A stretch of DNA of 64,000 bases, taken from positions 2,108,001 through 2,172,000 of the forward strand of contig NC_017243.1 in assembly GCF_000223215.1 (NCBI RefSeq), written 5' to 3'. The stretch is from Brachyspira intermedia PWS/A. GTDB taxonomy: Bacteria; Spirochaetota; Brachyspiria; Brachyspirales; Brachyspiraceae. Below, in pieces: positions 1 through 64,000 of the stretch (its first letter is position 1; the number at the start of each line of letters is the position of its first letter). Position numbers and translations under genes: made by a program. Below the pieces are notes generated by a model that saw only the letters and a program-made list of their open reading frames with translations, was not told where the DNA came from and ran no database searches.

Positions 1-531
1 ATAGGGGTTATATCTCAATTCTTTAATATATCAGAATTGATGGATAAATATGGAATAAAAATGTACACTATAAAAAGCGGAAGGAATAAAGATTCACTCT
101 CCCCTTTCAGAGCACCTAGAGAAGATGAACTTGCATACTGGCAAGATATGACAGATGAATTTGTAGGACAATTTACAAATGTAGTTGAACAGTCTAGAGG
201 TGATAAAATAAAGGGTAATAGAGAAGATATATTTGATGGAAGAGTATTCAGCGGAAAAAAAGCATTAGAAATAGGACTTATAGATTCTATAGGAACTCTA
301 CATGATGCTGTAAAAGATGCTGCACAAATGGGCGGAATAGAAGATGAAGAACCTTATATAATAAAGAAGCCTAAAGAAAAAAATGATGTACTTAATTTGT
401 TTTTCTCAAATATTTCGGAAGCTATTAAACCTAAATCAAGCTTTCCTTTCCCTTATGAAGAAATAATGAATACTAAATATATTGGGGTTCCTATGTATAT
501 TTATATTCCAAATTATAATGGAGCAAATTAA
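1..531 (+). CDS. sppA: Signal peptide peptidase SppA (S49 family), C-terminal part
   Basis: The reading frame is open from the first base, so the gene begins before the window and the ATG at 37 is internal. The visible part carries the C-terminal signature of S49 peptidases: a GVISQ-like strand, a 'KYGI...IKSGRNKDS' segment, a PRE/DE helix, and the conserved 'DGRVFSGKKALEIGLIDSIG' block near residues 80-100 of the visible part. SppA cleaves residual signal peptides in the cytoplasmic membrane. The catalytic Ser and Lys lie upstream and cannot be checked. The stop codon overlaps the ATG of the next gene by one base, so the two are probably translationally coupled. Confidence 0.88.
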   Translation: MGVISQFFNISELMDKYGIKMYTIKSGRNKDSLSPFRAPREDELAYWQDMTDEFVGQFTNVVEQSRGDKIKGNREDIFDGRVFSGKKALEIGLIDSIGTLHDAVKDAAQMGGIEDEEPYIIKKPKEKNDVLNLFFSNISEAIKPKSSFPFPYEEIMNTKYIGVPMYIYIPNYNGAN

Positions 532-1094
532 TGCAGTTACATGAAGCTATATACTATTATTTATTAAAACCTAAAGAAGCTATAAAAAAATCTATAAATT
601 TTGAATATTCTTTTTTTGTATATTTATTGGCTTCTTTAAGTATATCTATATCAGCAATATATACTATTAATAATAAATCTAATATATTAAATTTATTAAT
701 ATTGACATTTGGAATAGCTGCATATATGGCAATATCTAATATAGTAAAAATAGCTGTTATCAATTTAACAGTATCATTATTTTTCAAAAATAGTAGTAAT
801 AACATAAAAATATTTATTAATAATTGTTTTGGTATATATGGTATATTTATATTTATACTGCCTATAACATTATTATTTAGCAGATTCTCAACTCTTTACT
901 TTATTCAAGTTATCATGTTTTTTATATTAGGATTATATTATATTGTATTGATGTTTAATAATATAAAACATTCATTTAATATAGATAGTTCATTTAAAGC
1001 ATTTTTAGTTTTAATTACACCTATAATATGTGATTATTTAACTTACATATCATTAGGAATATTAATATTTGGAAGTATTATTAATTATATATAA
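531..1094 (+). CDS. Integral membrane protein, Yip1-like, unknown function
   Basis: 187 residues with about five hydrophobic segments (roughly 27-47, 53-80, 95-120, 125-142 and 155-185) and a short polar N-terminus. The overall plan resembles the Yip1/YIP1-domain membrane proteins found beside LptF-type or peptidase genes, but no diagnostic motif is visible, so the family call is tentative. It overlaps sppA by one base and is followed after two bases by an LptF/LptG permease, so the three genes form one operon. A role in the envelope is inferred from that context only. Confidence 0.6.
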   Translation: MQLHEAIYYYLLKPKEAIKKSINFEYSFFVYLLASLSISISAIYTINNKSNILNLLILTFGIAAYMAISNIVKIAVINLTVSLFFKNSSNNIKIFINNCFGIYGIFIFILPITLLFSRFSTLYFIQVIMFFILGLYYIVLMFNNIKHSFNIDSSFKAFLVLITPIICDYLTYISLGILIFGSIINYI

Positions 1095-1096
1095 TT

Positions 1097-2350
1097 ATGA
1101 AAAAAATTAATAAATATATTATATTAGAAACTATAGGACCTTTTCTAGCAGGTATTTTATTTTTTACATTTGTATTTGTAATACAGCTTTTACCTGAATT
1201 AATAAGACTCATTGTAAATAATGGTGCTCCTTTATTAATGTCATTAGAAGTGTTTGTATATATGCTTCCTTTCAATATTGCCATAACAATACCTATGTCT
1301 ATACTTATGGCAAGCATTATCGGATATGGTCGACTTTCTTCAGATAATGAAATAATAGTAATGCGTGCTTTAGGATTTCCTCATATGAGGATATATATGC
1401 CTATTATAATATTGGGATTTATTACTTTTTGTTTTTCATTATTTTTTAATAATGTTGTTATGTCTGAATCTAATTATAGGTATAGAACCTTAATTTCATA
1501 TATGGTAAATATCAAACCTTCCATTGCTGTTGGAAAATTGGAATTCTCTGAAATTAAAGATATGGGATTATCAATAGGTTCTAAATATGCTAATGATACA
1601 AGTATGTCAAATGTTGTAATATACGACAAATCCAAAACTAAAAGAGTAATTACTGCCAAATATGGACTTTGGAAAAATAATGAGGCAAATGCTCAAGTAG
1701 TAACTTTAACTTTATATGATGGTGTTGTACAAGAGATGCCGGATTATGGTTTTGTATCTAATGATTATACCGTATTTGATTCTATGGATATTAATATTGT
1801 TAGAAATGTCAGCACATTAACCTCTCATGAAAGAGGATTAAGAGAAATGCCTTCTTGGAAAATTATGGAAAAAATCAAAGATTCAAAAGCGGCAGCAAAT
1901 AAATCTGTAGATGAACAAATAAGTGGAATGATAAATAATGCGTATAAAAATGTAAAAAAAACAGGAATAGATATTACATCTTTTTCAAATGAATATATAC
2001 AAACAAATGCTGCTGAATTAACATCTATAAGAGAAAAAGCTATTGATGAAGCTGCACCGTATTTTTATTATGTAGAGTTTCATAAATTTATTTCTATACC
2101 GGCAGCATGTTTATTTATGGTTTTAATAGGAGCACCTTTAGGAATAGTAGGAAAAAGAAGCGGTAAAGGATTTGGATTTGGATTATCTGTAATAGTAGTT
2201 GTTATATATTATTTGCTTATAACTGCTGCCGAATTAATGGCAGGAGGTAAAAAAGTACCTCCGCTTATTGCTATGTGGTTCCCGAATATAGTACTAGCTT
2301 TAATGGGAAGTTTTCTTATGATAAGATCTTTCTTCAGTAGAGGAAAATAA
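1097..2350 (+). CDS. LptF/LptG (YjgP/YjgQ) family permease
   Basis: 417 residues, the usual size for LptF/LptG permeases, which with LptB form the ABC engine that extracts lipopolysaccharide-type lipids from the inner membrane. The N-terminus shows the family pattern: a short basic start (KKINKYIILE), TM1 at about 13-38, TM2 at about 50-75, and 'YGRLSSDNEIIVMRALG' near residues 77-95, which is the coupling region. A periplasmic domain follows at about 130-320, then three C-terminal TM helices with 'PLGIVGKRSGKGFGFG'. It could be LptF or LptG; no partner lies in the window. Brachyspira make a lipooligosaccharide, so the role is plausible. Confidence 0.88.
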   Translation: MKKINKYIILETIGPFLAGILFFTFVFVIQLLPELIRLIVNNGAPLLMSLEVFVYMLPFNIAITIPMSILMASIIGYGRLSSDNEIIVMRALGFPHMRIYMPIIILGFITFCFSLFFNNVVMSESNYRYRTLISYMVNIKPSIAVGKLEFSEIKDMGLSIGSKYANDTSMSNVVIYDKSKTKRVITAKYGLWKNNEANAQVVTLTLYDGVVQEMPDYGFVSNDYTVFDSMDINIVRNVSTLTSHERGLREMPSWKIMEKIKDSKAAANKSVDEQISGMINNAYKNVKKTGIDITSFSNEYIQTNAAELTSIREKAIDEAAPYFYYVEFHKFISIPAACLFMVLIGAPLGIVGKRSGKGFGFGLSVIVVVIYYLLITAAELMAGGKKVPPLIAMWFPNIVLALMGSFLMIRSFFSRGK

Positions 2351-2378
2351 AACTATTTCTATACAATTACATTTATAC

Positions 2379-2464
2379 AACGCACGCAGAATAAAATATT
2401 AAATATATACTTAATAAAAATTATAACACAATTTATATATTTAAATATGTCATATCGTGCGTTA
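2379..2464 (+). repeat. Intergenic repeat, copy 1, ends in ACGCACG/CGTGCGT inverted repeat
   Basis: An AT-rich unit bounded by AACGCACG at its left end and CGTGCGTT at its right end, which are inverted repeats of each other. A second direct copy lies at 2721-2806, so both copies flank the palindromic block between them. It could fold as a long hairpin with GC-rich ends. It lies between the end of the LptF/LptG gene and the convergent lipoprotein gene. Confidence 0.7.
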
Positions 2465-2485
2465 AATAATTTTTTTAATCTAATA

Positions 2486-2705
2486 AAAACTTGGGCGGGA
2501 ATGCTTTTACTATTAAAGCTTTAAATATAAATAAATATTATCAAATGTAAATAAAGTAAAAAATATAAAGGGCGGGGTATGTAAGTAAAGTTTTAAAATT
2601 TATTTACACTCCCCACCCTCTAGGCTTTTTAATTTACTTTGCAATTTTTATCTTTTTTTCTTTATAATCTATTTAGAATTTAAAGCACCCACCCAAGTTT
2701 TTTTT
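2486..2705. repeat. Nested imperfect inverted repeats with GGGCGGG cores
   Basis: The outer arms are 2486-2509 (AAAACTTGGGCGGG...) and 2682-2705 (...CCCACCCAAGTTTTTT), complementary with a few mismatches. Inner arms at about 2553-2580 (GGGCGGGG) and 2611-2640 (CCCCACCCTC) are also complementary. The whole 2351-2812 stretch has no credible gene; it consists of this structure plus the flanking repeat pair. Function is unknown: a transcription barrier between convergent genes or a small mobile or decayed element are both possible. Confidence 0.65.
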
Positions 2706-2720
2706 AAAATTAATATTTCC

Positions 2721-2806
2721 ACAACGCACGCAGAATGAAATCTTAAATATAAATTTAATAAAAATTAAAATATAATTTATATATATAACTATGCTTACCG
2801 TGCGTC
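2721..2806 (+). repeat. Intergenic repeat, copy 2, ends in ACGCACG/CGTGCGT inverted repeat
   Basis: Direct repeat of the unit at 2379-2464. The first ~30 bases match nearly base for base (ACAACGCACGCAGAAT then an AT-rich stretch) and it ends in CCGTGCGT. The middle differs by scattered substitutions and small indels, so the copies are not recent duplicates. Confidence 0.7.
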
Positions 2807-2812
2807 AATTTA

Positions 2813-3145
2813 TTATTTAATTGAATTAGAAAAATTTTCTTTTGCCTTATCAAGACCTTCAGCAGCTTTTTTCAAACCAGATTCTATAGATTTAGAGGCT
2901 TCATCCATAACTTTAGAAGGATCAACTTTTTGCATAGCATCCTCAACAGCTTTTGAAGCATTGTCTAATGTTTTCTCTGTAACATTTCCTGCCTTTTCTA
3001 TACCGTCCTGAGCAGCTTTTGAAGCATCATCTATTTTTTCATTTATAGCATCTGTAGCCTTATCAATTACACTTTTATCTTTTTCACATGAAAAAGTAAA
3101 TATTGATAAGATAATAACTAAACAAAATATAATATTCTTCATCAT
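2813..3145 (-). CDS. Small helical lipoprotein
   Basis: 110 residues. A type II signal peptide is clear: a basic start, a hydrophobic stretch, then the lipobox TFSC with Cys at about residue 20. The mature part is almost wholly charged and alanine-rich, with repeating 11- to 14-residue units (KATDAI, DASKAAQDGIEKAGN, DNASKAVEDAMQKVD, DEASKSIESGLKKAAEG). This predicts one long amphipathic helix or coiled coil, like apolipoprotein-type or LEA-like stress lipoproteins. AAGGA precedes two adjacent ATGs (3145 and 3142), so the start is uncertain by one codon. Function unknown. Confidence 0.75.
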   Translation of the reverse strand: MMKNIIFCLVIILSIFTFSCEKDKSVIDKATDAINEKIDDASKAAQDGIEKAGNVTEKTLDNASKAVEDAMQKVDPSKVMDEASKSIESGLKKAAEGLDKAKENFSNSIK

Positions 3146-3193
3146 ATAATCCTTATAATTTTTTACATGATTATAATAATTAATACATATTTG

Positions 3194-5233
3194 TCAAGAT
3201 ATAGGAGCATTCGATATATAAACATTAACTTTATATTTATTCTTCATATTTTTTGAATTATATATACTTGTAGCCTTTGCAAGCCTATCATTAAACTTTT
3301 CTACTAAAAAGTCAGCATCATCAACCTTAGGTGCTAATATTACCTCTTTCAAAGATTTATTATCAAATATATAAAGATAATTTTTATAAGAACGCTTCAT
3401 CTTATCATCTATATGCAAAGGATTACTGCCGTATTCTACAAGCTGTATTATACGCATTTCCTGCTCTTCTATGAAAGATGAATCCTTTATCAAATATTGA
3501 ATATTCATAAGAAGCTGATATGATAATGATAATTCCTCTGAATTAAATTTTTTTATGATTTTAAATATAGAATTAAATATATAACCTATATTATTTTTTA
3601 ATTTATCATAAAATTTTTTATCATAGCTCCAAACATCATATTCTTTATTTAAATCAATAACAATATTATCATAATCAGATTCACAAGGATTGAATATTAT
3701 TTCATTATTCTTAGCATTATAATATAAAACAAAATATAAAGGTAAAGTCTGTTCATTATAAAATTCTATATTAGAATAATTGTTTTTATCATAAGAAAAT
3801 GAAAATAGTATACTGTTATTTAAATTATTAAAAGAAGTATCAAAAAAAGATTTATCAAAAACTAAACAGCAGCCTGTACCCTCTTTATTATCATATTTAC
3901 CATATAATCTGTACATAGTTAAAGAATCTTTGCATCTGCTGAATGATGTTTGCAATGCAATAAAATTATTAATATTTCCGTACTTGGAATTAAGCTTATT
4001 ATTTCTAAGAAGCTGCATCAATATCTTTCCCTCTTTAGGATCATTTGCATTTTTTATGCTTGTCATTCTAAGTTTGTTTTTCTTTAGATATGTATTGTAC
4101 CTTGAATTATCTGATTTATCGTATCTCTTATCAAATGCCATATCATCAAAAACTTCTATACTTGTATAATGTGATATCTCATTGATTTTATCATCATCTT
4201 TTACAGAAACCAAATATAAAAATATATACTGAAGTATCCAAAGCTTTTTTAGTTTTGATATATCTTTAATATCACGAACTATAAAATTAAAATACTCCTC
4301 TTTTTCTTCAGTCCAAAAACTATTTTCATTCAACACTATATCAATAATTTTTTCTATGTTTATATATTCTATAAATCTTGATATTATATTAAATATGGTA
4401 ACATTTCTTGATTCTTTAATATCTAAAAGTAAAGTCAAAGCATAATCATACTCTTCTAATCCTATCAATGCTTCTGACTTTAAAAAATATATTCTGTCAT
4501 ATATAGTATCATTTTGCATGACATTCAATTCTATATACTCTTTATTTTTTACTATGGTATCACCCTTTGAATTATTCTCATCTAAAATATAAAGTGCCTT
4601 ATCAAGACATTCTATAGCTTCTTTATATCTATTTATATTTATAAGAAGACTTGCTTTATTTAAATACAACACTTCCAAAGATTTATTTATTTCAAAAGCC
4701 TTATCATAAATATTAAATGCCTCATCTATTCTGCCTAATTTTTCTAAAACCATAGCAACATTCAAATAAGCATAATCGTATCCAAGCTCTAAAGCTTTGT
4801 TAAAATAAAATAATGCATCTTCATAACGTTCTAATTTTGAATATATGATTCCTATATTAAAATAGCATATCTCAGATTTATCATTTATTTCCAATGCCAT
4901 ATTAAATGCATATAATGCTTCATCGAATGCCATTAATTTAGCAAGTATTATACCTTTATTTATAAAAGCCTTTTCATATAATGGATTAATTTCTATAGCT
5001 TTACTGTAATACTCTATAGACTCTTCATATCTGTTTAAATAATATAATGTTAATGCAGTTTTATAACAGCTTCTTGCAAAATATCTATCTACATAATTTG
5101 TATCAAGTTCTTCACAATTTTTTTCAAAACAATTTATTATCTTTAAATATATTCTAAGTGCTGAAGAATATTTTTCTAAATTAAAATAAAATCTAGCCTG
5201 AATAAACATATTTTCTATTCTATCTTTCAGCAT
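3194..5233 (-). CDS. TPR-repeat protein with DUF2971-like C-terminal domain
   Basis: 679 residues and no signal peptide, so probably cytoplasmic. Residues ~10-230 hold about six tetratricopeptide repeats with the usual pattern (YxxAlxyynkAleinp...), among them 'YEESIEYYSKAIEINPLYE' and 'YEDALFYFNKALELG'. After a linker the C-terminal ~300 residues begin 'HYTSIEVFDD', then 'LRMTSIKNANDPKEG', then 'SFSRCKDSLTMYRLYGK' and 'GTGCCLVFDKSFF'. These are the landmarks of the DUF2971 family (short Y/HYT start, a NDP-E motif, an S-x-S...D-x-L-x-x-Y/W-x-x-YG strand). DUF2971 proteins are of unknown function and often sit in accessory regions. The call of the C-terminal domain rests on motif memory. Confidence 0.7.
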   Translation of the reverse strand: MLKDRIENMFIQARFYFNLEKYSSALRIYLKIINCFEKNCEELDTNYVDRYFARSCYKTALTLYYLNRYEESIEYYSKAIEINPLYEKAFINKGIILAKLMAFDEALYAFNMALEINDKSEICYFNIGIIYSKLERYEDALFYFNKALELGYDYAYLNVAMVLEKLGRIDEAFNIYDKAFEINKSLEVLYLNKASLLININRYKEAIECLDKALYILDENNSKGDTIVKNKEYIELNVMQNDTIYDRIYFLKSEALIGLEEYDYALTLLLDIKESRNVTIFNIISRFIEYINIEKIIDIVLNENSFWTEEKEEYFNFIVRDIKDISKLKKLWILQYIFLYLVSVKDDDKINEISHYTSIEVFDDMAFDKRYDKSDNSRYNTYLKKNKLRMTSIKNANDPKEGKILMQLLRNNKLNSKYGNINNFIALQTSFSRCKDSLTMYRLYGKYDNKEGTGCCLVFDKSFFDTSFNNLNNSILFSFSYDKNNYSNIEFYNEQTLPLYFVLYYNAKNNEIIFNPCESDYDNIVIDLNKEYDVWSYDKKFYDKLKNNIGYIFNSIFKIIKKFNSEELSLSYQLLMNIQYLIKDSSFIEEQEMRIIQLVEYGSNPLHIDDKMKRSYKNYLYIFDNKSLKEVILAPKVDDADFLVEKFNDRLAKATSIYNSKNMKNKYKVNVYISNAPIS

Positions 5234-5398
5234 AAATAATTCTCCAATATTAGTATAATTTTATTATAAACTATTTTTTAATTATATAAAATTCTTTAAT
5301 TATATCAAAACACTATTGACAATTTTTTTATAAATGTTAATATTACTATATAAAGTATTATTTCTTATAAAAATATTTTAATTAAGGATTTTATATAT

Positions 5399-6652
5399 AT
5401 GAAGAACAGTGATAAAGGTTTTTTCGGTAAATTCGGAGGAAGATTTGTACCGGAAGCATTAGAAAAATTATTAATTGAATTGGAAGAGGCTTTCCTGCAT
5501 TATATTAATGATAAAGAATTTTTAAGCGAGCTTGAAGAATTGAGATCTGATTTTCTAGGCAGACCTACACCATTAATGTACGCCAAAAACTTGTCAGAGA
5601 AAATTGGCGGAGCAAAGATATATGTCAAACTAGAAGGGCTTGCTCATACAGGGGCACATAAAATTAATAATTCTATAGGACAGGCATTACTTGCCAAAAA
5701 GATGGGTAAGAAGAAGATTATAGCAGAAACCGGAGCCGGACAGCATGGACTTGCCACCGCTGCAGCCTGTGCCAAATTAGGACTTGAATGCTCTATTTAT
5801 ATGGGTGAAATAGATGTAAAAAGACAGCAGCCTAATGTAGCTTCTATGGAGTTATACGGTGCTAATGTAGTATCCGTTACTAAAGGAGGACGCGGACTTA
5901 AAGATGCTGTTGATGCGGCATTAGAAGATTGGGTTAAAGATTTAAAAGATACTCATTATTTACTTGGAAGTGCTGTTGGCCCTAGCCCTTATCCTGATAT
6001 TGTAAGAACTTTTCAATCTGTAATAGGAAGAGAATTGGATAAACAGATACAGGAAAGGAATTTAAATGTTAAAGCATTGATAGCATGTGTTGGAGGCGGT
6101 TCTAATGCTATAGGATTTTTTGAGCCTTTTATAGAGAGAGAAAATCCAAAACTAATAGCTGTAGAAGCTGGCGGAATAAGTATGAATCTTGGAGAAAATG
6201 CTATTAGAATGACAAATCCTTATGCCAAAGATATTGCTGCTCAGGGATATATGAGTAAATTTATCTTAAAAGAAGACGGAGAAATATCTGAAACCATGTC
6301 TATATCTGCAGGACTTGATTATCCAGGAGTTGGTCCTCAGCTTGCATATTTAGGAGAATCCGGAAGAATAGAATTTACTTATGCTACAGATAAAGAAGCA
6401 ATAAATGCAGTAAAAGAATTCGCAAAAAATGAAGGTGTTATATTTGCATTAGAAAGTGCCCATGCCGGTGCTAAAGCTATAGAATATGCGAAGCAGTACA
6501 CTAAAGATGATGTTATTATAGTTAATATGTCAGGCAGAGGAGATAAAGATATATTCATAACCTCACCTATTTTCAGACCTGATAAATGGAAAGAATTCTT
6601 AAAAAGTGAATTAGAAAGATTAGAAAAAAATATAGATATTCACAAATTTTAA
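5399..6652 (+). CDS. trpB: Tryptophan synthase beta subunit
   Basis: 417 residues; joins indole and L-serine to tryptophan with PLP. The PLP lysine is K88 in 'HTGAHKINN', the catalytic glutamate E110 lies in 'AETGAGQHG', and the phosphate-binding loop GGGSN is at 232-236. The COMM-type segment and the C-terminal 'SGRGDKDIF' are present, so the enzyme looks intact and of the TrpB1 type that normally pairs with TrpA. No trpA or other trp gene is nearby: the neighbours are a TPR protein and a lipoprotein, and the gene has its own terminator. The isolated copy suggests indole salvage or a scattered pathway. AAGGA precedes the start by about ten bases. Confidence 0.97.
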   Translation: MKNSDKGFFGKFGGRFVPEALEKLLIELEEAFLHYINDKEFLSELEELRSDFLGRPTPLMYAKNLSEKIGGAKIYVKLEGLAHTGAHKINNSIGQALLAKKMGKKKIIAETGAGQHGLATAAACAKLGLECSIYMGEIDVKRQQPNVASMELYGANVVSVTKGGRGLKDAVDAALEDWVKDLKDTHYLLGSAVGPSPYPDIVRTFQSVIGRELDKQIQERNLNVKALIACVGGGSNAIGFFEPFIERENPKLIAVEAGGISMNLGENAIRMTNPYAKDIAAQGYMSKFILKEDGEISETMSISAGLDYPGVGPQLAYLGESGRIEFTYATDKEAINAVKEFAKNEGVIFALESAHAGAKAIEYAKQYTKDDVIIVNMSGRGDKDIFITSPIFRPDKWKEFLKSELERLEKNIDIHKF

Positions 6653-6677
6653 CCTCACAATTATATATTTTTGTTTA

Positions 6678-6722
6678 TAGGTTTTTGTTTATTATTATTT
6701 AATATTCAAAAACCTATTTTTT
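6678..6722 (+). terminator. Rho-independent terminator of trpB
   Basis: The stem TAGGTTTTTG / CAAAAACCTA (6678-6687 and 6707-6716) is followed by a run of T. It lies 25 bases after the trpB stop. Confidence 0.85.
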
Positions 6723-6840
6723 ATTATATTTAATATTAATAATAAAAAGTTGAAAAAATAATAGCCATAATATAAAATCAAAATATAAGGGATAAATATT
6801 TATATATAGTTTATTTTTCCTTATAGAAAGGTATTATTTT

Positions 6841-8598
6841 ATGAAAAGAAATTTAATATTAAGTTTAATAATAATATTATTAATAATATCATGCAAAAAA
6901 ATAAATTTACTTGGTCCTAATGATATACCTCCTCCAACAGAATTCCCAGATACAGAATACCCAACACCTACTCCGGTACCTGTTCCTCCTATTGATATAG
7001 AAGAAAAACCAATAACAGTAAAACCAGAAATAGTTTCCGGTAAAACAGTATTTGGAGGTTATGCTAAAAGATTTAAATATAAAAATGAATGGTATGTACT
7101 TGCCACAAATGAATATGAATATGATACTGATACTAAAAGTTTAGAAAAAACAGGAAAAGCTGCTTTATTAAAAATAGCCAATGATGGAAGCACAATAACA
7201 AAAATTAGAAGCATATCTCCTCTTATGGATCTTGAAGATGCCGATTATTGGACTAATTTAATTTCTGATAAACTAGTAATAGAAGCAAATAAGGTAAAAG
7301 TATTATCTGAAGCATATACAACATCAAAATTTATATGCATTGAAAATCCAGATTTCAAAAAAGGTAATATAGTAAATTATAGTATGTCAGGTACATTTAT
7401 AATTATAAAATCATTCAATGAAAATATTAAGTATGTAGAATCTGATGACTTAATAAATTGGAATTATTATTTGAATCCTATTACAAAAGAATATAATATG
7501 CCTAATACCAATCATATAAATCCTAATTTTTTAGGAAGATACGGCATAAATACAGATGAATATTTTATTGTTTATTTTAAAGAAAAAATATTTTTATATA
7601 CAAAATATAAAAGTATTTTTGATGAACATCCTGATGGAAATAGAGATCCTAGCAAACCTCCTTTTGATTATTATAACAATGAATATTACATTATTGATTA
7701 TGGTAAAGACATGAGTGATGCTAAGAATTGGACTACAAACTATTTTCCTGACTATAACAATGAAAAACTATTAGTTACAATGTATTTTCATACTGATAAT
7801 GAAAAGCTATATTTCTCTCAAGGTATTTTTGGTGATAATAAATTTGTATACAATGAAAAATCAGGAAATTGGTCGTCTGAAGCATCAATTAAATATCAAA
7901 ATATATGTTTTTCAACAGAAGATGGTATAAATTGGAAAGCAGATACTCTTCCATCTTCTGATAAACTTACAGATATAAGAAGTTATGTTTTCTCTTATCC
8001 TAATTTTGAATTCAGAAATAATATGATAGGTTATGAAGAGCCTAATGCTGCACCTTTAGAGCCTTCATATACAGAACTTAACGGAAAATACTACAGAACT
8101 ATTAATACCACATATCCTGTTCCTCCTATAAAAGAGATTATTGAAACTGCTAATAGATTAGAAACAAATTTCACAATCACAGAAGAACATATAAAAAAAT
8201 CCGGTACTTATCAATTACAGGTATCTTCAGTAGATCCTAATAAGGCTCAGGAATCAGATTGGGTTAGTATAGTACCAAAAAATGAAATAAATTCAGTTAT
8301 AGGCTGGGAAAGCGGCGGCGGAAATTTATTTACTTTCAATAATAAGATAGTACGTTTAGCTGATTATGACAGAGAATTTCAAATAAATAATCAATATGAA
8401 AACGCTTTGAACCTATCCCAAAAATATTATAATATGCTAAAAACAGCTCCAACTATGGAAGATTATAAAAACTATAATTATTATTTTCTTTATTATAAAT
8501 CTGTAGCTGATATGATAAAAATGATTAAGGATAAAGGAAATGCATATTTTATGCCTGATAAAGTTTGTACACATTATACATTTGAAGTTGGAAATTAA
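6841..8598 (+). CDS. Large lipoprotein of unknown function (paralogue at 50079-51815)
   Basis: 585 residues. A hydrophobic signal ends in the lipobox IISC with Cys at residue 18, so the mature protein is lipid-anchored. A proline/threonine-rich linker follows (PTPTPVPVPP, residues ~35-50). The rest is Tyr/Asn/Asp-rich with repeated strand patterns such as 'FGGYAKRFKYKNEWYVLATNEYEYDT' split over short blocks, suggesting a beta-propeller-like or sialidase-like fold, but no catalytic motif is recognised. It shares its N-terminus (SCKKINLLGPN-IPPPT), an internal FTITEEHIK block and a C-terminal THYT-E motif with the lipoprotein on the other strand near 51 kb. A start with 'AAAGG' upstream is acceptable. 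Confidence 0.8.
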   Translation: MKRNLILSLIIILLIISCKKINLLGPNDIPPPTEFPDTEYPTPTPVPVPPIDIEEKPITVKPEIVSGKTVFGGYAKRFKYKNEWYVLATNEYEYDTDTKSLEKTGKAALLKIANDGSTITKIRSISPLMDLEDADYWTNLISDKLVIEANKVKVLSEAYTTSKFICIENPDFKKGNIVNYSMSGTFIIIKSFNENIKYVESDDLINWNYYLNPITKEYNMPNTNHINPNFLGRYGINTDEYFIVYFKEKIFLYTKYKSIFDEHPDGNRDPSKPPFDYYNNEYYIIDYGKDMSDAKNWTTNYFPDYNNEKLLVTMYFHTDNEKLYFSQGIFGDNKFVYNEKSGNWSSEASIKYQNICFSTEDGINWKADTLPSSDKLTDIRSYVFSYPNFEFRNNMIGYEEPNAAPLEPSYTELNGKYYRTINTTYPVPPIKEIIETANRLETNFTITEEHIKKSGTYQLQVSSVDPNKAQESDWVSIVPKNEINSVIGWESGGGNLFTFNNKIVRLADYDREFQINNQYENALNLSQKYYNMLKTAPTMEDYKNYNYYFLYYKSVADMIKMIKDKGNAYFMPDKVCTHYTFEVGN

Positions 8599-8618
8599 TC
8601 TTTAATTACTATTAATTA

Positions 8619-9866
8619 TTATACAGATTTATTTTTTCTATTTTTGAATAATATTAAAACTATAAACATAATTATAGGAAATATTACAGCAAATAATATA
8701 CCTGTTTTTAATCCTGCTTGTATATAATCGCTATTAATTAATACAAAACTAAATCTGTCAGCAATATTTCTATTATTTGAAACAAGCCCAACAATACCGG
8801 GACCTATAGAACAGCCTACATCTCCGGCCAAAGCAAGCAATGCAAACATAGCAGTTCCTCCCCTATTATAATTTTTGGCAGCAAGAGAAAATACAGAAGG
8901 CCACATTATAGCAACAGAAAGTCCTGAAATACCGCATCCTATCAATGATAAAAATGCATAAGGACTAAACACAGTTACAAAATACCCTACAGTGCAGAAA
9001 AATGCTGATACAATCAAAGCCTTTTCTATATTAATGCTTTCAGACCTCATTCCATAAATAAGTCTTACTATACCCATACAGAATGCGAACATACAAGCAC
9101 CGAATATATCGCCCACATTCTTATTAACATTAAGTCCTAATTCAGCAAATAATGATACCCATTGTGCTATTGACTGCTCACTTGCCCCAGCACATATCAT
9201 AAGTATAACAAATACCAAAACTATTTTTACCGATAATAATTTCCTTATAGAAACGGTATTATCACTATTCATATTATCTTCATGAGTTTTTAATACATTA
9301 AGAGGTACATTTGAAAATAAAAATATATTGATAAATGGGATAATAGCCCAAATCATAGACATATATCTCCAATTTTCAATGCCGAATATATTGAAATATA
9401 AAGTTGAAAATATAACTACAGCCATAGAACCCCAACAGTAAAATGAATGCAGTATATTCATAGCTTTAGTCTTTTGTTTTTCAGGAAGTGCCTCTACGAT
9501 AGGACTAACTAAAACTTCTATCAATCCTCCGCTTATTGCATTGATAAAAAAGCATACGAGTATTGCAGTATAAGGATCAATATAAAAAGGAAGTATACCA
9601 AGTAAAAATAATCCCAAAGCTGAAAATATATGTGCAGCTACTATAGGTATTCTATATCCGATTTTATCTATAAATTTAATTGCCAAAAAATCTATAATCA
9701 TTTGAACGGCAAAATTAAAAGAAGAAAGCAAACCTATATGAGTTAATGATATATTAAAATCTTTCTGGAACATTATAAAAACTAGAGGAGGAAATATATT
9801 TATAATAGCCTGATTCACATATCCTATATAACTAGCATATAATGTATGAGTATAATTAAGTTTCAT
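8619..9866 (-). CDS. MFS transporter
   Basis: 415 residues with about 12 hydrophobic segments in two halves separated by a polar loop near residues 190-215, the normal plan for the major facilitator superfamily. Between TM2 and TM3 lies 'FIDKIGYRIPIV', a version of the family motif G-x-x-x-D-r-x-G-r-r. The second half has the equivalent 'IYGMRSESINIEK'. The substrate cannot be told; sugar/oligosaccharide or metabolite exchange are usual for this size class. It is convergent with the preceding lipoprotein gene (20 bases apart) and lies downstream of the signal peptidase gene on the same strand. Confidence 0.85.
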   Translation of the reverse strand: MKLNYTHTLYASYIGYVNQAIINIFPPLVFIMFQKDFNISLTHIGLLSSFNFAVQMIIDFLAIKFIDKIGYRIPIVAAHIFSALGLFLLGILPFYIDPYTAILVCFFINAISGGLIEVLVSPIVEALPEKQKTKAMNILHSFYCWGSMAVVIFSTLYFNIFGIENWRYMSMIWAIIPFINIFLFSNVPLNVLKTHEDNMNSDNTVSIRKLLSVKIVLVFVILMICAGASEQSIAQWVSLFAELGLNVNKNVGDIFGACMFAFCMGIVRLIYGMRSESINIEKALIVSAFFCTVGYFVTVFSPYAFLSLIGCGISGLSVAIMWPSVFSLAAKNYNRGGTAMFALLALAGDVGCSIGPGIVGLVSNNRNIADRFSFVLINSDYIQAGLKTGILFAVIFPIIMFIVLILFKNRKNKSV

Positions 9867-9908
9867 AAAAAACTCGGTATAATATAAATTGATTTAGAAA
9901 TATTTTTA

Positions 9909-10640
9909 TTATTTAGAAATAACTTTTCCATCTATATTTGAGAAATGAACATTACCGAAATCTCTGCTGTCATAACCATAATCTCTATTATCAGAAAGCA
10001 CAAAATATTCATTATAGCCTATGATATAAGGGCCGAAATTATCTCTTGTGGACACTTCAGCATCTAATATCCTACCGTCAAATTCCACATTAGCCCAAGG
10101 CTCATTGAGAACTTCTCCATTTATATAAACAACCTTATTTCTTATCTCTATAGTTTCATTTGGAAGCCCTACTACTCTTTTTATTAAATATCTGGTATTT
10201 GATATATTAACATTTCCAAAAGTTACAAAATAAACAAAGTATGAAGCAAATCTTTTTAAAAAGAATTCTTTTTCAGTTCTGGGATCTATCATAAATATAA
10301 TATCTCCCCTCTTAGGCCTTGAAAATATAATAGTTTTTCCGGTAAGAGATGAAACAAAAGGTTTTAATGCAATACCATATCTTAATTTAGAAGTGATTAA
10401 TATTTCATTAGGCTCTATGGTATTCATCATTGTAGAACTTTTCATTCTATCAATTCTTATAAACAAAGTAAAAATACCAAATAAAACAAAAGCAATAATA
10501 AAGCCTAATATCAATCTGGCAACTACCCTATAAAGCAGGCTATTGCTCCTATAATATATAAAGATAAAAGGTTTTAATACAGCTTTGAGTGCATTAAGTT
10601 TTTCTTTTTTTAATTCTTCTCTATCATAAGAATAATTCAT
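9909..10640 (-). CDS. lepB: Signal peptidase I with altered catalytic box
   Basis: 243 residues. One membrane anchor lies at about 40-62, followed by the S26 fold. Box B reads KSSTMMNTIEP (67-77), where classical enzymes have SGSMxPT; alignment by MM puts Thr70 at the nucleophilic serine position and Asn73 at the proline. The general-base lysine is K154 in 'IKRVVGLPNE', and box E, 'SDNRDYGYDSRDFG', is intact. It cleaves signal peptides at the outer face of the inner membrane. It lies 37 bases downstream of gatC on the same strand. Ser69 could serve as the nucleophile if the loop shifts by one residue. A second lepB elsewhere in the genome is likely but unseen. Confidence 0.88.
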   Translation of the reverse strand: MNYSYDREELKKEKLNALKAVLKPFIFIYYRSNSLLYRVVARLILGFIIAFVLFGIFTLFIRIDRMKSSTMMNTIEPNEILITSKLRYGIALKPFVSSLTGKTIIFSRPKRGDIIFMIDPRTEKEFFLKRFASYFVYFVTFGNVNISNTRYLIKRVVGLPNETIEIRNKVVYINGEVLNEPWANVEFDGRILDAEVSTRDNFGPYIIGYNEYFVLSDNRDYGYDSRDFGNVHFSNIDGKVISK

Positions 10641-10677
10641 CTATAATTGATGACCTCTGTAAATTAAAAGTAATTTT

Positions 10678-11001
10678 TTATGATTTTTTAGCCTGATGCT
10701 CACTGTTTTCTAAAGCTGCAGGAACTGCTGGAACTACAATATAACCGTATTCACCGCTTCTGCATAAGTCCATTATTACTTCATTATCTAATGTAGGACC
10801 TTGAACATCTTCTCTTAAATATTCAGGTAAATCTATAACATGATATAGAGGATCAATACCATCAACATTAACTTCAAATAATCCTTCTATAAACTCTAAG
10901 TCTTTATTTAATCTATCTAACATTTCGTCTTTTTGACTTTCTTCTATTCTTAATCTTGTTTGATATAAAAGAGCTTCTAATTCTTCTCTGTCTGTAGTCA
11001 T
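10678..11001 (-). CDS. gatC: Aspartyl/glutamyl-tRNA amidotransferase subunit C
   Basis: 107 residues from the ATG at 11001, which has AAGGA eight bases upstream; a longer start at 11034 adds only a hydrophobic leader and is unlikely. The pattern matches GatC: an N-terminal two-helix part (residues ~1-45), then 'VNVDGIDPLYHV', 'LREDVQGPTLD', and a C-terminal 'EYGYIVVPAV', equivalent to the family's '...gyf.VPkvl'. GatC stabilises GatA in GatCAB, which converts Glu-tRNA(Gln) and/or Asp-tRNA(Asn) to the cognate amidated forms. gatA and gatB are not in the window. It is transcribed towards lepB. Confidence 0.85.
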   Translation of the reverse strand: MTTDREELEALLYQTRLRIEESQKDEMLDRLNKDLEFIEGLFEVNVDGIDPLYHVIDLPEYLREDVQGPTLDNEVIMDLCRSGEYGYIVVPAVPAALENSEHQAKKS

Positions 11002-11302
11002 TATTATATCCTTAAAAATTATAATTATAAACATAATATACTATAATCAATAATTTTTCAATAGTTTATATATTTTTTTAATATCATTGATTATCTTTAC
11101 AAAAAACATAAATTTTATGTTTTTACTATTTAAATTTTATGTAAAACAATGTATCATTTTTCAAAATTAATTAACATAATATTAAATTAATAAGTAAAAA
11201 ATATACTAAAAAATACCGTTATTTATACTATTGATAAAAATTTTTTGTTAATATAATATTGTAAATATTAATAATAATTCTTAAAAGGTAAAAGGTTTAT
11301 TT

Positions 11303-13324
11303 ATGAATTTTTTAGAGATAGAATTAAATAAAGATAAAAAAATAATAAGCGAAGATTTTAAATATAGAAAAAGATTAATAGTGGTATTTATAATATCAAT
11401 ATTGGTTGCTGCATTATTATTGATAAGATTATTCTATTTACAAATAATACAAAATGAACATTATGACAGTTTAGCAAGAAACAATAAAGAACAAATTATA
11501 CCTATAGATGCATACAGGGGTGAAATATACGATAGAAATGGTGTTATAGTAGCAGAAAATATAAAAACATACACGATGTATATGATACCTGTTTATTTAC
11601 CTAAAAATTATTTTGAAAGAGAAGAATTATTATACAGAGTATCCAAAGTATTTAATATAGATTTAGGACATATAAAGTCTAGTTTGGAAAAAGTATCAAA
11701 AAACAGCTATGAATCAGTAGAGATATCAGAAAATATATCAATGTCACAGATGAGTTATTTAGCTGAAAGATCAGAAGAATATCCGGGAGTATACTATGGA
11801 AGTAAGTCCATTAGGCATTATCCTCTTGGTGAAACTATGACGCATGTACTTGGATATATAGGAAACATATCTCAAGAAGAATTTGAAAGCAAACAGGCTG
11901 AAGGATACAGAAGAAACAGTGTTATAGGTAAAGAAGGCGTTGAACAATTCTATGATAAAGAACTTAGAGGTATAGACGGTTATGAACAATGGATAGTAGA
12001 CTCAAGAAACAGAGTAAAAGAAACTATAACTCCAGCTATAGGAAAGCCTATACCGGGAAAAAAACTTATATTAAGTATAGATTCTAAAGTACAGAAAGAT
12101 GCGGAAGATTTAATAAAAGGACAGGTAGGAACTATAATAGTATCAAAACCTACTACAGGTGAAATACTAGCTATGGTAAGTTCTCCTTGGTATGATCCTA
12201 ACATCTTTATAGGTAAAATAGACAGACAAAAATATGCAGAGCTTATAAATAACCCAGCAAATCCATTCTGGAATAAGGCCATAAGAGGAAGATATCCTCC
12301 AGGTTCTACATTCAAACTTGTAACAGCGGTAGGAGCATTAACTGAAAAAAGAATAGGCGTTAATACAACAAGATTCTGTGGCGGCGGTATGCTTCTTGAA
12401 AATAGATTCTACAGATGTACAGGTCAGCATGGATATGTAAATATGTATAAAGCTATACAGTATTCATGCAATACATATTTCTATAACCTAGCTTATGAAT
12501 TAGGACCTAATTTCATTAAAAGATATGCTGAAATGTTAGGTTTCGGAGATGTTACAGGTATAGATTTACCTGGTGAAAAGGTTGGAGTTGTTCCTAGTGC
12601 CGATTGGAAAAGAAGAAAAATTGGAGAATATTGGTGGGATGGTGATACTATTCAATACGTTATGGGACAAGGTTATATGTCTGCTACTCCTATAGCGGTT
12701 CATATGGCAACTTCAGCTATAATCAATGACGGTGTAATGTACAGACCTCATGTTGTTAAAGAGATAAGAAGTTCTCAAACTGATGAAGTTATATACAATA
12801 ATGATAAAGTAATAATCAAAAAATTAGATATAGACAAGAATATATTTACAGTAGTAAAAGAAGGTATGAGAATGGCTGTAACAGGTGGTACTGCTAGAAA
12901 TGGTGCTTGGTCGCCTAATATTAAATTAGCAGCAAAAACAGGTACAGCACAAAACGCACAAGGTAAAGACCATACTTGGGTTACAATATTCGGACCTTAT
13001 AATCCTAGACCTACTGATGATATGATAGCAGTTACAGTTATGCTTGAGCATAGCGGTGGCGGTGGCGGTACTACTGCAGGTCCTATAGCTACCGCAATGC
13101 TTCGTTCTATATTAGGCGGAGAAGATGCTGTAGAGGCTAGAAATGTAATTTATGCTAGAATGCAGTATATATATCAGCAGATAAGACTTGCAAGAGAAAA
13201 AATGAGAGCAGAGGCAGAAGCTAAAGCAAATGAAGAAAATGGAGAAACATTAGAAAATATTGACGGAGAACAGCAAAAACAAGAAGAAAAAACTGAAGAA
13301 GACGAGAGGATAAAATATGAATGA
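11303..13324 (+). CDS. mrdA: Penicillin-binding protein 2 (elongasome transpeptidase)
   Basis: 673 residues. One TM anchor (~24-45) is followed by the PBP dimerisation domain ('YRGEIYDRNGVIVAEN' at 71-86) and a class B transpeptidase domain. The catalytic triads are all present: SxxK S335-T-F-K338, SxN S388-C-N390 and KTG K545-T-G547. It crosslinks peptidoglycan in the periplasm during cell elongation, working with RodA. The C-terminal ~40 residues are a Glu/Lys-rich tail after the fold. The last bases overlap the presumed rodA start at 13317 by eight bases, so the pair is coupled. The gene is preceded by AAAAGGTAAAAGG. Confidence 0.96.
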   Translation: MNFLEIELNKDKKIISEDFKYRKRLIVVFIISILVAALLLIRLFYLQIIQNEHYDSLARNNKEQIIPIDAYRGEIYDRNGVIVAENIKTYTMYMIPVYLPKNYFEREELLYRVSKVFNIDLGHIKSSLEKVSKNSYESVEISENISMSQMSYLAERSEEYPGVYYGSKSIRHYPLGETMTHVLGYIGNISQEEFESKQAEGYRRNSVIGKEGVEQFYDKELRGIDGYEQWIVDSRNRVKETITPAIGKPIPGKKLILSIDSKVQKDAEDLIKGQVGTIIVSKPTTGEILAMVSSPWYDPNIFIGKIDRQKYAELINNPANPFWNKAIRGRYPPGSTFKLVTAVGALTEKRIGVNTTRFCGGGMLLENRFYRCTGQHGYVNMYKAIQYSCNTYFYNLAYELGPNFIKRYAEMLGFGDVTGIDLPGEKVGVVPSADWKRRKIGEYWWDGDTIQYVMGQGYMSATPIAVHMATSAIINDGVMYRPHVVKEIRSSQTDEVIYNNDKVIIKKLDIDKNIFTVVKEGMRMAVTGGTARNGAWSPNIKLAAKTGTAQNAQGKDHTWVTIFGPYNPRPTDDMIAVTVMLEHSGGGGGTTAGPIATAMLRSILGGEDAVEARNVIYARMQYIYQQIRLAREKMRAEAEAKANEENGETLENIDGEQQKQEEKTEEDERIKYE

Positions 13325-14632
13325 TAAAAAAGAATTAAAAAATTATTTGTCTTCGATTGGAAAATATTAGCAGCTGTAATATTTTTAATGACTGCAGGGG
13401 CTATTGCTGTATATTCTTCAACATACTCACCTGAGTCTGGAAAAACTAGCTGGATGTTTTTGAAGTTTATATTCTTCTGTGCCACTGGTATAGTTTTAAT
13501 ATTTATAAGTATGTTTATAAACTATACTAAATTGGCAGAACATAGAATGTCTTTATATATACCTATGCTTGGGGTATTAATATTAGTATTGATACCTGGA
13601 ATAGGAACTACAGTAAACGGCAGTAGCAGCTGGTTATTTGGTATGCAGCCTTCTGAATTCGGTAAAATAGTTGTTATTATATTCCTAGCCGGTTATTTAG
13701 ATCAAATAGGAGATAAGATAAAAGAAATAAAATATTTTGCTTTGGCAGGACTTTTTATTTCAATACCTATAGGTTTAGTATTACTTCAGCCTGACTTAGG
13801 TACTGTACTTGTATATTGTTTTATAGTATTCATAATGCTTTTTGTGGGCGGCGTTCCTACAAGATATATTATAGCTTTAATAAGTATAGGTGTTATAGGG
13901 CTTTCAATACCTATGTTCCTTGAATATAAAAGAATGTCTGATGATATAGATAATATACTATTTAACTTCTTATCTCAAAGAATATATATAGGCTATTTGG
14001 CAGGAATATTTTTATTTGTATCTGCCCTACTCCTTACATTGAATTTCTATATGAATAGTAAATATGTTGGTTTATTAGCATTTACTTTCTTTGTATTATT
14101 CTTATGTATGGGAGCAGCATTAACTTTTGACATAGGATTAAAAGAGTATCAAAAGCAAAGATTATTAGTATTTATGAACCCTCAATTAACTAGATTAAGT
14201 TCCGGTTATAATATAATACAATCTCTCATAGCTGTAGGAAGCGGAGGATTATTTGGAGAAGGATTTTTGAACGGAAGTCAATCACAATTAAACTTCATTC
14301 CGCAGCAGGTAAATGACTTCATATTCTCAAATATATGTGAAGAATGGGGATTTATAGGAAGTGCTTTGGTAGTTTTGGCTTATGCTGTTATATTTATAAG
14401 AGGAACAATGGCTGCATATTTTGCTAAGGATAGACTCGGAGCTTTGATAGTATCCGGAGTAATAGCTATGTTTTTATGCCATGTTATTATTAATATAGGA
14501 ATGGTTGTGGGAATGATGCCTATTACAGGATTAACCTTGCCTTTTATAAGCAGCGGAGGTTCATCTATATGGACTTTCTCAATATCAATAGGTTTAATAT
14601 TTAATGTAGAAGCAAGAAGGTATGTTCATTAA
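13317..14632 (+). CDS. rodA: RodA-type SEDS glycosyltransferase, apparent frameshift near start
   Basis: The main frame from 13388 encodes ~414 residues of a SEDS polymerase with about ten TM helices. It carries RodA landmarks: 'MQPSEFGKI' near residue 85, 'LQPDLGT' near 135, and a C-terminal 'GLTLPFISSGGSS'. The ATG at 13388 would cut TM1 in half. The well-placed start is the ATG at 13317 (GAGAGG upstream, overlapping mrdA), but that frame stops at 13368. One extra A in the A6 tract at 13326-13331 would give MNDKKRIKKLFVFDWK and join TM1 exactly. So either a base is missing in the sequence, transcriptional slippage restores the frame, or the N-terminus is truly damaged. RodA polymerises glycan strands with PBP2. 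Confidence 0.88.
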
Positions 14633-14643
14633 AAGTTGTTATT

Positions 14644-15795
14644 ATGAAAAATAATATTTTAACAGAAAAAATTTTAATTGTAGATTCCAGTATAGACTAT
14701 GCTAAATTTCTTCAAAACTTTTTGAAAGAATCAGGATATTTATGCTACATAGCTTTATCTTATGATGAGGCTATTACCATGTCTTATGATAAAATACCTG
14801 ATTGTATATTGGTTGATTATATGCTTCCTAATGCAGGTGCATGCCGACTTTCACAGCATATAAAAAATGATAATATGTTAAAAAATATTACTATACTATT
14901 TTTGACAGCAACTAATAGTAAATCTGAATTTTTAAAAGCTTATGAATGCGGTGCTGATGGTTTTTTCTTAAAATCATTAGATACAGATATTCTATTATCA
15001 AAAGTAAAATCATATATAAGATTAAAAAAAGCTATAGAATCTAATATAATGTATATGAATATGTTAAAACAGGATATTGAATATGCATCAAAATTGCAGA
15101 AATCTATACTCTCTTATGGAAATACTTCAATACCTAAAAATGATATATCTATTTTTCATTATGCTCCTAATGAAGTATCAGGAGATTACAGCGGAATAAA
15201 GAGCATTAATGATGGTTGGTACTCTATACTTTTGGCAGATGTATCAGGACATGGTGTAGCTGCTAGTATGCTTACAATACTTATAAAATCTTTTTTTGAT
15301 TCTCATATTGTAACCAATTCTCATAATACTTCTCCTGCCAATTTCATAAAGGAGTTGAATCAATTTTTTATAGAAGAAAATTTTGATAAGAATTTATTCG
15401 CTTCTGTATTTTATGCTACATATAATAATGAAACTGGAGAATTAATATGCTCATCAGCAGGCTCCCCTAAACCATTATTCAAATCCAAAGATGAAATACT
15501 TGAAATTGATGTAGGCGGTCCTTTAATAGGAATGACAGAGGATATTGAATACACTGAAACTAAAATACAATTAAATCATAATGATATATTGTTTATATTC
15601 ACAGATGGTGCTTATGAAATATTTGATAAAGAAGGTAAAATGTTTGGAGATGAACTTTTAAAAAATGTATTCACAAAACATTCACATAAAGATGTTAATG
15701 TAATAAAAGACAGCATAATAAAAGAATTAAAATCATTCTCAGATAATATATTATCAGATGACATAAGTATGATAATATTAAGAAGAACTAATTAA
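14644..15795 (+). CDS. Response regulator with PP2C/SpoIIE (RsbU-type) phosphatase domain
   Basis: 383 residues. A receiver domain occupies ~8-128, with the phospho-acceptor D58 in 'ILVDYMLPNAG', the conserved T88 in 'FLTAT' and K110. A short helical linker follows, then a SpoIIE-type PP2C phosphatase with metal-binding motifs 'GDYSG' (180-184) and 'LLADVSGHGVAASML' (~197-210), plus 'FTDGAYE' and a C-terminal 'DDISMIILRR'. Such proteins dephosphorylate anti-sigma-factor antagonists in partner-switching systems; no antagonist or anti-sigma gene is adjacent. It lies 11 bases after rodA and may be co-transcribed with it. Confidence 0.92.
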   Translation: MKNNILTEKILIVDSSIDYAKFLQNFLKESGYLCYIALSYDEAITMSYDKIPDCILVDYMLPNAGACRLSQHIKNDNMLKNITILFLTATNSKSEFLKAYECGADGFFLKSLDTDILLSKVKSYIRLKKAIESNIMYMNMLKQDIEYASKLQKSILSYGNTSIPKNDISIFHYAPNEVSGDYSGIKSINDGWYSILLADVSGHGVAASMLTILIKSFFDSHIVTNSHNTSPANFIKELNQFFIEENFDKNLFASVFYATYNNETGELICSSAGSPKPLFKSKDEILEIDVGGPLIGMTEDIEYTETKIQLNHNDILFIFTDGAYEIFDKEGKMFGDELLKNVFTKHSHKDVNVIKDSIIKELKSFSDNILSDDISMIILRRTN

Positions 15796-15892
15796 TAAAA
15801 TACAAATCATACATTATTAACTAATATAAAACATATTATATCACAATATTTACATCTTTTTGTAAAAAAACAGGATTTATTTACATATTTAA

Positions 15893-15920
15893 TTGACATG
15901 TAAAAATATTTTTCTATACT
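15893..15920 (+). promoter_or_regulatory. Sigma-70-type promoter for the SatP-like gene
   Basis: TTGACA (15893-15898), a 16-base spacer, then TATACT (15915-15920), about 31 bases before the coding start at 15952. Confidence 0.7.
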
Positions 15921-15951
15921 AAGTTAATAAATAGAGTATAGGAGTATTTAA

Positions 15952-16563
15952 ATGAACAATGAAGTAAAAGTAACACAAACATTAGCAGACCCTTCGCCGT
16001 ATGGTTTATTTGGTCTTGCGGTAATCACATTCGTGGCATCTACACAAAAATTAGGTCTCACTACAGGTGTATCTGGTCTTATACCTTGGGCTATATTTTT
16101 GGGTTGTATTCCTCAATTTGTAGCAGCCATTGTTGACTTTAAAAAAGACAATGTATTTGGTGCAACTGTATTCGGAGCTTTTGGAGTATTTTGGTTTGCA
16201 GTAGCATTTATTTGGCTTATATCTATGGGAGTATTTGGAGAAGCTATGAAAAGTTCTCTTGATATGAAGCAATTTGGTGTGGTATGCATAGGATATTTCT
16301 TTCTTGTAGGTGCTTTAACTTTCGGTGCTGCTGAAGCTCATAAAGTCTTATTCTTTATATTTCTTGCTGTAGATGTACTTCTTATAGCTATGGCATTAAA
16401 TTATTTAGGAATAGCTCCTAAAGAAACTCAACTTATAGCTGGAATAGCTGAATTTGTTACTGCTTTAATAGGTTTTTATGGATGTGCTGCTGGAGTATTA
16501 AATAAAAACTTAGGAAGAGTAGTATTACCTGTTGGAAAGCCACTAGGAATATTCAAAAAATAG
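15952..16563 (+). CDS. satP: GPR1/FUN34/YaaH-family acetate/succinate transporter
   Basis: 203 residues with six hydrophobic helices, matching the acetate uptake (AceTr) family. The family start motif NPAPLGL appears as 'DPSPYGLFGLAV' (residues ~13-24). The later 'FGVFWFAVAF' segment and 'GFYGCAAGVLNKNLGR' at the C-terminus also fit. It probably moves acetate or succinate across the inner membrane, sensible for an acetate/butyrate-forming gut anaerobe. It has its own promoter and a terminator 25 bases after the stop, so it is monocistronic. A strong GAGTATAGGAG leader provides the ribosome site. Confidence 0.88.
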   Translation: MNNEVKVTQTLADPSPYGLFGLAVITFVASTQKLGLTTGVSGLIPWAIFLGCIPQFVAAIVDFKKDNVFGATVFGAFGVFWFAVAFIWLISMGVFGEAMKSSLDMKQFGVVCIGYFFLVGALTFGAAEAHKVLFFIFLAVDVLLIAMALNYLGIAPKETQLIAGIAEFVTALIGFYGCAAGVLNKNLGRVVLPVGKPLGIFKK

Positions 16564-16587
16564 TATATATAGTATATTTTAGAAAAT

Positions 16588-16623
16588 AAGGTCATATATA
16601 ATTATTTATATATGACCTTTTTT
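16588..16623 (+). terminator. Rho-independent terminator after the SatP-like gene
   Basis: The stem AAGGTCATATATA / TATATATGACCTT has a short loop (16588-16618) and is followed by a T run. Confidence 0.9.
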
Positions 16624-16709
16624 ATATGATATTTTTATGTAAATAGTAAAAAAATATGATAACTAAATATTTTATTATTACGATAATAATTATGATAACA
16701 AAATATTAG

Positions 16710-16738
16710 TTGACATATTATTGTTTTTTCTATATTAT
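16710..16738 (+). promoter_or_regulatory. Sigma-70-type promoter for the FlbB-like gene
   Basis: TTGACA (16710-16715), a 17-base spacer, TATTAT (16733-16738); the coding start follows at 16781. Confidence 0.65.
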
Positions 16739-16780
16739 GTTATTATATATTTATCTATTGCAATAAGGTGATTAAAGGTT

Positions 16781-17506
16781 ATGAAATTAAAAATAGGAAT
16801 TTTGACTATAGTAAACTTAATAGCATTTATAGCACTATTATATATGTTTGATATATTTGGTGTTGTTAATTATTATACTTTAATGCGTAATAAAATAGCA
16901 CCTAATGTACCGGGCTTTTTAACAAGATTCACTCAAAAACCTAGAGTAGAAGATATGACTCTTTTAGCAAGAGAAGATCTTAATAAGATGAGAGAATCAT
17001 TCAATTTAAGAGAAAAAGATTTACAGGCTCAGGAATCTTTAATAGCAAGTAGAGCAATAGAATTGAATACTCAATCTGAATTAATAGAACAAGACAGACA
17101 AAATCTTTTAAATGCTTGGTCTAATTATCAGGCTACTATGGATGAATCTTCTCAGTATCAATTAGTATTGACAGATTTAGCTAATAAAATCAATAGTATG
17201 CCTCCTCAAAACTCTGTTGCATTACTTAATCAGTTGGCTGCCAATGGTTCTGATGACTTAATCATAGATGTATTATTAGAAATGGACTCTATAGCTGCTG
17301 CTGAAGGAAGAAACAGTACAACTTCTTATCTTTTAAGTTTGATGGATCCAAATGTAGCTGCTAGAATATTAGAGAAATATGAAGCAAGATCTAATCCTGG
17401 AAATAATACTGTACCTTCTTCGCCTAATGACTTCCCTAATTATTTGCCTGATCAGATGAATAATGACGCTATGCTTAATGAAGGCATAATGGATATGGGA
17501 GCATAA
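16781..17506 (+). CDS. flbB: FlbB/MotE-like periplasmic flagellar collar protein
   Basis: 241 residues. An N-terminal signal anchor (~5-27) is followed by a charged heptad-rich coiled coil (~58-110), then a compact helical domain (~125-205). The latter resembles the MgtE_N/MotE fold: 'NKINSMPPQNSVALLNQLA', 'DDLIIDVLLEMD' and 'LMDPNVAARILEKYE'. In spirochaetes FlbB sits in the periplasmic collar around the flagellar motor and helps to recruit stators; MotE is its counterpart elsewhere. The tail after ~205 is Asn/Pro-rich and disordered. It stands alone between its own promoter and terminator, not in a flagellar operon, so the assignment rests on architecture. Confidence 0.68.
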   Translation: MKLKIGILTIVNLIAFIALLYMFDIFGVVNYYTLMRNKIAPNVPGFLTRFTQKPRVEDMTLLAREDLNKMRESFNLREKDLQAQESLIASRAIELNTQSELIEQDRQNLLNAWSNYQATMDESSQYQLVLTDLANKINSMPPQNSVALLNQLAANGSDDLIIDVLLEMDSIAAAEGRNSTTSYLLSLMDPNVAARILEKYEARSNPGNNTVPSSPNDFPNYLPDQMNNDAMLNEGIMDMGA

Positions 17507-17527
17507 AACTTTATATTAAAAATAATA

Positions 17528-17560
17528 AGCCGTTTCTAAATATTTAGAAGCGGTTTTTTA
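17528..17560 (+). terminator. Rho-independent terminator of the FlbB-like gene
   Basis: The stem CCGTTTCTAAA / TTTAGAAGCGG is followed by TTTTTT. Confidence 0.9.
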
Positions 17561-17586
17561 TTTTAACTTGAGTTTAAAAATCAATA

Positions 17587-17615
17587 TTGACAAATAAAGG
17601 CTTATAGGGTATAAC
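17587..17615 (+). promoter_or_regulatory. Sigma-70-type promoter before the duplicated secreted-protein genes
   Basis: TTGACA (17587-17592), a 17-base spacer, TATAAC (17610-17615). It lies ahead of the truncated copy. No equally good promoter is visible ahead of the intact copy, so both may be read from here. Confidence 0.65.
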
Positions 17616-17645
17616 TTCATTTATCATCATTGGAGTTTTTTATAT

Positions 17646-17834
17646 ATGCTAAGATTAGCATTAATATTTGTTATATTATTTTCTTTTAATATTTATTCTC
17701 AGAATATTGATGATAAGCCTATGAAAATAAATAAGAATTATTTCACTGATGATGGTAATTTGAAAAACAATAGAAACTTATCCGTTTATGCTATTAGAAA
17801 ATTAGATTTACAGATAAATAATTTTATGAGATGA
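17646..17834 (+). pseudogene. Truncated tandem copy of the next secreted-protein gene
   Basis: 62 residues: a signal peptide followed by about 35 residues identical to the downstream protein (QNIDDKPMKINKNYF...). DNA identity to the downstream copy continues to about 17862. The copy loses frame at 17802-17806, where AGAAAATT replaces AGAAAAATT (one A missing), and then ends 12 codons later. After ~17862 homology stops, so the copy is both frameshifted and 3'-truncated. It might still produce a short exported peptide. Confidence 0.8.
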
Positions 17835-17902
17835 TAATATAAAAAATAATTATAGAAACAGAGTTAATGAAACAAAATATATAAATTATGGAGATTATAT
17901 CT

Positions 17903-18487
17903 ATGAAAAAAATTATATTAATATTTTTAGCAATATTTTCTTTTAATCTTTATTCTCAGAATATTGATGACAAGCCCATGAAAATAAATAAAAATTATTT
18001 CACTGATGATGGTAATTTGAAAAACAATAGAAACTTATCCGTTTATGCTATTAGAAAAATTAGATTCACAGATAAATCATCTTATGAAATGATAATATTA
18101 AAAAATAATTATTGGTATTATTACAGTCTATTTCAAATAGAGCAAAATAATAAATACAATTATATAGGAACTATAGCTTTTAAAAGTTTTAATCAAACAG
18201 AAGGACTTGTTGGAAATATAGTTTATAAAGATAATTTTTTCACTGTAGAGCATACTGTTATGTCTAATCTAAAAATGTATATAACATTCAAATATAATGA
18301 TGATAAAAAAATATATTTAGATAAAGCTAGTATGATTGTAGATATTATTGATAATAGTACTATATCAAATACTAATGAAGCCAAAACAACTTCTAAGCAG
18401 GTTAATGGCAATGTAGTACCTAACAAGATTTTATACGAAGATGTTACAATGGATATGATATCAAAATTATTGAGTCTTGATTTATAA
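17903..18487 (+). CDS. Secreted protein of unknown function
   Basis: 194 residues from the ATG at 17903, chosen because GGAG lies about ten bases upstream and the signal peptide (MKKIILIFLAIFSFNLYSQN) begins there; an upstream in-frame ATG at 17888 has no such site. Cleavage is expected after 'LYS'. The mature part is beta-rich with no cysteine and no recognised motif. It follows a truncated duplicate of its own 5' half. Periplasmic or outer-membrane-associated location is inferred from the signal. Confidence 0.75.
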   Translation: MKKIILIFLAIFSFNLYSQNIDDKPMKINKNYFTDDGNLKNNRNLSVYAIRKIRFTDKSSYEMIILKNNYWYYYSLFQIEQNNKYNYIGTIAFKSFNQTEGLVGNIVYKDNFFTVEHTVMSNLKMYITFKYNDDKKIYLDKASMIVDIIDNSTISNTNEAKTTSKQVNGNVVPNKILYEDVTMDMISKLLSLDL

Positions 18488-18562
18488 TTATATTTTGTAA
18501 AAAATTATAGAAATATAATAAAAAATACAATATCAAAATCATTAAACATAGAGCTTAATAGT

Positions 18563-19093
18563 ATGAGAGCATTTTTAGCATTAAACTTAAATAAAGAAAT
18601 TAAAAATAAATATTCTAATATACTTAGAATAAATGAAAATATAGCAGAATTAAAAAAAGTATCAAAAGATAAAATGCATATAACGTTAGTATTCTTTGAT
18701 AATATAAAAGAAGAGCAAATAGAATTAATAAAAAAAGAAGTGATAAACTCCTCACCTACCCCATTTAATATAAACTTTGAAAATATTTCTTACTTCACAA
18801 ATAAATTCAAAGATATAAATGTAATATTCATAAAAGCAGCAAGCGAGGAATTAAAAAACTATGTCAAAACTTTAAGAAGCAATTTAGATAATATAAACAA
18901 TCTTAAATACGACAAAAAAGATTTTAAATCTCATATCACATTAGCAAGAGTTAAAAAAGTTTATGATAATGAAAAATTAAAAGAAACTATTGAAGAAATA
19001 GATTTTACTTCATCATCTTTTATAGCTGATTCTATCACTTTATATTCAAGCGATTTTTATAATTATACAGAAATTTTCACTATCAATTTTTAA
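18563..19093 (+). CDS. thpR: RNA 2',3'-cyclic phosphodiesterase (2H family)
   Basis: 176 residues, the normal length for ThpR/LigT. The two catalytic HxT motifs are present: 'HITLVFF' (H39-x-T41) and 'HITLARV' near residue 125. The start 'MRAFLALNL' is typical for the family. The enzyme opens 2',3'-cyclic phosphates to 2'-phosphates in RNA ends. No SD-like site better than 'GAGCTTAATAGT' is seen. It is convergent with the flavin reductase gene. Confidence 0.92.
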   Translation: MRAFLALNLNKEIKNKYSNILRINENIAELKKVSKDKMHITLVFFDNIKEEQIELIKKEVINSSPTPFNINFENISYFTNKFKDINVIFIKAASEELKNYVKTLRSNLDNINNLKYDKKDFKSHITLARVKKVYDNEKLKETIEEIDFTSSSFIADSITLYSSDFYNYTEIFTINF

Positions 19094-19116
19094 TTAGTAT
19101 AAAAATTATTATATAA

Positions 19117-19653
19117 TTATTCTATGATGTAGCTATCAACTATCTCACCATAATAAGCTATATGATAATCTTTATTAGAACCGTAGAAACTGCTTTCAAC
19201 ATCTTGAGGATAAAATTGTTTCTTTATATCTTCCGGTATTTCTTTACTATCTTGCATTTGTTTATATATAACCTTACATTCAAGAGTCAAAGGAAGTTCT
19301 CTTAATCCGGGAACAGAAACTATATTAGAATCTTCCAAAGTTAAATTAAGTTCTTTTATTTTATCTGTATTAAGTCCGGATTTAGTACCGCATACTTTTA
19401 TGATATTTCTATCTATATTATCAACAGGAATATTAACTGTAAACTCCGGATTTTCATCTAATAGTTTTCTTGTATATCTATTTTCTCTTATAAAGATTAT
19501 AAATATATTTTTATTCCACTCTATTCCCAAACAGCCCCAAGAAACGGACATACTATTTACTTTTTCATTAGCTTTAGTTGTTATTAGAACACCTTTTTTA
19601 ACTTCTTTAAGTATATGGCTTGCATAATCTAAAACATCTATTTTCTTTTTCAT
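19117..19653 (-). CDS. Flavin reductase-like FMN-binding protein
   Basis: 178 residues with the DIM6/NTAB (flavin_reduct) pattern: 'GVLITTKANEKVNSMSVSWGCLG' at about 20-42 forms the FMN-binding strands. It is followed by 'IFIRENRYTRKLLDENPEFTVNIP' and a C-terminal 'HIAYYGEIVDSY'. Members bind FMN and reduce flavins or other small acceptors with NAD(P)H; anaerobes often have several. The specific electron acceptor cannot be told. AAGGAG precedes the start. Confidence 0.88.
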   Translation of the reverse strand: MKKKIDVLDYASHILKEVKKGVLITTKANEKVNSMSVSWGCLGIEWNKNIFIIFIRENRYTRKLLDENPEFTVNIPVDNIDRNIIKVCGTKSGLNTDKIKELNLTLEDSNIVSVPGLRELPLTLECKVIYKQMQDSKEIPEDIKKQFYPQDVESSFYGSNKDYHIAYYGEIVDSYIIE

Positions 19654-19818
19654 TTCAATTAACTCCTTAAAAATTAGATAAATTGTATAATAAATAATAT
19701 AAAAAACAATGCATCAAATAAATATTTTTGAAATTTAATATTATTTACATTTTTGTCAATTAAAGTATAATTAAAAAGATAAACATAATATTTAATAATT
19801 ACAAAGGCAAATTAATTT

Positions 19819-21276
19819 ATGAATAAAATAAATAGAATATATATAGGCTATCCTCCATTTGAAAGCGACAGAGGAGTAGCATTATTATCACAGAACAGAC
19901 AATTTCAATGGTTCAAGAGTCCTACATATATTTATCCTGTTGTTCCTGCAACTGCCGCCACTATGATAAAAAATGCAGGATACAATGTGGATTTCATTGA
20001 TGCTATAGCTAGAAACATGACTACTAAAGAATGGCATCAATATTTAGAAGCAAATACACCTGATTTATTATTCTTTGAAGTGAAGACACCTGTTATATAT
20101 AAAGCTTGGAAAATAGTTGATGATTTAAAAGAAAAATATCCTAATATGATTGTTGTTATTGCAGGCGATCATGTTACTGCTATGCCTGAAGAGACTATGA
20201 ATAATTGCAAAGTTGATTATTTACTTACAGGCGGTGATTATGATTTCTTGCTATTAAATCTAATAGAATATTTAAATGGAAAAGCTCAATTAGAAAAAGG
20301 CATATACTACAGAGAATCAAACACTATAAAAAATACAGGCTTCTTTGAATTAAGACATGATTTAAAAAGCCTTCCATTTATAGACAGAGATTTAACTGAG
20401 TGGCAAAGATACGCTTATGATAACGGCAATTTTAAACGCATACCGGGAACTTATATAATGGCGGGAAGGGATTGCTGGCATCATAGATGTACTTTCTGTT
20501 CTTGGACTGGAATATATACAAATTTCCGTGCTAGAACTGCTGAAAATGTTGTTGATGAAGTGGACTTTCTTTACAACAAATACAATATAAGAGAGATAAT
20601 GGACGATACAGGTTGTTTTCCAGTAAAGAAATGGCTTAATGATTTCTGTAATTATATGATAGATAAAAAGCTAAATAAAAAAGTTAATATAGACTGTAAT
20701 ATGCGTTTCGGTGCTTGTAATGAAGATGAATACAGACTAATGAAAAAAGCAGGATTCAGATTTTTATTATTTGGTTTAGAATCAGCAAGTCAAAATACAT
20801 TGGACAGACTCATAAAAGGAAATAAAGTTGAAGAGATACTTCCTTCTTGTAAAGCAGCTTCCGATGCTGGACTTTCCCCTCATATCACAGTAATGCTTGG
20901 TTATCCTTGGGAAACTGAAGAAGATATTGAAAAAACTTATGAACTTACTAAAAAACTTCTTCTAAAAGGTTATGCTAAAACTATGCAGGCCACAATAATA
21001 ATTCCGTATCCTGGTACAGAATTATTTAATCAATGTAAGAGAGAAAATTGGCTTACTACAGAAAATTGGGAAGATTATGATATGCGTACAGCTATCATGA
21101 AAACCGATGTAGGCGAAGAAAAAATAAAATCTTGGATACAAAAACTTTATAATCTTAGTTTTACTCCTCAGTTTTTAATGCATAAAGTATTATCAATTAG
21201 AGATTTAGACGATATAAAATACTATTTAAGAGCATTTAAAAAAGTATCAAAAGTGCATTTAAAAGACTTTGAATAA
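19819..21276 (+). CDS. B12-binding-type radical SAM protein with CX4CX2C cluster motif
   Basis: 485 residues. The first ~155 resemble a cobalamin-binding Rossmann domain (PxxLLFFEVKTP, a VIAGDHVT strand, 'VDYLLTGGDYDFL') without the DxHxxG histidine. The radical SAM barrel starts near 210 with 'GRDCWHHRCTFCSW': the cysteines are C219, C224 and C227, so the spacing is CX4CX2C instead of the usual CX3CX2C. The rest keeps radical SAM features such as 'FLLFGLESASQNTLDRL' and 'VMLGYPWETEEDIEKT'. The substrate is unknown; relatives act on lipids, tetrapyrroles or peptides. The AhpD-like gene follows 75 bases downstream. Confidence 0.83.
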   Translation: MNKINRIYIGYPPFESDRGVALLSQNRQFQWFKSPTYIYPVVPATAATMIKNAGYNVDFIDAIARNMTTKEWHQYLEANTPDLLFFEVKTPVIYKAWKIVDDLKEKYPNMIVVIAGDHVTAMPEETMNNCKVDYLLTGGDYDFLLLNLIEYLNGKAQLEKGIYYRESNTIKNTGFFELRHDLKSLPFIDRDLTEWQRYAYDNGNFKRIPGTYIMAGRDCWHHRCTFCSWTGIYTNFRARTAENVVDEVDFLYNKYNIREIMDDTGCFPVKKWLNDFCNYMIDKKLNKKVNIDCNMRFGACNEDEYRLMKKAGFRFLLFGLESASQNTLDRLIKGNKVEEILPSCKAASDAGLSPHITVMLGYPWETEEDIEKTYELTKKLLLKGYAKTMQATIIIPYPGTELFNQCKRENWLTTENWEDYDMRTAIMKTDVGEEKIKSWIQKLYNLSFTPQFLMHKVLSIRDLDDIKYYLRAFKKVSKVHLKDFE

Positions 21277-21351
21277 TTTTGTTTTTATTATAAAATATAT
21301 AGAACTATTAATCATAAATTTTTATTAATAAATTTAAATAAGGAGTTATTT

Positions 21352-21909
21352 ATGGCTAGAGTTAAATTTATGGAATATGAGGAAGCTCAGGGAAAAGTAA
21401 AAGAGGCTTTCGATTATCAATTAAAAAAAAGCGGCAATGTTACAAATATGAAAAAAGCATTATTAAATGACTATGCTACTTATGAAGCATTTATGGGTTG
21501 GTATGTTTCATTCGACAGATTAGTAGAAGTTGTGGGTAAAAGAGCTGCTATGATATTGGCACATTCTGTTTCTACTACTAATGGATGTATGCTTTGTTCT
21601 TTATTCTTCATCAGAGATTTAAAAGCTATAGGAGATGATCCTAAAAATCTTAAACTTGATGAAAAAGAACAATTATTATCTCAATTAGGTATGCAAATGG
21701 TAAAAGACCCTAATGGCGTAACTGATGAACTTATGAATAATTTTAAAAAACATTTCAATGATTCTGAAATAGTTACTATAGTTGGTTTTGCTGCTCAAAT
21801 GATGGCTACTAACAATTTCAATGCTGTATTAAAAATAGATTTAGATGAATCTTTGATACCTATACAAGGCGAGTTTGAAAAAGAAACTTGGAGAGCAAAA
21901 AATAATTAA
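21352..21909 (+). CDS. AhpD-like/carboxymuconolactone decarboxylase-type protein
   Basis: 185 residues, helical, with the redox CxxC 'GCMLCS' (C79, C82) preceded by 'AHSVSTTN', the arrangement seen in AhpD-like CMD-family proteins. AhpD itself reduces AhpC with lipoamide; many paralogues have unknown partners. No peroxiredoxin is adjacent. It follows a radical SAM gene by 75 bases and is closed by a strong terminator, so the two may be one unit. An AAGGAG site lies eight bases before the ATG. Confidence 0.72.
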   Translation: MARVKFMEYEEAQGKVKEAFDYQLKKSGNVTNMKKALLNDYATYEAFMGWYVSFDRLVEVVGKRAAMILAHSVSTTNGCMLCSLFFIRDLKAIGDDPKNLKLDEKEQLLSQLGMQMVKDPNGVTDELMNNFKKHFNDSEIVTIVGFAAQMMATNNFNAVLKIDLDESLIPIQGEFEKETWRAKNN

Positions 21910-21933
21910 TATTTAAATAATTATTAAAATAAA

Positions 21934-21964
21934 AAACAAGGGGAATAATTCTCCTTGTTTTTTT
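21934..21964 (+). terminator. Rho-independent terminator after the AhpD-like gene
   Basis: The stem AAACAAGGGGAA / TTCTCCTTGTTT with a three-base loop is followed by further T residues. Confidence 0.92.
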
Positions 21965-22017
21965 GTCAACTTTGTAATTAATAATAATACCCATAAAACA
22001 GGTATGTATATTAAAGC

Positions 22018-22533
22018 TTATGAGTTATGTTCTTCAGTATCCAAATTACCTACAAACTTATCAAAAGTATAAAGATTTCTTCCTTCCAAATTTCCCAATA
22101 TTTTTATTTTTTTAATTATATCATTGAATAGTTCTTCCTCTTCAAGCTGCTCTTCAACAAACCATTCTAAAAACTTCAAAGTAACATAATCTTTATTGTC
22201 CATTGCTATACCAACTAGCTTATTAATGCAAGAAGTAATATATTCTTCATGCTTAATTACTTTCTCAAATAATTCTTGAACAGAATTAAAATTACATTCA
22301 GGAGCTTTCATCTCTCCCATTATAGCCTGTCCTCCAGCTTTATTAATATACTCTCTAAACTTTTCTAAATGAGTATGTTCTTCTGCTGAATGATTATATA
22401 AAAATTTGCTGCATCCTTTAAGTCCTTGCTTTTCGCACCAGCCAGCCATATTAAAATAAAGATTTGCTGAATAATGCTCTTCATTTAAATGGTCATTTAA
22501 TAATTTTACTGTTTCTTCTTTTATTATAGGCAT
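22018..22533 (-). CDS. ftn: Ferritin
   Basis: 171 residues, non-haem bacterial ferritin. Ferroxidase ligands are visible: E17/E18 in 'LNEEHYSANLYF', E50/H53 in 'SAEEHTHLEKF', and the 'VEEQLEEEELF' helix near 127-137. It stores iron as a mineral inside a 24-mer and limits Fenton chemistry. A good AAAAGGAG site precedes the start. It is read as a single gene after the chemoreceptor terminator. Confidence 0.95.
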   Translation of the reverse strand: MPIIKEETVKLLNDHLNEEHYSANLYFNMAGWCEKQGLKGCSKFLYNHSAEEHTHLEKFREYINKAGGQAIMGEMKAPECNFNSVQELFEKVIKHEEYITSCINKLVGIAMDNKDYVTLKFLEWFVEEQLEEEELFNDIIKKIKILGNLEGRNLYTFDKFVGNLDTEEHNS

Positions 22534-22611
22534 AATAATAAACTCCTTTTTTAGATTTAACTAACATTATTTTATAACGTTCTAACATTTTTAACAATAT
22601 ATCTTGATTAT

Positions 22612-22660
22612 AAAAATATCCTAATATTATATTTTTTAATATAACATTAGGATATTATAA
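22612..22660 (-). terminator. Terminator of the chemoreceptor gene
   Basis: A near-perfect 17-base stem (22616-22632 pairs with 22639-22655) separated by a six-base loop. On the minus strand it is followed by ATTTTTAT, and it lies just past the stop at 22683. Confidence 0.82.
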
Positions 22661-22682
22661 AACATATATAACAATTATAATA

Positions 22683-24617
22683 TTAATATTTTAACTTAAA
22701 ATATTCTATAGATCTCACCAATTCATTAGCCTCACTAAGTAATGATTCGGAAGCAGAAGTAGCCTCAGTAACTAATGCTGCATTTTTCTGAACAGCAGTA
22801 TCCATATTACTTATAGCTATATTGATTTGTTCTATTCCTCTTTCTTGTTCCTGAGCAGCTATATTTATTCTATCCATCAAAGATGAAGCCTTGTCCATTT
22901 TATCTGAAATTTCATCAAATATCTCTTTAGATTCTTGAACACTCTTAGCAGCTAAATTTATTTTTTCATTACTGTCTGTTATCAATGAAGTAATATTTTT
23001 TACCGATTCTTGAGTAGTTTGAGCTAGATTTCTTACCTCACTTGCCACAACCGCAAAACCTCTTCCCTGATCTCCGGCACGTGCTGCTTCTACAGATGCA
23101 TTCAAAGCAAGTATATTTGTCTGGAATGCAATTCCTTCTATAAGTTTAGTAATATCCATGATTTTATTACTAGACTCATAAACATCATTCATTTTGCTTA
23201 CACTATCCTCTACAATATTACCGGCTTTAACTAAATCTTCCTTAGCTTCTGATACCATATTTGTACTAGTAGATACATTTTCAGCAGATTCTTTGATAGC
23301 ACTAGCCATTTGATTCATTGATGCTGCTGTCTCTTCCAAACTTGCGGCTTGAGATTCTGTTCTTTGAGATAAATCATTGTTTCCAATTAATACTTCATTT
23401 GCAGCGGTAGAAACCTGTTCTGCAGAATTTTTAACAGTATTTATTACATTGTTAAAATTCTTCATAGCTTTATCCCAGCCTCTAGCAATATCACCCCATT
23501 CATCTCTTCTCTTATCAAAATGTTTAGGTATTTCTCTAGTTAAATCACCTTCAGACATAGCCAAAATATCTTTAGATAAAGAAGATATTATACTAGATAC
23601 TTTTCTTCCTATTATATATGGAATAAGCAATAATAATATTACAATTATAGAAATCAAAATTATAAGAAGAACATAGCTCATAGCAATACTATCTTTCAAT
23701 ACTACATTTTTTGCTGAAGCCAATTCCAAACACCAAAAAACTCCTTTAGATATCTCTATCGGTGTAAATTCATATAAAAGCTCTTCCTTAGAAACATCAC
23801 TATATCCCTCTACCATTAATGGTTTACCATTTTTAATATTCTCTAAAACATTATAATCTTTATAATGAGGATATACTTCATAAACATTTTTAGATACATT
23901 ATCCATATTATAACTATCATACACTACAAGTCCATTTTGATCATATAAAGCAACAGTTGTATCCTCAAATATATTAATATTTCCTAATAGAGCAACAATA
24001 GAATCAGCAAATATATCAACATAAATAACACCTATAAATTTATTGTTAGGCATTATAGGAATACATAAAGTAAATAATACCGTATCAGCATTAACTGTGG
24101 AATTATAAACCCCAGATACATATACAGACCCTGTTCTTTTAGGTTCTGTATAATAATCTACATTAAAAGTATCTATTCCTAAATATGACTCTCCGTTTCT
24201 TGATATATAATAATTAAATCTTCCATTAGCGGCTCTATATTCGGAATTGGTATAATCTGCATCATTATCTAATGCATTAGGTTCAAATGCTATTGACAAA
24301 CCATTTATATCATCTGGAAGGCTATTAAAAAATACTGAAGTTAATTGTTTATATGTCGCTCTATCTCTTATTCCTCTGTTATAAATATTTTCTATATTAA
24401 CTTTAAGACCCAAAACACTATATAAATGTTTTTCTATATTAAATTTTATATCATTAGCTTCTTTTAATGAGGTTTCTTCTAATATTTTATACGACAAATT
24501 TTTAGTTATCTTACCTACATACAACATAATTACAGTATTTGCTAATATAATAATTACTATAATTGGAACTAATATAATAGCTGTAATTTGAAATTTCAAT
24601 CCGACTTTTTTAAACAT
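22683..24617 (-). CDS. Methyl-accepting chemotaxis protein with dCache-type sensor
   Basis: 644 residues. TM1 lies at ~8-32, then a long periplasmic sensor (~35-310) with Cache features ('[14 protein letters not shown]', '[18 protein letters not shown]', '[12 protein letters not shown]'), TM2 (~313-337), HAMP, and a methyl-accepting signalling domain. The tip hairpin is the canonical '[21 protein letters not shown]' region. dCache sensors typically bind amino acids or small carboxylates; the ligand is unknown. The C-terminus lacks a CheR-tethering pentapeptide. The gene is alone, with a terminator downstream. Confidence 0.95.
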
Positions 24618-24861
24618 AATAACTCCATCTAAAATTATTTTATTGAAATAAAATAATTTTTATTAAGATAATGATAAGGTCCGACAAAGAAATAAACCCT
24701 AACATTTTATACTATATAATAGAAAAATAAAAAATACAAGCGTATAAAATTTAATGATAAAAAATAAAAAAATACTTGATTTTTTATCATTCTACTAATA
24801 GAATGCATGATTATATTTTAAAAAGTTTATTTAAACAATTTTATTAAATGGAGAAATAATT

Positions 24862-26544
24862 ATGAGTTTCAGAGAAAATAGTTCTTTAAGAAGCGACAGA
24901 GTTTTAAAAGGTGATGAAAGAGCACCAAACAGATCATTGTTCTATTCTATGGGATATACAGATGAAGAATTAAAAAGACCTCTGATTGGAATTATTTCTG
25001 CATACAGTGAAATTGTACCCGGACATATACATCTTGATAAACTTTCTCAAGCTGTTAAAGCCGGTGTATTAATAGGAGGAGGTACTCCAATACTTATACC
25101 TGCAATAGGAGTTTGCGACGGAATAGCTATGGGACACTTAGGAATGAAATATTCACTTCCTTCAAGAGAATTAATAGCTGATTCTGTTGAAAGTATGGTT
25201 ATAGCTCATGGTTTAGACGGAGTAGTTCTTGTACCTAACTGCGATAAAATAGTTCCTGGTATGATAATGGGACTTTTAAGAATGAATATACCGGGAATAG
25301 TGATAAGCGGAGGAGCTATGCTTCCAGGTGATCATGGCGAGGAAAAAGTAAGTTTATCAAATATATTCGAGGCTGTAGGAGCTAAAAAAGCTAATCTTAT
25401 AAATGATGCTGAATTGGAAGAATATGCTCAGCATACATGTCCTAGTTGCGGTTCTTGTGCCGGTATGTACACTGCTAATAGTATGAACTGTCTTTCTGAG
25501 GCATTAGGTATAGCTTTACCAGGAAACGGAACAATACCTGCTGTATATTCTGCTAGAACTTTACTTGCTAAGAAAGCTGGTATGCAGGTTATGGAATTAT
25601 TAAAAAAAGATATAAAACCTTTAGATATAATAACTCCTGAATCTTTCAAAAATGCACTTGCTGTTGATATGGCTTTGGGATGTTCTACAAATAGTGTACT
25701 TCACTTACTTGCTATAGCTAATGAAGCAGGAATAGAATTAGACTTAAAAATCATAAATGAAGTAAGCGACCGTACTCCTAATCTTTGTCATTTAGCACCT
25801 GCCGGACATAACTATATAGAAGACTTATACAAAGCCGGCGGAATACCTGCTGTTATGAAAGAGCTTGATAAAGGCGGATTTATAAACACTTCTCTTATGA
25901 CTGCTACAGGTAAAACAATAGCTGAAAATATAAAAGATGCTGTTAACAAAAATAATAATGTATTAAGAAATATAGAAAACCCTTATAGTAAAACTGGCGG
26001 TATAGCAATACTTTGGGGCAATATAGCTAAAGACGGATGTGTTGTTAAACGTTCTGCCGTTGCTGATGAAATGCTTGTACATAAAGGACCTGCTAGAGTA
26101 TTCGACAGCGAAGAATCTGCAATAGCTGCTATATATGCCGGTAAAATAAATAAAGGCGATGTTGTTGTTATAAGATACGAAGGCCCAAAAGGCGGACCTG
26201 GTATGCGTGAGATGTTAAACCCTACTTCTGCACTTGCCGGTATGAAATTAGATAAAGATGTTGCTTTGATAACTGATGGAAGATTCTCAGGTGCTTCAAG
26301 AGGTGCATCTATAGGTCACGTTTCACCAGAAGCTGCAAGCGGCGGAGAAATAGCATTCATAAAAGAAAATGACATCATAAGTATAGATATACCTAATCAT
26401 AAAATCAATTTAGAAATCTCTGATGAAGAAATGGAAAAAAGAAGAAAAGAGACTGCTATTAAACCTTTAGAAGAAATTAGAGGCTGGCTTGGAAGATATA
26501 GAAAACTTGTTCAGTCTGCTAATACTGGTGCTGTATTGAAATAA
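24862..26544 (+). CDS. ilvD: Dihydroxy-acid dehydratase
   Basis: 560 residues, full length. It dehydrates 2,3-dihydroxy-isovalerate and -methylvalerate in valine/isoleucine synthesis using an Fe-S cluster. The cluster cysteines sit in '[10 protein letters not shown]' (~90), 'NCDKIVPGM' (~122) and '[17 protein letters not shown]' (~195). The C-terminal '[21 protein letters not shown]' is the family signature. No other ilv/leu gene is adjacent. GGAGAAATAATT precedes the ATG. Confidence 0.97.
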
Positions 26545-26892
26545 TAATTAATAATTAAAAAATAAATTGATGTTATAGATATTATTCTTAAATACCTATA
26601 ACATCAAATAAGCACTATTAATCTAATAATCTAAAAGTCATTATAAAAAATTAATATTACAGACTGCTTGAATACCTATCTTTTAAGCCAGGATAAAAAT
26701 CATTTAGTTTATAGCTGATATAAGCTTGGACTAAATTTATTTTAAATAAAATTTTTTAAAGGAGAAAAATATGATTATCAAAAATTAATTTCTGAAAATA
26801 AACTTGTTTCAAGTGTTTACATAATAAATATATAAACTAAATAAAAAACAAACAACAATAATAAAAAATAATATTAATTAAAGGATAAAAAA
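26545..26892 (+). other. Intergenic stretch with hairpin and a possible gene remnant
   Basis: The first part holds a hairpin (TGATGTTATAG at 26569-26579 with CTATAACATCA at 26596-26606) but no clear T run, so it is a weak terminator candidate for ilvD. Further on, a good AAAGGAG site precedes an ATG at 26771 that stops after five codons. Shifting by one base opens a ~20-codon frame (DYQKLISENKLVSSVYIINI) to about 26838, which looks like the start of a lost gene. No known riboswitch was recognised here. Confidence 0.4.
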
Positions 26893-27981
26893 ATGAGTTT
26901 AGAAAATTTATTTCTGCCTAACTTTAGTATAGGAAGCGATGCATACAAAGATATATATGATGTATGTTCAAATTATGGAAAAAGAGCGGTTATAATATCC
27001 GGCAAAAAATCTATACAAGCATCAATAGAATCAATATTAAACAATATAAAAGATATAACCATAACAGGAATGTTCCATTACGGCGATAAATCCACTTTTG
27101 AAAATGTTGATTTACTTAAAGAAAAGAAAGCAGTAATGGAAGCTGATATGATATTCGCTGTAGGAGGCGGAAGAGCATTAGATACATCAAAAGTTTTAGC
27201 ACATACTATAAATAAGCCTATATTTACATTTCCAACATTGGCTTCAAATTGTGCCGCTGTAACCAGTCTTTCTGTAGTTTATAATAATGACGGGAGCTTC
27301 AAAAAGATGTTCAGCGATAAAAGACCTCCTTTGCATACTTTTATAAATACTGATATCATATTAAATTCACCTGAAAATTATTTTAGGGCCGGTATAGGTA
27401 ATGCTGTTTCTAAACAGTATGAATCATTATTCTCAACAAGAAATGAGAATTTAAATTATAAAAATTTCTTAGCAGTAGAGATAATAAAAAACTGTTCTAA
27501 TGATATATTAAAACATTATTCAGAAGCTATAAACGATTTTCAAAACAAAAAAGTAACTGATGTTTTAAATAGAGTAATACTTCATATAATATATACAACA
27601 GGCTTAACTTCAGTAATGGCAAAAGATGATCATCATATATCTTTAGCACATGGCATGCATAACGGACTTACAAAAGTAAAAAGAATAGGAGACAATTTGC
27701 TTCATGGTGAATTGGTATCCTACGGCATATTATTACTTCTCACTATGGACAAACAATTTGAAGAAAGAGAAAATATTTTTAAATTCAATAAATCAATATC
27801 TCTTCCAACATGCTTAAAAGATATAGGAATAAATAAAGCTAGTTTAGAAGATGAAGAACTTAATAATGCTTTAGAAATAGCTCTTGCTGGCAAAGACTTA
27901 AATATCAGTCCGTATAAAGTTGATAAAAATATGATATTAAAGGCTATAATCGATTTAGAAGATTTCAATAATAAACAATAA
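26893..27981 (+). CDS. GldA-like iron/zinc alcohol dehydrogenase family protein
   Basis: 362 residues with the glycerol-dehydrogenase fold: an NAD-binding 'FAVGGGRALDTSK' (88-100), 'FPTLASNCAAVTSLSVVY' (113-130) and the metal region. Two metal histidines are conserved, H253 in 'LAHGMHNGL' and H271 in 'HGELVSYG'. The aspartate ligand expected in 'GIGDA' is Asn170 ('AGIGNA'), so metal binding may be altered. The substrate is unknown; relatives act on glycerol, hydroxyacetone or phosphorylated polyols. A BASS transporter follows 41 bases downstream and is probably in the same operon. Confidence 0.8.
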   Translation: MSLENLFLPNFSIGSDAYKDIYDVCSNYGKRAVIISGKKSIQASIESILNNIKDITITGMFHYGDKSTFENVDLLKEKKAVMEADMIFAVGGGRALDTSKVLAHTINKPIFTFPTLASNCAAVTSLSVVYNNDGSFKKMFSDKRPPLHTFINTDIILNSPENYFRAGIGNAVSKQYESLFSTRNENLNYKNFLAVEIIKNCSNDILKHYSEAINDFQNKKVTDVLNRVILHIIYTTGLTSVMAKDDHHISLAHGMHNGLTKVKRIGDNLLHGELVSYGILLLLTMDKQFEERENIFKFNKSISLPTCLKDIGINKASLEDEELNNALEIALAGKDLNISPYKVDKNMILKAIIDLEDFNNKQ

Positions 27982-28022
27982 TAAATAATAACAAAAAATA
28001 ATTTATAAAAAGGATGATAAAA

Positions 28023-28961
28023 ATGAAAACATTAAAACAAATAAGTAATTTCTTCGGTAAGTATATGGCTGTGATAGTATTAATAGTAGCTGCTGTATCA
28101 TTATTCTTTCCAAAAACAGTAAGCTTTATTAAAACAAGTTATGTTAACTATCTTCTTATGATAGTAATGTTTGGTATGGGGCTTACATTAAAGCTTGAAG
28201 ATTTTAAGGTAGTATTCACAAGACCAAAAGATATAATAATAGGAGCAATAGCACAATTTACTATAATGCCTTTACTTGCTTTCCTGCTTTCTATTATTTT
28301 TAAACTTCCTCCTGAACTTGCTGTAGGAGTTATACTTGTAGGAACTTGTCCGGGAGGAACTTCATCAAATGTTATGACATACTTAGCTAAAGGCGATGTA
28401 GCTTTATCTGTGGGTATGACTTCAGTATCAACTATACTTGCACCTTTTGCAACTCCATTACTCACTTTATTATATGCAGGACAAAAAGTTGATGTTAATG
28501 CTGTGAGTATGTTTGTATCAATAGTACAGGTTGTTATACTTCCTATAGCTTTGGGCTTCATAATAAATAAATTCTTTTATAAGTTTACAAACAGCATAAA
28601 AGAAATACTTCCTTTAATATCAGTACTTGCTATTGTGGCAATAGTAGCTGCCGTTGTATCTGCAAACTCACAAAGATTAATGCAGGTTGGATATTTAGTT
28701 ATAATAGTAGTTGTACTTCATAATTGTTTAGGTTATTTGCTTGGTTATTTATTAGGAAAATTATTCAGATTAAATAATGCTAAATGTAAAGCAGTATCAA
28801 TAGAGGTTGGAATGCAAAACTCAGGACTCGCAACTTCACTTGCTGCAACTCATTTTGCTTCAATGGCATTAGCAACAGTACCTGGAGCAATATTTAGTGT
28901 ATGGCATAATATATCTGGTTCAATAGTAGCTAATATAATGGCATCAAAAATAAAAGATTAA
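28023..28961 (+). CDS. BASS-family (bile acid:sodium symporter-like) transporter
   Basis: 312 residues from the ATG at 28023. An in-frame ATG at 28014 lies inside the AAAGG ribosome site and is rejected. About nine to ten hydrophobic helices, with BASS landmarks 'MFGMGLTLKLEDF' (~50), 'GVILVGTCPGGTSSNVMTYLAKGD' (~100-123) and 'EVGMQNSGLATSLA' (~260). Family members import bile acids, pantoate, pyruvate or other organic anions with sodium. The partner gene upstream is a GldA-like dehydrogenase, so an organic substrate shared by both is a guess. Confidence 0.88.
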   Translation: MKTLKQISNFFGKYMAVIVLIVAAVSLFFPKTVSFIKTSYVNYLLMIVMFGMGLTLKLEDFKVVFTRPKDIIIGAIAQFTIMPLLAFLLSIIFKLPPELAVGVILVGTCPGGTSSNVMTYLAKGDVALSVGMTSVSTILAPFATPLLTLLYAGQKVDVNAVSMFVSIVQVVILPIALGFIINKFFYKFTNSIKEILPLISVLAIVAIVAAVVSANSQRLMQVGYLVIIVVVLHNCLGYLLGYLLGKLFRLNNAKCKAVSIEVGMQNSGLATSLAATHFASMALATVPGAIFSVWHNISGSIVANIMASKIKD

Positions 28962-28976
28962 ATTAATTATAAAAAA

Positions 28977-29013
28977 TAAACAATGGAGTTATTTTATTAA
29001 TTCCATTGTTTAA
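28977..29013 (+). terminator. Hairpin after the BASS transporter gene
   Basis: The stem AAACAATGGA / TCCATTGTTT (28978-28987 and 29002-29011). The T tract is weak, so termination strength is uncertain. Confidence 0.65.
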
Positions 29014-29054
29014 ATAATATTTATGCATTAATAATTATAATCTCTAAATATTGA

Positions 29055-29490
29055 TATATACTGAAAATTTTTAACTTTGTCAAATATTCGCCATATGGGC
29101 TTTCCTCACGGTATTGCAAATCATTATGTATAGCCAACTATACGTGCGGCTGATTACTCATTAATATACAAAAGTTAATAATTTATATTACATGTAAAAC
29201 TAAATTAGTATTATTTAGTACTAATTTTTAATTGCACTTTCGCCTGCCGTATGTACACTTCATGATGCGGACTTCGTAAAAGAACCTTATATCCTCGACA
29301 AGCTCGGATACGCTTCGCGAAAAATTGCATTTCTTATCTAAAATTAAGGTATTACACTATATTTGATACATATTATTAAAATATAAAGTTTTAGCAATTG
29401 CGTTTTTTGCTACTTTTTTGTGCGACAAAAAAGTAGATAAAATTTACATAAAGTGCATTAGTTGACAAAGTTAAAAATTTTCAGTATATA
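29055..29490. repeat. Mosaic dispersed repeat A with perfect 29-bp terminal inverted repeats
   Basis: Positions 29055-29083 and 29462-29490 are exact inverted repeats of 29 bases (TATATACTG... / ...CAGTATATA). Between them are blocks shared with the elements at 31463-31762 and 42752-43075: 'TTCGCC-ATATGGGCTTTC', 'CACGGTATTGCA', 'ACGTGCGGCTGATTACT' and 'TACGCTTCGCGAA'. There is no coding frame of note. The layout resembles a MITE or a non-autonomous mobile repeat, though no transposase is nearby. The element lies between the convergent BASS and thiM genes and is richer in G+C than its surroundings. Confidence 0.75.
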
Positions 29491-29760
29491 CCTAAACAAC
29501 TACATTTTGTCAAAAATAAATTTTTTAAATTTAAAATATTTGCAGGGCTTTGCCCCGCACCCCACTTCTTTTGTTGCCACAAAGAAGCAAAAAGGCTATA
29601 TTTTAGCTTAAATTAATAATCTATCTTACATACAAAACAATTTTAGTATTATTTAGTACTAATTTTATATCTTGCACTTTTTGCAACTTTTTGCGGCGGG
29701 AAAAAGTTGACTAAAAAAATGACAAACTTAAAAATTTTCAGTATTTACTAAAATAAATCA
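29491..29760. repeat. Second repeat segment adjoining element A
   Basis: This holds 'TTTGCAGGGCTTTGCCCCGCACCCC', split as AGGGCTTTGCCCCGC and neighbours, the block 'AATTAATAATCTAT-TTACATA' shared with the element at 42.9 kb, and 'TTTAGTATTATTTAGTACTAAT' shared in pieces with A and B. A degraded third copy of the terminal inverted repeat ends it at about 29719-29748. No gene is seen. Confidence 0.6.
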
Positions 29761-29764
29761 TAAA

Positions 29765-29808
29765 AGAAAAAGCAATGGACTTAAATAATATATTCAAGCC
29801 CATTGCTT
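29765..29808 (-). terminator. Terminator of the thiM operon
   Basis: On the minus strand the stem AGCAATGGGCTTGAAT pairs with ATTTAAGTCCATTGCT (two G-U pairs) and is followed by TTTTTCTTTT. It lies 30 bases past the thiM stop. Confidence 0.88.
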
Positions 29809-29837
29809 AATCAAAAAACTCCCACTATTATTTATAT

Positions 29838-30632
29838 TTATTCCCTTACCCTATTGGCAGCATCATTGATATCAAGTTTATAAAGCTCATCTATAAAAGC
29901 AACAGAAAAACTAGCAGGCCCTTCACATTTCTTTGAAGCTTTTTCACCAGCTGAAGCCATTATGCACATAGCTGAAGAAGCGGCAATCAAAGGCTCGGCA
30001 ACCGCAAGCATAGCACCTGTTATAGCAGTAGATGTACAGCCCATACCGGTATTAACAGGCATTAAAGGAGAACCTCCGCTAACATATAAAACTTTATTAC
30101 CATCTGTTATAATATCAGTTTCACCGCTTATGCTTACAACTGTATTATATTCTTTGGCTAAATGCTTACCTGCCTCAAGTGCCATATTAACATTAGCTGT
30201 GCTGTCTACTCCTTTAGTTTTTATGCTCTCTCCGGCAAGCACCATTATTTCAGAAGCATTTCCTCTAACAACTTTAGGATTATAATTTTTAATCAAATCA
30301 ATAGCTGTTTTAGTTCTCAATTTTGTAGCTCCTGCTCCTACTGGATCAATCACGAAAGGAACATTTTTTTTATTTGCTATTTCGCAAGCCTTATGCATAG
30401 CCTCAATAGAAACAGTAGTTAAAGTTCCAATATTAACAACAAGCGATGAAGCAATAGAAAGCATATCTTCAAACTCCTCTTTCTCGAATGTCATCACAGG
30501 AGAAGCTCCAACTGCAAGCAATGCATTAGCTGTAATTTGCATAACTACAAAATTAGTAATATTATGAACTAATGGAGATTTTGACTTCATATTTGTTATG
30601 GATTGAAATATTTCTTCTTGTAATGTACTCAT
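29838..30632 (-). CDS. thiM: Hydroxyethylthiazole kinase
   Basis: 264 residues, the normal ThiM size. It phosphorylates 4-methyl-5-(2-hydroxyethyl)thiazole, the salvage entry to the thiazole half of thiamine. Family motifs are clear: 'PLVHNITNFVVMQITANALLAVGASPVM' region (20-48), 'VIDPVGAGATKLRT' (~96-109), 'VVRGNASEIM' (~120) and the ribokinase-like active-site loop 'VNTGMGCTSTAITGAM' (~190-205). It ends the minus-strand set that starts with a TPP riboswitch. Neither thiE nor thiD is in the window. AAGGAG precedes the start. Confidence 0.96.
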   Translation of the reverse strand: MSTLQEEIFQSITNMKSKSPLVHNITNFVVMQITANALLAVGASPVMTFEKEEFEDMLSIASSLVVNIGTLTTVSIEAMHKACEIANKKNVPFVIDPVGAGATKLRTKTAIDLIKNYNPKVVRGNASEIMVLAGESIKTKGVDSTANVNMALEAGKHLAKEYNTVVSISGETDIITDGNKVLYVSGGSPLMPVNTGMGCTSTAITGAMLAVAEPLIAASSAMCIMASAGEKASKKCEGPASFSVAFIDELYKLDINDAANRVRE

Positions 30633-30650
30633 TTTATAACTCCTTATAAT

Positions 30651-31442
30651 TTAAATAAAAATCTCAGAAATACAATATAAACATGCCTTTCCGGCTATCT
30701 TTAATTTATTATTTTTAATATCGCAATATAAAACTCCTGTTCTTGGTGAAGCCTGAAATGCAGTAAAATAATCTTTATTCAATTTCTTTGAAAGCAAAGG
30801 TATAATATGACAATGTCCTGATCCGCATACATCAACCTCATCTGCATCCAATTTAGGACCGAAAGTTCTAGTTATGCTGTCATATTGATTATTCTTTTTA
30901 TATTTTACATCAGATGTTATATGAAATAAAAGTCCGTCTAATTTCTTTATAATTTCTAAATTTGGTTTTGCATTTATAACCTGATTTTCATCTTCCAATA
31001 CACATACAATATCGCGTCCTATATAAGCCTCTAAAGGTTTTATTCCTCCTATTGCTTCTATTATATCAGATGTAATTTCTATAGGCTTCAAATCATAATT
31101 AGGAGTATCCATTTCATATAGATCATCTTTTTTTCTAATAGTTAATATACCCTCTTTAGTATTTAAGCTCACCTCATTAGATTCTTTTTCAGCAAAATTT
31201 AATATAGCATAAGCCACAGCAAGTACAGCATGTCCGCAGAAATCTATTTCACATTTCGGAGTAAACCAATACACATCATAATTATTTCCATTCTTTATAG
31301 TGAAAACAGTTTCTGAAATATTATTCTCCATAGCAATATTTTGCATAAGTTTATGAGAAATGTTTTTTTCTAATATGCAAACTGCTGTAGGATTACCTTT
31401 AAAAACCTCATCAGCAAAAGAATCTATAATATAGTATTTCAT
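30651..31442 (-). CDS. PhzF-family isomerase/epimerase-like protein
   Basis: 263 residues with the diaminopimelate-epimerase-like PhzF fold. The start 'DSFADEVFKGNPTAVC' (7-22), the catalytic glutamate E44 in 'NISETVFT', 'CGHAVLAVAYA' (~70) and 'VDVCGSGHCHIIPLL' (~205) match family motifs. PhzF isomerises a phenazine precursor, but most members have no known substrate. The gene sits 18 bases upstream of thiM, so it is co-transcribed and may act on a thiazole or thiamine breakdown product. That link is inference from context only. Confidence 0.85.
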   Translation of the reverse strand: MKYYIIDSFADEVFKGNPTAVCILEKNISHKLMQNIAMENNISETVFTIKNGNNYDVYWFTPKCEIDFCGHAVLAVAYAILNFAEKESNEVSLNTKEGILTIRKKDDLYEMDTPNYDLKPIEITSDIIEAIGGIKPLEAYIGRDIVCVLEDENQVINAKPNLEIIKKLDGLLFHITSDVKYKKNNQYDSITRTFGPKLDADEVDVCGSGHCHIIPLLSKKLNKDYFTAFQASPRTGVLYCDIKNNKLKIAGKACLYCISEIFI

Positions 31443-31462
31443 AATTAATCTCCCACTTATTA

Positions 31463-31762
31463 TATACTAAAAATTTTTAACTTTCTCAAATATTCGCCTA
31501 TACCCATTGGGTACGCTTCGCGTAGGCTTTCCGCACGGTATTGCATACTCTTATCAAATGTCCGCTATACGTGCGGCTGATTACTCATTAATATACAAAA
31601 GTTAATAATTTATATTATATGTAAAACTAAATTAGTATTATTTAGTACTAATTTCATACTTGCACTTTCGCCTGCCGACACCTGCTTCGCAAGATGTACT
31701 TCGTATGGTTCCGCAAGAAAAAGAACAACAAAAAAATTACAAAATATAGTTGTTTAGGTATA
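31463..31762. repeat. Mosaic dispersed repeat B, between the YjiH-type gene and phzF
   Basis: The left end (31463-31491) is the terminal repeat of element A with two changes. Most of 31486-31660 follows element A closely ('AAATATTCGCC', 'GGCTTTCCGCACGGTATTGCA', 'CTATACGTGCGGCTGATTAC', 'TTAATATACAAAAGTTAATA'). An inserted 'TACGCTTCGCGTA' block is unique here. The right end reads TATAGTTGTTTAGGTATATACTA, split at 20 bases, also found at the end of element C. It reaches to about ten bases from the stop of the YjiH-type gene and separates it from phzF. No gene is seen in 31443-31771. Confidence 0.75.
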
Positions 31763-31771
31763 TACTAATTA

Positions 31772-33124
31772 TCAACTAAGAAAGAAATATGCAAAAGGCA
31801 CAGCGAATAACAATGAAAGTATTATTCTCTCAACCCATATTATCATCATATCTCTTATCTTTATAGGTATTCCTACAGCCAATATTACAGGTATAGGAGC
31901 AGCAAAATATAAAATCTCAGCAACGCATACCACAGCAACTACAGACTTAGCAAATTGACTAGCATACATTACAATACTTGAAGAACATGACATTTCAACT
32001 AATGTAACAGAACAAGCCTTTGCAACTATATAAGCCTCATCTCCAAGTCCTAGCAATTTAGTGATAGGTAAAAATATATAGCTTATAACATCAAACAAAG
32101 GAGTATAATTAACTATTAAAAGTCCTATAAATGTTATAGCCATAAAATTAGGCATTACTGAAATAGAAACTATAAGTCCTTCTTTCAAATTCTTAACAAC
32201 ACTATTTAAAACACTATCTGAATGACTGGCAACTTCAGCAGCTTCATTCAATGCCAGCTTAAAAATATTTCCTCCTTTATATATAGGTTCTTCTGCAACT
32301 TCTTTATCCATATATCCGTCGCTAGGTTTATTTCTTAATGGATAAAGTCTTACAGTTATAGCAGTTACTATAAAAGTTATTAACATAGTACCAAAAAAAT
32401 ATATATTCCATTTATCTATAACGCCGAACATCTTAGCAACAACTATCATAAAAGTAGTGGAAACTGTAGAAAATCCTGTAGCTATTATGCAGGCTTCTTT
32501 TTTGGAATAAAAACCTTTTTTATAAACTTTACTTGTCATTAAAAGAGCAATAGAATAACTTCCTACAAATGAAGCTATAGCATCTAAAGATGATCTTCCT
32601 GAAGTTTTCCATATAGGCTTCATTATACATCGCATAAATATACCGGCAAATGACATAAGCCCATAATCTACCAAAAATGATAAGAATATAAAACCTATAC
32701 TATTAATCAATGCTATTTGAGTGAGCAGATTATAAGAAAAAAGAAGCATATTAGGTTTATGAAAATCAGCAGGTCCTAATCCAAAATATGCCATTATAAT
32801 AAATGGTATTGATGTAAGTTTGATAAATGAAAATACTATTTCTGTTTTATTTTTATTCCAAGACTTATTTATAAATGGATATATTCCTCCAAACATAGTT
32901 ATCAATATACCATAGTAAGGATCTACAAAAGGAATTTTTCTTATAAAACTTACTAAATGATCTATAGGTATTGATTTAACATCGCCTATTTTAATTGGTA
33001 TAAATAACATAAATATACCAATAAAACTAAGTATAATAAATTTTAAATAAACTGATTTACTAAATTTAATATTAGCTAAATCATCGCTGCTTAAAACACT
33101 TTCAGAATTTGAAACATTATCCAT
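31772..33124 (-). CDS. YjiH-type nucleoside-recognition (Gate) domain membrane protein under TPP riboswitch
   Basis: 450 residues with roughly ten to eleven hydrophobic helices, matching YjiH-type membrane proteins with two Gate (nucleoside-recognition) regions: 'SSLDAIASFVGSYSIALLMTSKVY' region (~178-201) and 'VEMSCSSSIVMYASQF' (~376-391). 'GFSTVSTTFMIVVAKMFG' (~216-233) is also typical. The family includes uptake proteins of unsettled substrate. Here a TPP riboswitch lies in its leader and thiM follows in the same direction, so transport of thiamine, hydroxyethylthiazole or a related compound is a strong inference. AAGGAAATTTTT precedes the ATG. Confidence 0.82.
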   Translation of the reverse strand: MDNVSNSESVLSSDDLANIKFSKSVYLKFIILSFIGIFMLFIPIKIGDVKSIPIDHLVSFIRKIPFVDPYYGILITMFGGIYPFINKSWNKNKTEIVFSFIKLTSIPFIIMAYFGLGPADFHKPNMLLFSYNLLTQIALINSIGFIFLSFLVDYGLMSFAGIFMRCIMKPIWKTSGRSSLDAIASFVGSYSIALLMTSKVYKKGFYSKKEACIIATGFSTVSTTFMIVVAKMFGVIDKWNIYFFGTMLITFIVTAITVRLYPLRNKPSDGYMDKEVAEEPIYKGGNIFKLALNEAAEVASHSDSVLNSVVKNLKEGLIVSISVMPNFMAITFIGLLIVNYTPLFDVISYIFLPITKLLGLGDEAYIVAKACSVTLVEMSCSSSIVMYASQFAKSVVAVVCVAEILYFAAPIPVILAVGIPIKIRDMMIIWVERIILSLLFAVPFAYFFLS

Positions 33125-33235
33125 AAAAATTTCCTTAAATATAAATTAATATTTTATAGAAACCTTAATGAAAATAATGAGTGTATAAGAATTAAAAAGA
33201 AAATAATTTTAGAAAACTTAATTTAAAATAAAAAT

Positions 33236-33316
33236 ATTTCCCTACACTGGCATTATCCAACAGGTTATAAGGGTCTAAGTTATTAAACTTACTCTCAGCC
33301 TTTTAAGCTCCCCTAA
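33236..33316 (-). promoter_or_regulatory. TPP (THI-element) riboswitch
   Basis: Read on the minus strand the element shows every conserved block in order: GGGGAGCTT, then GGCTGAGAG, a variable stem, GACCCTTATAACCTG, then TTGGATAATGCCAG and TGTAGGGAAA. These match the thi box: CUGAGA, ACCC, AACCUG, the GGAUAAUGCC pyrophosphate-binding part and the closing AGGGAA. It ends about 110 bases before the YjiH-type start. Binding of thiamine pyrophosphate normally turns the downstream genes off. The leader is AT-rich and no terminator stem was pinned down, so control may be at translation. Confidence 0.96.
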
Positions 33317-33389
33317 TTTTTTATATATTATATAACAAAATAAAATTATTTCAATTACTATTAATGATATTTTTTAGATTTTATTATAA

Positions 33390-34316
33390 TCAAGCACGCT
33401 TCAAAAACATCAAATTTCTTTTGGTAAACTCTATAATCTCATCTTCTGTCATCTTATCAAATCCTAATCTTTTCTCCTCCTCAAGCAATTTTAATTTTTC
33501 TTCGCGTTCCTTTTGCATTTTGATTAACTCTATTTCTTTAATCTTCTCTTCTCTTTTTATCAATTCTTCTTTACTGTAATGTCTTTTAATAGTGTTTTCT
33601 CTATCGCCTTTAATCAAATAAATTTTTAAATAACTAAGAAAATCAAGCCATATACCTGATAAGTTATCTTTATCTTTAACTTTTTTCTTAGCTAAATTAA
33701 TACAGTCTTTCCAATCAAATTTCCTATCATCGAAAATTGATTTTATTTCTTCCTGTTTGTATTTAGTTTTAAAAGAATGTACTTGATATAATTTACTAGC
33801 TTTACTTCCTGTAAGAAAATTAAAAGTATTAATAAGCTCATTAACAAATGAATCAAAACTACTAGAGAGAGAATTTATATTATCTGTTTTATTTATTTTA
33901 TCTGAATCATTTTTATTATCTGATTCATTTTCTTTATTATTTAAGTTATTATATTTATTATTATCTTCGACTTTTTTGTCTATACCGTCTGTAGAATTTT
34001 TACTATACCGTATAGGCATTTTTGATATACTTAATTTTTTATTTAAATATATTTTTCTTTTTTCATTATTTTGCTTACTCTTATCATAAATGCATTTTAT
34101 ATAATTATATTCCTCTAACTGTCTTATAGCTCTTGAAATGGTATCCTTGCTCACAGAATAAATTTCAGCAAAGTAATTATTATTAGCCCAACAGTAACCT
34201 TTATCATTAGTAAGTGCCGTTATCTCTCCGTAAATGAGTTTTGATAACGGCTTTAATCTCTTATCGTATCTTACAGCAGAAGGTATTATAGTATAATAGT
34301 TTTTATTATCTTTCAT
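33390..34316 (-). CDS. HTH_36-type DNA-binding protein, replication-initiator-like
   Basis: 308 residues. The first ~90 form a winged-helix start typical of plasmid/phage replication or regulatory proteins: 'YYTIIPSAVRYDKRLKPLSKLIYGEI' region, 'GYCWANNNYFAEIYSVSKDTISRAIRQLEEYNYI' region, and a basic wing. The middle (~110-150) is Asn/Asp/Lys-rich and unstructured. The C-terminal third has a helical 'SGIWLDFLSYLKIYLIKGDRE' region and a long charged coiled coil. Such proteins often come from mobile elements, but no other phage or plasmid gene is near. Function unknown; DNA binding is well supported. Confidence 0.7.
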   Translation of the reverse strand: MKDNKNYYTIIPSAVRYDKRLKPLSKLIYGEITALTNDKGYCWANNNYFAEIYSVSKDTISRAIRQLEEYNYIKCIYDKSKQNNEKRKIYLNKKLSISKMPIRYSKNSTDGIDKKVEDNNKYNNLNNKENESDNKNDSDKINKTDNINSLSSSFDSFVNELINTFNFLTGSKASKLYQVHSFKTKYKQEEIKSIFDDRKFDWKDCINLAKKKVKDKDNLSGIWLDFLSYLKIYLIKGDRENTIKRHYSKEELIKREEKIKEIELIKMQKEREEKLKLLEEEKRLGFDKMTEDEIIEFTKRNLMFLKRA

Positions 34317-34396
34317 TAAATTACACCTTTAAAAACTTTATACTATATACAAAAAATATAATAGATTATAAGTTTATATTAATAATTTTTTATAAA

Positions 34397-35740
34397 TTAA
34401 TCAATAGTTACATCTAAAGATTCTATTTTTTTAATCTTATCTTTTATAATGCTCTTTAATTTATTTAGAACTTCAGTATAACTAGGATCTTTAACAACAT
34501 TATTTAATTGTAAAGGATCTTTTTTCAAATCATATAATATATAACTTTGATAATTCAAACTGTCTTTATCTTTAGCAGGATTCTTATTTGGATCACAAAT
34601 AGCATAAGTATATTCAGGAGTTCTTATTGCTCTGCCCACGAAACTTTCACTTATTTGTAGGAAGGCAATATTCTCATGATTATTATCTGCAATGATATTT
34701 TGTATAGCTTTTCCGTCCATATCTGCATTTTCAATACCTGCTATTTTTAATATAGTAGGAGGAAGATCTATTAAACTTACTATCTTTTCTTCTCTTTTTG
34801 AACCATTAAATGAATCGCCTTTTATGATAAGAGGAACATGAATTGCAGCATCTTCGCAGGCTCTTTTATAATCATCATATCCATTTTCAGGCAAAGTTTT
34901 ATTTCTAGTTCTGAAATGAGAACCATGATCGCTTGTATATATTATAACTGTATCATCTAATAAATTTTTCTCTTCTAATTTTGCTCTTATTCTTCCAAAA
35001 TTATAATCTATAGAATTACAAGCTCCTAAATAATCAGCATAATTTTCTCTTGAATCTCCATATCCTAATGCTTTAACATCTTCAGGTATTTTACAATTTC
35101 CAAACTTTTCTTTTGAATATAAAGGACCTTCATATTTATTTTTATTGTTTTGATGATGAGGCTCTAAATATGATATAAATAAGAAGAAAGGTTTATCATT
35201 ACTTCTCTTATCCAAAAAATCTAAAGCATAATCAGTAACAGCATCAACTCTATATTTTTCAAACTCTACTTTATTCATATCTTTATCAAAAAAATATCCT
35301 TTGAATCCATCAGAAGTAAATTCAAGAACATCTGAAGCTACCCAATAATTTTTATATCCGCCTCTTTTTTTCTCCGGTATAGGATTGAATATATAATCTT
35401 CTTTAGAACTGTCTCCTCCCAATCCGTCAGTAGCTAAATGCCATTTACCAACATATCCTGTTTGATATCCATTGTCATTCAATAATTTTGCTATTGTAGT
35501 GATATTTTCAGGCAAAGATATAGCATTAACAAATACTCCAGCCTTTGAAGAATACAACCCTGTTTGTAAAGATGCTCTAGCAGGACCGCATACAGGCTGA
35601 CATGTAAATGCATTATCAAAAATAGTGCCTTCTTTTCCTAATTTATCTAAATTAGGAGTTACATCCAATTCCTGACCATATATGCCCATTGTATCCCATC
35701 TCTGCTGATCTGAAAAAACAAATAAAATATTTTTTTTCAT
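34397..35740 (-). CDS. Cys-type sulfatase (family S1)
   Basis: 447 residues without a signal peptide, so cytoplasmic. The formylglycine site is C51-G-P-A-R55 in 'QPVCGPARASLQTG'. Metal ligands include the N-terminal 'FSDQQRWDTMG' (a DD/DQ site) and 'IYTSDHGSH' near 265. A cysteine at the site needs an anaerobic maturase, which is encoded divergently at 41624. It ends the long minus-strand set after a second sulfatase (21 bases). The sulfated substrate is unknown; mucin-derived sugars, choline sulfate or a sulfated aryl compound are possible in the gut. Confidence 0.93.
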   Translation of the reverse strand: MKKNILFVFSDQQRWDTMGIYGQELDVTPNLDKLGKEGTIFDNAFTCQPVCGPARASLQTGLYSSKAGVFVNAISLPENITTIAKLLNDNGYQTGYVGKWHLATDGLGGDSSKEDYIFNPIPEKKRGGYKNYWVASDVLEFTSDGFKGYFFDKDMNKVEFEKYRVDAVTDYALDFLDKRSNDKPFFLFISYLEPHHQNNKNKYEGPLYSKEKFGNCKIPEDVKALGYGDSRENYADYLGACNSIDYNFGRIRAKLEEKNLLDDTVIIYTSDHGSHFRTRNKTLPENGYDDYKRACEDAAIHVPLIIKGDSFNGSKREEKIVSLIDLPPTILKIAGIENADMDGKAIQNIIADNNHENIAFLQISESFVGRAIRTPEYTYAICDPNKNPAKDKDSLNYQSYILYDLKKDPLQLNNVVKDPSYTEVLNKLKSIIKDKIKKIESLDVTID

Positions 35741-35761
35741 AGTTATATTCCTCCATAATAT

Positions 35762-37270
35762 TTAATGCATATTTTTATATTTATTATATTCTTCTAAAAT
35801 TCCTAATCTTATATACTCCTCTATAGGAGCTTCATTTTCTATCATTAGTAATACCATATTCTTAATCATTTCATTTTTTATAGAATCATCTTTTATAGGA
35901 TTTTCCTGATGAGGATCATTCTCCAAATCATATAATACCCAATCCAACTCATCTATAAGAGTCATTTTTTTAGGTAAAGTTAAATATTTTATCTTCATAA
36001 CCTTACAGCCTTTAGTAAAGCTGAAAGCATCATGAAGTTCAGTAGTTTTTAATTCATCTATGCTAAAGAAATTTACCATATGCATAGGCATCAAAGTATA
36101 ATTATATAATTCTGTATCATTAGATCCGTCTTTCTTAAGAGCATAATCTTTCATAAGAACATATCTTCCGTCTGTAATACATATTTGATTGGCATGCATT
36201 CCAAACAAAGCATATTTTCTTACTTCATTGTCATTGTCTATAGTTTCTTTCAAAGAAAAACCCTTCATATCCTTTGTCTTTTCAATACCAAAATAATCTA
36301 ATATTGTAACAGGTAAATCTATAGTCTGAACTAATGCTTTTCTTCTATTATTTATATTTTTTTCATTATGTTTTTTAGATTCATATATAAATAATGGTAT
36401 ATTTGATATTTCATTGTATAGCTGATGAATGTTCTTACCCCAGCAATTATGCTCGCCTAATAAAAAGCCATGATCTGTGTTAACTATCAAAACAATATCT
36501 TCTTTTGAATTATCAATATAATCTAAAAGCTTACCAAGATAATTATCGCACATAGATAATAAAGCAGCATACATATATCTGCAATGCTCTATCTCATCAT
36601 TAGTTTCTTCTACTTTTGAATAGTTAGGCCAGTCAAAGTATAAATCGCCATAATTAAAATCATAATTATCTTTATACTTATCATAAGTGAAATATGGCTC
36701 ATGCGGATCAAAACATTCTATTTGTAAAAACCAATTATCATTATTTATATTCTTATCCAAGAAATCAAATGCTGATTGAAATATCTTGCTTAAAGGATGA
36801 TCTTTTTCATCTTCCATATATTTCCTGTTTATTTGATCTTGTTTATTAATATTGCCTAGATATTTTTTAGGTAAATCTTTGAAATTTAATACAGCCTTCC
36901 AATGATCAGCTTCCTGGCCTCTCACTATTTCCCAGCTATTATATCTATTATGATAAGTAGCTCCTCCGTCTTCCCAATAATGAAGATGATCGCTTATCAA
37001 ATGTGTATATACCCCGTTTTCTTTCAATATTTCTACAGCAGAATCATCGAACGGCTCTAAAGGTCCCCAGCTTCTATGAAGAAAATTATATCTTGCTGTA
37101 TGAAGTTCTCTTCTTGCCGGCATACAAGGCAAACTTCCAGCATAACAATTATCAAAAGTAACTGCTTTATCTGCTAGTCTTTGAAAGTTCGGAGTTTTAG
37201 TCCAAGTACAGCCATAAGGTTCTAAAAAATGTTTATTAAGAGAATCAAACATCAGCATTATAAGCTTCAT
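35762..37270 (-). CDS. Cys-type sulfatase, second copy
   Basis: 502 residues, no signal peptide. The active site is C49-M-P-A-R53 in 'SLPCMPARRELHTAR'; the N-terminal 'MFDSLNKHFLEPYG' carries a metal aspartate, and 'IVNTDHGFLLGEHNCWGK' lies near 265-282. It differs strongly from the other sulfatase, so the two likely act on different sulfate esters or positions. The start is seven bases from the end of the upstream ABC ATPase gene, so they are co-transcribed. Confidence 0.92.
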   Translation of the reverse strand: MKLIMLMFDSLNKHFLEPYGCTWTKTPNFQRLADKAVTFDNCYAGSLPCMPARRELHTARYNFLHRSWGPLEPFDDSAVEILKENGVYTHLISDHLHYWEDGGATYHNRYNSWEIVRGQEADHWKAVLNFKDLPKKYLGNINKQDQINRKYMEDEKDHPLSKIFQSAFDFLDKNINNDNWFLQIECFDPHEPYFTYDKYKDNYDFNYGDLYFDWPNYSKVEETNDEIEHCRYMYAALLSMCDNYLGKLLDYIDNSKEDIVLIVNTDHGFLLGEHNCWGKNIHQLYNEISNIPLFIYESKKHNEKNINNRRKALVQTIDLPVTILDYFGIEKTKDMKGFSLKETIDNDNEVRKYALFGMHANQICITDGRYVLMKDYALKKDGSNDTELYNYTLMPMHMVNFFSIDELKTTELHDAFSFTKGCKVMKIKYLTLPKKMTLIDELDWVLYDLENDPHQENPIKDDSIKNEMIKNMVLLMIENEAPIEEYIRLGILEEYNKYKNMH

Positions 37271-37276
37271 ATAATT

Positions 37277-38020
37277 CTACCACCATTTGATTAAATCTGT
37301 TACATAATTTCTAAGTCTTACAAATTCTTTATCTGCAATATCTCTAGGTCTAGGCATATTATTTTCTACTATTGTTTTTACTTTTGTAGGCTTATTAGTA
37401 AGAACCATAATATTCTCACCCAAATAAACAGCTTCTTCTATATTATGAGTGATAAATATAACTGTAGTTTTAGTTCTCTGCCAAAGTTTTACCAATTCAT
37501 CTTCAAGTTTATATCTTAATTCTATATCTAATTGGGCATAAGGCTCATCCATAAGCAAAAGCTCAGGATACATAGCAAAAGCTCTAGCTATAACAACCCT
37601 TTGAAGCATACTGGCTGATAACTCATAAGGATAATATTTTCTAAACTTACTAAGCCCTACTATCTCGATAAATTCATCTACCCTTCTTTTCTTTTCTTCT
37701 TTAGGTATCTTTTTCACATCAAGACTAAATGCCACATTCTCCTCAACATTTCTCCAAGGCATAGTTGAATTTTCTTGAAATATATATGCTATATTATGTT
37801 TTTTCAAATTTACAGGTTCATCATCAATAAGTATCTCACCAGATGTTATATCATAAAGTTTAGTTAAGCTATTCAAGAAAGTAGTTTTTCCGCAGCCTGT
37901 AGGTCCAACGACACATAATAAATCACCTTTATTAACATTAAATGAAATATTATCTAAAACAAGCAAATCACCAAATTTTTTAACTAAATTATTAACTTTT
38001 ACTTTAATTTCTTTTTCCAT
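37277..38020 (-). CDS. ABC transporter ATPase (TauB/SsuB type)
   Basis: About 247 residues from the ATG at 38020; a TTG nine bases earlier is the only other choice. The Walker A is 'GPTGCGKTT' (~43-51), the Q-loop is 'YIFQENSTMPWRNVEENV', the signature is the unusual 'ELSASMLQRVVIAR' in place of LSGGMxQR, and Walker B is 'LLLMDEPYAQLD'. It powers import with the permeases upstream. It is the second ATPase gene of the locus, so the importer may use a heterodimer, which would fit the degenerate signature here. Confidence 0.92.
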   Translation of the reverse strand: MEKEIKVKVNNLVKKFGDLLVLDNISFNVNKGDLLCVVGPTGCGKTTFLNSLTKLYDITSGEILIDDEPVNLKKHNIAYIFQENSTMPWRNVEENVAFSLDVKKIPKEEKKRRVDEFIEIVGLSKFRKYYPYELSASMLQRVVIARAFAMYPELLLMDEPYAQLDIELRYKLEDELVKLWQRTKTTVIFITHNIEEAVYLGENIMVLTNKPTKVKTIVENNMPRPRDIADKEFVRLRNYVTDLIKWW

Positions 38021-38042
38021 AAAATACAACTCTTAATAATAA

Positions 38043-38818
38043 TTAAACTATTCTATCAGATACTAATGCAGATAATTCTTTCCTTAAACTTAAAAACTTA
38101 CTATCTACATAGCTTCTAGGTCTAGGCAAATCAATAATATACTCTTTATCTATAGAAGTAGGACATTCATTTAAAACTATAATCCTGTCAGCAAGATATA
38201 TAGCCTCTTCTACATTATTTGTAACGAATACTATTGTTCTTTTTTCTTTTTCCCATATTCTAATTAACTCTTCCTGCATAAGATACCTAGTTTGTGCATC
38301 CAAAGCTCCGAAAGGTTCATCCATAAGCATAACAGCAGGTTCATTGCAATAAGCCCTTGCAATACCAACTCTCTGTTTCATACCGCCTGAAATTTGAATA
38401 GGATAAGAATTTTCAAAACCTTTAAGTCCAACCAAATCTATATAGTATTGTGCTTTTTCTCTTCTTGTTTTTTTATCAACGCCTCTGATTCTAGGTCCAT
38501 ACTCTACATTGCCCATCACTGTATACCATGGGAATAAAGATATAGTTTGATATACTACACCTCTATCTATACCGGGACCTTTAACAGGATTATTATTAAC
38601 TATAACCTCTCCGGATGTAGGCTTTTCAAGTCCGGCAATTATGTTAACAATCGTAGTCTTTCCGCATTGACCGGGACCAAAAAAGCTAAAAATTCATTCT
38701 CTTTAACTTTTAAATCCAATGATTTTATTACTTCAAAATTAGCATTTTTAGTAACAAAAGTTTTAGAAATATTTTTCAGTTCTATCATGTTTTTTACGAA
38801 TTCTTGTTCCATGAGCAT
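38043..38818 (-). CDS. ABC transporter ATPase (TauB/SsuB type), frameshifted in a T6 tract
   Basis: The intact part (38519 downwards) has the signature 'QISGGMKQRVGIARA', Walker B 'VMLMDEPFGALD' and the H-loop replaced by 'VTNNVEEA'. The N-terminal part is in another frame: from the ATG at 38818 (GAGGA seven bases upstream, overlapping the permease stop) it reads MLMEQEFVKNMIELKN and runs to a T6 tract at 38684-38679. There one more T would continue into 'FFGPGQCGKTTIVN' (Walker A) and on into the intact part. So the gene is whole except for one base. Sequencing error, slippage or real inactivation are all possible. Confidence 0.85.
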
Positions 38819-39585
38819 AATTTATCCTCTACTTTTCTCATAATGATAGCCAAAATATATCCAACGATACCTATTGCCATTATACCAACTAATATCTGTG
38901 TAGTATTATTAGTTTCCTGTCCATTAATTATAACCCAACCTGCTCCTTCAGAAGATCTCACCATCTCAGCACCAACAACAGTAGCCCAACTAACAGAAAC
39001 TGCCACCTGCAAACCAGCAAATATTACAGGTACAGATGAAGGCAATACCACAGTAAATAAAGTTTGTAATTCATTAGCTCCAAGCATTTTTGAAGCACCT
39101 ATTAATGTTTTATCAACACTTTTTGCTCCGTAATAAGCATTCAAAGTTATTGTATTGAAAGCAGCTAAAAATATTAAAAAATATTTAGAAAGCTCTCCAA
39201 GTCCGAACCATAATATAGCTATTGGAATCCAAGCTATAGGAGGTATAGGTCTTATTAATTGATATATAGGATCAAATATAGCACAAATATATTTATTCCA
39301 ACCCATTAAAACGCCTAAAGTAATGCCTAATATTGCAGCAGCAACATAAGCTATTAAAACCCTAGACAAACTCCAAGCTATATGCCCTATAATAGAATAT
39401 TTACCAATAGGTTTTACTAATGTATAGAAGAAATTATATATTACAGTAAAAGGACCAGGCATTAATTTACCCAAATCACTAAAAGAAACTGCTAACTGCC
39501 ATAATATAATAAAAACTACAATAGATGTTACAGCAGCAAAAAATGATAAATATGCTTCTTTAAATTTATTACTTTTCATCACCAT
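38794..39585 (-). CDS. ABC transporter permease (TauC/SsuC type)
   Basis: 263 residues with about six TM helices and the binding-protein-dependent permease EAA loop 'GASKMLGANELQTLFTVVLPSSVPVIFAGLQ' region near 165-195. 'RPIPPIAWIPIAILWFG' near 110 is a hallmark of nitrate/sulfonate/taurine permeases. It overlaps the other permease by seven bases and the frameshifted ATPase gene by 25, so translation is coupled. Confidence 0.94.
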   Translation of the reverse strand: MVMKSNKFKEAYLSFFAAVTSIVVFIILWQLAVSFSDLGKLMPGPFTVIYNFFYTLVKPIGKYSIIGHIAWSLSRVLIAYVAAAILGITLGVLMGWNKYICAIFDPIYQLIRPIPPIAWIPIAILWFGLGELSKYFLIFLAAFNTITLNAYYGAKSVDKTLIGASKMLGANELQTLFTVVLPSSVPVIFAGLQVAVSVSWATVVGAEMVRSSEGAGWVIINGQETNNTTQILVGIMAIGIVGYILAIIMRKVEDKLCSWNKNS

Positions 39586-40352
39586 TTTGCTCCTCTTAGT
39601 ATTAATTTTTCAATCAAACTTATTAAATATGTTAATATTGACCCTATAATACCTATAGCTATCATTCCAGCTATAATAATATCTGTTCTATACATACCTC
39701 TTGACTGCTGTATCATAAAACCAAGTCCTTTAGTAGAAGCTAATAATTCTGCAGCTACCAAAGCAGTCCAAGAAGCTCCTAATGCAGATCTAACACCTGT
39801 CAAAATCATAGGTATAGAAGTTGGTATAGCTATCATATATAATAATTGCCAATTAGAAGCACCTGAAGTTTTTCCAACCCAAATATGAACATCTTTGGTT
39901 TGTCTAATTCCGCTATAAGAATTAACTACGCATGCTATAAATGAAGATAAGAATATTACCATAGCTTTGGACATTATACCTATACCAAAAAATATTATCA
40001 TAAGAGGTATCCAAGCTATTCCGGGAATCGGACGAAGCAAATCAAAAAGAGGCCTTACAAACATATCTACGGGCTTATACCAAGCCATTAATATCCCCAA
40101 TGGAATTCCTATGATTAAGCCTAAGAAATAACCTATTAAAGTTATCTGCAAGCTTGAAGCCATATGCTCTATCATAGTAGCTCCATCGGGCGAACTGTCA
40201 TACAGTTTCACTATAAAAGTCTTTATAACCGTTATGGGGCTAGGGAGCAGAGATGGTGTAAATATCTTCATCACATCAGTAACTAAATACCACACGAATA
40301 ATAACACAAATATTGACAATACCGATATTAAAGTATATTTAACACTTTTCAT
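39579..40352 (-). CDS. ABC transporter permease (TauC/SsuC type)
   Basis: 257 residues with six TM helices. It carries 'RPIPGIAWIPLMIIFFGIG' (~107-125) and the EAA loop 'GKTSGASNWQLLYMIAIPTSIPMILTG' region. It is a paralogue of the following permease, and the two likely form a heterodimer in the membrane. It begins 26 bases after the binding-protein gene. Confidence 0.94.
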   Translation of the reverse strand: MKSVKYTLISVLSIFVLLFVWYLVTDVMKIFTPSLLPSPITVIKTFIVKLYDSSPDGATMIEHMASSLQITLIGYFLGLIIGIPLGILMAWYKPVDMFVRPLFDLLRPIPGIAWIPLMIIFFGIGIMSKAMVIFLSSFIACVVNSYSGIRQTKDVHIWVGKTSGASNWQLLYMIAIPTSIPMILTGVRSALGASWTALVAAELLASTKGLGFMIQQSRGMYRTDIIIAGMIAIGIIGSILTYLISLIEKLILRGAKW

Positions 40353-40377
40353 GTATCCCCCTAGTTATTTATTTTAA

Positions 40378-41418
40378 TTATTGATCAACTTTCACATCTA
40401 TTCCTAATGCTTCTTTTATAACAGAAACATCATAGGATTTTTGAACATTTGGTAATGTATCTTTAGATATTTTATTATCTTCATAGAAGAATTGTGCTGT
40501 ACCTGTCATACCATCACCAAACACATAAGTTTCTTCCTGCATCATAGCTGGAGTAACATAAACTTTATACTTAATATCATTATCTAAAGTTTTGTCATCA
40601 TAAACTCTTCCGTTTCTTTCAAACCAATCTTTCTCAAAATCATATCTTGTTTTATAGTCAGAAAGTATTTCAGAAGCTTTATAAGTTGCTTTAATGAATT
40701 TTACTACTTCATCTCTTCTGTCTTCTAAAAATTTATTACCTACATATATACCATCCATAGATACAACATCAGTAGCATCTTCAAAAGTAGCAGCCAAAAC
40801 ATATCCAGCATCTCTAGCTTGGAAAGAATGAGGAGGACTAGCAGCTATAGCATCTCCCTCTCCTGCTACGAATGCCTGATAAGCAGGACCATTATCCATA
40901 TGTATCATTTTAATGTCAGTTCCGCTAAGTCCAAATTTCTTAGCATAACCTATAGCATTAAATTGAGCAGTAGTTCCTAAAGGTCCGAGTATATTCAAAC
41001 CTTTTACAGTTTCAACACTACCTAAAATACTAGTGTTTCCTGCAACTTTTCCTACTTCTTTAGCTATTGGGCTGTCTTTTCTTACAAAGATTCCCATACC
41101 GCCTGTAGTATTAACTTCACCAATCCATTTTGCATTACCTTGAGCTAATGCAAATACTGAAGCCAAACCGCTTGCAGCAATATCTATTTCGCCAGCTGCA
41201 AAAGCTTCATTTATTGGCGCACCGCTTGCAAAAGTAAGTATTTCTATTTCAATACCTTCATTAGAATACATGCCTTTCTCTAAAGCATAAGCTATAGGCA
41301 AAGCAACAGTATTTACCATAGTACCTACTCTTATTTTTTTTGATGAAGATGCAGTTTTTGTACCGCATGATATCAAAAAAGAAAACAACAACAACAAAGT
41401 AAGAATATATTTTTTCAT
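40378..41418 (-). CDS. ABC transporter substrate-binding lipoprotein (SsuA/TauA/NMT1 type)
   Basis: 346 residues with a lipoprotein signal (lipobox LISC, Cys at about 18). The fold is that of NMT1/SsuA-type binding proteins: 'KIRVGTMVNTVALPIAYALEKGMY' region, 'GIEIEILTFASGAPINEAFAAGEIDIAASG' region and 'GLNILGPLGTTAQF'. Relatives bind sulfonates, taurine, sulfate esters, nitrate or pyrimidine precursors. Two sulfatase genes in the same operon favour an organosulfur ligand. It is the first gene of the minus-strand set, opposite the maturase gene, with AAGGAG before the ATG. Confidence 0.92.
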   Translation of the reverse strand: MKKYILTLLLLFSFLISCGTKTASSSKKIRVGTMVNTVALPIAYALEKGMYSNEGIEIEILTFASGAPINEAFAAGEIDIAASGLASVFALAQGNAKWIGEVNTTGGMGIFVRKDSPIAKEVGKVAGNTSILGSVETVKGLNILGPLGTTAQFNAIGYAKKFGLSGTDIKMIHMDNGPAYQAFVAGEGDAIAASPPHSFQARDAGYVLAATFEDATDVVSMDGIYVGNKFLEDRRDEVVKFIKATYKASEILSDYKTRYDFEKDWFERNGRVYDDKTLDNDIKYKVYVTPAMMQEETYVFGDGMTGTAQFFYEDNKISKDTLPNVQKSYDVSVIKEALGIDVKVDQ

Positions 41419-41623
41419 ATATTACTCCTTAATATCATACATTAGCTCCATTAATAAAAAAAAAAAATCAAGCAAAATATATTTTTTTTGTAAAAAATAT
41501 AGCATATTAATATGCAAAATTTTTTTTACATTTTTCATACAATATATATACATAAATTACATAAATATTATAATTAGTACAAATATATTGAAATTTATAA
41601 AATTATGTATTAATATTAAATCT

Positions 41624-42742
41624 ATGAATAATGTATCAGTTTTAATCAAACCATCGTCATCTTTATGCAATATAAATTGTAAATACTGTTTTTATATAGA
41701 TGAAGCCAAAAACAGAAAAATAGAAAATAACGGCATTATGACTGAAAAAGTAATGAAAGCCATAATAGATAAAGTTCTTCAAAATGCTGATAAAAATGCA
41801 TTGTTTTCATTTCAGGGCGGAGAGCCTACAGTAGCCGGTTTTGAATATTTTAAATCGTTTATAGATTATGTGAATATCAGCAATAAAAAGAATATCAATA
41901 TAAATTACAGCATACAAACTAACGGTTTATTGATAGATGATAAATGGTGCCAATTATTCAAAGAAAATAATTTTTTGGTAGGGCTTTCACTAGATATAAT
42001 AAAAGATATACATGATAATTACAGAGTAGATAAAAGTAACAATGATACTTATAACAGAGTATTAGAAACTAAAAAATTATTCGATGCCTTTAATGTAGAA
42101 TACAATATACTTACAGTGCTAACATCTGAATTATCAAAATATCCTAAAGACATATACAAAAAAATAAAGAAGCTGAATATTAAATATACTCAGTTCATAC
42201 CTTGCCTATCTGAAATGAATTCACCTAGCACGGAATATTCTATAAAACCTAAAGAGTTTTCAAACTTCTATAAAGAAATATTTTCATTATGGAAAGAAGA
42301 TTTTTTTAATAATAATTATTACAGCATACAGTTCTTTGACAATATCATTCCATTATTTTTCGGAGGCTATCCTCCTATGACTTGCGGTATAAATGGTACT
42401 TGCACAAATCAAATAATAATAGAAAGTAATGGGGATGTTTTTCCATGCGACTTTTATTGTTTAGATGATTATAAAATAGGCAATATAGCTGAAGATGATT
42501 TAATGCAGATTTATTCAAGCAGTAAAGCAAAAGACTTTATAAATGAAAAATCAAACAGAATAAATGATGATAAACATACATTATGCCGTTCTTGTAGATA
42601 TCAAAGAGTATGCAGCTGTGGATGCAAGAGAATGGAAAACAATATGTATATAGATGAAAGCGGAGAGTTTTGCGGATTTAAAGATTTTCTTGACTATGCT
42701 ATAAATGATATGGCTATAGTATGGAAGATGATATCAAGATAA
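41624..42742 (+). CDS. Anaerobic sulfatase-maturating radical SAM enzyme
   Basis: 372 residues from the ATG at 41624; an in-frame TTG at 41588 is less likely. The radical SAM motif is C15-N-I-N-C19-K-Y-C22, standard CX3CX2C, followed by 'FSFQGGEPTVAG'. The SPASM-type C-terminus has many cysteines ('TCGINGTC', 'FPCDFYC', 'CRSCRYQRVCSCGCK') for two auxiliary clusters. It turns the active-site cysteine of sulfatases into formylglycine without oxygen, and both nearby sulfatases are of the Cys type. It is transcribed away from the ABC/sulfatase operon. Confidence 0.93.
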   Translation: MNNVSVLIKPSSSLCNINCKYCFYIDEAKNRKIENNGIMTEKVMKAIIDKVLQNADKNALFSFQGGEPTVAGFEYFKSFIDYVNISNKKNININYSIQTNGLLIDDKWCQLFKENNFLVGLSLDIIKDIHDNYRVDKSNNDTYNRVLETKKLFDAFNVEYNILTVLTSELSKYPKDIYKKIKKLNIKYTQFIPCLSEMNSPSTEYSIKPKEFSNFYKEIFSLWKEDFFNNNYYSIQFFDNIIPLFFGGYPPMTCGINGTCTNQIIIESNGDVFPCDFYCLDDYKIGNIAEDDLMQIYSSSKAKDFINEKSNRINDDKHTLCRSCRYQRVCSCGCKRMENNMYIDESGEFCGFKDFLDYAINDMAIVWKMISR

Positions 42743-42751
42743 TTTAATTTA

Positions 42752-43075
42752 GGTTATTTGTGGGGACTAGTCCCCCGAACACCTACTTCTTTTGCGACCG
42801 TAGGGAGTGCCTGCGACCATAGGAAGTCCTTTAGGGTGGTATTGCCACAAAAAAGCTATATCCTCGATAAACTCGGATACGCTTCGCGAAAGGCTACATT
42901 TGAGCTTAAATTAATAATCTATATTACATATAATATAAATTATTAATTTTGTATAATTATAAGTAATCAGCCGCACATATAGTTGACTATCCATAATGAT
43001 TTGCAATACCGTGCGGAAAGCCCATATGGCGAATATTTGACAAAGTATAGTTGTTTAGGTATATACTACTCATCA
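42752..43075. repeat. Mosaic dispersed repeat C (inverted relative to A and B)
   Basis: The right part (42960-43070), read on the minus strand, repeats element A: 'TTTGTCAAATATTCGCC', 'ATATGGGCTTTCCGCACGG', 'TATTGCAAATCATTATG' and 'GTGCGGCTGATTACT'. The left part has 'GGGGACTAGTCCCC', a perfect palindrome, a 'CTCGGATACGCTTCGCGAA' block shared with A, and 'TTAATAATCTATATTACAT' shared with the segment at 29.6 kb. The element fills the gap between two convergent genes. A short open frame inside it is not a gene. Confidence 0.72.
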
Positions 43076-43086
43076 ATACAAATAGA

Positions 43087-44928
43087 TTATTTATGAAAAT
43101 GATCATATATATTATTTGCTGCTTTATAGCTTATTCCGGGTATATTTCTAATGCTTTCAAATGATGCATTTTTTATATTGTCTATATTTATAAAATGAGA
43201 ATATAATTTCTCTATAGTTTTCTTACCTATTCCCTCTATGCTTTCAAGTTCGCTTCTGACCATCTCTCTGCTTCTTTTCTTACCATGACTGCTGTTAACC
43301 CATCTGTGAGTTTCATCTCTTACCTTCTGTAAAAATAATCTTGCAGGCTCATTATCGCTAAGCTGTACAGGTTCATTTCTATTAGGCAAATATATTTCCT
43401 CAAACTTTTTAGCTAATGCCATTATAGGCTGTCCTTTTATATCAAGTTCCTTCAATGCCTCTATAGCTGAATTAAGCTGTCCTTTACCTCCGTCTATAAG
43501 TATTAAGTCTGGAAAAGTAAGGTTCTCATCTCTTAATCTTTTGTATCTTCTGTAAACTGCCTCTTTTATTGAAGCGAAGTCATCTATGCCTGTAACTGTT
43601 TTCATATTAAATATTCTATAATTTTTATTATCTGAAACTCCATTAACAAATCGCACCATACCAGCCATAGTATAGCTTCCCTGAATATGTGCTATATCGA
43701 AAGACTCTATTATGCTAGGTGCTTTTTTCAATTTGAATATTTCCTGAAGTCTTGTTATGCCTAAAGGTACTTCTCTAATCAATGCTTTTTCTTTAAATAA
43801 ATGTTTGGCATTTTCATTTGCTATTGCCATTAAACCTTTTCTGCTTTTATCTAATTTTATATCAACATCTCTTCCTGAAACCTGCTTTAAATAATCCTTT
43901 ATTATATCAACATCATTAAGAGGAAAATCTGTAGATATAGAAGCCGGTATCAAATTGGCATGAGTATAATATTGAGTAAAGAATGCAGAAAGTATTTCTG
44001 AATATTTAGACATATTATTTTCATTATAATAATCTTCATCATTAGGAGACTGCATACTAAAAGTTTTTCTGTCTGCAAGTTTACCGCCTTTAACCGATAA
44101 AATCACTATAGTATAATTGCCATTCTCTCCATAAGCTCCTATTATATCAATATCATCGCTTTCAGGAATATAAATACTCTGTTCTACTGTTATATATTTA
44201 AGTAAGTCAATTTTATCTCTCAAATCTTTAGCCGCTTCAAACTCCAACTTTTCAGCATGAACAAACATCTCTTGTTTTAATCTAGCCACCAATTCATCAA
44301 CATTGCCCTCAAGCACCATTATGGCATCATCTATAGTTTTATCATAATCTTCTTCTTTAATTAAATCAGCACAAGGAGCGGTACATTTTCCTATATGATG
44401 ATAAAGGCATGGTCTTATAGGTCTTTTAAGCGGAAAATCATATTTACATCTTCTTAATTTGAAATTATCAATTATAAACTTTACTATATTATCCGCCCTT
44501 TCAGCAGCAACATAAGGTCCGTAATACTTTTTATATTTTCTGGCATTATCTTTATCTATTACATTTCTAGCCTTTATAACCCTTGGAAAATGCTCATTTG
44601 TAATCGCTATAAATGGAAATGATTTCTGATCTTTAAGAAGTATATTATAATGAGGCTTATGCTTTCTTATCATCTCAGCTTCTAATATCAAAGCCTCAAC
44701 TTCATTTTCTGTAAGTATATATTCAATATCTCTTATATGCTCAACTAATGCTGTAGTTTTAGCATCTTTATTAGAATTATTAAAATATGATGAAACTCTT
44801 TTCTTTAGAGATTTAGCTTTACCTATATAAATTATTTCGGATTTGGAGTCCTTCATAAAATATACTCCAGACTTATCCGGAATACGTTTTAATTTATCAT
44901 GTATGTAACTTTTAACTTCCTGATTCAT
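43087..44928 (-). CDS. uvrC: Excinuclease ABC subunit C
   Basis: 613 residues from the ATG at 44928; an upstream TTG extends only into an odd leader. The GIY-YIG nuclease is at the start ('KSGVYFMKDSKSEIIYIGKAKSLKKR' region), then a cysteine-bearing region, the UVR motif (~205-240), the RNase H-like nuclease domain ('IESFDIAHIQGS', 'DLILIDGGKGQLN') and C-terminal helix-hairpin-helix motifs ('IEGIGKKTIEKL', 'IPGISYKAANNIY'). It cuts DNA on both sides of UvrB-bound lesions. Confidence 0.97.
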   Translation of the reverse strand: MNQEVKSYIHDKLKRIPDKSGVYFMKDSKSEIIYIGKAKSLKKRVSSYFNNSNKDAKTTALVEHIRDIEYILTENEVEALILEAEMIRKHKPHYNILLKDQKSFPFIAITNEHFPRVIKARNVIDKDNARKYKKYYGPYVAAERADNIVKFIIDNFKLRRCKYDFPLKRPIRPCLYHHIGKCTAPCADLIKEEDYDKTIDDAIMVLEGNVDELVARLKQEMFVHAEKLEFEAAKDLRDKIDLLKYITVEQSIYIPESDDIDIIGAYGENGNYTIVILSVKGGKLADRKTFSMQSPNDEDYYNENNMSKYSEILSAFFTQYYTHANLIPASISTDFPLNDVDIIKDYLKQVSGRDVDIKLDKSRKGLMAIANENAKHLFKEKALIREVPLGITRLQEIFKLKKAPSIIESFDIAHIQGSYTMAGMVRFVNGVSDNKNYRIFNMKTVTGIDDFASIKEAVYRRYKRLRDENLTFPDLILIDGGKGQLNSAIEALKELDIKGQPIMALAKKFEEIYLPNRNEPVQLSDNEPARLFLQKVRDETHRWVNSSHGKKRSREMVRSELESIEGIGKKTIEKLYSHFINIDNIKNASFESIRNIPGISYKAANNIYDHFHK

Positions 44929-45013
44929 AATTATCAACTTTTTATCAATTATACATAAAATAAAAAACTTTGTCAAAGCAAAAGTATACTATATATTACT
45001 TTATCTTTAAATA

Positions 45014-45060
45014 TAAAAAAACAAACATATCCTATAGAAATATAAGAAAATGTTTGTTTT
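45014..45060 (-). terminator. Terminator of the pheT/phosphoribosyltransferase operon
   Basis: On the minus strand the stem AAACAAACAT / ATGTTTGTTT is followed by TTTT; it lies 24 bases beyond the phosphoribosyltransferase stop. Confidence 0.88.
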
Positions 45061-45083
45061 ATTTATAATATTAAAATTTATAA

Positions 45084-45482
45084 TTATTTACTAGATGATT
45101 TAGTCTCCCAAGGAAATAAAAGCCAATTATCATGATTAATATTTTTATAACTATATCTAGGCTTTATCTTGCTTGTATGCTCTCTTACAAATAAAGTAGC
45201 AATATCAAATTTCTGATCATCAAAATATTTTAAAGTCTCACCAGTATCTGATATATCATCAACTATTAAAGCGGCTTTATTCTTTACTTTCAATCTCCAA
45301 ACCTCTTCCATATTTAAAACCATAGGGATTTTAAGTCTATGAGAAAGCATAACAGCAGGTACTAATCCGCCTCTTGCCAATCCGTAAATAACTTCATAAT
45401 GAATCTTTGAATCTTCTATTTGTTTAGCTAATATTTCTATAGCTTCATCTATATTTTCCCAAGTGATTATATCGTATTCCAT
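45084..45482 (-). CDS. Phosphoribosyltransferase (xanthine/hypoxanthine type-I fold)
   Basis: 132 residues, a short type-I PRTase. The PRPP-binding loop is 'ALIVDDISDTGETL' (~70-83), with 'GLARGGLVPAVMLSHRL' (~34-50) as the pyrophosphate loop. The hood is minimal. The likely activity is purine base salvage with PRPP (XPRT/HPRT-like), but a regulatory PyrR-like or ComF-like role cannot be excluded. It follows pheT by 20 bases and shares its terminator. Confidence 0.85.
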   Translation of the reverse strand: MEYDIITWENIDEAIEILAKQIEDSKIHYEVIYGLARGGLVPAVMLSHRLKIPMVLNMEEVWRLKVKNKAALIVDDISDTGETLKYFDDQKFDIATLFVREHTSKIKPRYSYKNINHDNWLLFPWETKSSSK

Positions 45483-45502
45483 TATAAAACCTCTTTTACA
45501 AA

Positions 45503-47926
45503 TTAAGCTCTTAAATTAATATCAAATCTTGTTTTAAGCATTTCAAGCAAAGATTTTTCTACACTGTTAATATCTTCTTCTCTTAAAGTTTTATTAGGAT
45601 CATAATAAGTTATAGATATTGCAATTGACTGTTTTCCTTCTTCTACCTGTTCGCCCACATATCTATCAACTACGCTAACATTCTGTATAATATTATTAAA
45701 TTTACTTATAGATTTAATAACTTTGCTGAACTCTATATTATTAGAACAAACCAAAGCTAAATCTCTGAATACTGCAGGATATTTACCTATATCTTTTAAC
45801 TTCTGTTTTTTAACTCTCTCTTTAACCAATTTCAAAGTTTTTCTGATATCAATATCCAAGAAATAAACTTCACCGCTTATGTCAAAAAGTTTAAGAAGTT
45901 TAGGATGAAGTCTTCCAATAATACCTATTTTCTCACCGAATATAACAATTTCACCAGACATAGTAGGTATAAACCATTTATGCTCTTTAGGTATTAAATT
46001 ATAATCAGTGCATTTTAAATCTCTTATTAAAAGCTCTTCAATAACTCCGCTCATATCAAAGAAGTCATAAGCTCTAGCTTCTTTATTCCATAATTTTTCT
46101 TGATAAAGCCCGAACATTACAGCAGATAAATGCTTTTCTTCCATAAAGTTTTCATTTTCTTTATAGAATATATTACCTACTTCAAATAAAGCACCGTTTT
46201 TATGTCTATGATTCTGATTATAAGCAACACTATCAAGAAGAGAAGCTAAAGTTGTAGGTCTTAAAACATCCATTTCATTAGTTAATGGATTTACTACTTT
46301 TATAAGTTTTTCTTCCTCTATTCCCATAGACTTAAATACATTACTATCACCCATAGAATACTGCTTAGTTTCATAAAGTCCGTAAGAAGCCATTCTATGC
46401 TTAACAAAGCTAACTTCAGAATAATCTGTATTTATAGGATTACATTTGATATGAGGTACATTTGAAGATATATTATTATAGCCGTAAACTCTAGCTATTT
46501 CCTCTATCAAATCCTCAGCTATAGATAAATCATGTCTGTAATAAGGTATTTCTACTTTAAGGTTATTCTCTCCAAGTGCTACAGCTTTAAATCCGTATCT
46601 CTTGAATATAGAAGATATTTCCATCTTATTCATATTAAGACCTAAATATCTTTTTACAAGTCCGCAGTCAAATACTATTATATTAGCATCAAACTGCTTA
46701 ACATTAACCTCTTTAGATCTTGAAGCTATTTTACATCCATTATCTAGAGTAACTATTAAATCAACAACCCTATTCAAAGCTGCAAGAGTAAGAGTATGAT
46801 CTATATCTCTTTCAAATCTGTATGAAGCATCTGTTTTTGTTTTAGTTGCTATTGTAGATTTTTTCACAGCTATATGATCAAAATATGCACTTTCTATTAA
46901 AATAGTTTTAGTTTCGCTTTCAATCTTTGTATTATCTCCGCCCATAACTCCGGCAACACCTATAGGCTTTTCACTGTCGGCTATAACTAAAACATCATCT
47001 GTAAGATCTATTTCTCTGCCATCAAGTAAAGTGATTTTTTCTCCGCTTCTAGCATTTCTAACTATTACTTTACCGTCTTTTATTTTATCAAAGTCATAAG
47101 CATGCAAAGGCTGTCCGTATTCAAGCATAACATAGTTTGTAACGTCTACTATATTATTGATAGGATTGATTCCGCACATCTTTAATCTTTTCTGCATCCA
47201 ATCAGGAGAAGGTCCTACAGTTATATCTTTTATAAGCCTTCCTACATATTTATAGCAGCTTTCCTGATTTTCAACTGTTATATCTATATTACCGCCTGCA
47301 GCATCATAAGTATTAACAGATGGAATGCTTACTCTTCTCTCTAAAACCAAAGAACATTCTCTAGCAAAACCTATAATACTTACTAAATCGCCTCTGTTTG
47401 CTGTGATTTCAACATTGAATATATGATCTGTGCTTCCTACTATAGTTGAAAGCGAATTACCTAATATACTGTCCTTATCAGCATGTACTTTTTCTATATC
47501 TTCATCTAATATCCAAATTCCATAAACACCTTCAGCTTCTTCATAACCTAATTCGGTTCTGGAACATATCATACCATTACTTTCAAAACCTCTTATAGAA
47601 GCCTTTTTGATTGTAAGTCCATTAGGAAGTTTAGCACCTATCATAGCTATAGGAACATATATACCTTCTCTTACATTTGAGGCACCGCATACTATTGAGA
47701 GTGTATCTCCATCACCAACATCAACTTTACATACACTTAATTTATCAGCATCTGGATGTTTATGTACAGATACTATTTTACCAATAATAACGCTTGGTAT
47801 ATCCCCTCCAGTAGTTTCTATTGATGAAATTTCACTTCCGGCAAGTGTTATTTGTTTGGCAATTTCTTCTACACTAAATCCGTCTAAATTAACAAATTCT
47901 TTTAGCCAACTTAATGGAACTCTCAT
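45503..47926 (-). CDS. pheT: Phenylalanyl-tRNA synthetase beta subunit
   Basis: 807 residues, full length. Domains in order: N-terminal B1, EMAP-like tRNA-binding domain (~42-155, 'VSVHKHPDADKLSVCKVDVG'), the B3/B4 editing domain ('PINNIVDVTNYVMLEYGQPLHAYD' region), B5, the catalytic-like core ('VFEVGN' equivalent 'ALFEVGNIF') and the C-terminal FDX-ACB domain ('YPAVFRDLALVC'). It charges tRNA(Phe) with PheS. The pheS gene is 114 bases upstream. Confidence 0.97.
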   Translation of the reverse strand: MRVPLSWLKEFVNLDGFSVEEIAKQITLAGSEISSIETTGGDIPSVIIGKIVSVHKHPDADKLSVCKVDVGDGDTLSIVCGASNVREGIYVPIAMIGAKLPNGLTIKKASIRGFESNGMICSRTELGYEEAEGVYGIWILDEDIEKVHADKDSILGNSLSTIVGSTDHIFNVEITANRGDLVSIIGFARECSLVLERRVSIPSVNTYDAAGGNIDITVENQESCYKYVGRLIKDITVGPSPDWMQKRLKMCGINPINNIVDVTNYVMLEYGQPLHAYDFDKIKDGKVIVRNARSGEKITLLDGREIDLTDDVLVIADSEKPIGVAGVMGGDNTKIESETKTILIESAYFDHIAVKKSTIATKTKTDASYRFERDIDHTLTLAALNRVVDLIVTLDNGCKIASRSKEVNVKQFDANIIVFDCGLVKRYLGLNMNKMEISSIFKRYGFKAVALGENNLKVEIPYYRHDLSIAEDLIEEIARVYGYNNISSNVPHIKCNPINTDYSEVSFVKHRMASYGLYETKQYSMGDSNVFKSMGIEEEKLIKVVNPLTNEMDVLRPTTLASLLDSVAYNQNHRHKNGALFEVGNIFYKENENFMEEKHLSAVMFGLYQEKLWNKEARAYDFFDMSGVIEELLIRDLKCTDYNLIPKEHKWFIPTMSGEIVIFGEKIGIIGRLHPKLLKLFDISGEVYFLDIDIRKTLKLVKERVKKQKLKDIGKYPAVFRDLALVCSNNIEFSKVIKSISKFNNIIQNVSVVDRYVGEQVEEGKQSIAISITYYDPNKTLREEDINSVEKSLLEMLKTRFDINLRA

Positions 47927-48040
47927 TATTATATCCTCAACTTAATTCACTTATAAAAAATATTTTTATTTAGTATGCTAACTTTTTATTATCTATATAA
48001 ATCAGCCTATAAAGCTTAATTAAATATTTTTTCCTACTAT

Positions 48041-49060
48041 TTACCACTGCTTTAAGAAATCTATATCATTTTCATAGAACATTCTTATATCAGTTATACC
48101 GTATTTAATCATTGCAACTCTTTCTATACCCATTCCAAAGGCAAAACCTGTATATTTAGTTATATCATAACCAACATGTTTAAATACATTAGGATGAATC
48201 ATACCGGCACCCATTAATTCAAGCCAGCCTTCTCCTCCGCAGGTTTTACATCCGCTTCCGCCGCATATTACACAAGTAGCACTCAAATCAGCACCCGGCT
48301 CTACGAATGGGAAATAATCCGGTCTTAATCTTATTTGGGTTTTATCTCCGAACATTCTTTTACAGAATAATTCTAATATACCTTTCAAATCATTAAAACT
48401 TATTCCTTTATCAACCATAAGTCCTTCTACTTGATGGAATACAGGAGAATGTTTTGAATCTATAGCATCTCTTCTAGCACATTTACCTGGAGAAACTACC
48501 GCTATAGGAGGAGGTGTTTCAAGCATAGTTCTTATCTGCATACCTGATGTATGAGTTCTTAATACATGCTCTTTAGAAATAAAGAAAGAGTCATGGCTAT
48601 CTCTTGAAGGGTGATAATAAGGAATATTTAATGCCTCAAAGTTATGAAAATCATCTTCTATTTCATTACCTTCCACAACTCTGAAACCTATTTCTGTTAA
48701 AATAGATACTATTTCCTCTTCTACTCTAGTAAGAAGATTAATTGATGCAGATTTAGGTCTTCTTCCTGGCATAGTTATATCTATTTTATTTTTCTCCAAA
48801 GAAGATAAAAATTCCTGTTCGGATATGGCATTTTTCTTTTCGGATAAAGCATTCTCACAGTAATTCTTTATCTCATTAATCTTTTTACCGAACTCTTTTT
48901 TCTCCTCAATATTATCTATAGAAGATAAACTTTTCAAAAGCTCTGTTATCTTTCCTTTTCGTCCTAAATAACGAATCCTTATATCATCTATTTCTGCTTG
49001 AGTATTAGCATTTTCTATGCTGTTTTTTAAAAAGCTATGAAGCTCCTCTAGATTCTCCAT
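48041..49060 (-). CDS. pheS: Phenylalanyl-tRNA synthetase alpha subunit
   Basis: 339 residues. An N-terminal coiled-coil tRNA-binding part (~1-85) is followed by the class II core: motif 2-type 'HSPVFHQVEGLMVD', 'RLRPDYFPFVEPGADLS', and motif 3 'GFAFGMGIERVAMIKYGI'. An extra cysteine-rich loop 'CVICGGSGCKTCGGEGW' (~258-275) lies before 'LELMGAGMIHPNVF'. Its four cysteines could hold a zinc ion, and similar loops are known in some bacterial PheS. It is co-oriented with pheT. Confidence 0.97.
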   Translation of the reverse strand: MENLEELHSFLKNSIENANTQAEIDDIRIRYLGRKGKITELLKSLSSIDNIEEKKEFGKKINEIKNYCENALSEKKNAISEQEFLSSLEKNKIDITMPGRRPKSASINLLTRVEEEIVSILTEIGFRVVEGNEIEDDFHNFEALNIPYYHPSRDSHDSFFISKEHVLRTHTSGMQIRTMLETPPPIAVVSPGKCARRDAIDSKHSPVFHQVEGLMVDKGISFNDLKGILELFCKRMFGDKTQIRLRPDYFPFVEPGADLSATCVICGGSGCKTCGGEGWLELMGAGMIHPNVFKHVGYDITKYTGFAFGMGIERVAMIKYGITDIRMFYENDIDFLKQW

Positions 49061-49171
49061 TGATTTTTCCTATTAAAACAAAATTAAATACTTACAATAT
49101 TATATCATAAAATTATTTTCAATACAATAAAAAAATAATATAATATATTAATGAAATTTATGAGTTATAAT

Positions 49172-49975
49172 TTACAAAATTTTTTGAATATTTTCAATAA
49201 GAATTTTAACTTTTTCTAAAATATTTTCATCATAAAATATAACATTTTTTATATCTTTATCAAAATTATCGGGTATTTTCCTGCATAATTTTAATGCATA
49301 CTGTATAAGTTTCTTCTCTCCCACATGAAGTTCTTTATTTAAAGCGAATAAAATATCAAAATATGATGATAATATAGCACTAATTCTATGATTAATGCTT
49401 ACAATATCATTTCTTTTTACAGCTTTCTCCAATTGTTCATAAAATGACGCTATTTTTTTGCCGTACATAACATTGAAATTCTTTTCTATTATATTATTTT
49501 TTAATTTTTCAGGATATTCTAAGTTTAATTCATCTTGAAATTTCTTGAATTTTCCTTCTTTATCATAAAGTATATTAGAATGTTTAATATTGTATAAAAA
49601 AGCAGTAGTATACCCTATTTTTGAATTGCATCCTCTCCACACATATTCCATCTCTCCTTCAATCCAAGACAAATCTCTATACATAAAATCCAAACATATA
49701 CCGCTTTCTTTAAGTATCATCTCATCACCATGCTCAAAATAATCATTGCCTATTTCAAAGTAAGATGCATACTTAGAGGCAAACTCTTTTCTTGAATCCA
49801 TATCCTCTCTGCTCTTTGCTGAAGCCTTACAGTAAACATAAATATCATAATCTGACATATCATCATTAATCAAGCTAGTTTTTGAACCTGATAAAACTAT
49901 AGAATCAATATTATTATTTTTAGCCATTATTTTTATATAATCATCTATAATATAATTAATATCATTTATATTCAT
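49172..49975 (-). CDS. Nucleotidyltransferase-fold protein (DUF4037-like)
   Basis: 267 residues. The N-terminal nucleotidyltransferase core shows 'SIVLSGSKTSLINDDMSDYDIYVY' region (24-47), with the GS motif and the metal pair D-x-D in 'SDYDIYVY'; a third acidic residue is likely in 'GICLDFMYRDLSW' (~92). The C-terminal half is helical, as in DUF4037 and kanamycin/lincosamide-nucleotidyltransferase-like proteins. It probably transfers a nucleotide to a small molecule or RNA; the substrate is unknown. No partner antitoxin-like gene is adjacent. Confidence 0.78.
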   Translation of the reverse strand: MNINDINYIIDDYIKIMAKNNNIDSIVLSGSKTSLINDDMSDYDIYVYCKASAKSREDMDSRKEFASKYASYFEIGNDYFEHGDEMILKESGICLDFMYRDLSWIEGEMEYVWRGCNSKIGYTTAFLYNIKHSNILYDKEGKFKKFQDELNLEYPEKLKNNIIEKNFNVMYGKKIASFYEQLEKAVKRNDIVSINHRISAILSSYFDILFALNKELHVGEKKLIQYALKLCRKIPDNFDKDIKNVIFYDENILEKVKILIENIQKIL

Positions 49976-50078
49976 AAATTTATCCTAATTTTTAGATATT
50001 ATAATCTGAAATAAATAGATAAGGAACAATACAAAATTATTCTATATAATAAAAAAATTATTTTCAAGTATTTACAAA

Positions 50079-51815
50079 TTAATATTTAAACTCCACAGTA
50101 TAATGTGTAACAGCCTCATCAGGCATAATATATTCTCTATTACTTTTCAAAAGCTCAAGCATATCAGCCCTAGCATCATACTCCATACCAAGAAGTACAT
50201 CTTTTATATAATCATTGGCAAAATCACTCCAATAAGTTCCATCTCTCAATTCTTTTGCTGTTTTTCTTAAATAATTTATTACAATAGAATATTCTTTAAT
50301 GCTATTGTACATAGCTTCTATTTGCCTATAGTCTACAAGCTGAACTGCCTTATTATTAATATTAAGCATAACTTTTTCGCCCCCGCTCTGCCATACCATT
50401 AATTTATCTGTATAGTCTATAGGAGTGATAACTGTCCAATCTTCATCTTTATTCGGCTCTTTATCCTTGGTTAAAAACTGATTAAGCCCAGCACTTTTTA
50501 TATGTTCTTCTGTAATAGTAAAATATTCCTGCCCACTGTCATAAGCAGCTCTTATTTCTTCATAAGGAGGTATAGGAACATAATAAGTTTTATTATTTAT
50601 TGTATAAGTTCCATAAGGCGAGTTATCAGATTTATAATATCTTCCATTATCAAGTTTTATCCAATCAGGTTCTTCAGGAGTTTTTATTCTATTTTTTATA
50701 TAAGGTAAATTTCCTCCAACAGCAATATCATAATAGGAAGATATCTCCTCCGCATTATCATAATCCGCAGAATTACGCTCTATATTCCAAGTTACACCAT
50801 CAGTACTTGACCATATAGTACTATCATTTTCAAAAGATTGCTCTTTAGGAGTCCAATAAGGAGGACCTATCCATTCCCAATATGATCTTTCACCTTTTGT
50901 AACATATATTTTATCTTTATCATATCGAACATTAAGACTACTTCTTTGTCCCCAAAGAGTATTAATCTTCTCCCAATTAGCACCTATAGAAGTATCTTTA
51001 TTTTTATCTATTCTGTAATAAACGTTCTTACTTACAGTAAATGGTCCCTGATTTTCATTTCGGCATCCATCTAAAGCATTTTGTTCTCTAAAATCTTCTT
51101 CTAAACCTATTAAATATATATAATCTTTAAACTCTACAATTTTATAACCTCTAGCTCCATATCTTCCTTGAAAGCTAGCATTAGGGTCTGTACTTACTGA
51201 AGGAAAAGCTTTATAAACGTTATTTCTAGAACCTTCTGTTGTCCAATTTATTAAATCTGATGATGTTCTTATCTCATTATTAAAAGTTATGCCTGTGCTA
51301 AATGTATGATAATCTTCTTCGCCTTTACAGTCTGTAGTAGTAAAAGAACTTGAAGAATATGAATAACTTCCATAATAATCATCTTCATATAAAACTCTGT
51401 TTTCTTCTATTACATTCATTCTTAATAAATAACGATAGCCCTTACTGTCTTTATCATAAACTACTATATTTCCATTATTATCTATTTGAAGTATTATATC
51501 TTCAGCTTTTCTATTTAATGTTTTAGTTTTAGGGTCATAATCATACATATAGTCAGCCAATACATACCATTTGCCTTGATATTTAAACTTCCTCTGAAAA
51601 CTTCCAAATACTTCTCCATTTTTAGCGGGCATTGGATTAACATCTATATGTCCGGGTATAGTGTCTTCAGGCAATCTAAAATCAGTTGGAGGCGGTATAT
51701 TGTTTGGACCTAGTATATTTATTTTCTTACAAGATATCATCAAAACTATAATAAGAATCAATAAAAGAAGTATAAAGTATAATTTTTTGTTTTTATTAAT
51801 TAAGTTCTTTATCAT
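50079..51815 (-). CDS. Large lipoprotein of unknown function (paralogue at 6841-8598)
   Basis: 578 residues. A long hydrophobic signal ends in the lipobox MISC (Cys about 29). It shares SCKKIN-LGPN-IPPPT at the start of the mature part, the FTITEEHIK block near residue 440, and the terminal THYT-E motif with the lipoprotein near 7 kb; the middle is much less alike. Repeated 'W-Y/V' strands ('YQGKWYVLADYMYDYDPK', 'WTTEGSRNNVYKAFPS', 'IWSSTDGVTWN') suggest a beta-propeller with sialidase-like Asp-box-type turns ('SSTDGVTW'), but no catalytic residues are evident. It is probably a surface or periplasmic-facing lipoprotein. Confidence 0.8.
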   Translation of the reverse strand: MIKNLINKNKKLYFILLLLILIIVLMISCKKINILGPNNIPPPTDFRLPEDTIPGHIDVNPMPAKNGEVFGSFQRKFKYQGKWYVLADYMYDYDPKTKTLNRKAEDIILQIDNNGNIVVYDKDSKGYRYLLRMNVIEENRVLYEDDYYGSYSYSSSSFTTTDCKGEEDYHTFSTGITFNNEIRTSSDLINWTTEGSRNNVYKAFPSVSTDPNASFQGRYGARGYKIVEFKDYIYLIGLEEDFREQNALDGCRNENQGPFTVSKNVYYRIDKNKDTSIGANWEKINTLWGQRSSLNVRYDKDKIYVTKGERSYWEWIGPPYWTPKEQSFENDSTIWSSTDGVTWNIERNSADYDNAEEISSYYDIAVGGNLPYIKNRIKTPEEPDWIKLDNGRYYKSDNSPYGTYTINNKTYYVPIPPYEEIRAAYDSGQEYFTITEEHIKSAGLNQFLTKDKEPNKDEDWTVITPIDYTDKLMVWQSGGEKVMLNINNKAVQLVDYRQIEAMYNSIKEYSIVINYLRKTAKELRDGTYWSDFANDYIKDVLLGMEYDARADMLELLKSNREYIMPDEAVTHYTVEFKY

Positions 51816-52017
51816 ATGCTAATCCTACTATTATTAGTTAAGGAATATTTATATATGTTATATTACATATATGATTTTTTCAACTTATATTTTATATTTT
51901 TTGTATATTTAAGAATTAGTTATTATATTATTGCAATTGACATAATTTCTACAGCTTTTATATTTAACATATATTATTAATTATAAAAGCTATTTTTAAG
52001 TATATTTATTTATAGCA

Positions 52018-53358
52018 TTATTGTCTTTTTATTTTAAAAGCGTATTTATGAAAATATATGCATGTTGGAATTATACCAACAGCCCAGCCTACAGGATTAG
52101 CAAACCATACTCCTATATATCCAAAAGGTATTGATAAAAGCAAAGAACCTCCTATTTTAATAATAATTTCTGTAATTCCAGATATTAAAGGAATCAATGC
52201 CTTTCCTATGGCTCTTACAGAATTATTATATAAAACTATTATACCTAAAAATGGATAGAATAAAGAAGATATTCTTAAATAACCCTTACATATTTCTGAT
52301 ATTATATCTATATATTCATCTTTGCTTGATATGAATATTCTAACTAAATGATCGCCGAATAAAAATATTATTACAGTGGCTAATATGCTCAATGATAAAG
52401 AAAGTAATATTATGCTTTTAAAACCTGATTTTATTCTGTCAATTTTACCTGCTCCGAAATTTTGTGCTGTGTATACGGCAAAGGCCTCCGAAATAACAAA
52501 AAAAGCCATAGAAGCAAATTGATTTATTCTGTTTCCTGTAGTATATGATGCCACAACATTAGTACCGAAAGTATTAACTACACCGCTTATAATCATCTCG
52601 CCTATTGATAAGAATATAGCCTGTACACTCATAGACAAGCCTATTTTTATTATCATAAGTAAATTATTAGAATCAAATGACATATCATCTTTACTCAATT
52701 TCAAGATAGGAAATTTCTTTATAATATAGAGTATACTCAAAAAAGCCGAAATCATTTGAGATATTACAGTGGCTATTGCAACACCGGCAACATTCATATT
52801 TAATAAAACTACGAAAATTAAATCCAATATAATATTAAGTACAGTTGTTAGTATTAAAAAATATAAAGGAGTTTTACTGTCTCCCAAAGCCCTTAATATA
52901 CTAGCTGCACCATTATAGAAAAGCTGTCCGAATGATAAGCCTACGCATATTCTCAAATAAATTATGGAGTTTTCTATTATATCATCAGGAGTTTTTAAAA
53001 GAATCATCAAAGGCTTTAGAAAAAATAAACCGAATATCAAAAGTATTAAAGAACTTCCCAATGTTACATAAATAGAGTTTAAAAAAGTTTTTCTAAGCAT
53101 ATTATCATTCTTAGCACCGAAGAACTGTCCCATAACTATAGCAAATGCATTTGTAAATCCTACTGCAAATGATAAAAAGAAAAACATAGTAGAAGTTGTA
53201 GCCCCTATAGAAGCTAAAGCCCTAGAACCTGCAAATTTACCTATTATAATGGTATCTGCAACACCGTAAAACTGCTGAAATATTCCTCCTATAAGCATTG
53301 GTATGGAGAAATATATTATAGTTTTGAATGGACTGCCGACAGTCATATCTTTTGTCAT
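52018..53358 (-). CDS. MATE-family efflux transporter
   Basis: 446 residues with twelve hydrophobic helices in two related halves. The N-terminus 'GSPFKTIIYFSIPMLIGGIFQQFYGVADTIIIGKFAG' region is the classic MATE opening. 'GDSKTPLYFLILTTVLNIILDLIFV' (~155-180) and its counterpart in the second half also fit. Such pumps exchange cationic drugs or metabolites for Na+ or H+. The gene starts 15 bases from the end of the DUF58 gene and may be read with it. Confidence 0.95.
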   Translation of the reverse strand: MTKDMTVGSPFKTIIYFSIPMLIGGIFQQFYGVADTIIIGKFAGSRALASIGATTSTMFFFLSFAVGFTNAFAIVMGQFFGAKNDNMLRKTFLNSIYVTLGSSLILLIFGLFFLKPLMILLKTPDDIIENSIIYLRICVGLSFGQLFYNGAASILRALGDSKTPLYFLILTTVLNIILDLIFVVLLNMNVAGVAIATVISQMISAFLSILYIIKKFPILKLSKDDMSFDSNNLLMIIKIGLSMSVQAIFLSIGEMIISGVVNTFGTNVVASYTTGNRINQFASMAFFVISEAFAVYTAQNFGAGKIDRIKSGFKSIILLSLSLSILATVIIFLFGDHLVRIFISSKDEYIDIISEICKGYLRISSLFYPFLGIIVLYNNSVRAIGKALIPLISGITEIIIKIGGSLLLSIPFGYIGVWFANPVGWAVGIIPTCIYFHKYAFKIKRQ

Positions 53359-53373
53359 AACAAATCCTAAAAT

Positions 53374-54261
53374 TTATCTTCTTCTCTTGACAAAAAACTT
53401 CATTACATCATTAACATAATCGCTGGAAGTATCAAGGACAATACGCTCTATAGAATTTCTTTTCAAAAAATTGAGTCTTTCTTCCATGATTCTATTCTGT
53501 TCATTAAAATATTCTTCTCTTATTTTTTTATTGGACATATCAAAATAAACATAATCGTCATTTTCTAAGTCAGACAACACCAAAGTACCACCCAAACTAG
53601 GAAGATGATATTCCAAGCTATCATTGACTAAGCATACTATAAAATCATGACGTTTTCTAGTAATATCTATTTCCTTTTTTGGAAGTTCAGAACAGGCATC
53701 TGTAATCAAAAAAGTGATACTATCTCTTTTCTGTATTCTATTAAAATATTCTAATGCACTTGCTACATTAGTTTGAGTGCTTTTAGGATTGAACTCTATA
53801 AGCTCTCTTATTATTCTAAGTACATGATTTTTACCTTTATTTAAAGGAATGAATTTCTCTACAGTATCTGTAAATATTAAAAGCCCCACTTTATCATTAT
53901 TTTTTAAAGCTGAAAAGCTAAGCAATGCACTAAGCTCTACTATTAAATTATGTTTTGTTTTAGTGAATCCGAAATCTGTAGAAGCCGAAAAATCTGCAAG
54001 TATTACAACGCTAAGTTCACGCTCTTCTCTGAAACGTTTAATGAAAGGCTCATTATATCTAGCACTAACCTTCCAGTCCATAGCCCTTACATCATCGCCT
54101 ATAGTATATTTTCTTACTTCATCAAACTCTATACCCTGACCTTTGAAAGCAGAATGATATTGTCCTGCAAAATAAGAGTTAACTATTTTTGAAGTTTTTA
54201 TTTCTATTTGTCTTACGGATCTAAGTAAATCCTGAGTTGTTATATTGCTGTCTTTAAACAT
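53374..54261 (-). CDS. DUF58 family protein with vWA-like fold
   Basis: 295 residues. The DUF58 signature is clear: 'GQGIEFDEVRKYTIGDDVRAMDWKVSAR' region (~44-72), then 'RELSVVILADFSASTDFG' (~81-98), a MIDAS-like DxSxS. DUF58 proteins usually go with MoxR AAA+ ATPases and vWA/BatA-type proteins that assemble other proteins. No moxR gene is adjacent here, so the partner must be elsewhere. It precedes the MATE gene. Confidence 0.92.
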   Translation of the reverse strand: MFKDSNITTQDLLRSVRQIEIKTSKIVNSYFAGQYHSAFKGQGIEFDEVRKYTIGDDVRAMDWKVSARYNEPFIKRFREERELSVVILADFSASTDFGFTKTKHNLIVELSALLSFSALKNNDKVGLLIFTDTVEKFIPLNKGKNHVLRIIRELIEFNPKSTQTNVASALEYFNRIQKRDSITFLITDACSELPKKEIDITRKRHDFIVCLVNDSLEYHLPSLGGTLVLSDLENDDYVYFDMSNKKIREEYFNEQNRIMEERLNFLKRNSIERIVLDTSSDYVNDVMKFFVKRRR

Positions 54262-54384
54262 TAATACCCTAATTATTTTTTTATTGTGAATAATATTATA
54301 TTATTAATGAGTAAAAAAACAATACCCATTAATCATAATGAATGATTAAAAATAATAATTTTTAAATATTGTAAAGCCAACTAT

Positions 54385-54430
54385 AAAAATTGTGAGGCTC
54401 TGGCAAGTTTACTTGACAGAGCCTCAGAGC
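54385..54430 (-). terminator. Strong hairpin terminator 3' of the ankyrin gene
   Basis: On the minus strand GAGGCTCTG, t, CAAGT, aa, ACTTG, c, CAGAGCCTC forms a near-continuous stem, followed by ACAATTTTTAT. It lies about 165 bases beyond the ankyrin stop; the rest of 54262-54590 is AT-rich with no gene seen. Confidence 0.82.
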
Positions 54431-54590
54431 GAACAATTTTTATTAGCAATAATAAAGAATAATAATTTTAATTGTTGCAAAACTCATATACAAACATCAA
54501 ATAAATTATTTAATCAATATTATTATTATTAATATTTTATGTATATACAATATTAATAATAAACTAACTTACTTTTTATAATATTAAAAA

Positions 54591-55739
54591 TTATTTTGCT
54601 CCATTAGCTTTAAGAAAATTCACCATCTCTTCCTGTTCTTTTTCTTCAGCCATACTTAATGCAGTCTTTCCATCAGATGCTTTATGATTTATATCGGCTC
54701 CTGCATCTAGTAAAACCTGTGCCATTTCCAAATTTCCTCTAATAGCGGCCCCCATTAATGCAGTATATCCTTCATTAGTAGTAGCTTCAATATCCGCACC
54801 AGCCTTCAATAAAGCTTCAACTATTACTATATGATCCTCTATGGCAGAAACTATCAATGGACGATATCCCACATTATCAGCTTTATTAATATCAGCATTG
54901 TTCTTTATTAATTCTTTTACAATATCACTATGTCCGTCTATACAAGCTGCCAATATAGGAGAAGTACCATCATCAGCTGTTATATTAATATCAGCATTAT
55001 TCTTTAATAATTCTCTTACTACATCTGTTCTTCCAAATCTAGCAGCATATATTAAAGCAGATCCGCCATTAGAACCTTTTTCATCTATATTTGCACCGGC
55101 TTTTATTAATTCTCTTACGATGCTGACATCTCCAATAATAGCTCCCATCATTATTGCAGTATCACCGAATTTATTCTTTTCATTAACATTAGTATCTAAT
55201 TTTATAAGCTCTCTTACAATATCAGCATATCCACTGTCTGAGGCCACCATCAAAGGAGTACTTCCATTAACATCTTTTATATTTACTTCAGCCTTTGCAT
55301 TAACAAGCATTTTGAGAACTGATAAATTACCATTAACACAAGCCCACATTACAGCAGTCCAGCCATCTTTATTTTTTAAATTTAAATCAGCTCCTTTTGA
55401 TATTAAAATCCTTACAGTACTGCTTTTTCCCTCTAATACAGCAGCCATTACAGGAGTATTTCCAAAACTATTTCCCATATTAATATCAGCATCATTTGAT
55501 AATAATTCCTCTACAATCTTATCAAAACCAAGAAGCGAAGCCCATATAAGAGGAGTATTACCTTCAGCATCTTTAACGTTTACATCTGCCCCATCTTTTA
55601 TTAATTTTTGTAAAGTTTTAATATCATTGTTGGCTATAGCTTTTATTATTGGTATGCTCACAGGAGGGTCTTGAGATTCCTGAGAATATAATATACCAGC
55701 AATAAAAAGAAAAATTATAATTAATGACTTTCTTAACAT
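54591..55739 (-). CDS. Secreted ankyrin-repeat protein
   Basis: 382 residues from the ATG at 55739 (GGAAAG upstream; an earlier in-frame ATG at 55769 would spoil the signal peptide). The signal peptide is LRKSLIIIFLFIAGILYSQ, cleaved near 'YSQ'. About eleven 33-residue ankyrin repeats follow, with the pattern 'G-TPLxxA...G..-IV..LL..GADIN'. The repeats make a protein-binding solenoid in the periplasm or outside the cell. Several ankyrin proteins with signal peptides are known from Brachyspira; the target is unknown. It ends in a strong terminator. Confidence 0.9.
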   Translation of the reverse strand: MLRKSLIIIFLFIAGILYSQESQDPPVSIPIIKAIANNDIKTLQKLIKDGADVNVKDAEGNTPLIWASLLGFDKIVEELLSNDADINMGNSFGNTPVMAAVLEGKSSTVRILISKGADLNLKNKDGWTAVMWACVNGNLSVLKMLVNAKAEVNIKDVNGSTPLMVASDSGYADIVRELIKLDTNVNEKNKFGDTAIMMGAIIGDVSIVRELIKAGANIDEKGSNGGSALIYAARFGRTDVVRELLKNNADINITADDGTSPILAACIDGHSDIVKELIKNNADINKADNVGYRPLIVSAIEDHIVIVEALLKAGADIEATTNEGYTALMGAAIRGNLEMAQVLLDAGADINHKASDGKTALSMAEEKEQEEMVNFLKANGAK

Positions 55740-55846
55740 AATACTTTCCAAAGCATAAGATTGCATCATTATAACATATATAAAATATTATTATAATCAC
55801 TATTATATAATTTTTTCATTTTTTTCATAAAAAACAATTATTCATA

Positions 55847-55892
55847 TTGACATTAGTACGTATACGTATTATTATTTAATTGATAAGGAGGT
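55847..55892 (+). promoter_or_regulatory. Promoter with palindromic operator-like site
   Basis: TTGACA (55847-55852), a 17-base spacer, and TATTAT (55870-55875). The spacer contains the perfect 12-base palindrome TACGTATACGTA (55857-55868). AAGGAGG at 55885-55891 is the ribosome site for the ATG at 55901. A palindrome set between -35 and -10 fits a repressor site. The MarR-type regulator encoded downstream is the obvious candidate, but this is inference. Confidence 0.7.
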
Positions 55893-55900
55893 ATGAATTT

Positions 55901-56743
55901 ATGTTATTTTGGCAAAAAACTTTTTTCATTTATTTAATATTAATTTTTTCAGTGTTTGCAGCTGAAAAGACTCCGATGGATTACCTAAACGATAATACTC
56001 CTCTAAAACCAACTAAAGTATTTGATAATGTATATTGTATAGGCACTGTGAGTGTTGTCGCTTGGGTAATAAGTACATCAGACGGCTTAATATTAATAGA
56101 TTCTATGTGGGACGACAGAGATGCTAAACTTATAGAAGATGGTATTAAAGGCTTCGGATTGGACCCAAAACAATTAAAATATATAATATTAAGTCATGGA
56201 CATGGAGATCATTACGGCGGAGCTAAATATTTAAGAGAGAAATACGGTGCTAAAGTTATACTTACAAAAACAGACACCGATTTAATGTACAATTTAAACA
56301 CTGGAGCCAATTCTCCTCGTTCCCCAAAAACAAAAGTTGATATATATTCAAAAGATAAAGATATAATAAAACTAGGAGATACAAGCATAACTATATTAGA
56401 AACACCTGGTCATACTGCAGGATGTACTTCTTTTATATTTCCTGTAAAATTCAGAGGAAAAGAATATACTGCTGTACTTTGGGGAGGAACAGGACTTCCA
56501 AAAGATAGAGATTTAATATCAAAATATAAAACTTCAGCTGAATACTTCAAAAAAGAAGCTATATCAAGAAATGCATCTGTATCATTAACAGCACATTTAT
56601 TCGCTGATAATGGATATGCTAATTTAGAAAAAGTAGGCAATCTAAAGGCAAATGAACAAAATCCATTCATTATGTCAAAAGAGAATATGGAAAAATATTT
56701 AAACTCTTTAATAGAAAGAGCTGAAAAAGAATTAAATAAATAA
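55901..56743 (+). CDS. Exported metallo-beta-lactamase-fold protein (subclass B3-like)
   Basis: 280 residues from the ATG at 55901. A signal peptide (~1-22) ends near 'FAA'. The MBL zinc motif is 'LSHGHGDHYGGAKYL' (HxHxDH), with the further His in 'ETPGHTAGCTSF' and 'LTAHLFADNG'. Spacing and the N-terminal 'VFDNVYCIGTVSVVAWVISTSDGLILID' region resemble subclass B3 enzymes and related hydrolases. Beta-lactamase activity is possible but untested. It has its own promoter and terminator; a MarR gene follows. Confidence 0.85.
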   Translation: MLFWQKTFFIYLILIFSVFAAEKTPMDYLNDNTPLKPTKVFDNVYCIGTVSVVAWVISTSDGLILIDSMWDDRDAKLIEDGIKGFGLDPKQLKYIILSHGHGDHYGGAKYLREKYGAKVILTKTDTDLMYNLNTGANSPRSPKTKVDIYSKDKDIIKLGDTSITILETPGHTAGCTSFIFPVKFRGKEYTAVLWGGTGLPKDRDLISKYKTSAEYFKKEAISRNASVSLTAHLFADNGYANLEKVGNLKANEQNPFIMSKENMEKYLNSLIERAEKELNK

Positions 56744-56778
56744 AAAACAGCAGCAATTATTAACAAAAAATAAAATAT

Positions 56779-56816
56779 ATGCTATCATAATATCAGTTTA
56801 TGATAGCATTTTTTAT
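56779..56816 (+). terminator. Rho-independent terminator after the MBL-fold gene
   Basis: The stem ATGCTATCA / TGATAGCAT is followed by TTTTTT. It ends only about four bases before the ribosome site of the MarR gene, so that gene needs read-through or a promoter within this region. Confidence 0.88.
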
Positions 56817-56830
56817 ATAAGGAGTTTAAT

Positions 56831-57247
56831 ATTAAAAATATAGGATATGATGTTTGTTATACTGCTAGAAAAATATATCAGTATATAGGCAAACAAATAA
56901 ATGAATTTGATATTACACCGGAACAGTTAATAGTATTAAAAGAACTTGCAAAAGAAGAAGGAATATCTCAAAAAGAATTATCATTCAGACTAGATAAAGA
57001 TCAAAATACTGTTAAAGCTATGATAGACAAATTGGAATTAAAATCTTTTATAATTAGAAAAGAAAATAAACTTGATAAAAGAGCCTTTTCATTATTTCTA
57101 ACAGATAAAGCAAAAGAAAATCTTCCTATTATGGAAACTTATGAAAATAAAGTTTTGGAAAATATAGTAAAAGAATTGACTGAGGAAGATGCTGATAAAT
57201 TTATATCAATATTAGAGAAAATAAGAAAAAATATATCAGATGTATAA
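56831..57247 (+). CDS. MarR-family regulator, apparent ATT start codon
   Basis: 138 residues when read from ATT at 56831. The frame is open through the whole winged helix: 'DITPEQLIVLKELAKEEGISQKELSFRLDKDQNTVKAMIDKLE' region (helix-turn-helix), then the wing 'SFIIRKENKLDKRAFSLFLTDKAKE'. The first in-frame ATG (57020) would remove the recognition helix. AAGGAG lies six bases before the ATT and no ATG, GTG or TTG fits, so an ATT start is the best reading; loss of the start by mutation is the alternative. It probably controls the MBL-fold gene upstream. Confidence 0.78.
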   Translation: MKNIGYDVCYTARKIYQYIGKQINEFDITPEQLIVLKELAKEEGISQKELSFRLDKDQNTVKAMIDKLELKSFIIRKENKLDKRAFSLFLTDKAKENLPIMETYENKVLENIVKELTEEDADKFISILEKIRKNISDV

Positions 57248-57299
57248 AGGCAAAGGATAAAAGTATATTATAAAATTATCCTTCACCTTGAAATATCAT

Positions 57300-57674
57300 T
57301 TATTGCTGAAATAATACTGCTTTGAAATTTTTAGCTATATTACAAGCTACTTCATAGAAATGTTCAGCCGGTTTTTCTTCAAACACTTGATTTAAGCATT
57401 CTTTAAACAAATCAAGCCAAACATCAAAAAGTTTAATATCAAAAGGAAGTAAATTAATATGAGGCTGTACAGGATTTCCCATATATAAATTTTCATTCAA
57501 AAGCATAGTCTTCCAAAATTTAGCTATTTTTTCTTTATGTCTTTCCCAAGAAGCATCATCAATACCAACTGCCCCATTAAATATAGGTCCTAATTGTTCA
57601 TGTGTTCTAATTTTGGCATAGAATATATCCATTAACTTTTCTACACCTTCATTGTTTATTTCACTGTATTTCAT
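57300..57674 (-). CDS. Group III truncated haemoglobin
   Basis: 124 residues, a 2/2 globin. Features of group III (trHbP) are seen: 'FYAKIRTHEQLGPIFNGAVG' region, 'WERHKEKIAKFWKTMLL' (~49-65), 'YMGNPVQPHINL' (~70-81) with the proximal histidine H77, and 'FDVWLDLFKECLN'. Group III globins occur in microaerophiles and gut bacteria and are tied to oxygen or NO handling. It is convergent with the MarR gene. Confidence 0.88.
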   Translation of the reverse strand: MKYSEINNEGVEKLMDIFYAKIRTHEQLGPIFNGAVGIDDASWERHKEKIAKFWKTMLLNENLYMGNPVQPHINLLPFDIKLFDVWLDLFKECLNQVFEEKPAEHFYEVACNIAKNFKAVLFQQ

Positions 57675-57884
57675 ATTTTATCCCCATTTTATTATTTATA
57701 TATAATATAATAAAAAATTTTAATATTATTGAATATTATAGTATTATAATAAAATTTTTTATAATTTTATTAAATTCTTGATAATTTCATAAACTAATAT
57801 TATTTATAAGAATACCACTATATAAAATATAAACAATACAAATAAAAATACAATATAGTTCAAATTATTATTTTTTATTATTGT

Positions 57885-57985
57885 TATACTCGCCCACCTG
57901 TAAAGGTGTCTACTTGTTCGCTAAAGGCTTCACTTAACACCCCCTGAGTCCATATGGGAATGGCTTTTCAGATCGGTTTTTATAT
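57885..57985. other. GC-richer structured intergenic segment, candidate ncRNA or leader
   Basis: Within the gene-free 57675-58109 stretch this ~100-base block is markedly richer in G+C than the near-pure AT around it. It has hairpin potential: CACCT/AGGTG (57893-57906), GGTGT/ACACC (about 57902-57939) and CCAT/ATGG near 57952. On the plus strand it ends in GGTTTTTATATTTTT. On the minus strand it would be a leader about 210 bases upstream of the globin. No known riboswitch, SRP, tmRNA or tRNA pattern was matched. Confidence 0.5.
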
Positions 57986-58042
57986 TTTTATTCTAATTAT
58001 TATTTCATTATATTAAACAACTATATTAATAAAAATAAAAAT

Positions 58043-58081
58043 AAAAAAATACGGGAAGATAATTTGCATATCTTACCCGCA
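58043..58081 (-). terminator. Terminator of the thl-crt-hbd set
   Basis: On the minus strand the stem CGGGTAAGATA / TATCTTCCCG with a short loop is followed by TATTTTTTT. It lies about 30 bases after the hbd stop. Confidence 0.9.
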
Positions 58082-58109
58082 TTTTTGATATAAATGAGTA
58101 AAAATAATA

Positions 58110-58952
58110 TTATTTCTTAGTATAATCGTAGAAACCTTTTCCAGTTTTCTGTCCTAGTAATCCGCCTCTAACCATTTTTTTAAGTAAAGCACTAGGTCTG
58201 TATTTAGGATCACCTGTTTCTTTTTGTAGAACTTCCATAATAGCAAGAACTATATCAAGTCCAATTAAGTCACCTAAAGCTAAAGGTCCCATTGGGTGAT
58301 TAGCACCTAATTTCATAGCATTGTCAATACCCTCAGCTGAAGCAATACCCATAGAATATAACTCAATACCTTCATTGATCATAGGAACAAGTATACGGTT
58401 AACTACGAAACCAGCTGTTTCTTTAACCTCTACAGGAGTTTTTCCTATTTCTTCAGATATTTTAATGATTTTTTCAACGATATCTCTAGGAGTATTAAGA
58501 CCTGAAATAACTTCAACCAATTTCATAACAGGAGCTGGGTTAAAGAAGTGCATACCTACAACTGGTCTGCCTATTCCAGCACTTATTTCTGTAATAGAAA
58601 GAGAAGAAGTGTTAGAAGAGAAAATACAATCAGGTTTACAAATTTTATGCAACTCAGAGAATGTTGTTTTTTTAACTTCTAAATTTTCAAAAGCAGCTTC
58701 AACAATTAAATCTGCATCTTTACAAATTTCTTTTAAACCAGTAGTGATTTTAGCTAAAATTTTATCAGCATCAGCCTGCTGCATTTTACCTTTAGCTACT
58801 CTACCAGCAAAACCTTTAGCAATTTTTTCTTTACCACCAGCAGCAAATTCTTCTTTTATATCGCATAAATAAACTTCATAACCTTCTGTTTGAGCAAAAG
58901 CTTGTGCTATACCAGAACCCATAGCACCTGCACCAATTACACCTACTTTCAT
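58110..58952 (-). CDS. hbd: 3-hydroxybutyryl-CoA dehydrogenase
   Basis: 280 residues. NAD-binding '[17 protein letters not shown]' (3-19), the catalytic '[16 protein letters not shown]' (H~138, with E~150), '[11 protein letters not shown]' and '[14 protein letters not shown]' at the end are all characteristic. It reduces acetoacetyl-CoA to 3-hydroxybutyryl-CoA. It is the last gene of thl-crt-hbd on this strand; AAGGAG precedes the start. Confidence 0.97.
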
Positions 58953-59008
58953 TTTATAACTCCTTAAATTTTAGTTTTGTTACTATAAATTAATTTTATA
59001 GTTTAATA

Positions 59009-59785
59009 TTATTTATTAACAAATTTTTCAACTTTTCTTTTTTCTAAGAAAGCTTTCATACCTTCTTTTTGGTCTTCAGTTTCAAAACAAGAACCGAATA
59101 ATTTTTCTTCTATAACAATAGCTTTATCCATATCAACTTGTAAGCCCTCGTTAATAGCTTTTTTACAATTACGTACAGCTATAGGAGCAGCTGCAGCTAT
59201 AGCATTAGCTAATTTTTCAGCTTGAGCCATAAGATCTGCTTGAGGATAAACAGCATTAACAAGACCTATTCTTAAAGCCTCATCAGCTTTTATATTTTTA
59301 GCTGAATATATGATTTGTTTAGCCATACCAACACCAACTATTCTTGGAAGTCTTTGAGTACCTCCGAAACCAGGAGTAATACCAAGACCAACCTCAGGCT
59401 GACCAAATATAGCATTTTCAGAACAAATACGTATGTCACAGCTCATAGCTATTTCACATCCGCCGCCTAAAGCAAAGCCATTAACTGCTGCGATTACAGG
59501 AATAGGGAAAGTTTCTATTTTTCTAAATACATCATTTCCTTTTTTACCGAAAGCTTCTCCTTCTGCTTTAGTACATGTACTCATTTCAGCTATATCAGCA
59601 CCAGCAACAAAAGATTTCTCACCAGCACCTGTTAATATTAAACATCTTATATTGTTAAGATCTACTGCATCAAAAGCTTTTTCGATTTCATTTAGAACTT
59701 CAGAGTTAAGAGCATTAAGAGCTTTTTCTCTGCTTATGGTAATAATACCAATCATACCTTTTTCTTCATATTTAATAAATTCCAT
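59009..59785 (-). CDS. crt: Enoyl-CoA hydratase/crotonase
   Basis: 258 residues of the crotonase fold: the oxyanion loop 'AVNGFALGGGCEIAMSCDIRI' (~100-120), both catalytic glutamates ('ENAIFGQPEVGLGITPGFGGTQRLPR', E~132 region and E~112), and the C-terminal 'KEGMKAFLEKR'. It hydrates or dehydrates between crotonyl-CoA and 3-hydroxybutyryl-CoA. It precedes hbd by 56 bases. Confidence 0.96.
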   Translation of the reverse strand: MEFIKYEEKGMIGIITISREKALNALNSEVLNEIEKAFDAVDLNNIRCLILTGAGEKSFVAGADIAEMSTCTKAEGEAFGKKGNDVFRKIETFPIPVIAAVNGFALGGGCEIAMSCDIRICSENAIFGQPEVGLGITPGFGGTQRLPRIVGVGMAKQIIYSAKNIKADEALRIGLVNAVYPQADLMAQAEKLANAIAAAAPIAVRNCKKAINEGLQVDMDKAIVIEEKLFGSCFETEDQKEGMKAFLEKRKVEKFVNK

Positions 59786-59840
59786 TTTTTTCTCCTTACC
59801 ACAATAAAATTATTATTATGAAGCATAATTTCATATTTAT

Positions 59841-59884
59841 ATACTAGCCTTTGTATTAAAAAATCACATTACAAAGGCTAGTAT
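59841..59884 (-). other. Perfect 15-bp hairpin between thl and crt
   Basis: ATACTAGCCTTTGTA (59841-59855) pairs exactly with TACAAAGGCTAGTAT (59870-59884) around a 14-base loop. No T run follows it on the minus strand, so it may be a terminator with read-through, an RNA processing site or a stabiliser that adjusts thl relative to crt-hbd. Confidence 0.6.
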
Positions 59885-59964
59885 TTAATAACCTTACTTT
59901 TTAAAAGTTATTTCATTAAATAAATCAGACTTAAACACTATCTATTATTAAAAAGTACTATTTA

Positions 59965-61152
59965 CTATTCTCTTTCTACTATAGTAGCACAACCCATACC
60001 GCCGCCAATACAAAGAGTAGCAAGACCTCTCTTAGCATTTTTAGCTTCCATTTCATGAAGTAAAGTAACAAGGATTCTACATCCAGAAGCACCTACTGGG
60101 TGTCCTAAAGCTATAGCTCCACCATTAGGGTTAAGTTGTTTCTCTACATCGATACCTAATTCTTTACCAACTGCAACTGATTGAGCAGCGAAAGCTTCAT
60201 TAGATTCAATGATATCGAAATCTTTAATAGTTAATCCTGTTTTAGCCATTAATTTTTTAGTAGCTGCAACTGGTCCGATACCCATAATTCTAGGTTCAAC
60301 ACCACCTAAACAGCCTGCAATCCAAGTAGCCATAGGTTTAATACCTAATTCTTTAGCTTTTTCTTCGCTCATTACTACTACTGCAGCAGCTCCATCATTA
60401 ATACTAGAAGAATTACCTGCTGTAACTCTTCCACCGTCTGGTTTGAATGCTGGTTTTAATTTAGCCAAGCTTTCTACTGTAGTTCCAGCTCTAGGGCCTT
60501 CATCTTTATCAAATACTATATCGCCTTTTTTAGTTTTGATAGTTACAGGTACTATTTCTTTTTTGAAAGCTCCAGCTTCCTGAGCTTTAACTGCTTTCTG
60601 CTGAGAATTAGCTGCAAATGCATCTAATTCTTCACGAGTAAGTTTCCAATCATCACAGATATTTTCTGCTGTAATACCCATATGGTAATTATTGAATGCA
60701 TCTGTTAAAGCATCATTAACCATAGTATCTATTACTGTATCATTACCAAGTCTGTAACCATAACGAGCTTTTTTAAGAGCATAAGGAGCTAATGACATAT
60801 TTTCAGTACCGCCTGCTACTACGATATCAGCATTTCCTGCAGCTATCATATTAGCAGCTATATTCACTGCATCAAGTCCTGAACCACAAACTACATTTAT
60901 TGTCATAGCAGGTACTTCTACTGGTAATCCTGCTTTTATAGAACTTTGACGAGCAACGTTCTGACCTTGTGATGCCTGTATAACACAACCCATATATACC
61001 ATATCAACTTGATTAGGAGCAACTTTAGCTCTATTCAAAGCTTCTTTTATTACTACTGCACCCAACTCTGCAGCTGGAACTGTACTTAAAGATCCGCCCA
61101 TACTTCCTATTGCTGTACGGCAAGCACTAGCTATTACTATTTTTCTAGACAT
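59965..61152 (-). CDS. thlA: Acetyl-CoA acetyltransferase (thiolase)
   Basis: 395 residues from the ATG at 61152, where TTTGGAGATT provides the ribosome site; a longer frame to 61218 has no such support. The acyl-accepting cysteine is in '[12 protein letters not shown]' (~88), with '[18 protein letters not shown]' and the second active-site cysteine in '[10 protein letters not shown]' near the end. It condenses two acetyl-CoA to acetoacetyl-CoA, the first step to butyryl-CoA. Confidence 0.97.
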
Positions 61153-61435
61153 TTTTAATCTCCAAAGAATTATTAAATTCCACATTTCTATTGATGTGTT
61201 GCTTTTAGTATAGTACATTTTTTTATCAAATTCAATTAATTCTTTATATTTTTTTTATAATACCTGACTATAGTATATTATTTACTTATTTTAGTTAATA
61301 AACTAATTAAAATAACTATATCATTAGTACATAATTATGAAAAATTAATATTACAACTTATAACAAATATATACATTAAAACATATATATATTTGTTATA
61401 TCTTTTTATTAGTTTTTATGATAAAATACAAAACT

Positions 61436-63295
61436 ATGATTAAAAATATTATAAAATTACCGCAATCTGTGGCTAATCGTATAGCTGCAGGAGAAGTTAT
61501 AGAAAGACCAGCTTCTATGCTTAAAGAATTATTAGAAAATGCTATAGATTCGGGGGCTTCAAATATAGAAGTTTCTGTGGAAGAAGCAGGTATTAAATCC
61601 ATGATAGTAGAAGATGACGGTAATGGAATAAGATTCAATGAACTTCCACTAGCCATAACCCATCATGCTACAAGTAAAATACATTCTATAGAAGATTTGG
61701 ACTCTATATATACTCTTGGATTTAGAGGTGAGGCTTTGGCTTCTATATCCGATGTTACAAATTTAGAAATAGTTTCAAAGAGCGTAGAAGAAAGCAATGG
61801 AGGAAAAATAGTAGTAGAAGGCGGTAAAATAATAGAACATAAACCTGCTGCTGCTTCACAAGGCACAAAAATCATAGCCAAAAATCTATTTTTTAATATT
61901 CCAGCTAGATATAAATTCTTAAAACATATTTCAAGAGAGTTTTTCTTAGTTAAAGAAGTTTTTGATATGGAAGCATTAGTTCAGCCTAAAATATCTATGA
62001 AACTTAAAAATAATGGTAAAGTTGTAAGTTCATATATAAAAGTTGATACTCTAAAAGAAAGAATAGAAAATTATCTCTCTGACAGCAATGTATTTAGAAA
62101 TTTAATAGAAGTTGAAATAGAAAAAGATGATGTGTCAATATACGGTTTATTTTCAAATTCTAAAATAAGCCAATCTATGAGAAAGAATAATTTTATATTC
62201 TTAAATAACAGACCTATAGAGAATAGAGTTCTTGCCTATGCCATAAAAAATGCATATTCAAATGCTATACCTAAAGAGAGATATCCTTTCTTTTTCCTAT
62301 ACATAAATATAGATAGCAGTAAAATAGATGTAAATGTTCACCCAAGTAAAAAAGAAGTTAGAATAAAAAATGAAAGAGAGATTTCAGGAATACTGTATAA
62401 TACTATAGTAAACAATATTAATTCCGGAAACAATTTTGATTCTGTTAATATAGAAGTTGATCTTGATAAGGATATTACCCCTACTTTTCCTATACAACAG
62501 AATAATAATTACAATACATATAATACTCCAAACTATAATACCGAATCAGCAGATGAAATAAAATACGATAATACAAGCTATTCAAATAACAGTTATAATA
62601 AAGATGATTTAAATGTAGAAAATAACAATATAAATGACAATATAATAGAAGAAAATAGTATTAATAAAGAAATAAATTTAAATAATAATAATTTTACCTA
62701 CAATAATATAGAATTTGGAGAGTATACAAGGGCCATAGGACAGGTATTTTCATCATATATAGTAGCTGAACGCGGCGGAGAAATGTATATAATAGATCAG
62801 CATGCCGCTTATGAAAGACTCAATTATGAAAGAATATACAAAACTCTTATGTCAAAAAAAATAGAATATGAAAAACTCCTTATACCTTGTGAAATTGAGT
62901 ACAGAGATTATGAAATTGATATTTTAAATGCATCAAAAGAATCTATAGAATCATTAGGAATAAGATTTGAATCTAATTCAAAACATAGCATTATAATAGA
63001 AGATATACCAATATACATTCCTAGAAATCAAAAAATTGAAAAAATCATAAAAGACATTTTGGATATATACATTTCAAAGGGCGACAATAATAATTTAGAA
63101 AAAGTTATAAAACATACCTGCTCTACTATATCATGCAAATATTCTCCAAAGGCTGGAGATAAACTTTCAAACAGCGATATGCAGACATTACTTGATTTGC
63201 TTGAAGAAGAAAACATACTTACAAACTGTCCTCATGGAAGACCTTTTGTATTAAGGCTATCAAAAGAATATTTAGATAAAAAATTCTTTAGATAA
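61436..63295 (+). CDS. mutL: DNA mismatch repair protein MutL
   Basis: 619 residues from the ATG at 61436, the start most like other MutL proteins ('NIIKLPQSVANRIAAGEVIERP' region); an ATG at 61418 is also in frame. The GHKL ATPase has 'ELLENAIDSGA', 'EDDGNGI' and 'LGFRGEAL'. An Asn-rich linker lies at ~355-425. The C-terminal endonuclease motif DQHAAYERLNYE (DQHAx2Ex4E) and 'CPHGRP' are intact, so it should nick DNA. It acts with MutS in mismatch repair. Confidence 0.97.
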   Translation: MIKNIIKLPQSVANRIAAGEVIERPASMLKELLENAIDSGASNIEVSVEEAGIKSMIVEDDGNGIRFNELPLAITHHATSKIHSIEDLDSIYTLGFRGEALASISDVTNLEIVSKSVEESNGGKIVVEGGKIIEHKPAAASQGTKIIAKNLFFNIPARYKFLKHISREFFLVKEVFDMEALVQPKISMKLKNNGKVVSSYIKVDTLKERIENYLSDSNVFRNLIEVEIEKDDVSIYGLFSNSKISQSMRKNNFIFLNNRPIENRVLAYAIKNAYSNAIPKERYPFFFLYINIDSSKIDVNVHPSKKEVRIKNEREISGILYNTIVNNINSGNNFDSVNIEVDLDKDITPTFPIQQNNNYNTYNTPNYNTESADEIKYDNTSYSNNSYNKDDLNVENNNINDNIIEENSINKEINLNNNNFTYNNIEFGEYTRAIGQVFSSYIVAERGGEMYIIDQHAAYERLNYERIYKTLMSKKIEYEKLLIPCEIEYRDYEIDILNASKESIESLGIRFESNSKHSIIIEDIPIYIPRNQKIEKIIKDILDIYISKGDNNNLEKVIKHTCSTISCKYSPKAGDKLSNSDMQTLLDLLEEENILTNCPHGRPFVLRLSKEYLDKKFFR

Positions 63296-63400
63296 TACGA
63301 TTTTTTATTTTACTACTAATAAACTTATTAAAAAATAGCTTGTTAATTTATGATTAGAACATTAGCTTTACATTTATAGTTATTTTAGTATAATAAAGTT

Positions 63401-64000
63401 ATGAGAAATATTAATGTTTTGAATGATTACTTTATGCGTTATATGTTTGCCAAAGAAGGACATGAGCATATTTTATTGAATTTAATTAATGCCGTAAGAA
63501 CTGATTACAATCAAGAGCCTTTGAGGAAGTTAAGGTACTTAATACTTTTAATCTTAAAGAAACAATTAATGATAAACAGTCAATAGTTGATGTAAGAGCT
63601 GTCACTAAAAGCGGTGAAACTGTGTTAATAGAAATACAAAGAGTTGGAAATCAATCTTTTGTTTATAGAAGTTTATACTATTGGGCTAAAGGCTATATAT
63701 CTAATTTAAGAAATAATGAAAAATATAATGATTTGAAACAAGTAATAGTAATTAATATATTAGACTTTAATTTGTTAAAAGATATAAACAAAGAACATAG
63801 CTGTTATGTAATTAAAGAACTTGAAACAAATCACATACTAACTAATCATCTAGAAATGCATTTTCTAGAATTACCTAAATATTTATCTTCAAGTTCTAAA
63901 TTGACAGATAAATTATATGCTTGGTTTTATTTTTTAACAATTAAAGAAAAAAGAGAAAAAATGGAGAAAATTATGGAAATGTTAGTTAAAAAAAATCCTA
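63401..64000 (+). pseudogene. Rpn/PD-(D/E)XK transposase-family protein, frameshifted and cut by the window end
   Basis: The start (RNINVLNDYFMRYMFAKEGHEHI, split here as RNINVLNDYFMRYMF and AKEGHEHI) is that of the Rpn-type recombination nucleases common in Brachyspira. The frame breaks at about 63521-63523, where CCTTTGAGG stands for the expected CCTTTTGAGG (one T missing). The other frame then continues 'EVKVLNTFNLKETIND', 'IVDVRAVTKSGETVLIEIQRVG' with the nuclease D...ExQ motif, and runs to the last base. One base restores the gene, so it may be a recent pseudogene, a slippage site or an error. Confidence 0.82.

Follow-up and report, generated by a model that had tools for sequence, protein, structure and literature searches.

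The locus examined here lies in a 64 kb stretch of the Brachyspira intermedia PWS/A genome (hereinafter the window) and raises the question of what a membrane protein assigned to the YjiH family could transport when it is encoded immediately behind a TPP riboswitch, in a locus that also encodes the hydroxyethylthiazole kinase ThiM. The initial annotation suggested import of either thiamine or 5-(2-hydroxyethyl)-4-methylthiazole (HET). The control by the riboswitch and the role in thiazole salvage hold up in the present analysis, whereas the thiamine option is weakened by the apparent lack of thiamine pyrophosphokinase (TPK).

The riboswitch and the predicted operon

The complete TPP riboswitch reported in the permease leader is readily recovered with the covariance model of RF00059, which matches positions 33222-33324 (minus strand, as are the permease, PhzF-family and thiM genes described below) over its full length (1-105), with a score of 65.6 bits against the gathering threshold of 54.3 (E-value 1.2e-10). 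This is the only RNA family above threshold in a cmscan search of the entire window. The aptamer is full, with the conserved core typical of RF00059 (retained across 19 Brachyspira leaders), and in itself has nothing unusual; the novelty lies in the gene it controls. A putative sigma-70-like promoter, TTGAAA-N16-TATAAT, predicted by consensus match only (11 of 12 positions), precedes the aptamer at 33327-33354 (minus strand), and the leader with the expression platform, including the Shine-Dalgarno sequence AAGGA, occupies 33125-33221. The search for a terminator in this leader yielded no clear candidate, and folding of the whole leader gave no signal (z -0.37); the leaders of five related permeases contain a terminator hairpin of -15 to -16 kcal/mol followed by a U-run. 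The riboswitch in the window copy probably acts on translation.

The permease gene (31772-33124) encodes a protein of 450 amino acids that contains a Gate domain (PF07670; 46.6 bits, E-value 5e-12) at residues 137-234 (32423-32716), the region with the highest conservation across hut-type relatives, and has no match in NCBIfam. It is separated by an intergenic stretch (31443-31771) from a gene for a PhzF-family isomerase-like protein (30651-31442; PF02567, E-value 8e-48). This spacer carries a dispersed AT-rich repeat, additional copies of which are located at 29055-29249, 29610-29680 and 42907-43022, and measures only about 30 bp in genomes G004 and G009. Next comes thiM (29838-30632), on the same strand as previously claimed, which passes the equivalog models TIGR00694 (277 bits, cut-off 256) and NF006830. 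Accordingly, the original description of the locus as riboswitch, permease and thiM is correct except that the intervening PhzF gene was overlooked. An intrinsic terminator with an 18-pair stem and a T-run is found 3' of thiM (29770-29808, minus strand); given the promoter before the aptamer and this terminator, the aptamer, the permease gene, the PhzF-like gene and thiM can be read as one unit.

Linkage and the thiamine pathway in Brachyspira

Among 150 related genomes surveyed, 21 carry a homolog of the permease. Besides the window genome, these comprise 15 other Brachyspira genomes with intact copies and one with a fragment; the remaining four belong to a different genus of the Brachyspira family (one genome) and to a second spirochaete family (three genomes). 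RF00059 was sought in 32 of the surveyed genomes, and gene order was read from the fetched stretches. All 16 intact Brachyspira copies are preceded by an RF00059 match, about 90-120 nt upstream, so that chance adjacency of the riboswitch and the permease can be set aside. Downstream of the permease, thiM is present in each of the 15 Brachyspira genomes in which this could be assessed (the contig of the sixteenth ends too early). The PhzF-family gene lies between the permease and thiM in 9 of the 15 thiazole-salvage operons. Its position next to the permease in the window could indicate that the permease moves the compound of the PhzF-like enzyme, or exports something, with the riboswitch mainly serving thiM, but this appears improbable considering that the other 6 operons lack PhzF and nevertheless keep the order riboswitch-permease-thiM.

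Four Brachyspira genomes (G011, G014, G017 and G024) lack the permease, and in these the riboswitch leads directly to thiM. The leader in G014 shares sequence with those of permease-bearing relatives, including a terminator hairpin (-15.6 kcal/mol) with a U-run, which indicates that the permease gene is housed within a thiM riboswitch unit and was either inserted there or lost from it. These four genomes also speak against a HET-importing permease in that HET uptake there would have to proceed via another route or by diffusion.

The window genome encodes ThiE, ThiD and ThiL outside the locus, as found by searches of the genome itself, in addition to ThiM within it, whereas thiC, thiG and TPK were not detected. 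The observation that no thiE, thiD or thiC is nearby is thus accurate, with the first two encoded elsewhere and thiC not detected genome-wide. In the absence of detectable thiC, thiG and TPK, the organism should depend on external thiazole and pyrimidine, and the set of ThiD, ThiE, ThiM and ThiL matches the pattern of dual HMP and HET auxotrophs (PMC6593275). ThiC was detected in none of the 21 Brachyspira genomes, and TPK was not found in 20 of them. The sole TPK carrier, the divergent genome G021, lacks both the permease and a ThiL match above the cut-off; its riboswitch locus (L063, 2508-5662, minus strand) consists of the riboswitch followed by thiM (38% identity), thiE, a HAD hydrolase gene and thiD.

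The window genome contains two TPP riboswitches, the second of which precedes genes for an OppA-like binding protein and TenA, so that no membrane transporter other than the permease adjoins a TPP riboswitch in this genome. Throughout the genus, the second riboswitch controls the OppA-like protein, and in several genomes, including that of the window, genes for TenA and a rhodanese come next. At locus L003 (5389-8506, minus strand; riboswitch G000:C2:822382-822505), the genes are those for an SBP_bac_5 OppA-like lipoprotein, TenA and rhodanese, and a ThiXYZ-type permease is lacking. To our knowledge, an oligopeptide-type binding protein is unusual in a B1 salvage unit. Conceivably, one riboswitch serves the pyrimidine half of B1 and the other one the thiazole half.

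Control by TPP would suit a transporter of any B1 vitamer, and the presence of TenA under the second riboswitch fits a scenario in which the permease imports another B1 compound. This could be thiamine that is split by TenA and rebuilt via ThiM, ThiD, ThiE and ThiL, or else HMP, an aminopyrimidine or a thiazole breakdown product distinct from HET. This possibility deserves consideration but seems rather unlikely. The constant partner of the permease is thiM, not thiD or tenA, and the unit of the SBP5 protein and TenA plausibly covers the pyrimidine side. Thiamine itself is a less likely substrate because TPK went undetected in the window genome and in nearly all other Brachyspira tested, and the same finding, together with the constant association with ThiM, makes HET the most economical choice.

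Relationship to hut-linked permeases

The permease is 98% identical to its counterpart in Brachyspira alvinipulli (the window genome is 3.3 Mb in size), whereas the nearest homologs outside Brachyspira show 46-51% identity. It belongs to the YjiH/COG3314 Gate-domain family as judged by the PF07670 match and by homology, along nearly the whole length, to proteins that databases label 'YjiH family' (e.g., WP_213600200.1, 39% identity over 91%). The label 'YjiH-type' is therefore supported by the database naming of plasmid-borne homologs but not by similarity to the eponymous proteins: in BLASTP searches, neither YjiH nor YjiG of Escherichia coli is meaningfully similar to the permease. The E. 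coli proteins are split Gate proteins that adjoin iadA, have no thi or hut context and share with the Brachyspira permease the family name alone. The only other Gate protein in the window genome is a two-domain ORF of 831 amino acids, probably FeoB, and an ordinary FeoB-type identity of the permease was set aside. A profile search of the PDB with the permease matched no solved structure, and an AlphaFold2 model built from eight Brachyspira sequences (pLDDT 31) was not used.

Outside Brachyspira, the genomic context of the homologs is distinctly different. The homologs from beyond Spirochaetota were drawn from plasmid records, so that TPP-linked members may exist in other phyla; of all homologs sampled outside Brachyspira, including the nearest ones from spirochaetes, none is linked to a TPP riboswitch. 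The expected thi association is confirmed within Brachyspira, whereas nearly every sampled homolog outside the genus lacks it, an outcome that the initial annotation had named as refuting; these homologs lie in or near hut loci or have no clear context. Of the three genomes from the other spirochaete family, two encode urocanase close to the homolog, and the homologs from Pseudochrobactrum, Sinorhizobium and Paracoccus (37-39% identity) are located within hut clusters; the plasmid-borne ones from Vibrio and Aeromonas are outside such clusters. In the HutC regulons of Aeromonas, Psychromonas and Marinomonas, a COG3314 protein is considered a possible histidine importer (PMC5343134). Histidine ammonia-lyase (HutH) is encoded by all four non-Brachyspira spirochaetes that carry the homolog but by none of the 21 Brachyspira, so that, with HutH as the hut gene tested, the Brachyspira permease shows neither hut linkage nor co-occurrence with hut in the genome. 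On a Halobacterium noricense plasmid (L116, 4987-13338), the YjiH-family gene is flanked by tenA and hutUGIH; in Pseudochrobactrum, a TPP riboswitch (L104, 10021-10133, minus strand) precedes an ABC transporter, about 3.8 kb from a YjiH gene that is hut-linked and oppositely oriented; and in one spirochaete genome, a TD-1 RNA (RF03155; L079, 5989-6107) overlaps the start region of a hut-linked homolog.

In the phylogenetic tree, the Brachyspira permeases form a single clade (support 100/100) with a long stem branch and group with hut-linked sequences from spirochaetes and proteobacteria, apart from the archaeal and Vibrio HDW18-type sequences (split 100/100); the branch that joins them to the three sequences of the other spirochaete family is supported at just 87/75. 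Within Brachyspira, the dN/dS values of 0.07-0.21 indicate purifying selection, and the possibility that the gene is a pseudogene was discarded.

The hut-type proteins of COG3314 share homology with the Brachyspira permease along nearly its whole length (37-51% identity) but have hut neighbors where Brachyspira has the TPP riboswitch and thiM. Ten alignment columns with one fixed residue in all other lineages have another fixed residue in Brachyspira. This excess is modest (10 of 109 columns in Brachyspira compared to 2-8 of 72-84 in other lineages), and the stem branch of the clade is long. Eight of the ten map to residues 331-410, and because the two halves of the protein differ only marginally in this respect (Fisher p = 0.046), the clustering is suggestive. 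Two C-terminal motifs of the hut-type relatives are altered: in the window protein, AEMFLPA is replaced by VEMSCSS at residues 376-382 (31979-31999; fixed A376V, P381S and A382S), and FFSAS or FLSAS by YFAAP at residues 406-410 (31895-31909; fixed F406Y, S408A and S410P).

The close homologs in hut loci, the proposed histidine uptake by COG3314 proteins and the nearly unchanged N-terminal Gate domain are all compatible with a permease that still carries histidine or another imidazole but has come under the thiM riboswitch, perhaps to supply histidine for some TPP-linked need. Such a function is, however, highly improbable given that Brachyspira lack HutH and that hut-conserved residues within the 376-410 region are replaced in every Brachyspira copy; furthermore, apart from a Thi5-type HMP route, no rationale is known for repression of histidine uptake by TPP.

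A putative HET importer and its implications

Independent lines of in silico evidence lend good support to both the regulation of the permease by TPP and its assignment to thiazole salvage, and the linkage of the permease to thiM under this regulation in a genome with no detected thiG puts it among candidate HET transporters. From these observations, we infer transport itself, its direction and its substrate, as well as the ancestral substrate of the permease. As far as comparative genomics can tell, the locus is probably a thiazole-salvage unit run by the TPP riboswitch, in which a hut-derived, YjiH-type permease imports HET for ThiM. When TPP is plentiful, the riboswitch would repress this single transcription unit; otherwise, the permease would bring HET into the cell, where phosphorylation by ThiM would trap it. 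ThiE would then join HET-P with HMP-PP made by ThiD, and ThiL would convert the product to TPP.

The permease would derive from a lineage associated with hut and hence with histidine or urocanate, compounds with an imidazole ring, and would have changed its role in Brachyspira. Since nearly all sampled non-Brachyspira homologs lack a thi link and the general role of COG3314 is not thiamine-related, the thi role looks like a lineage-specific recruitment of a hut-type permease rather than a property of the YjiH family. More tentatively, a hut-type imidazole permease could have switched to the thiazole of B1 in Brachyspira, with the change traceable to the motifs at residues 376-410, and founded a family of HET importers distinct from ThiW.

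TPP-controlled vitamer transporters are already known as a kind, within which a HET importer of the YjiH type would be new. HET transporters are an acknowledged gap, with few known. ThiW and ThiU are predicted HET transporters, and ThiW is present in only 64% of the HET auxotrophs in a human gut collection (PMC6593275). The role of these proteins, HET uptake that feeds ThiM in salvage genomes bearing thiM, is like that proposed here, but by annotation they belong to a protein family other than the Gate-domain, YjiH-type one of Brachyspira. A literature search yielded no paper linking YjiH with thiamine in Brachyspira; YjiH and thiamin co-occurred only in a review on gallium resistance, and COG3314 was found in a single paper. 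If the proposed function is correct, the YjiH-type permease would add a family to the HET transporters and explain B1 salvage in Brachyspira, gut bacteria that include intestinal pathogens. The poorly characterized YjiH family would then gain testable azole substrates, imidazole in the hut loci and thiazole in Brachyspira.
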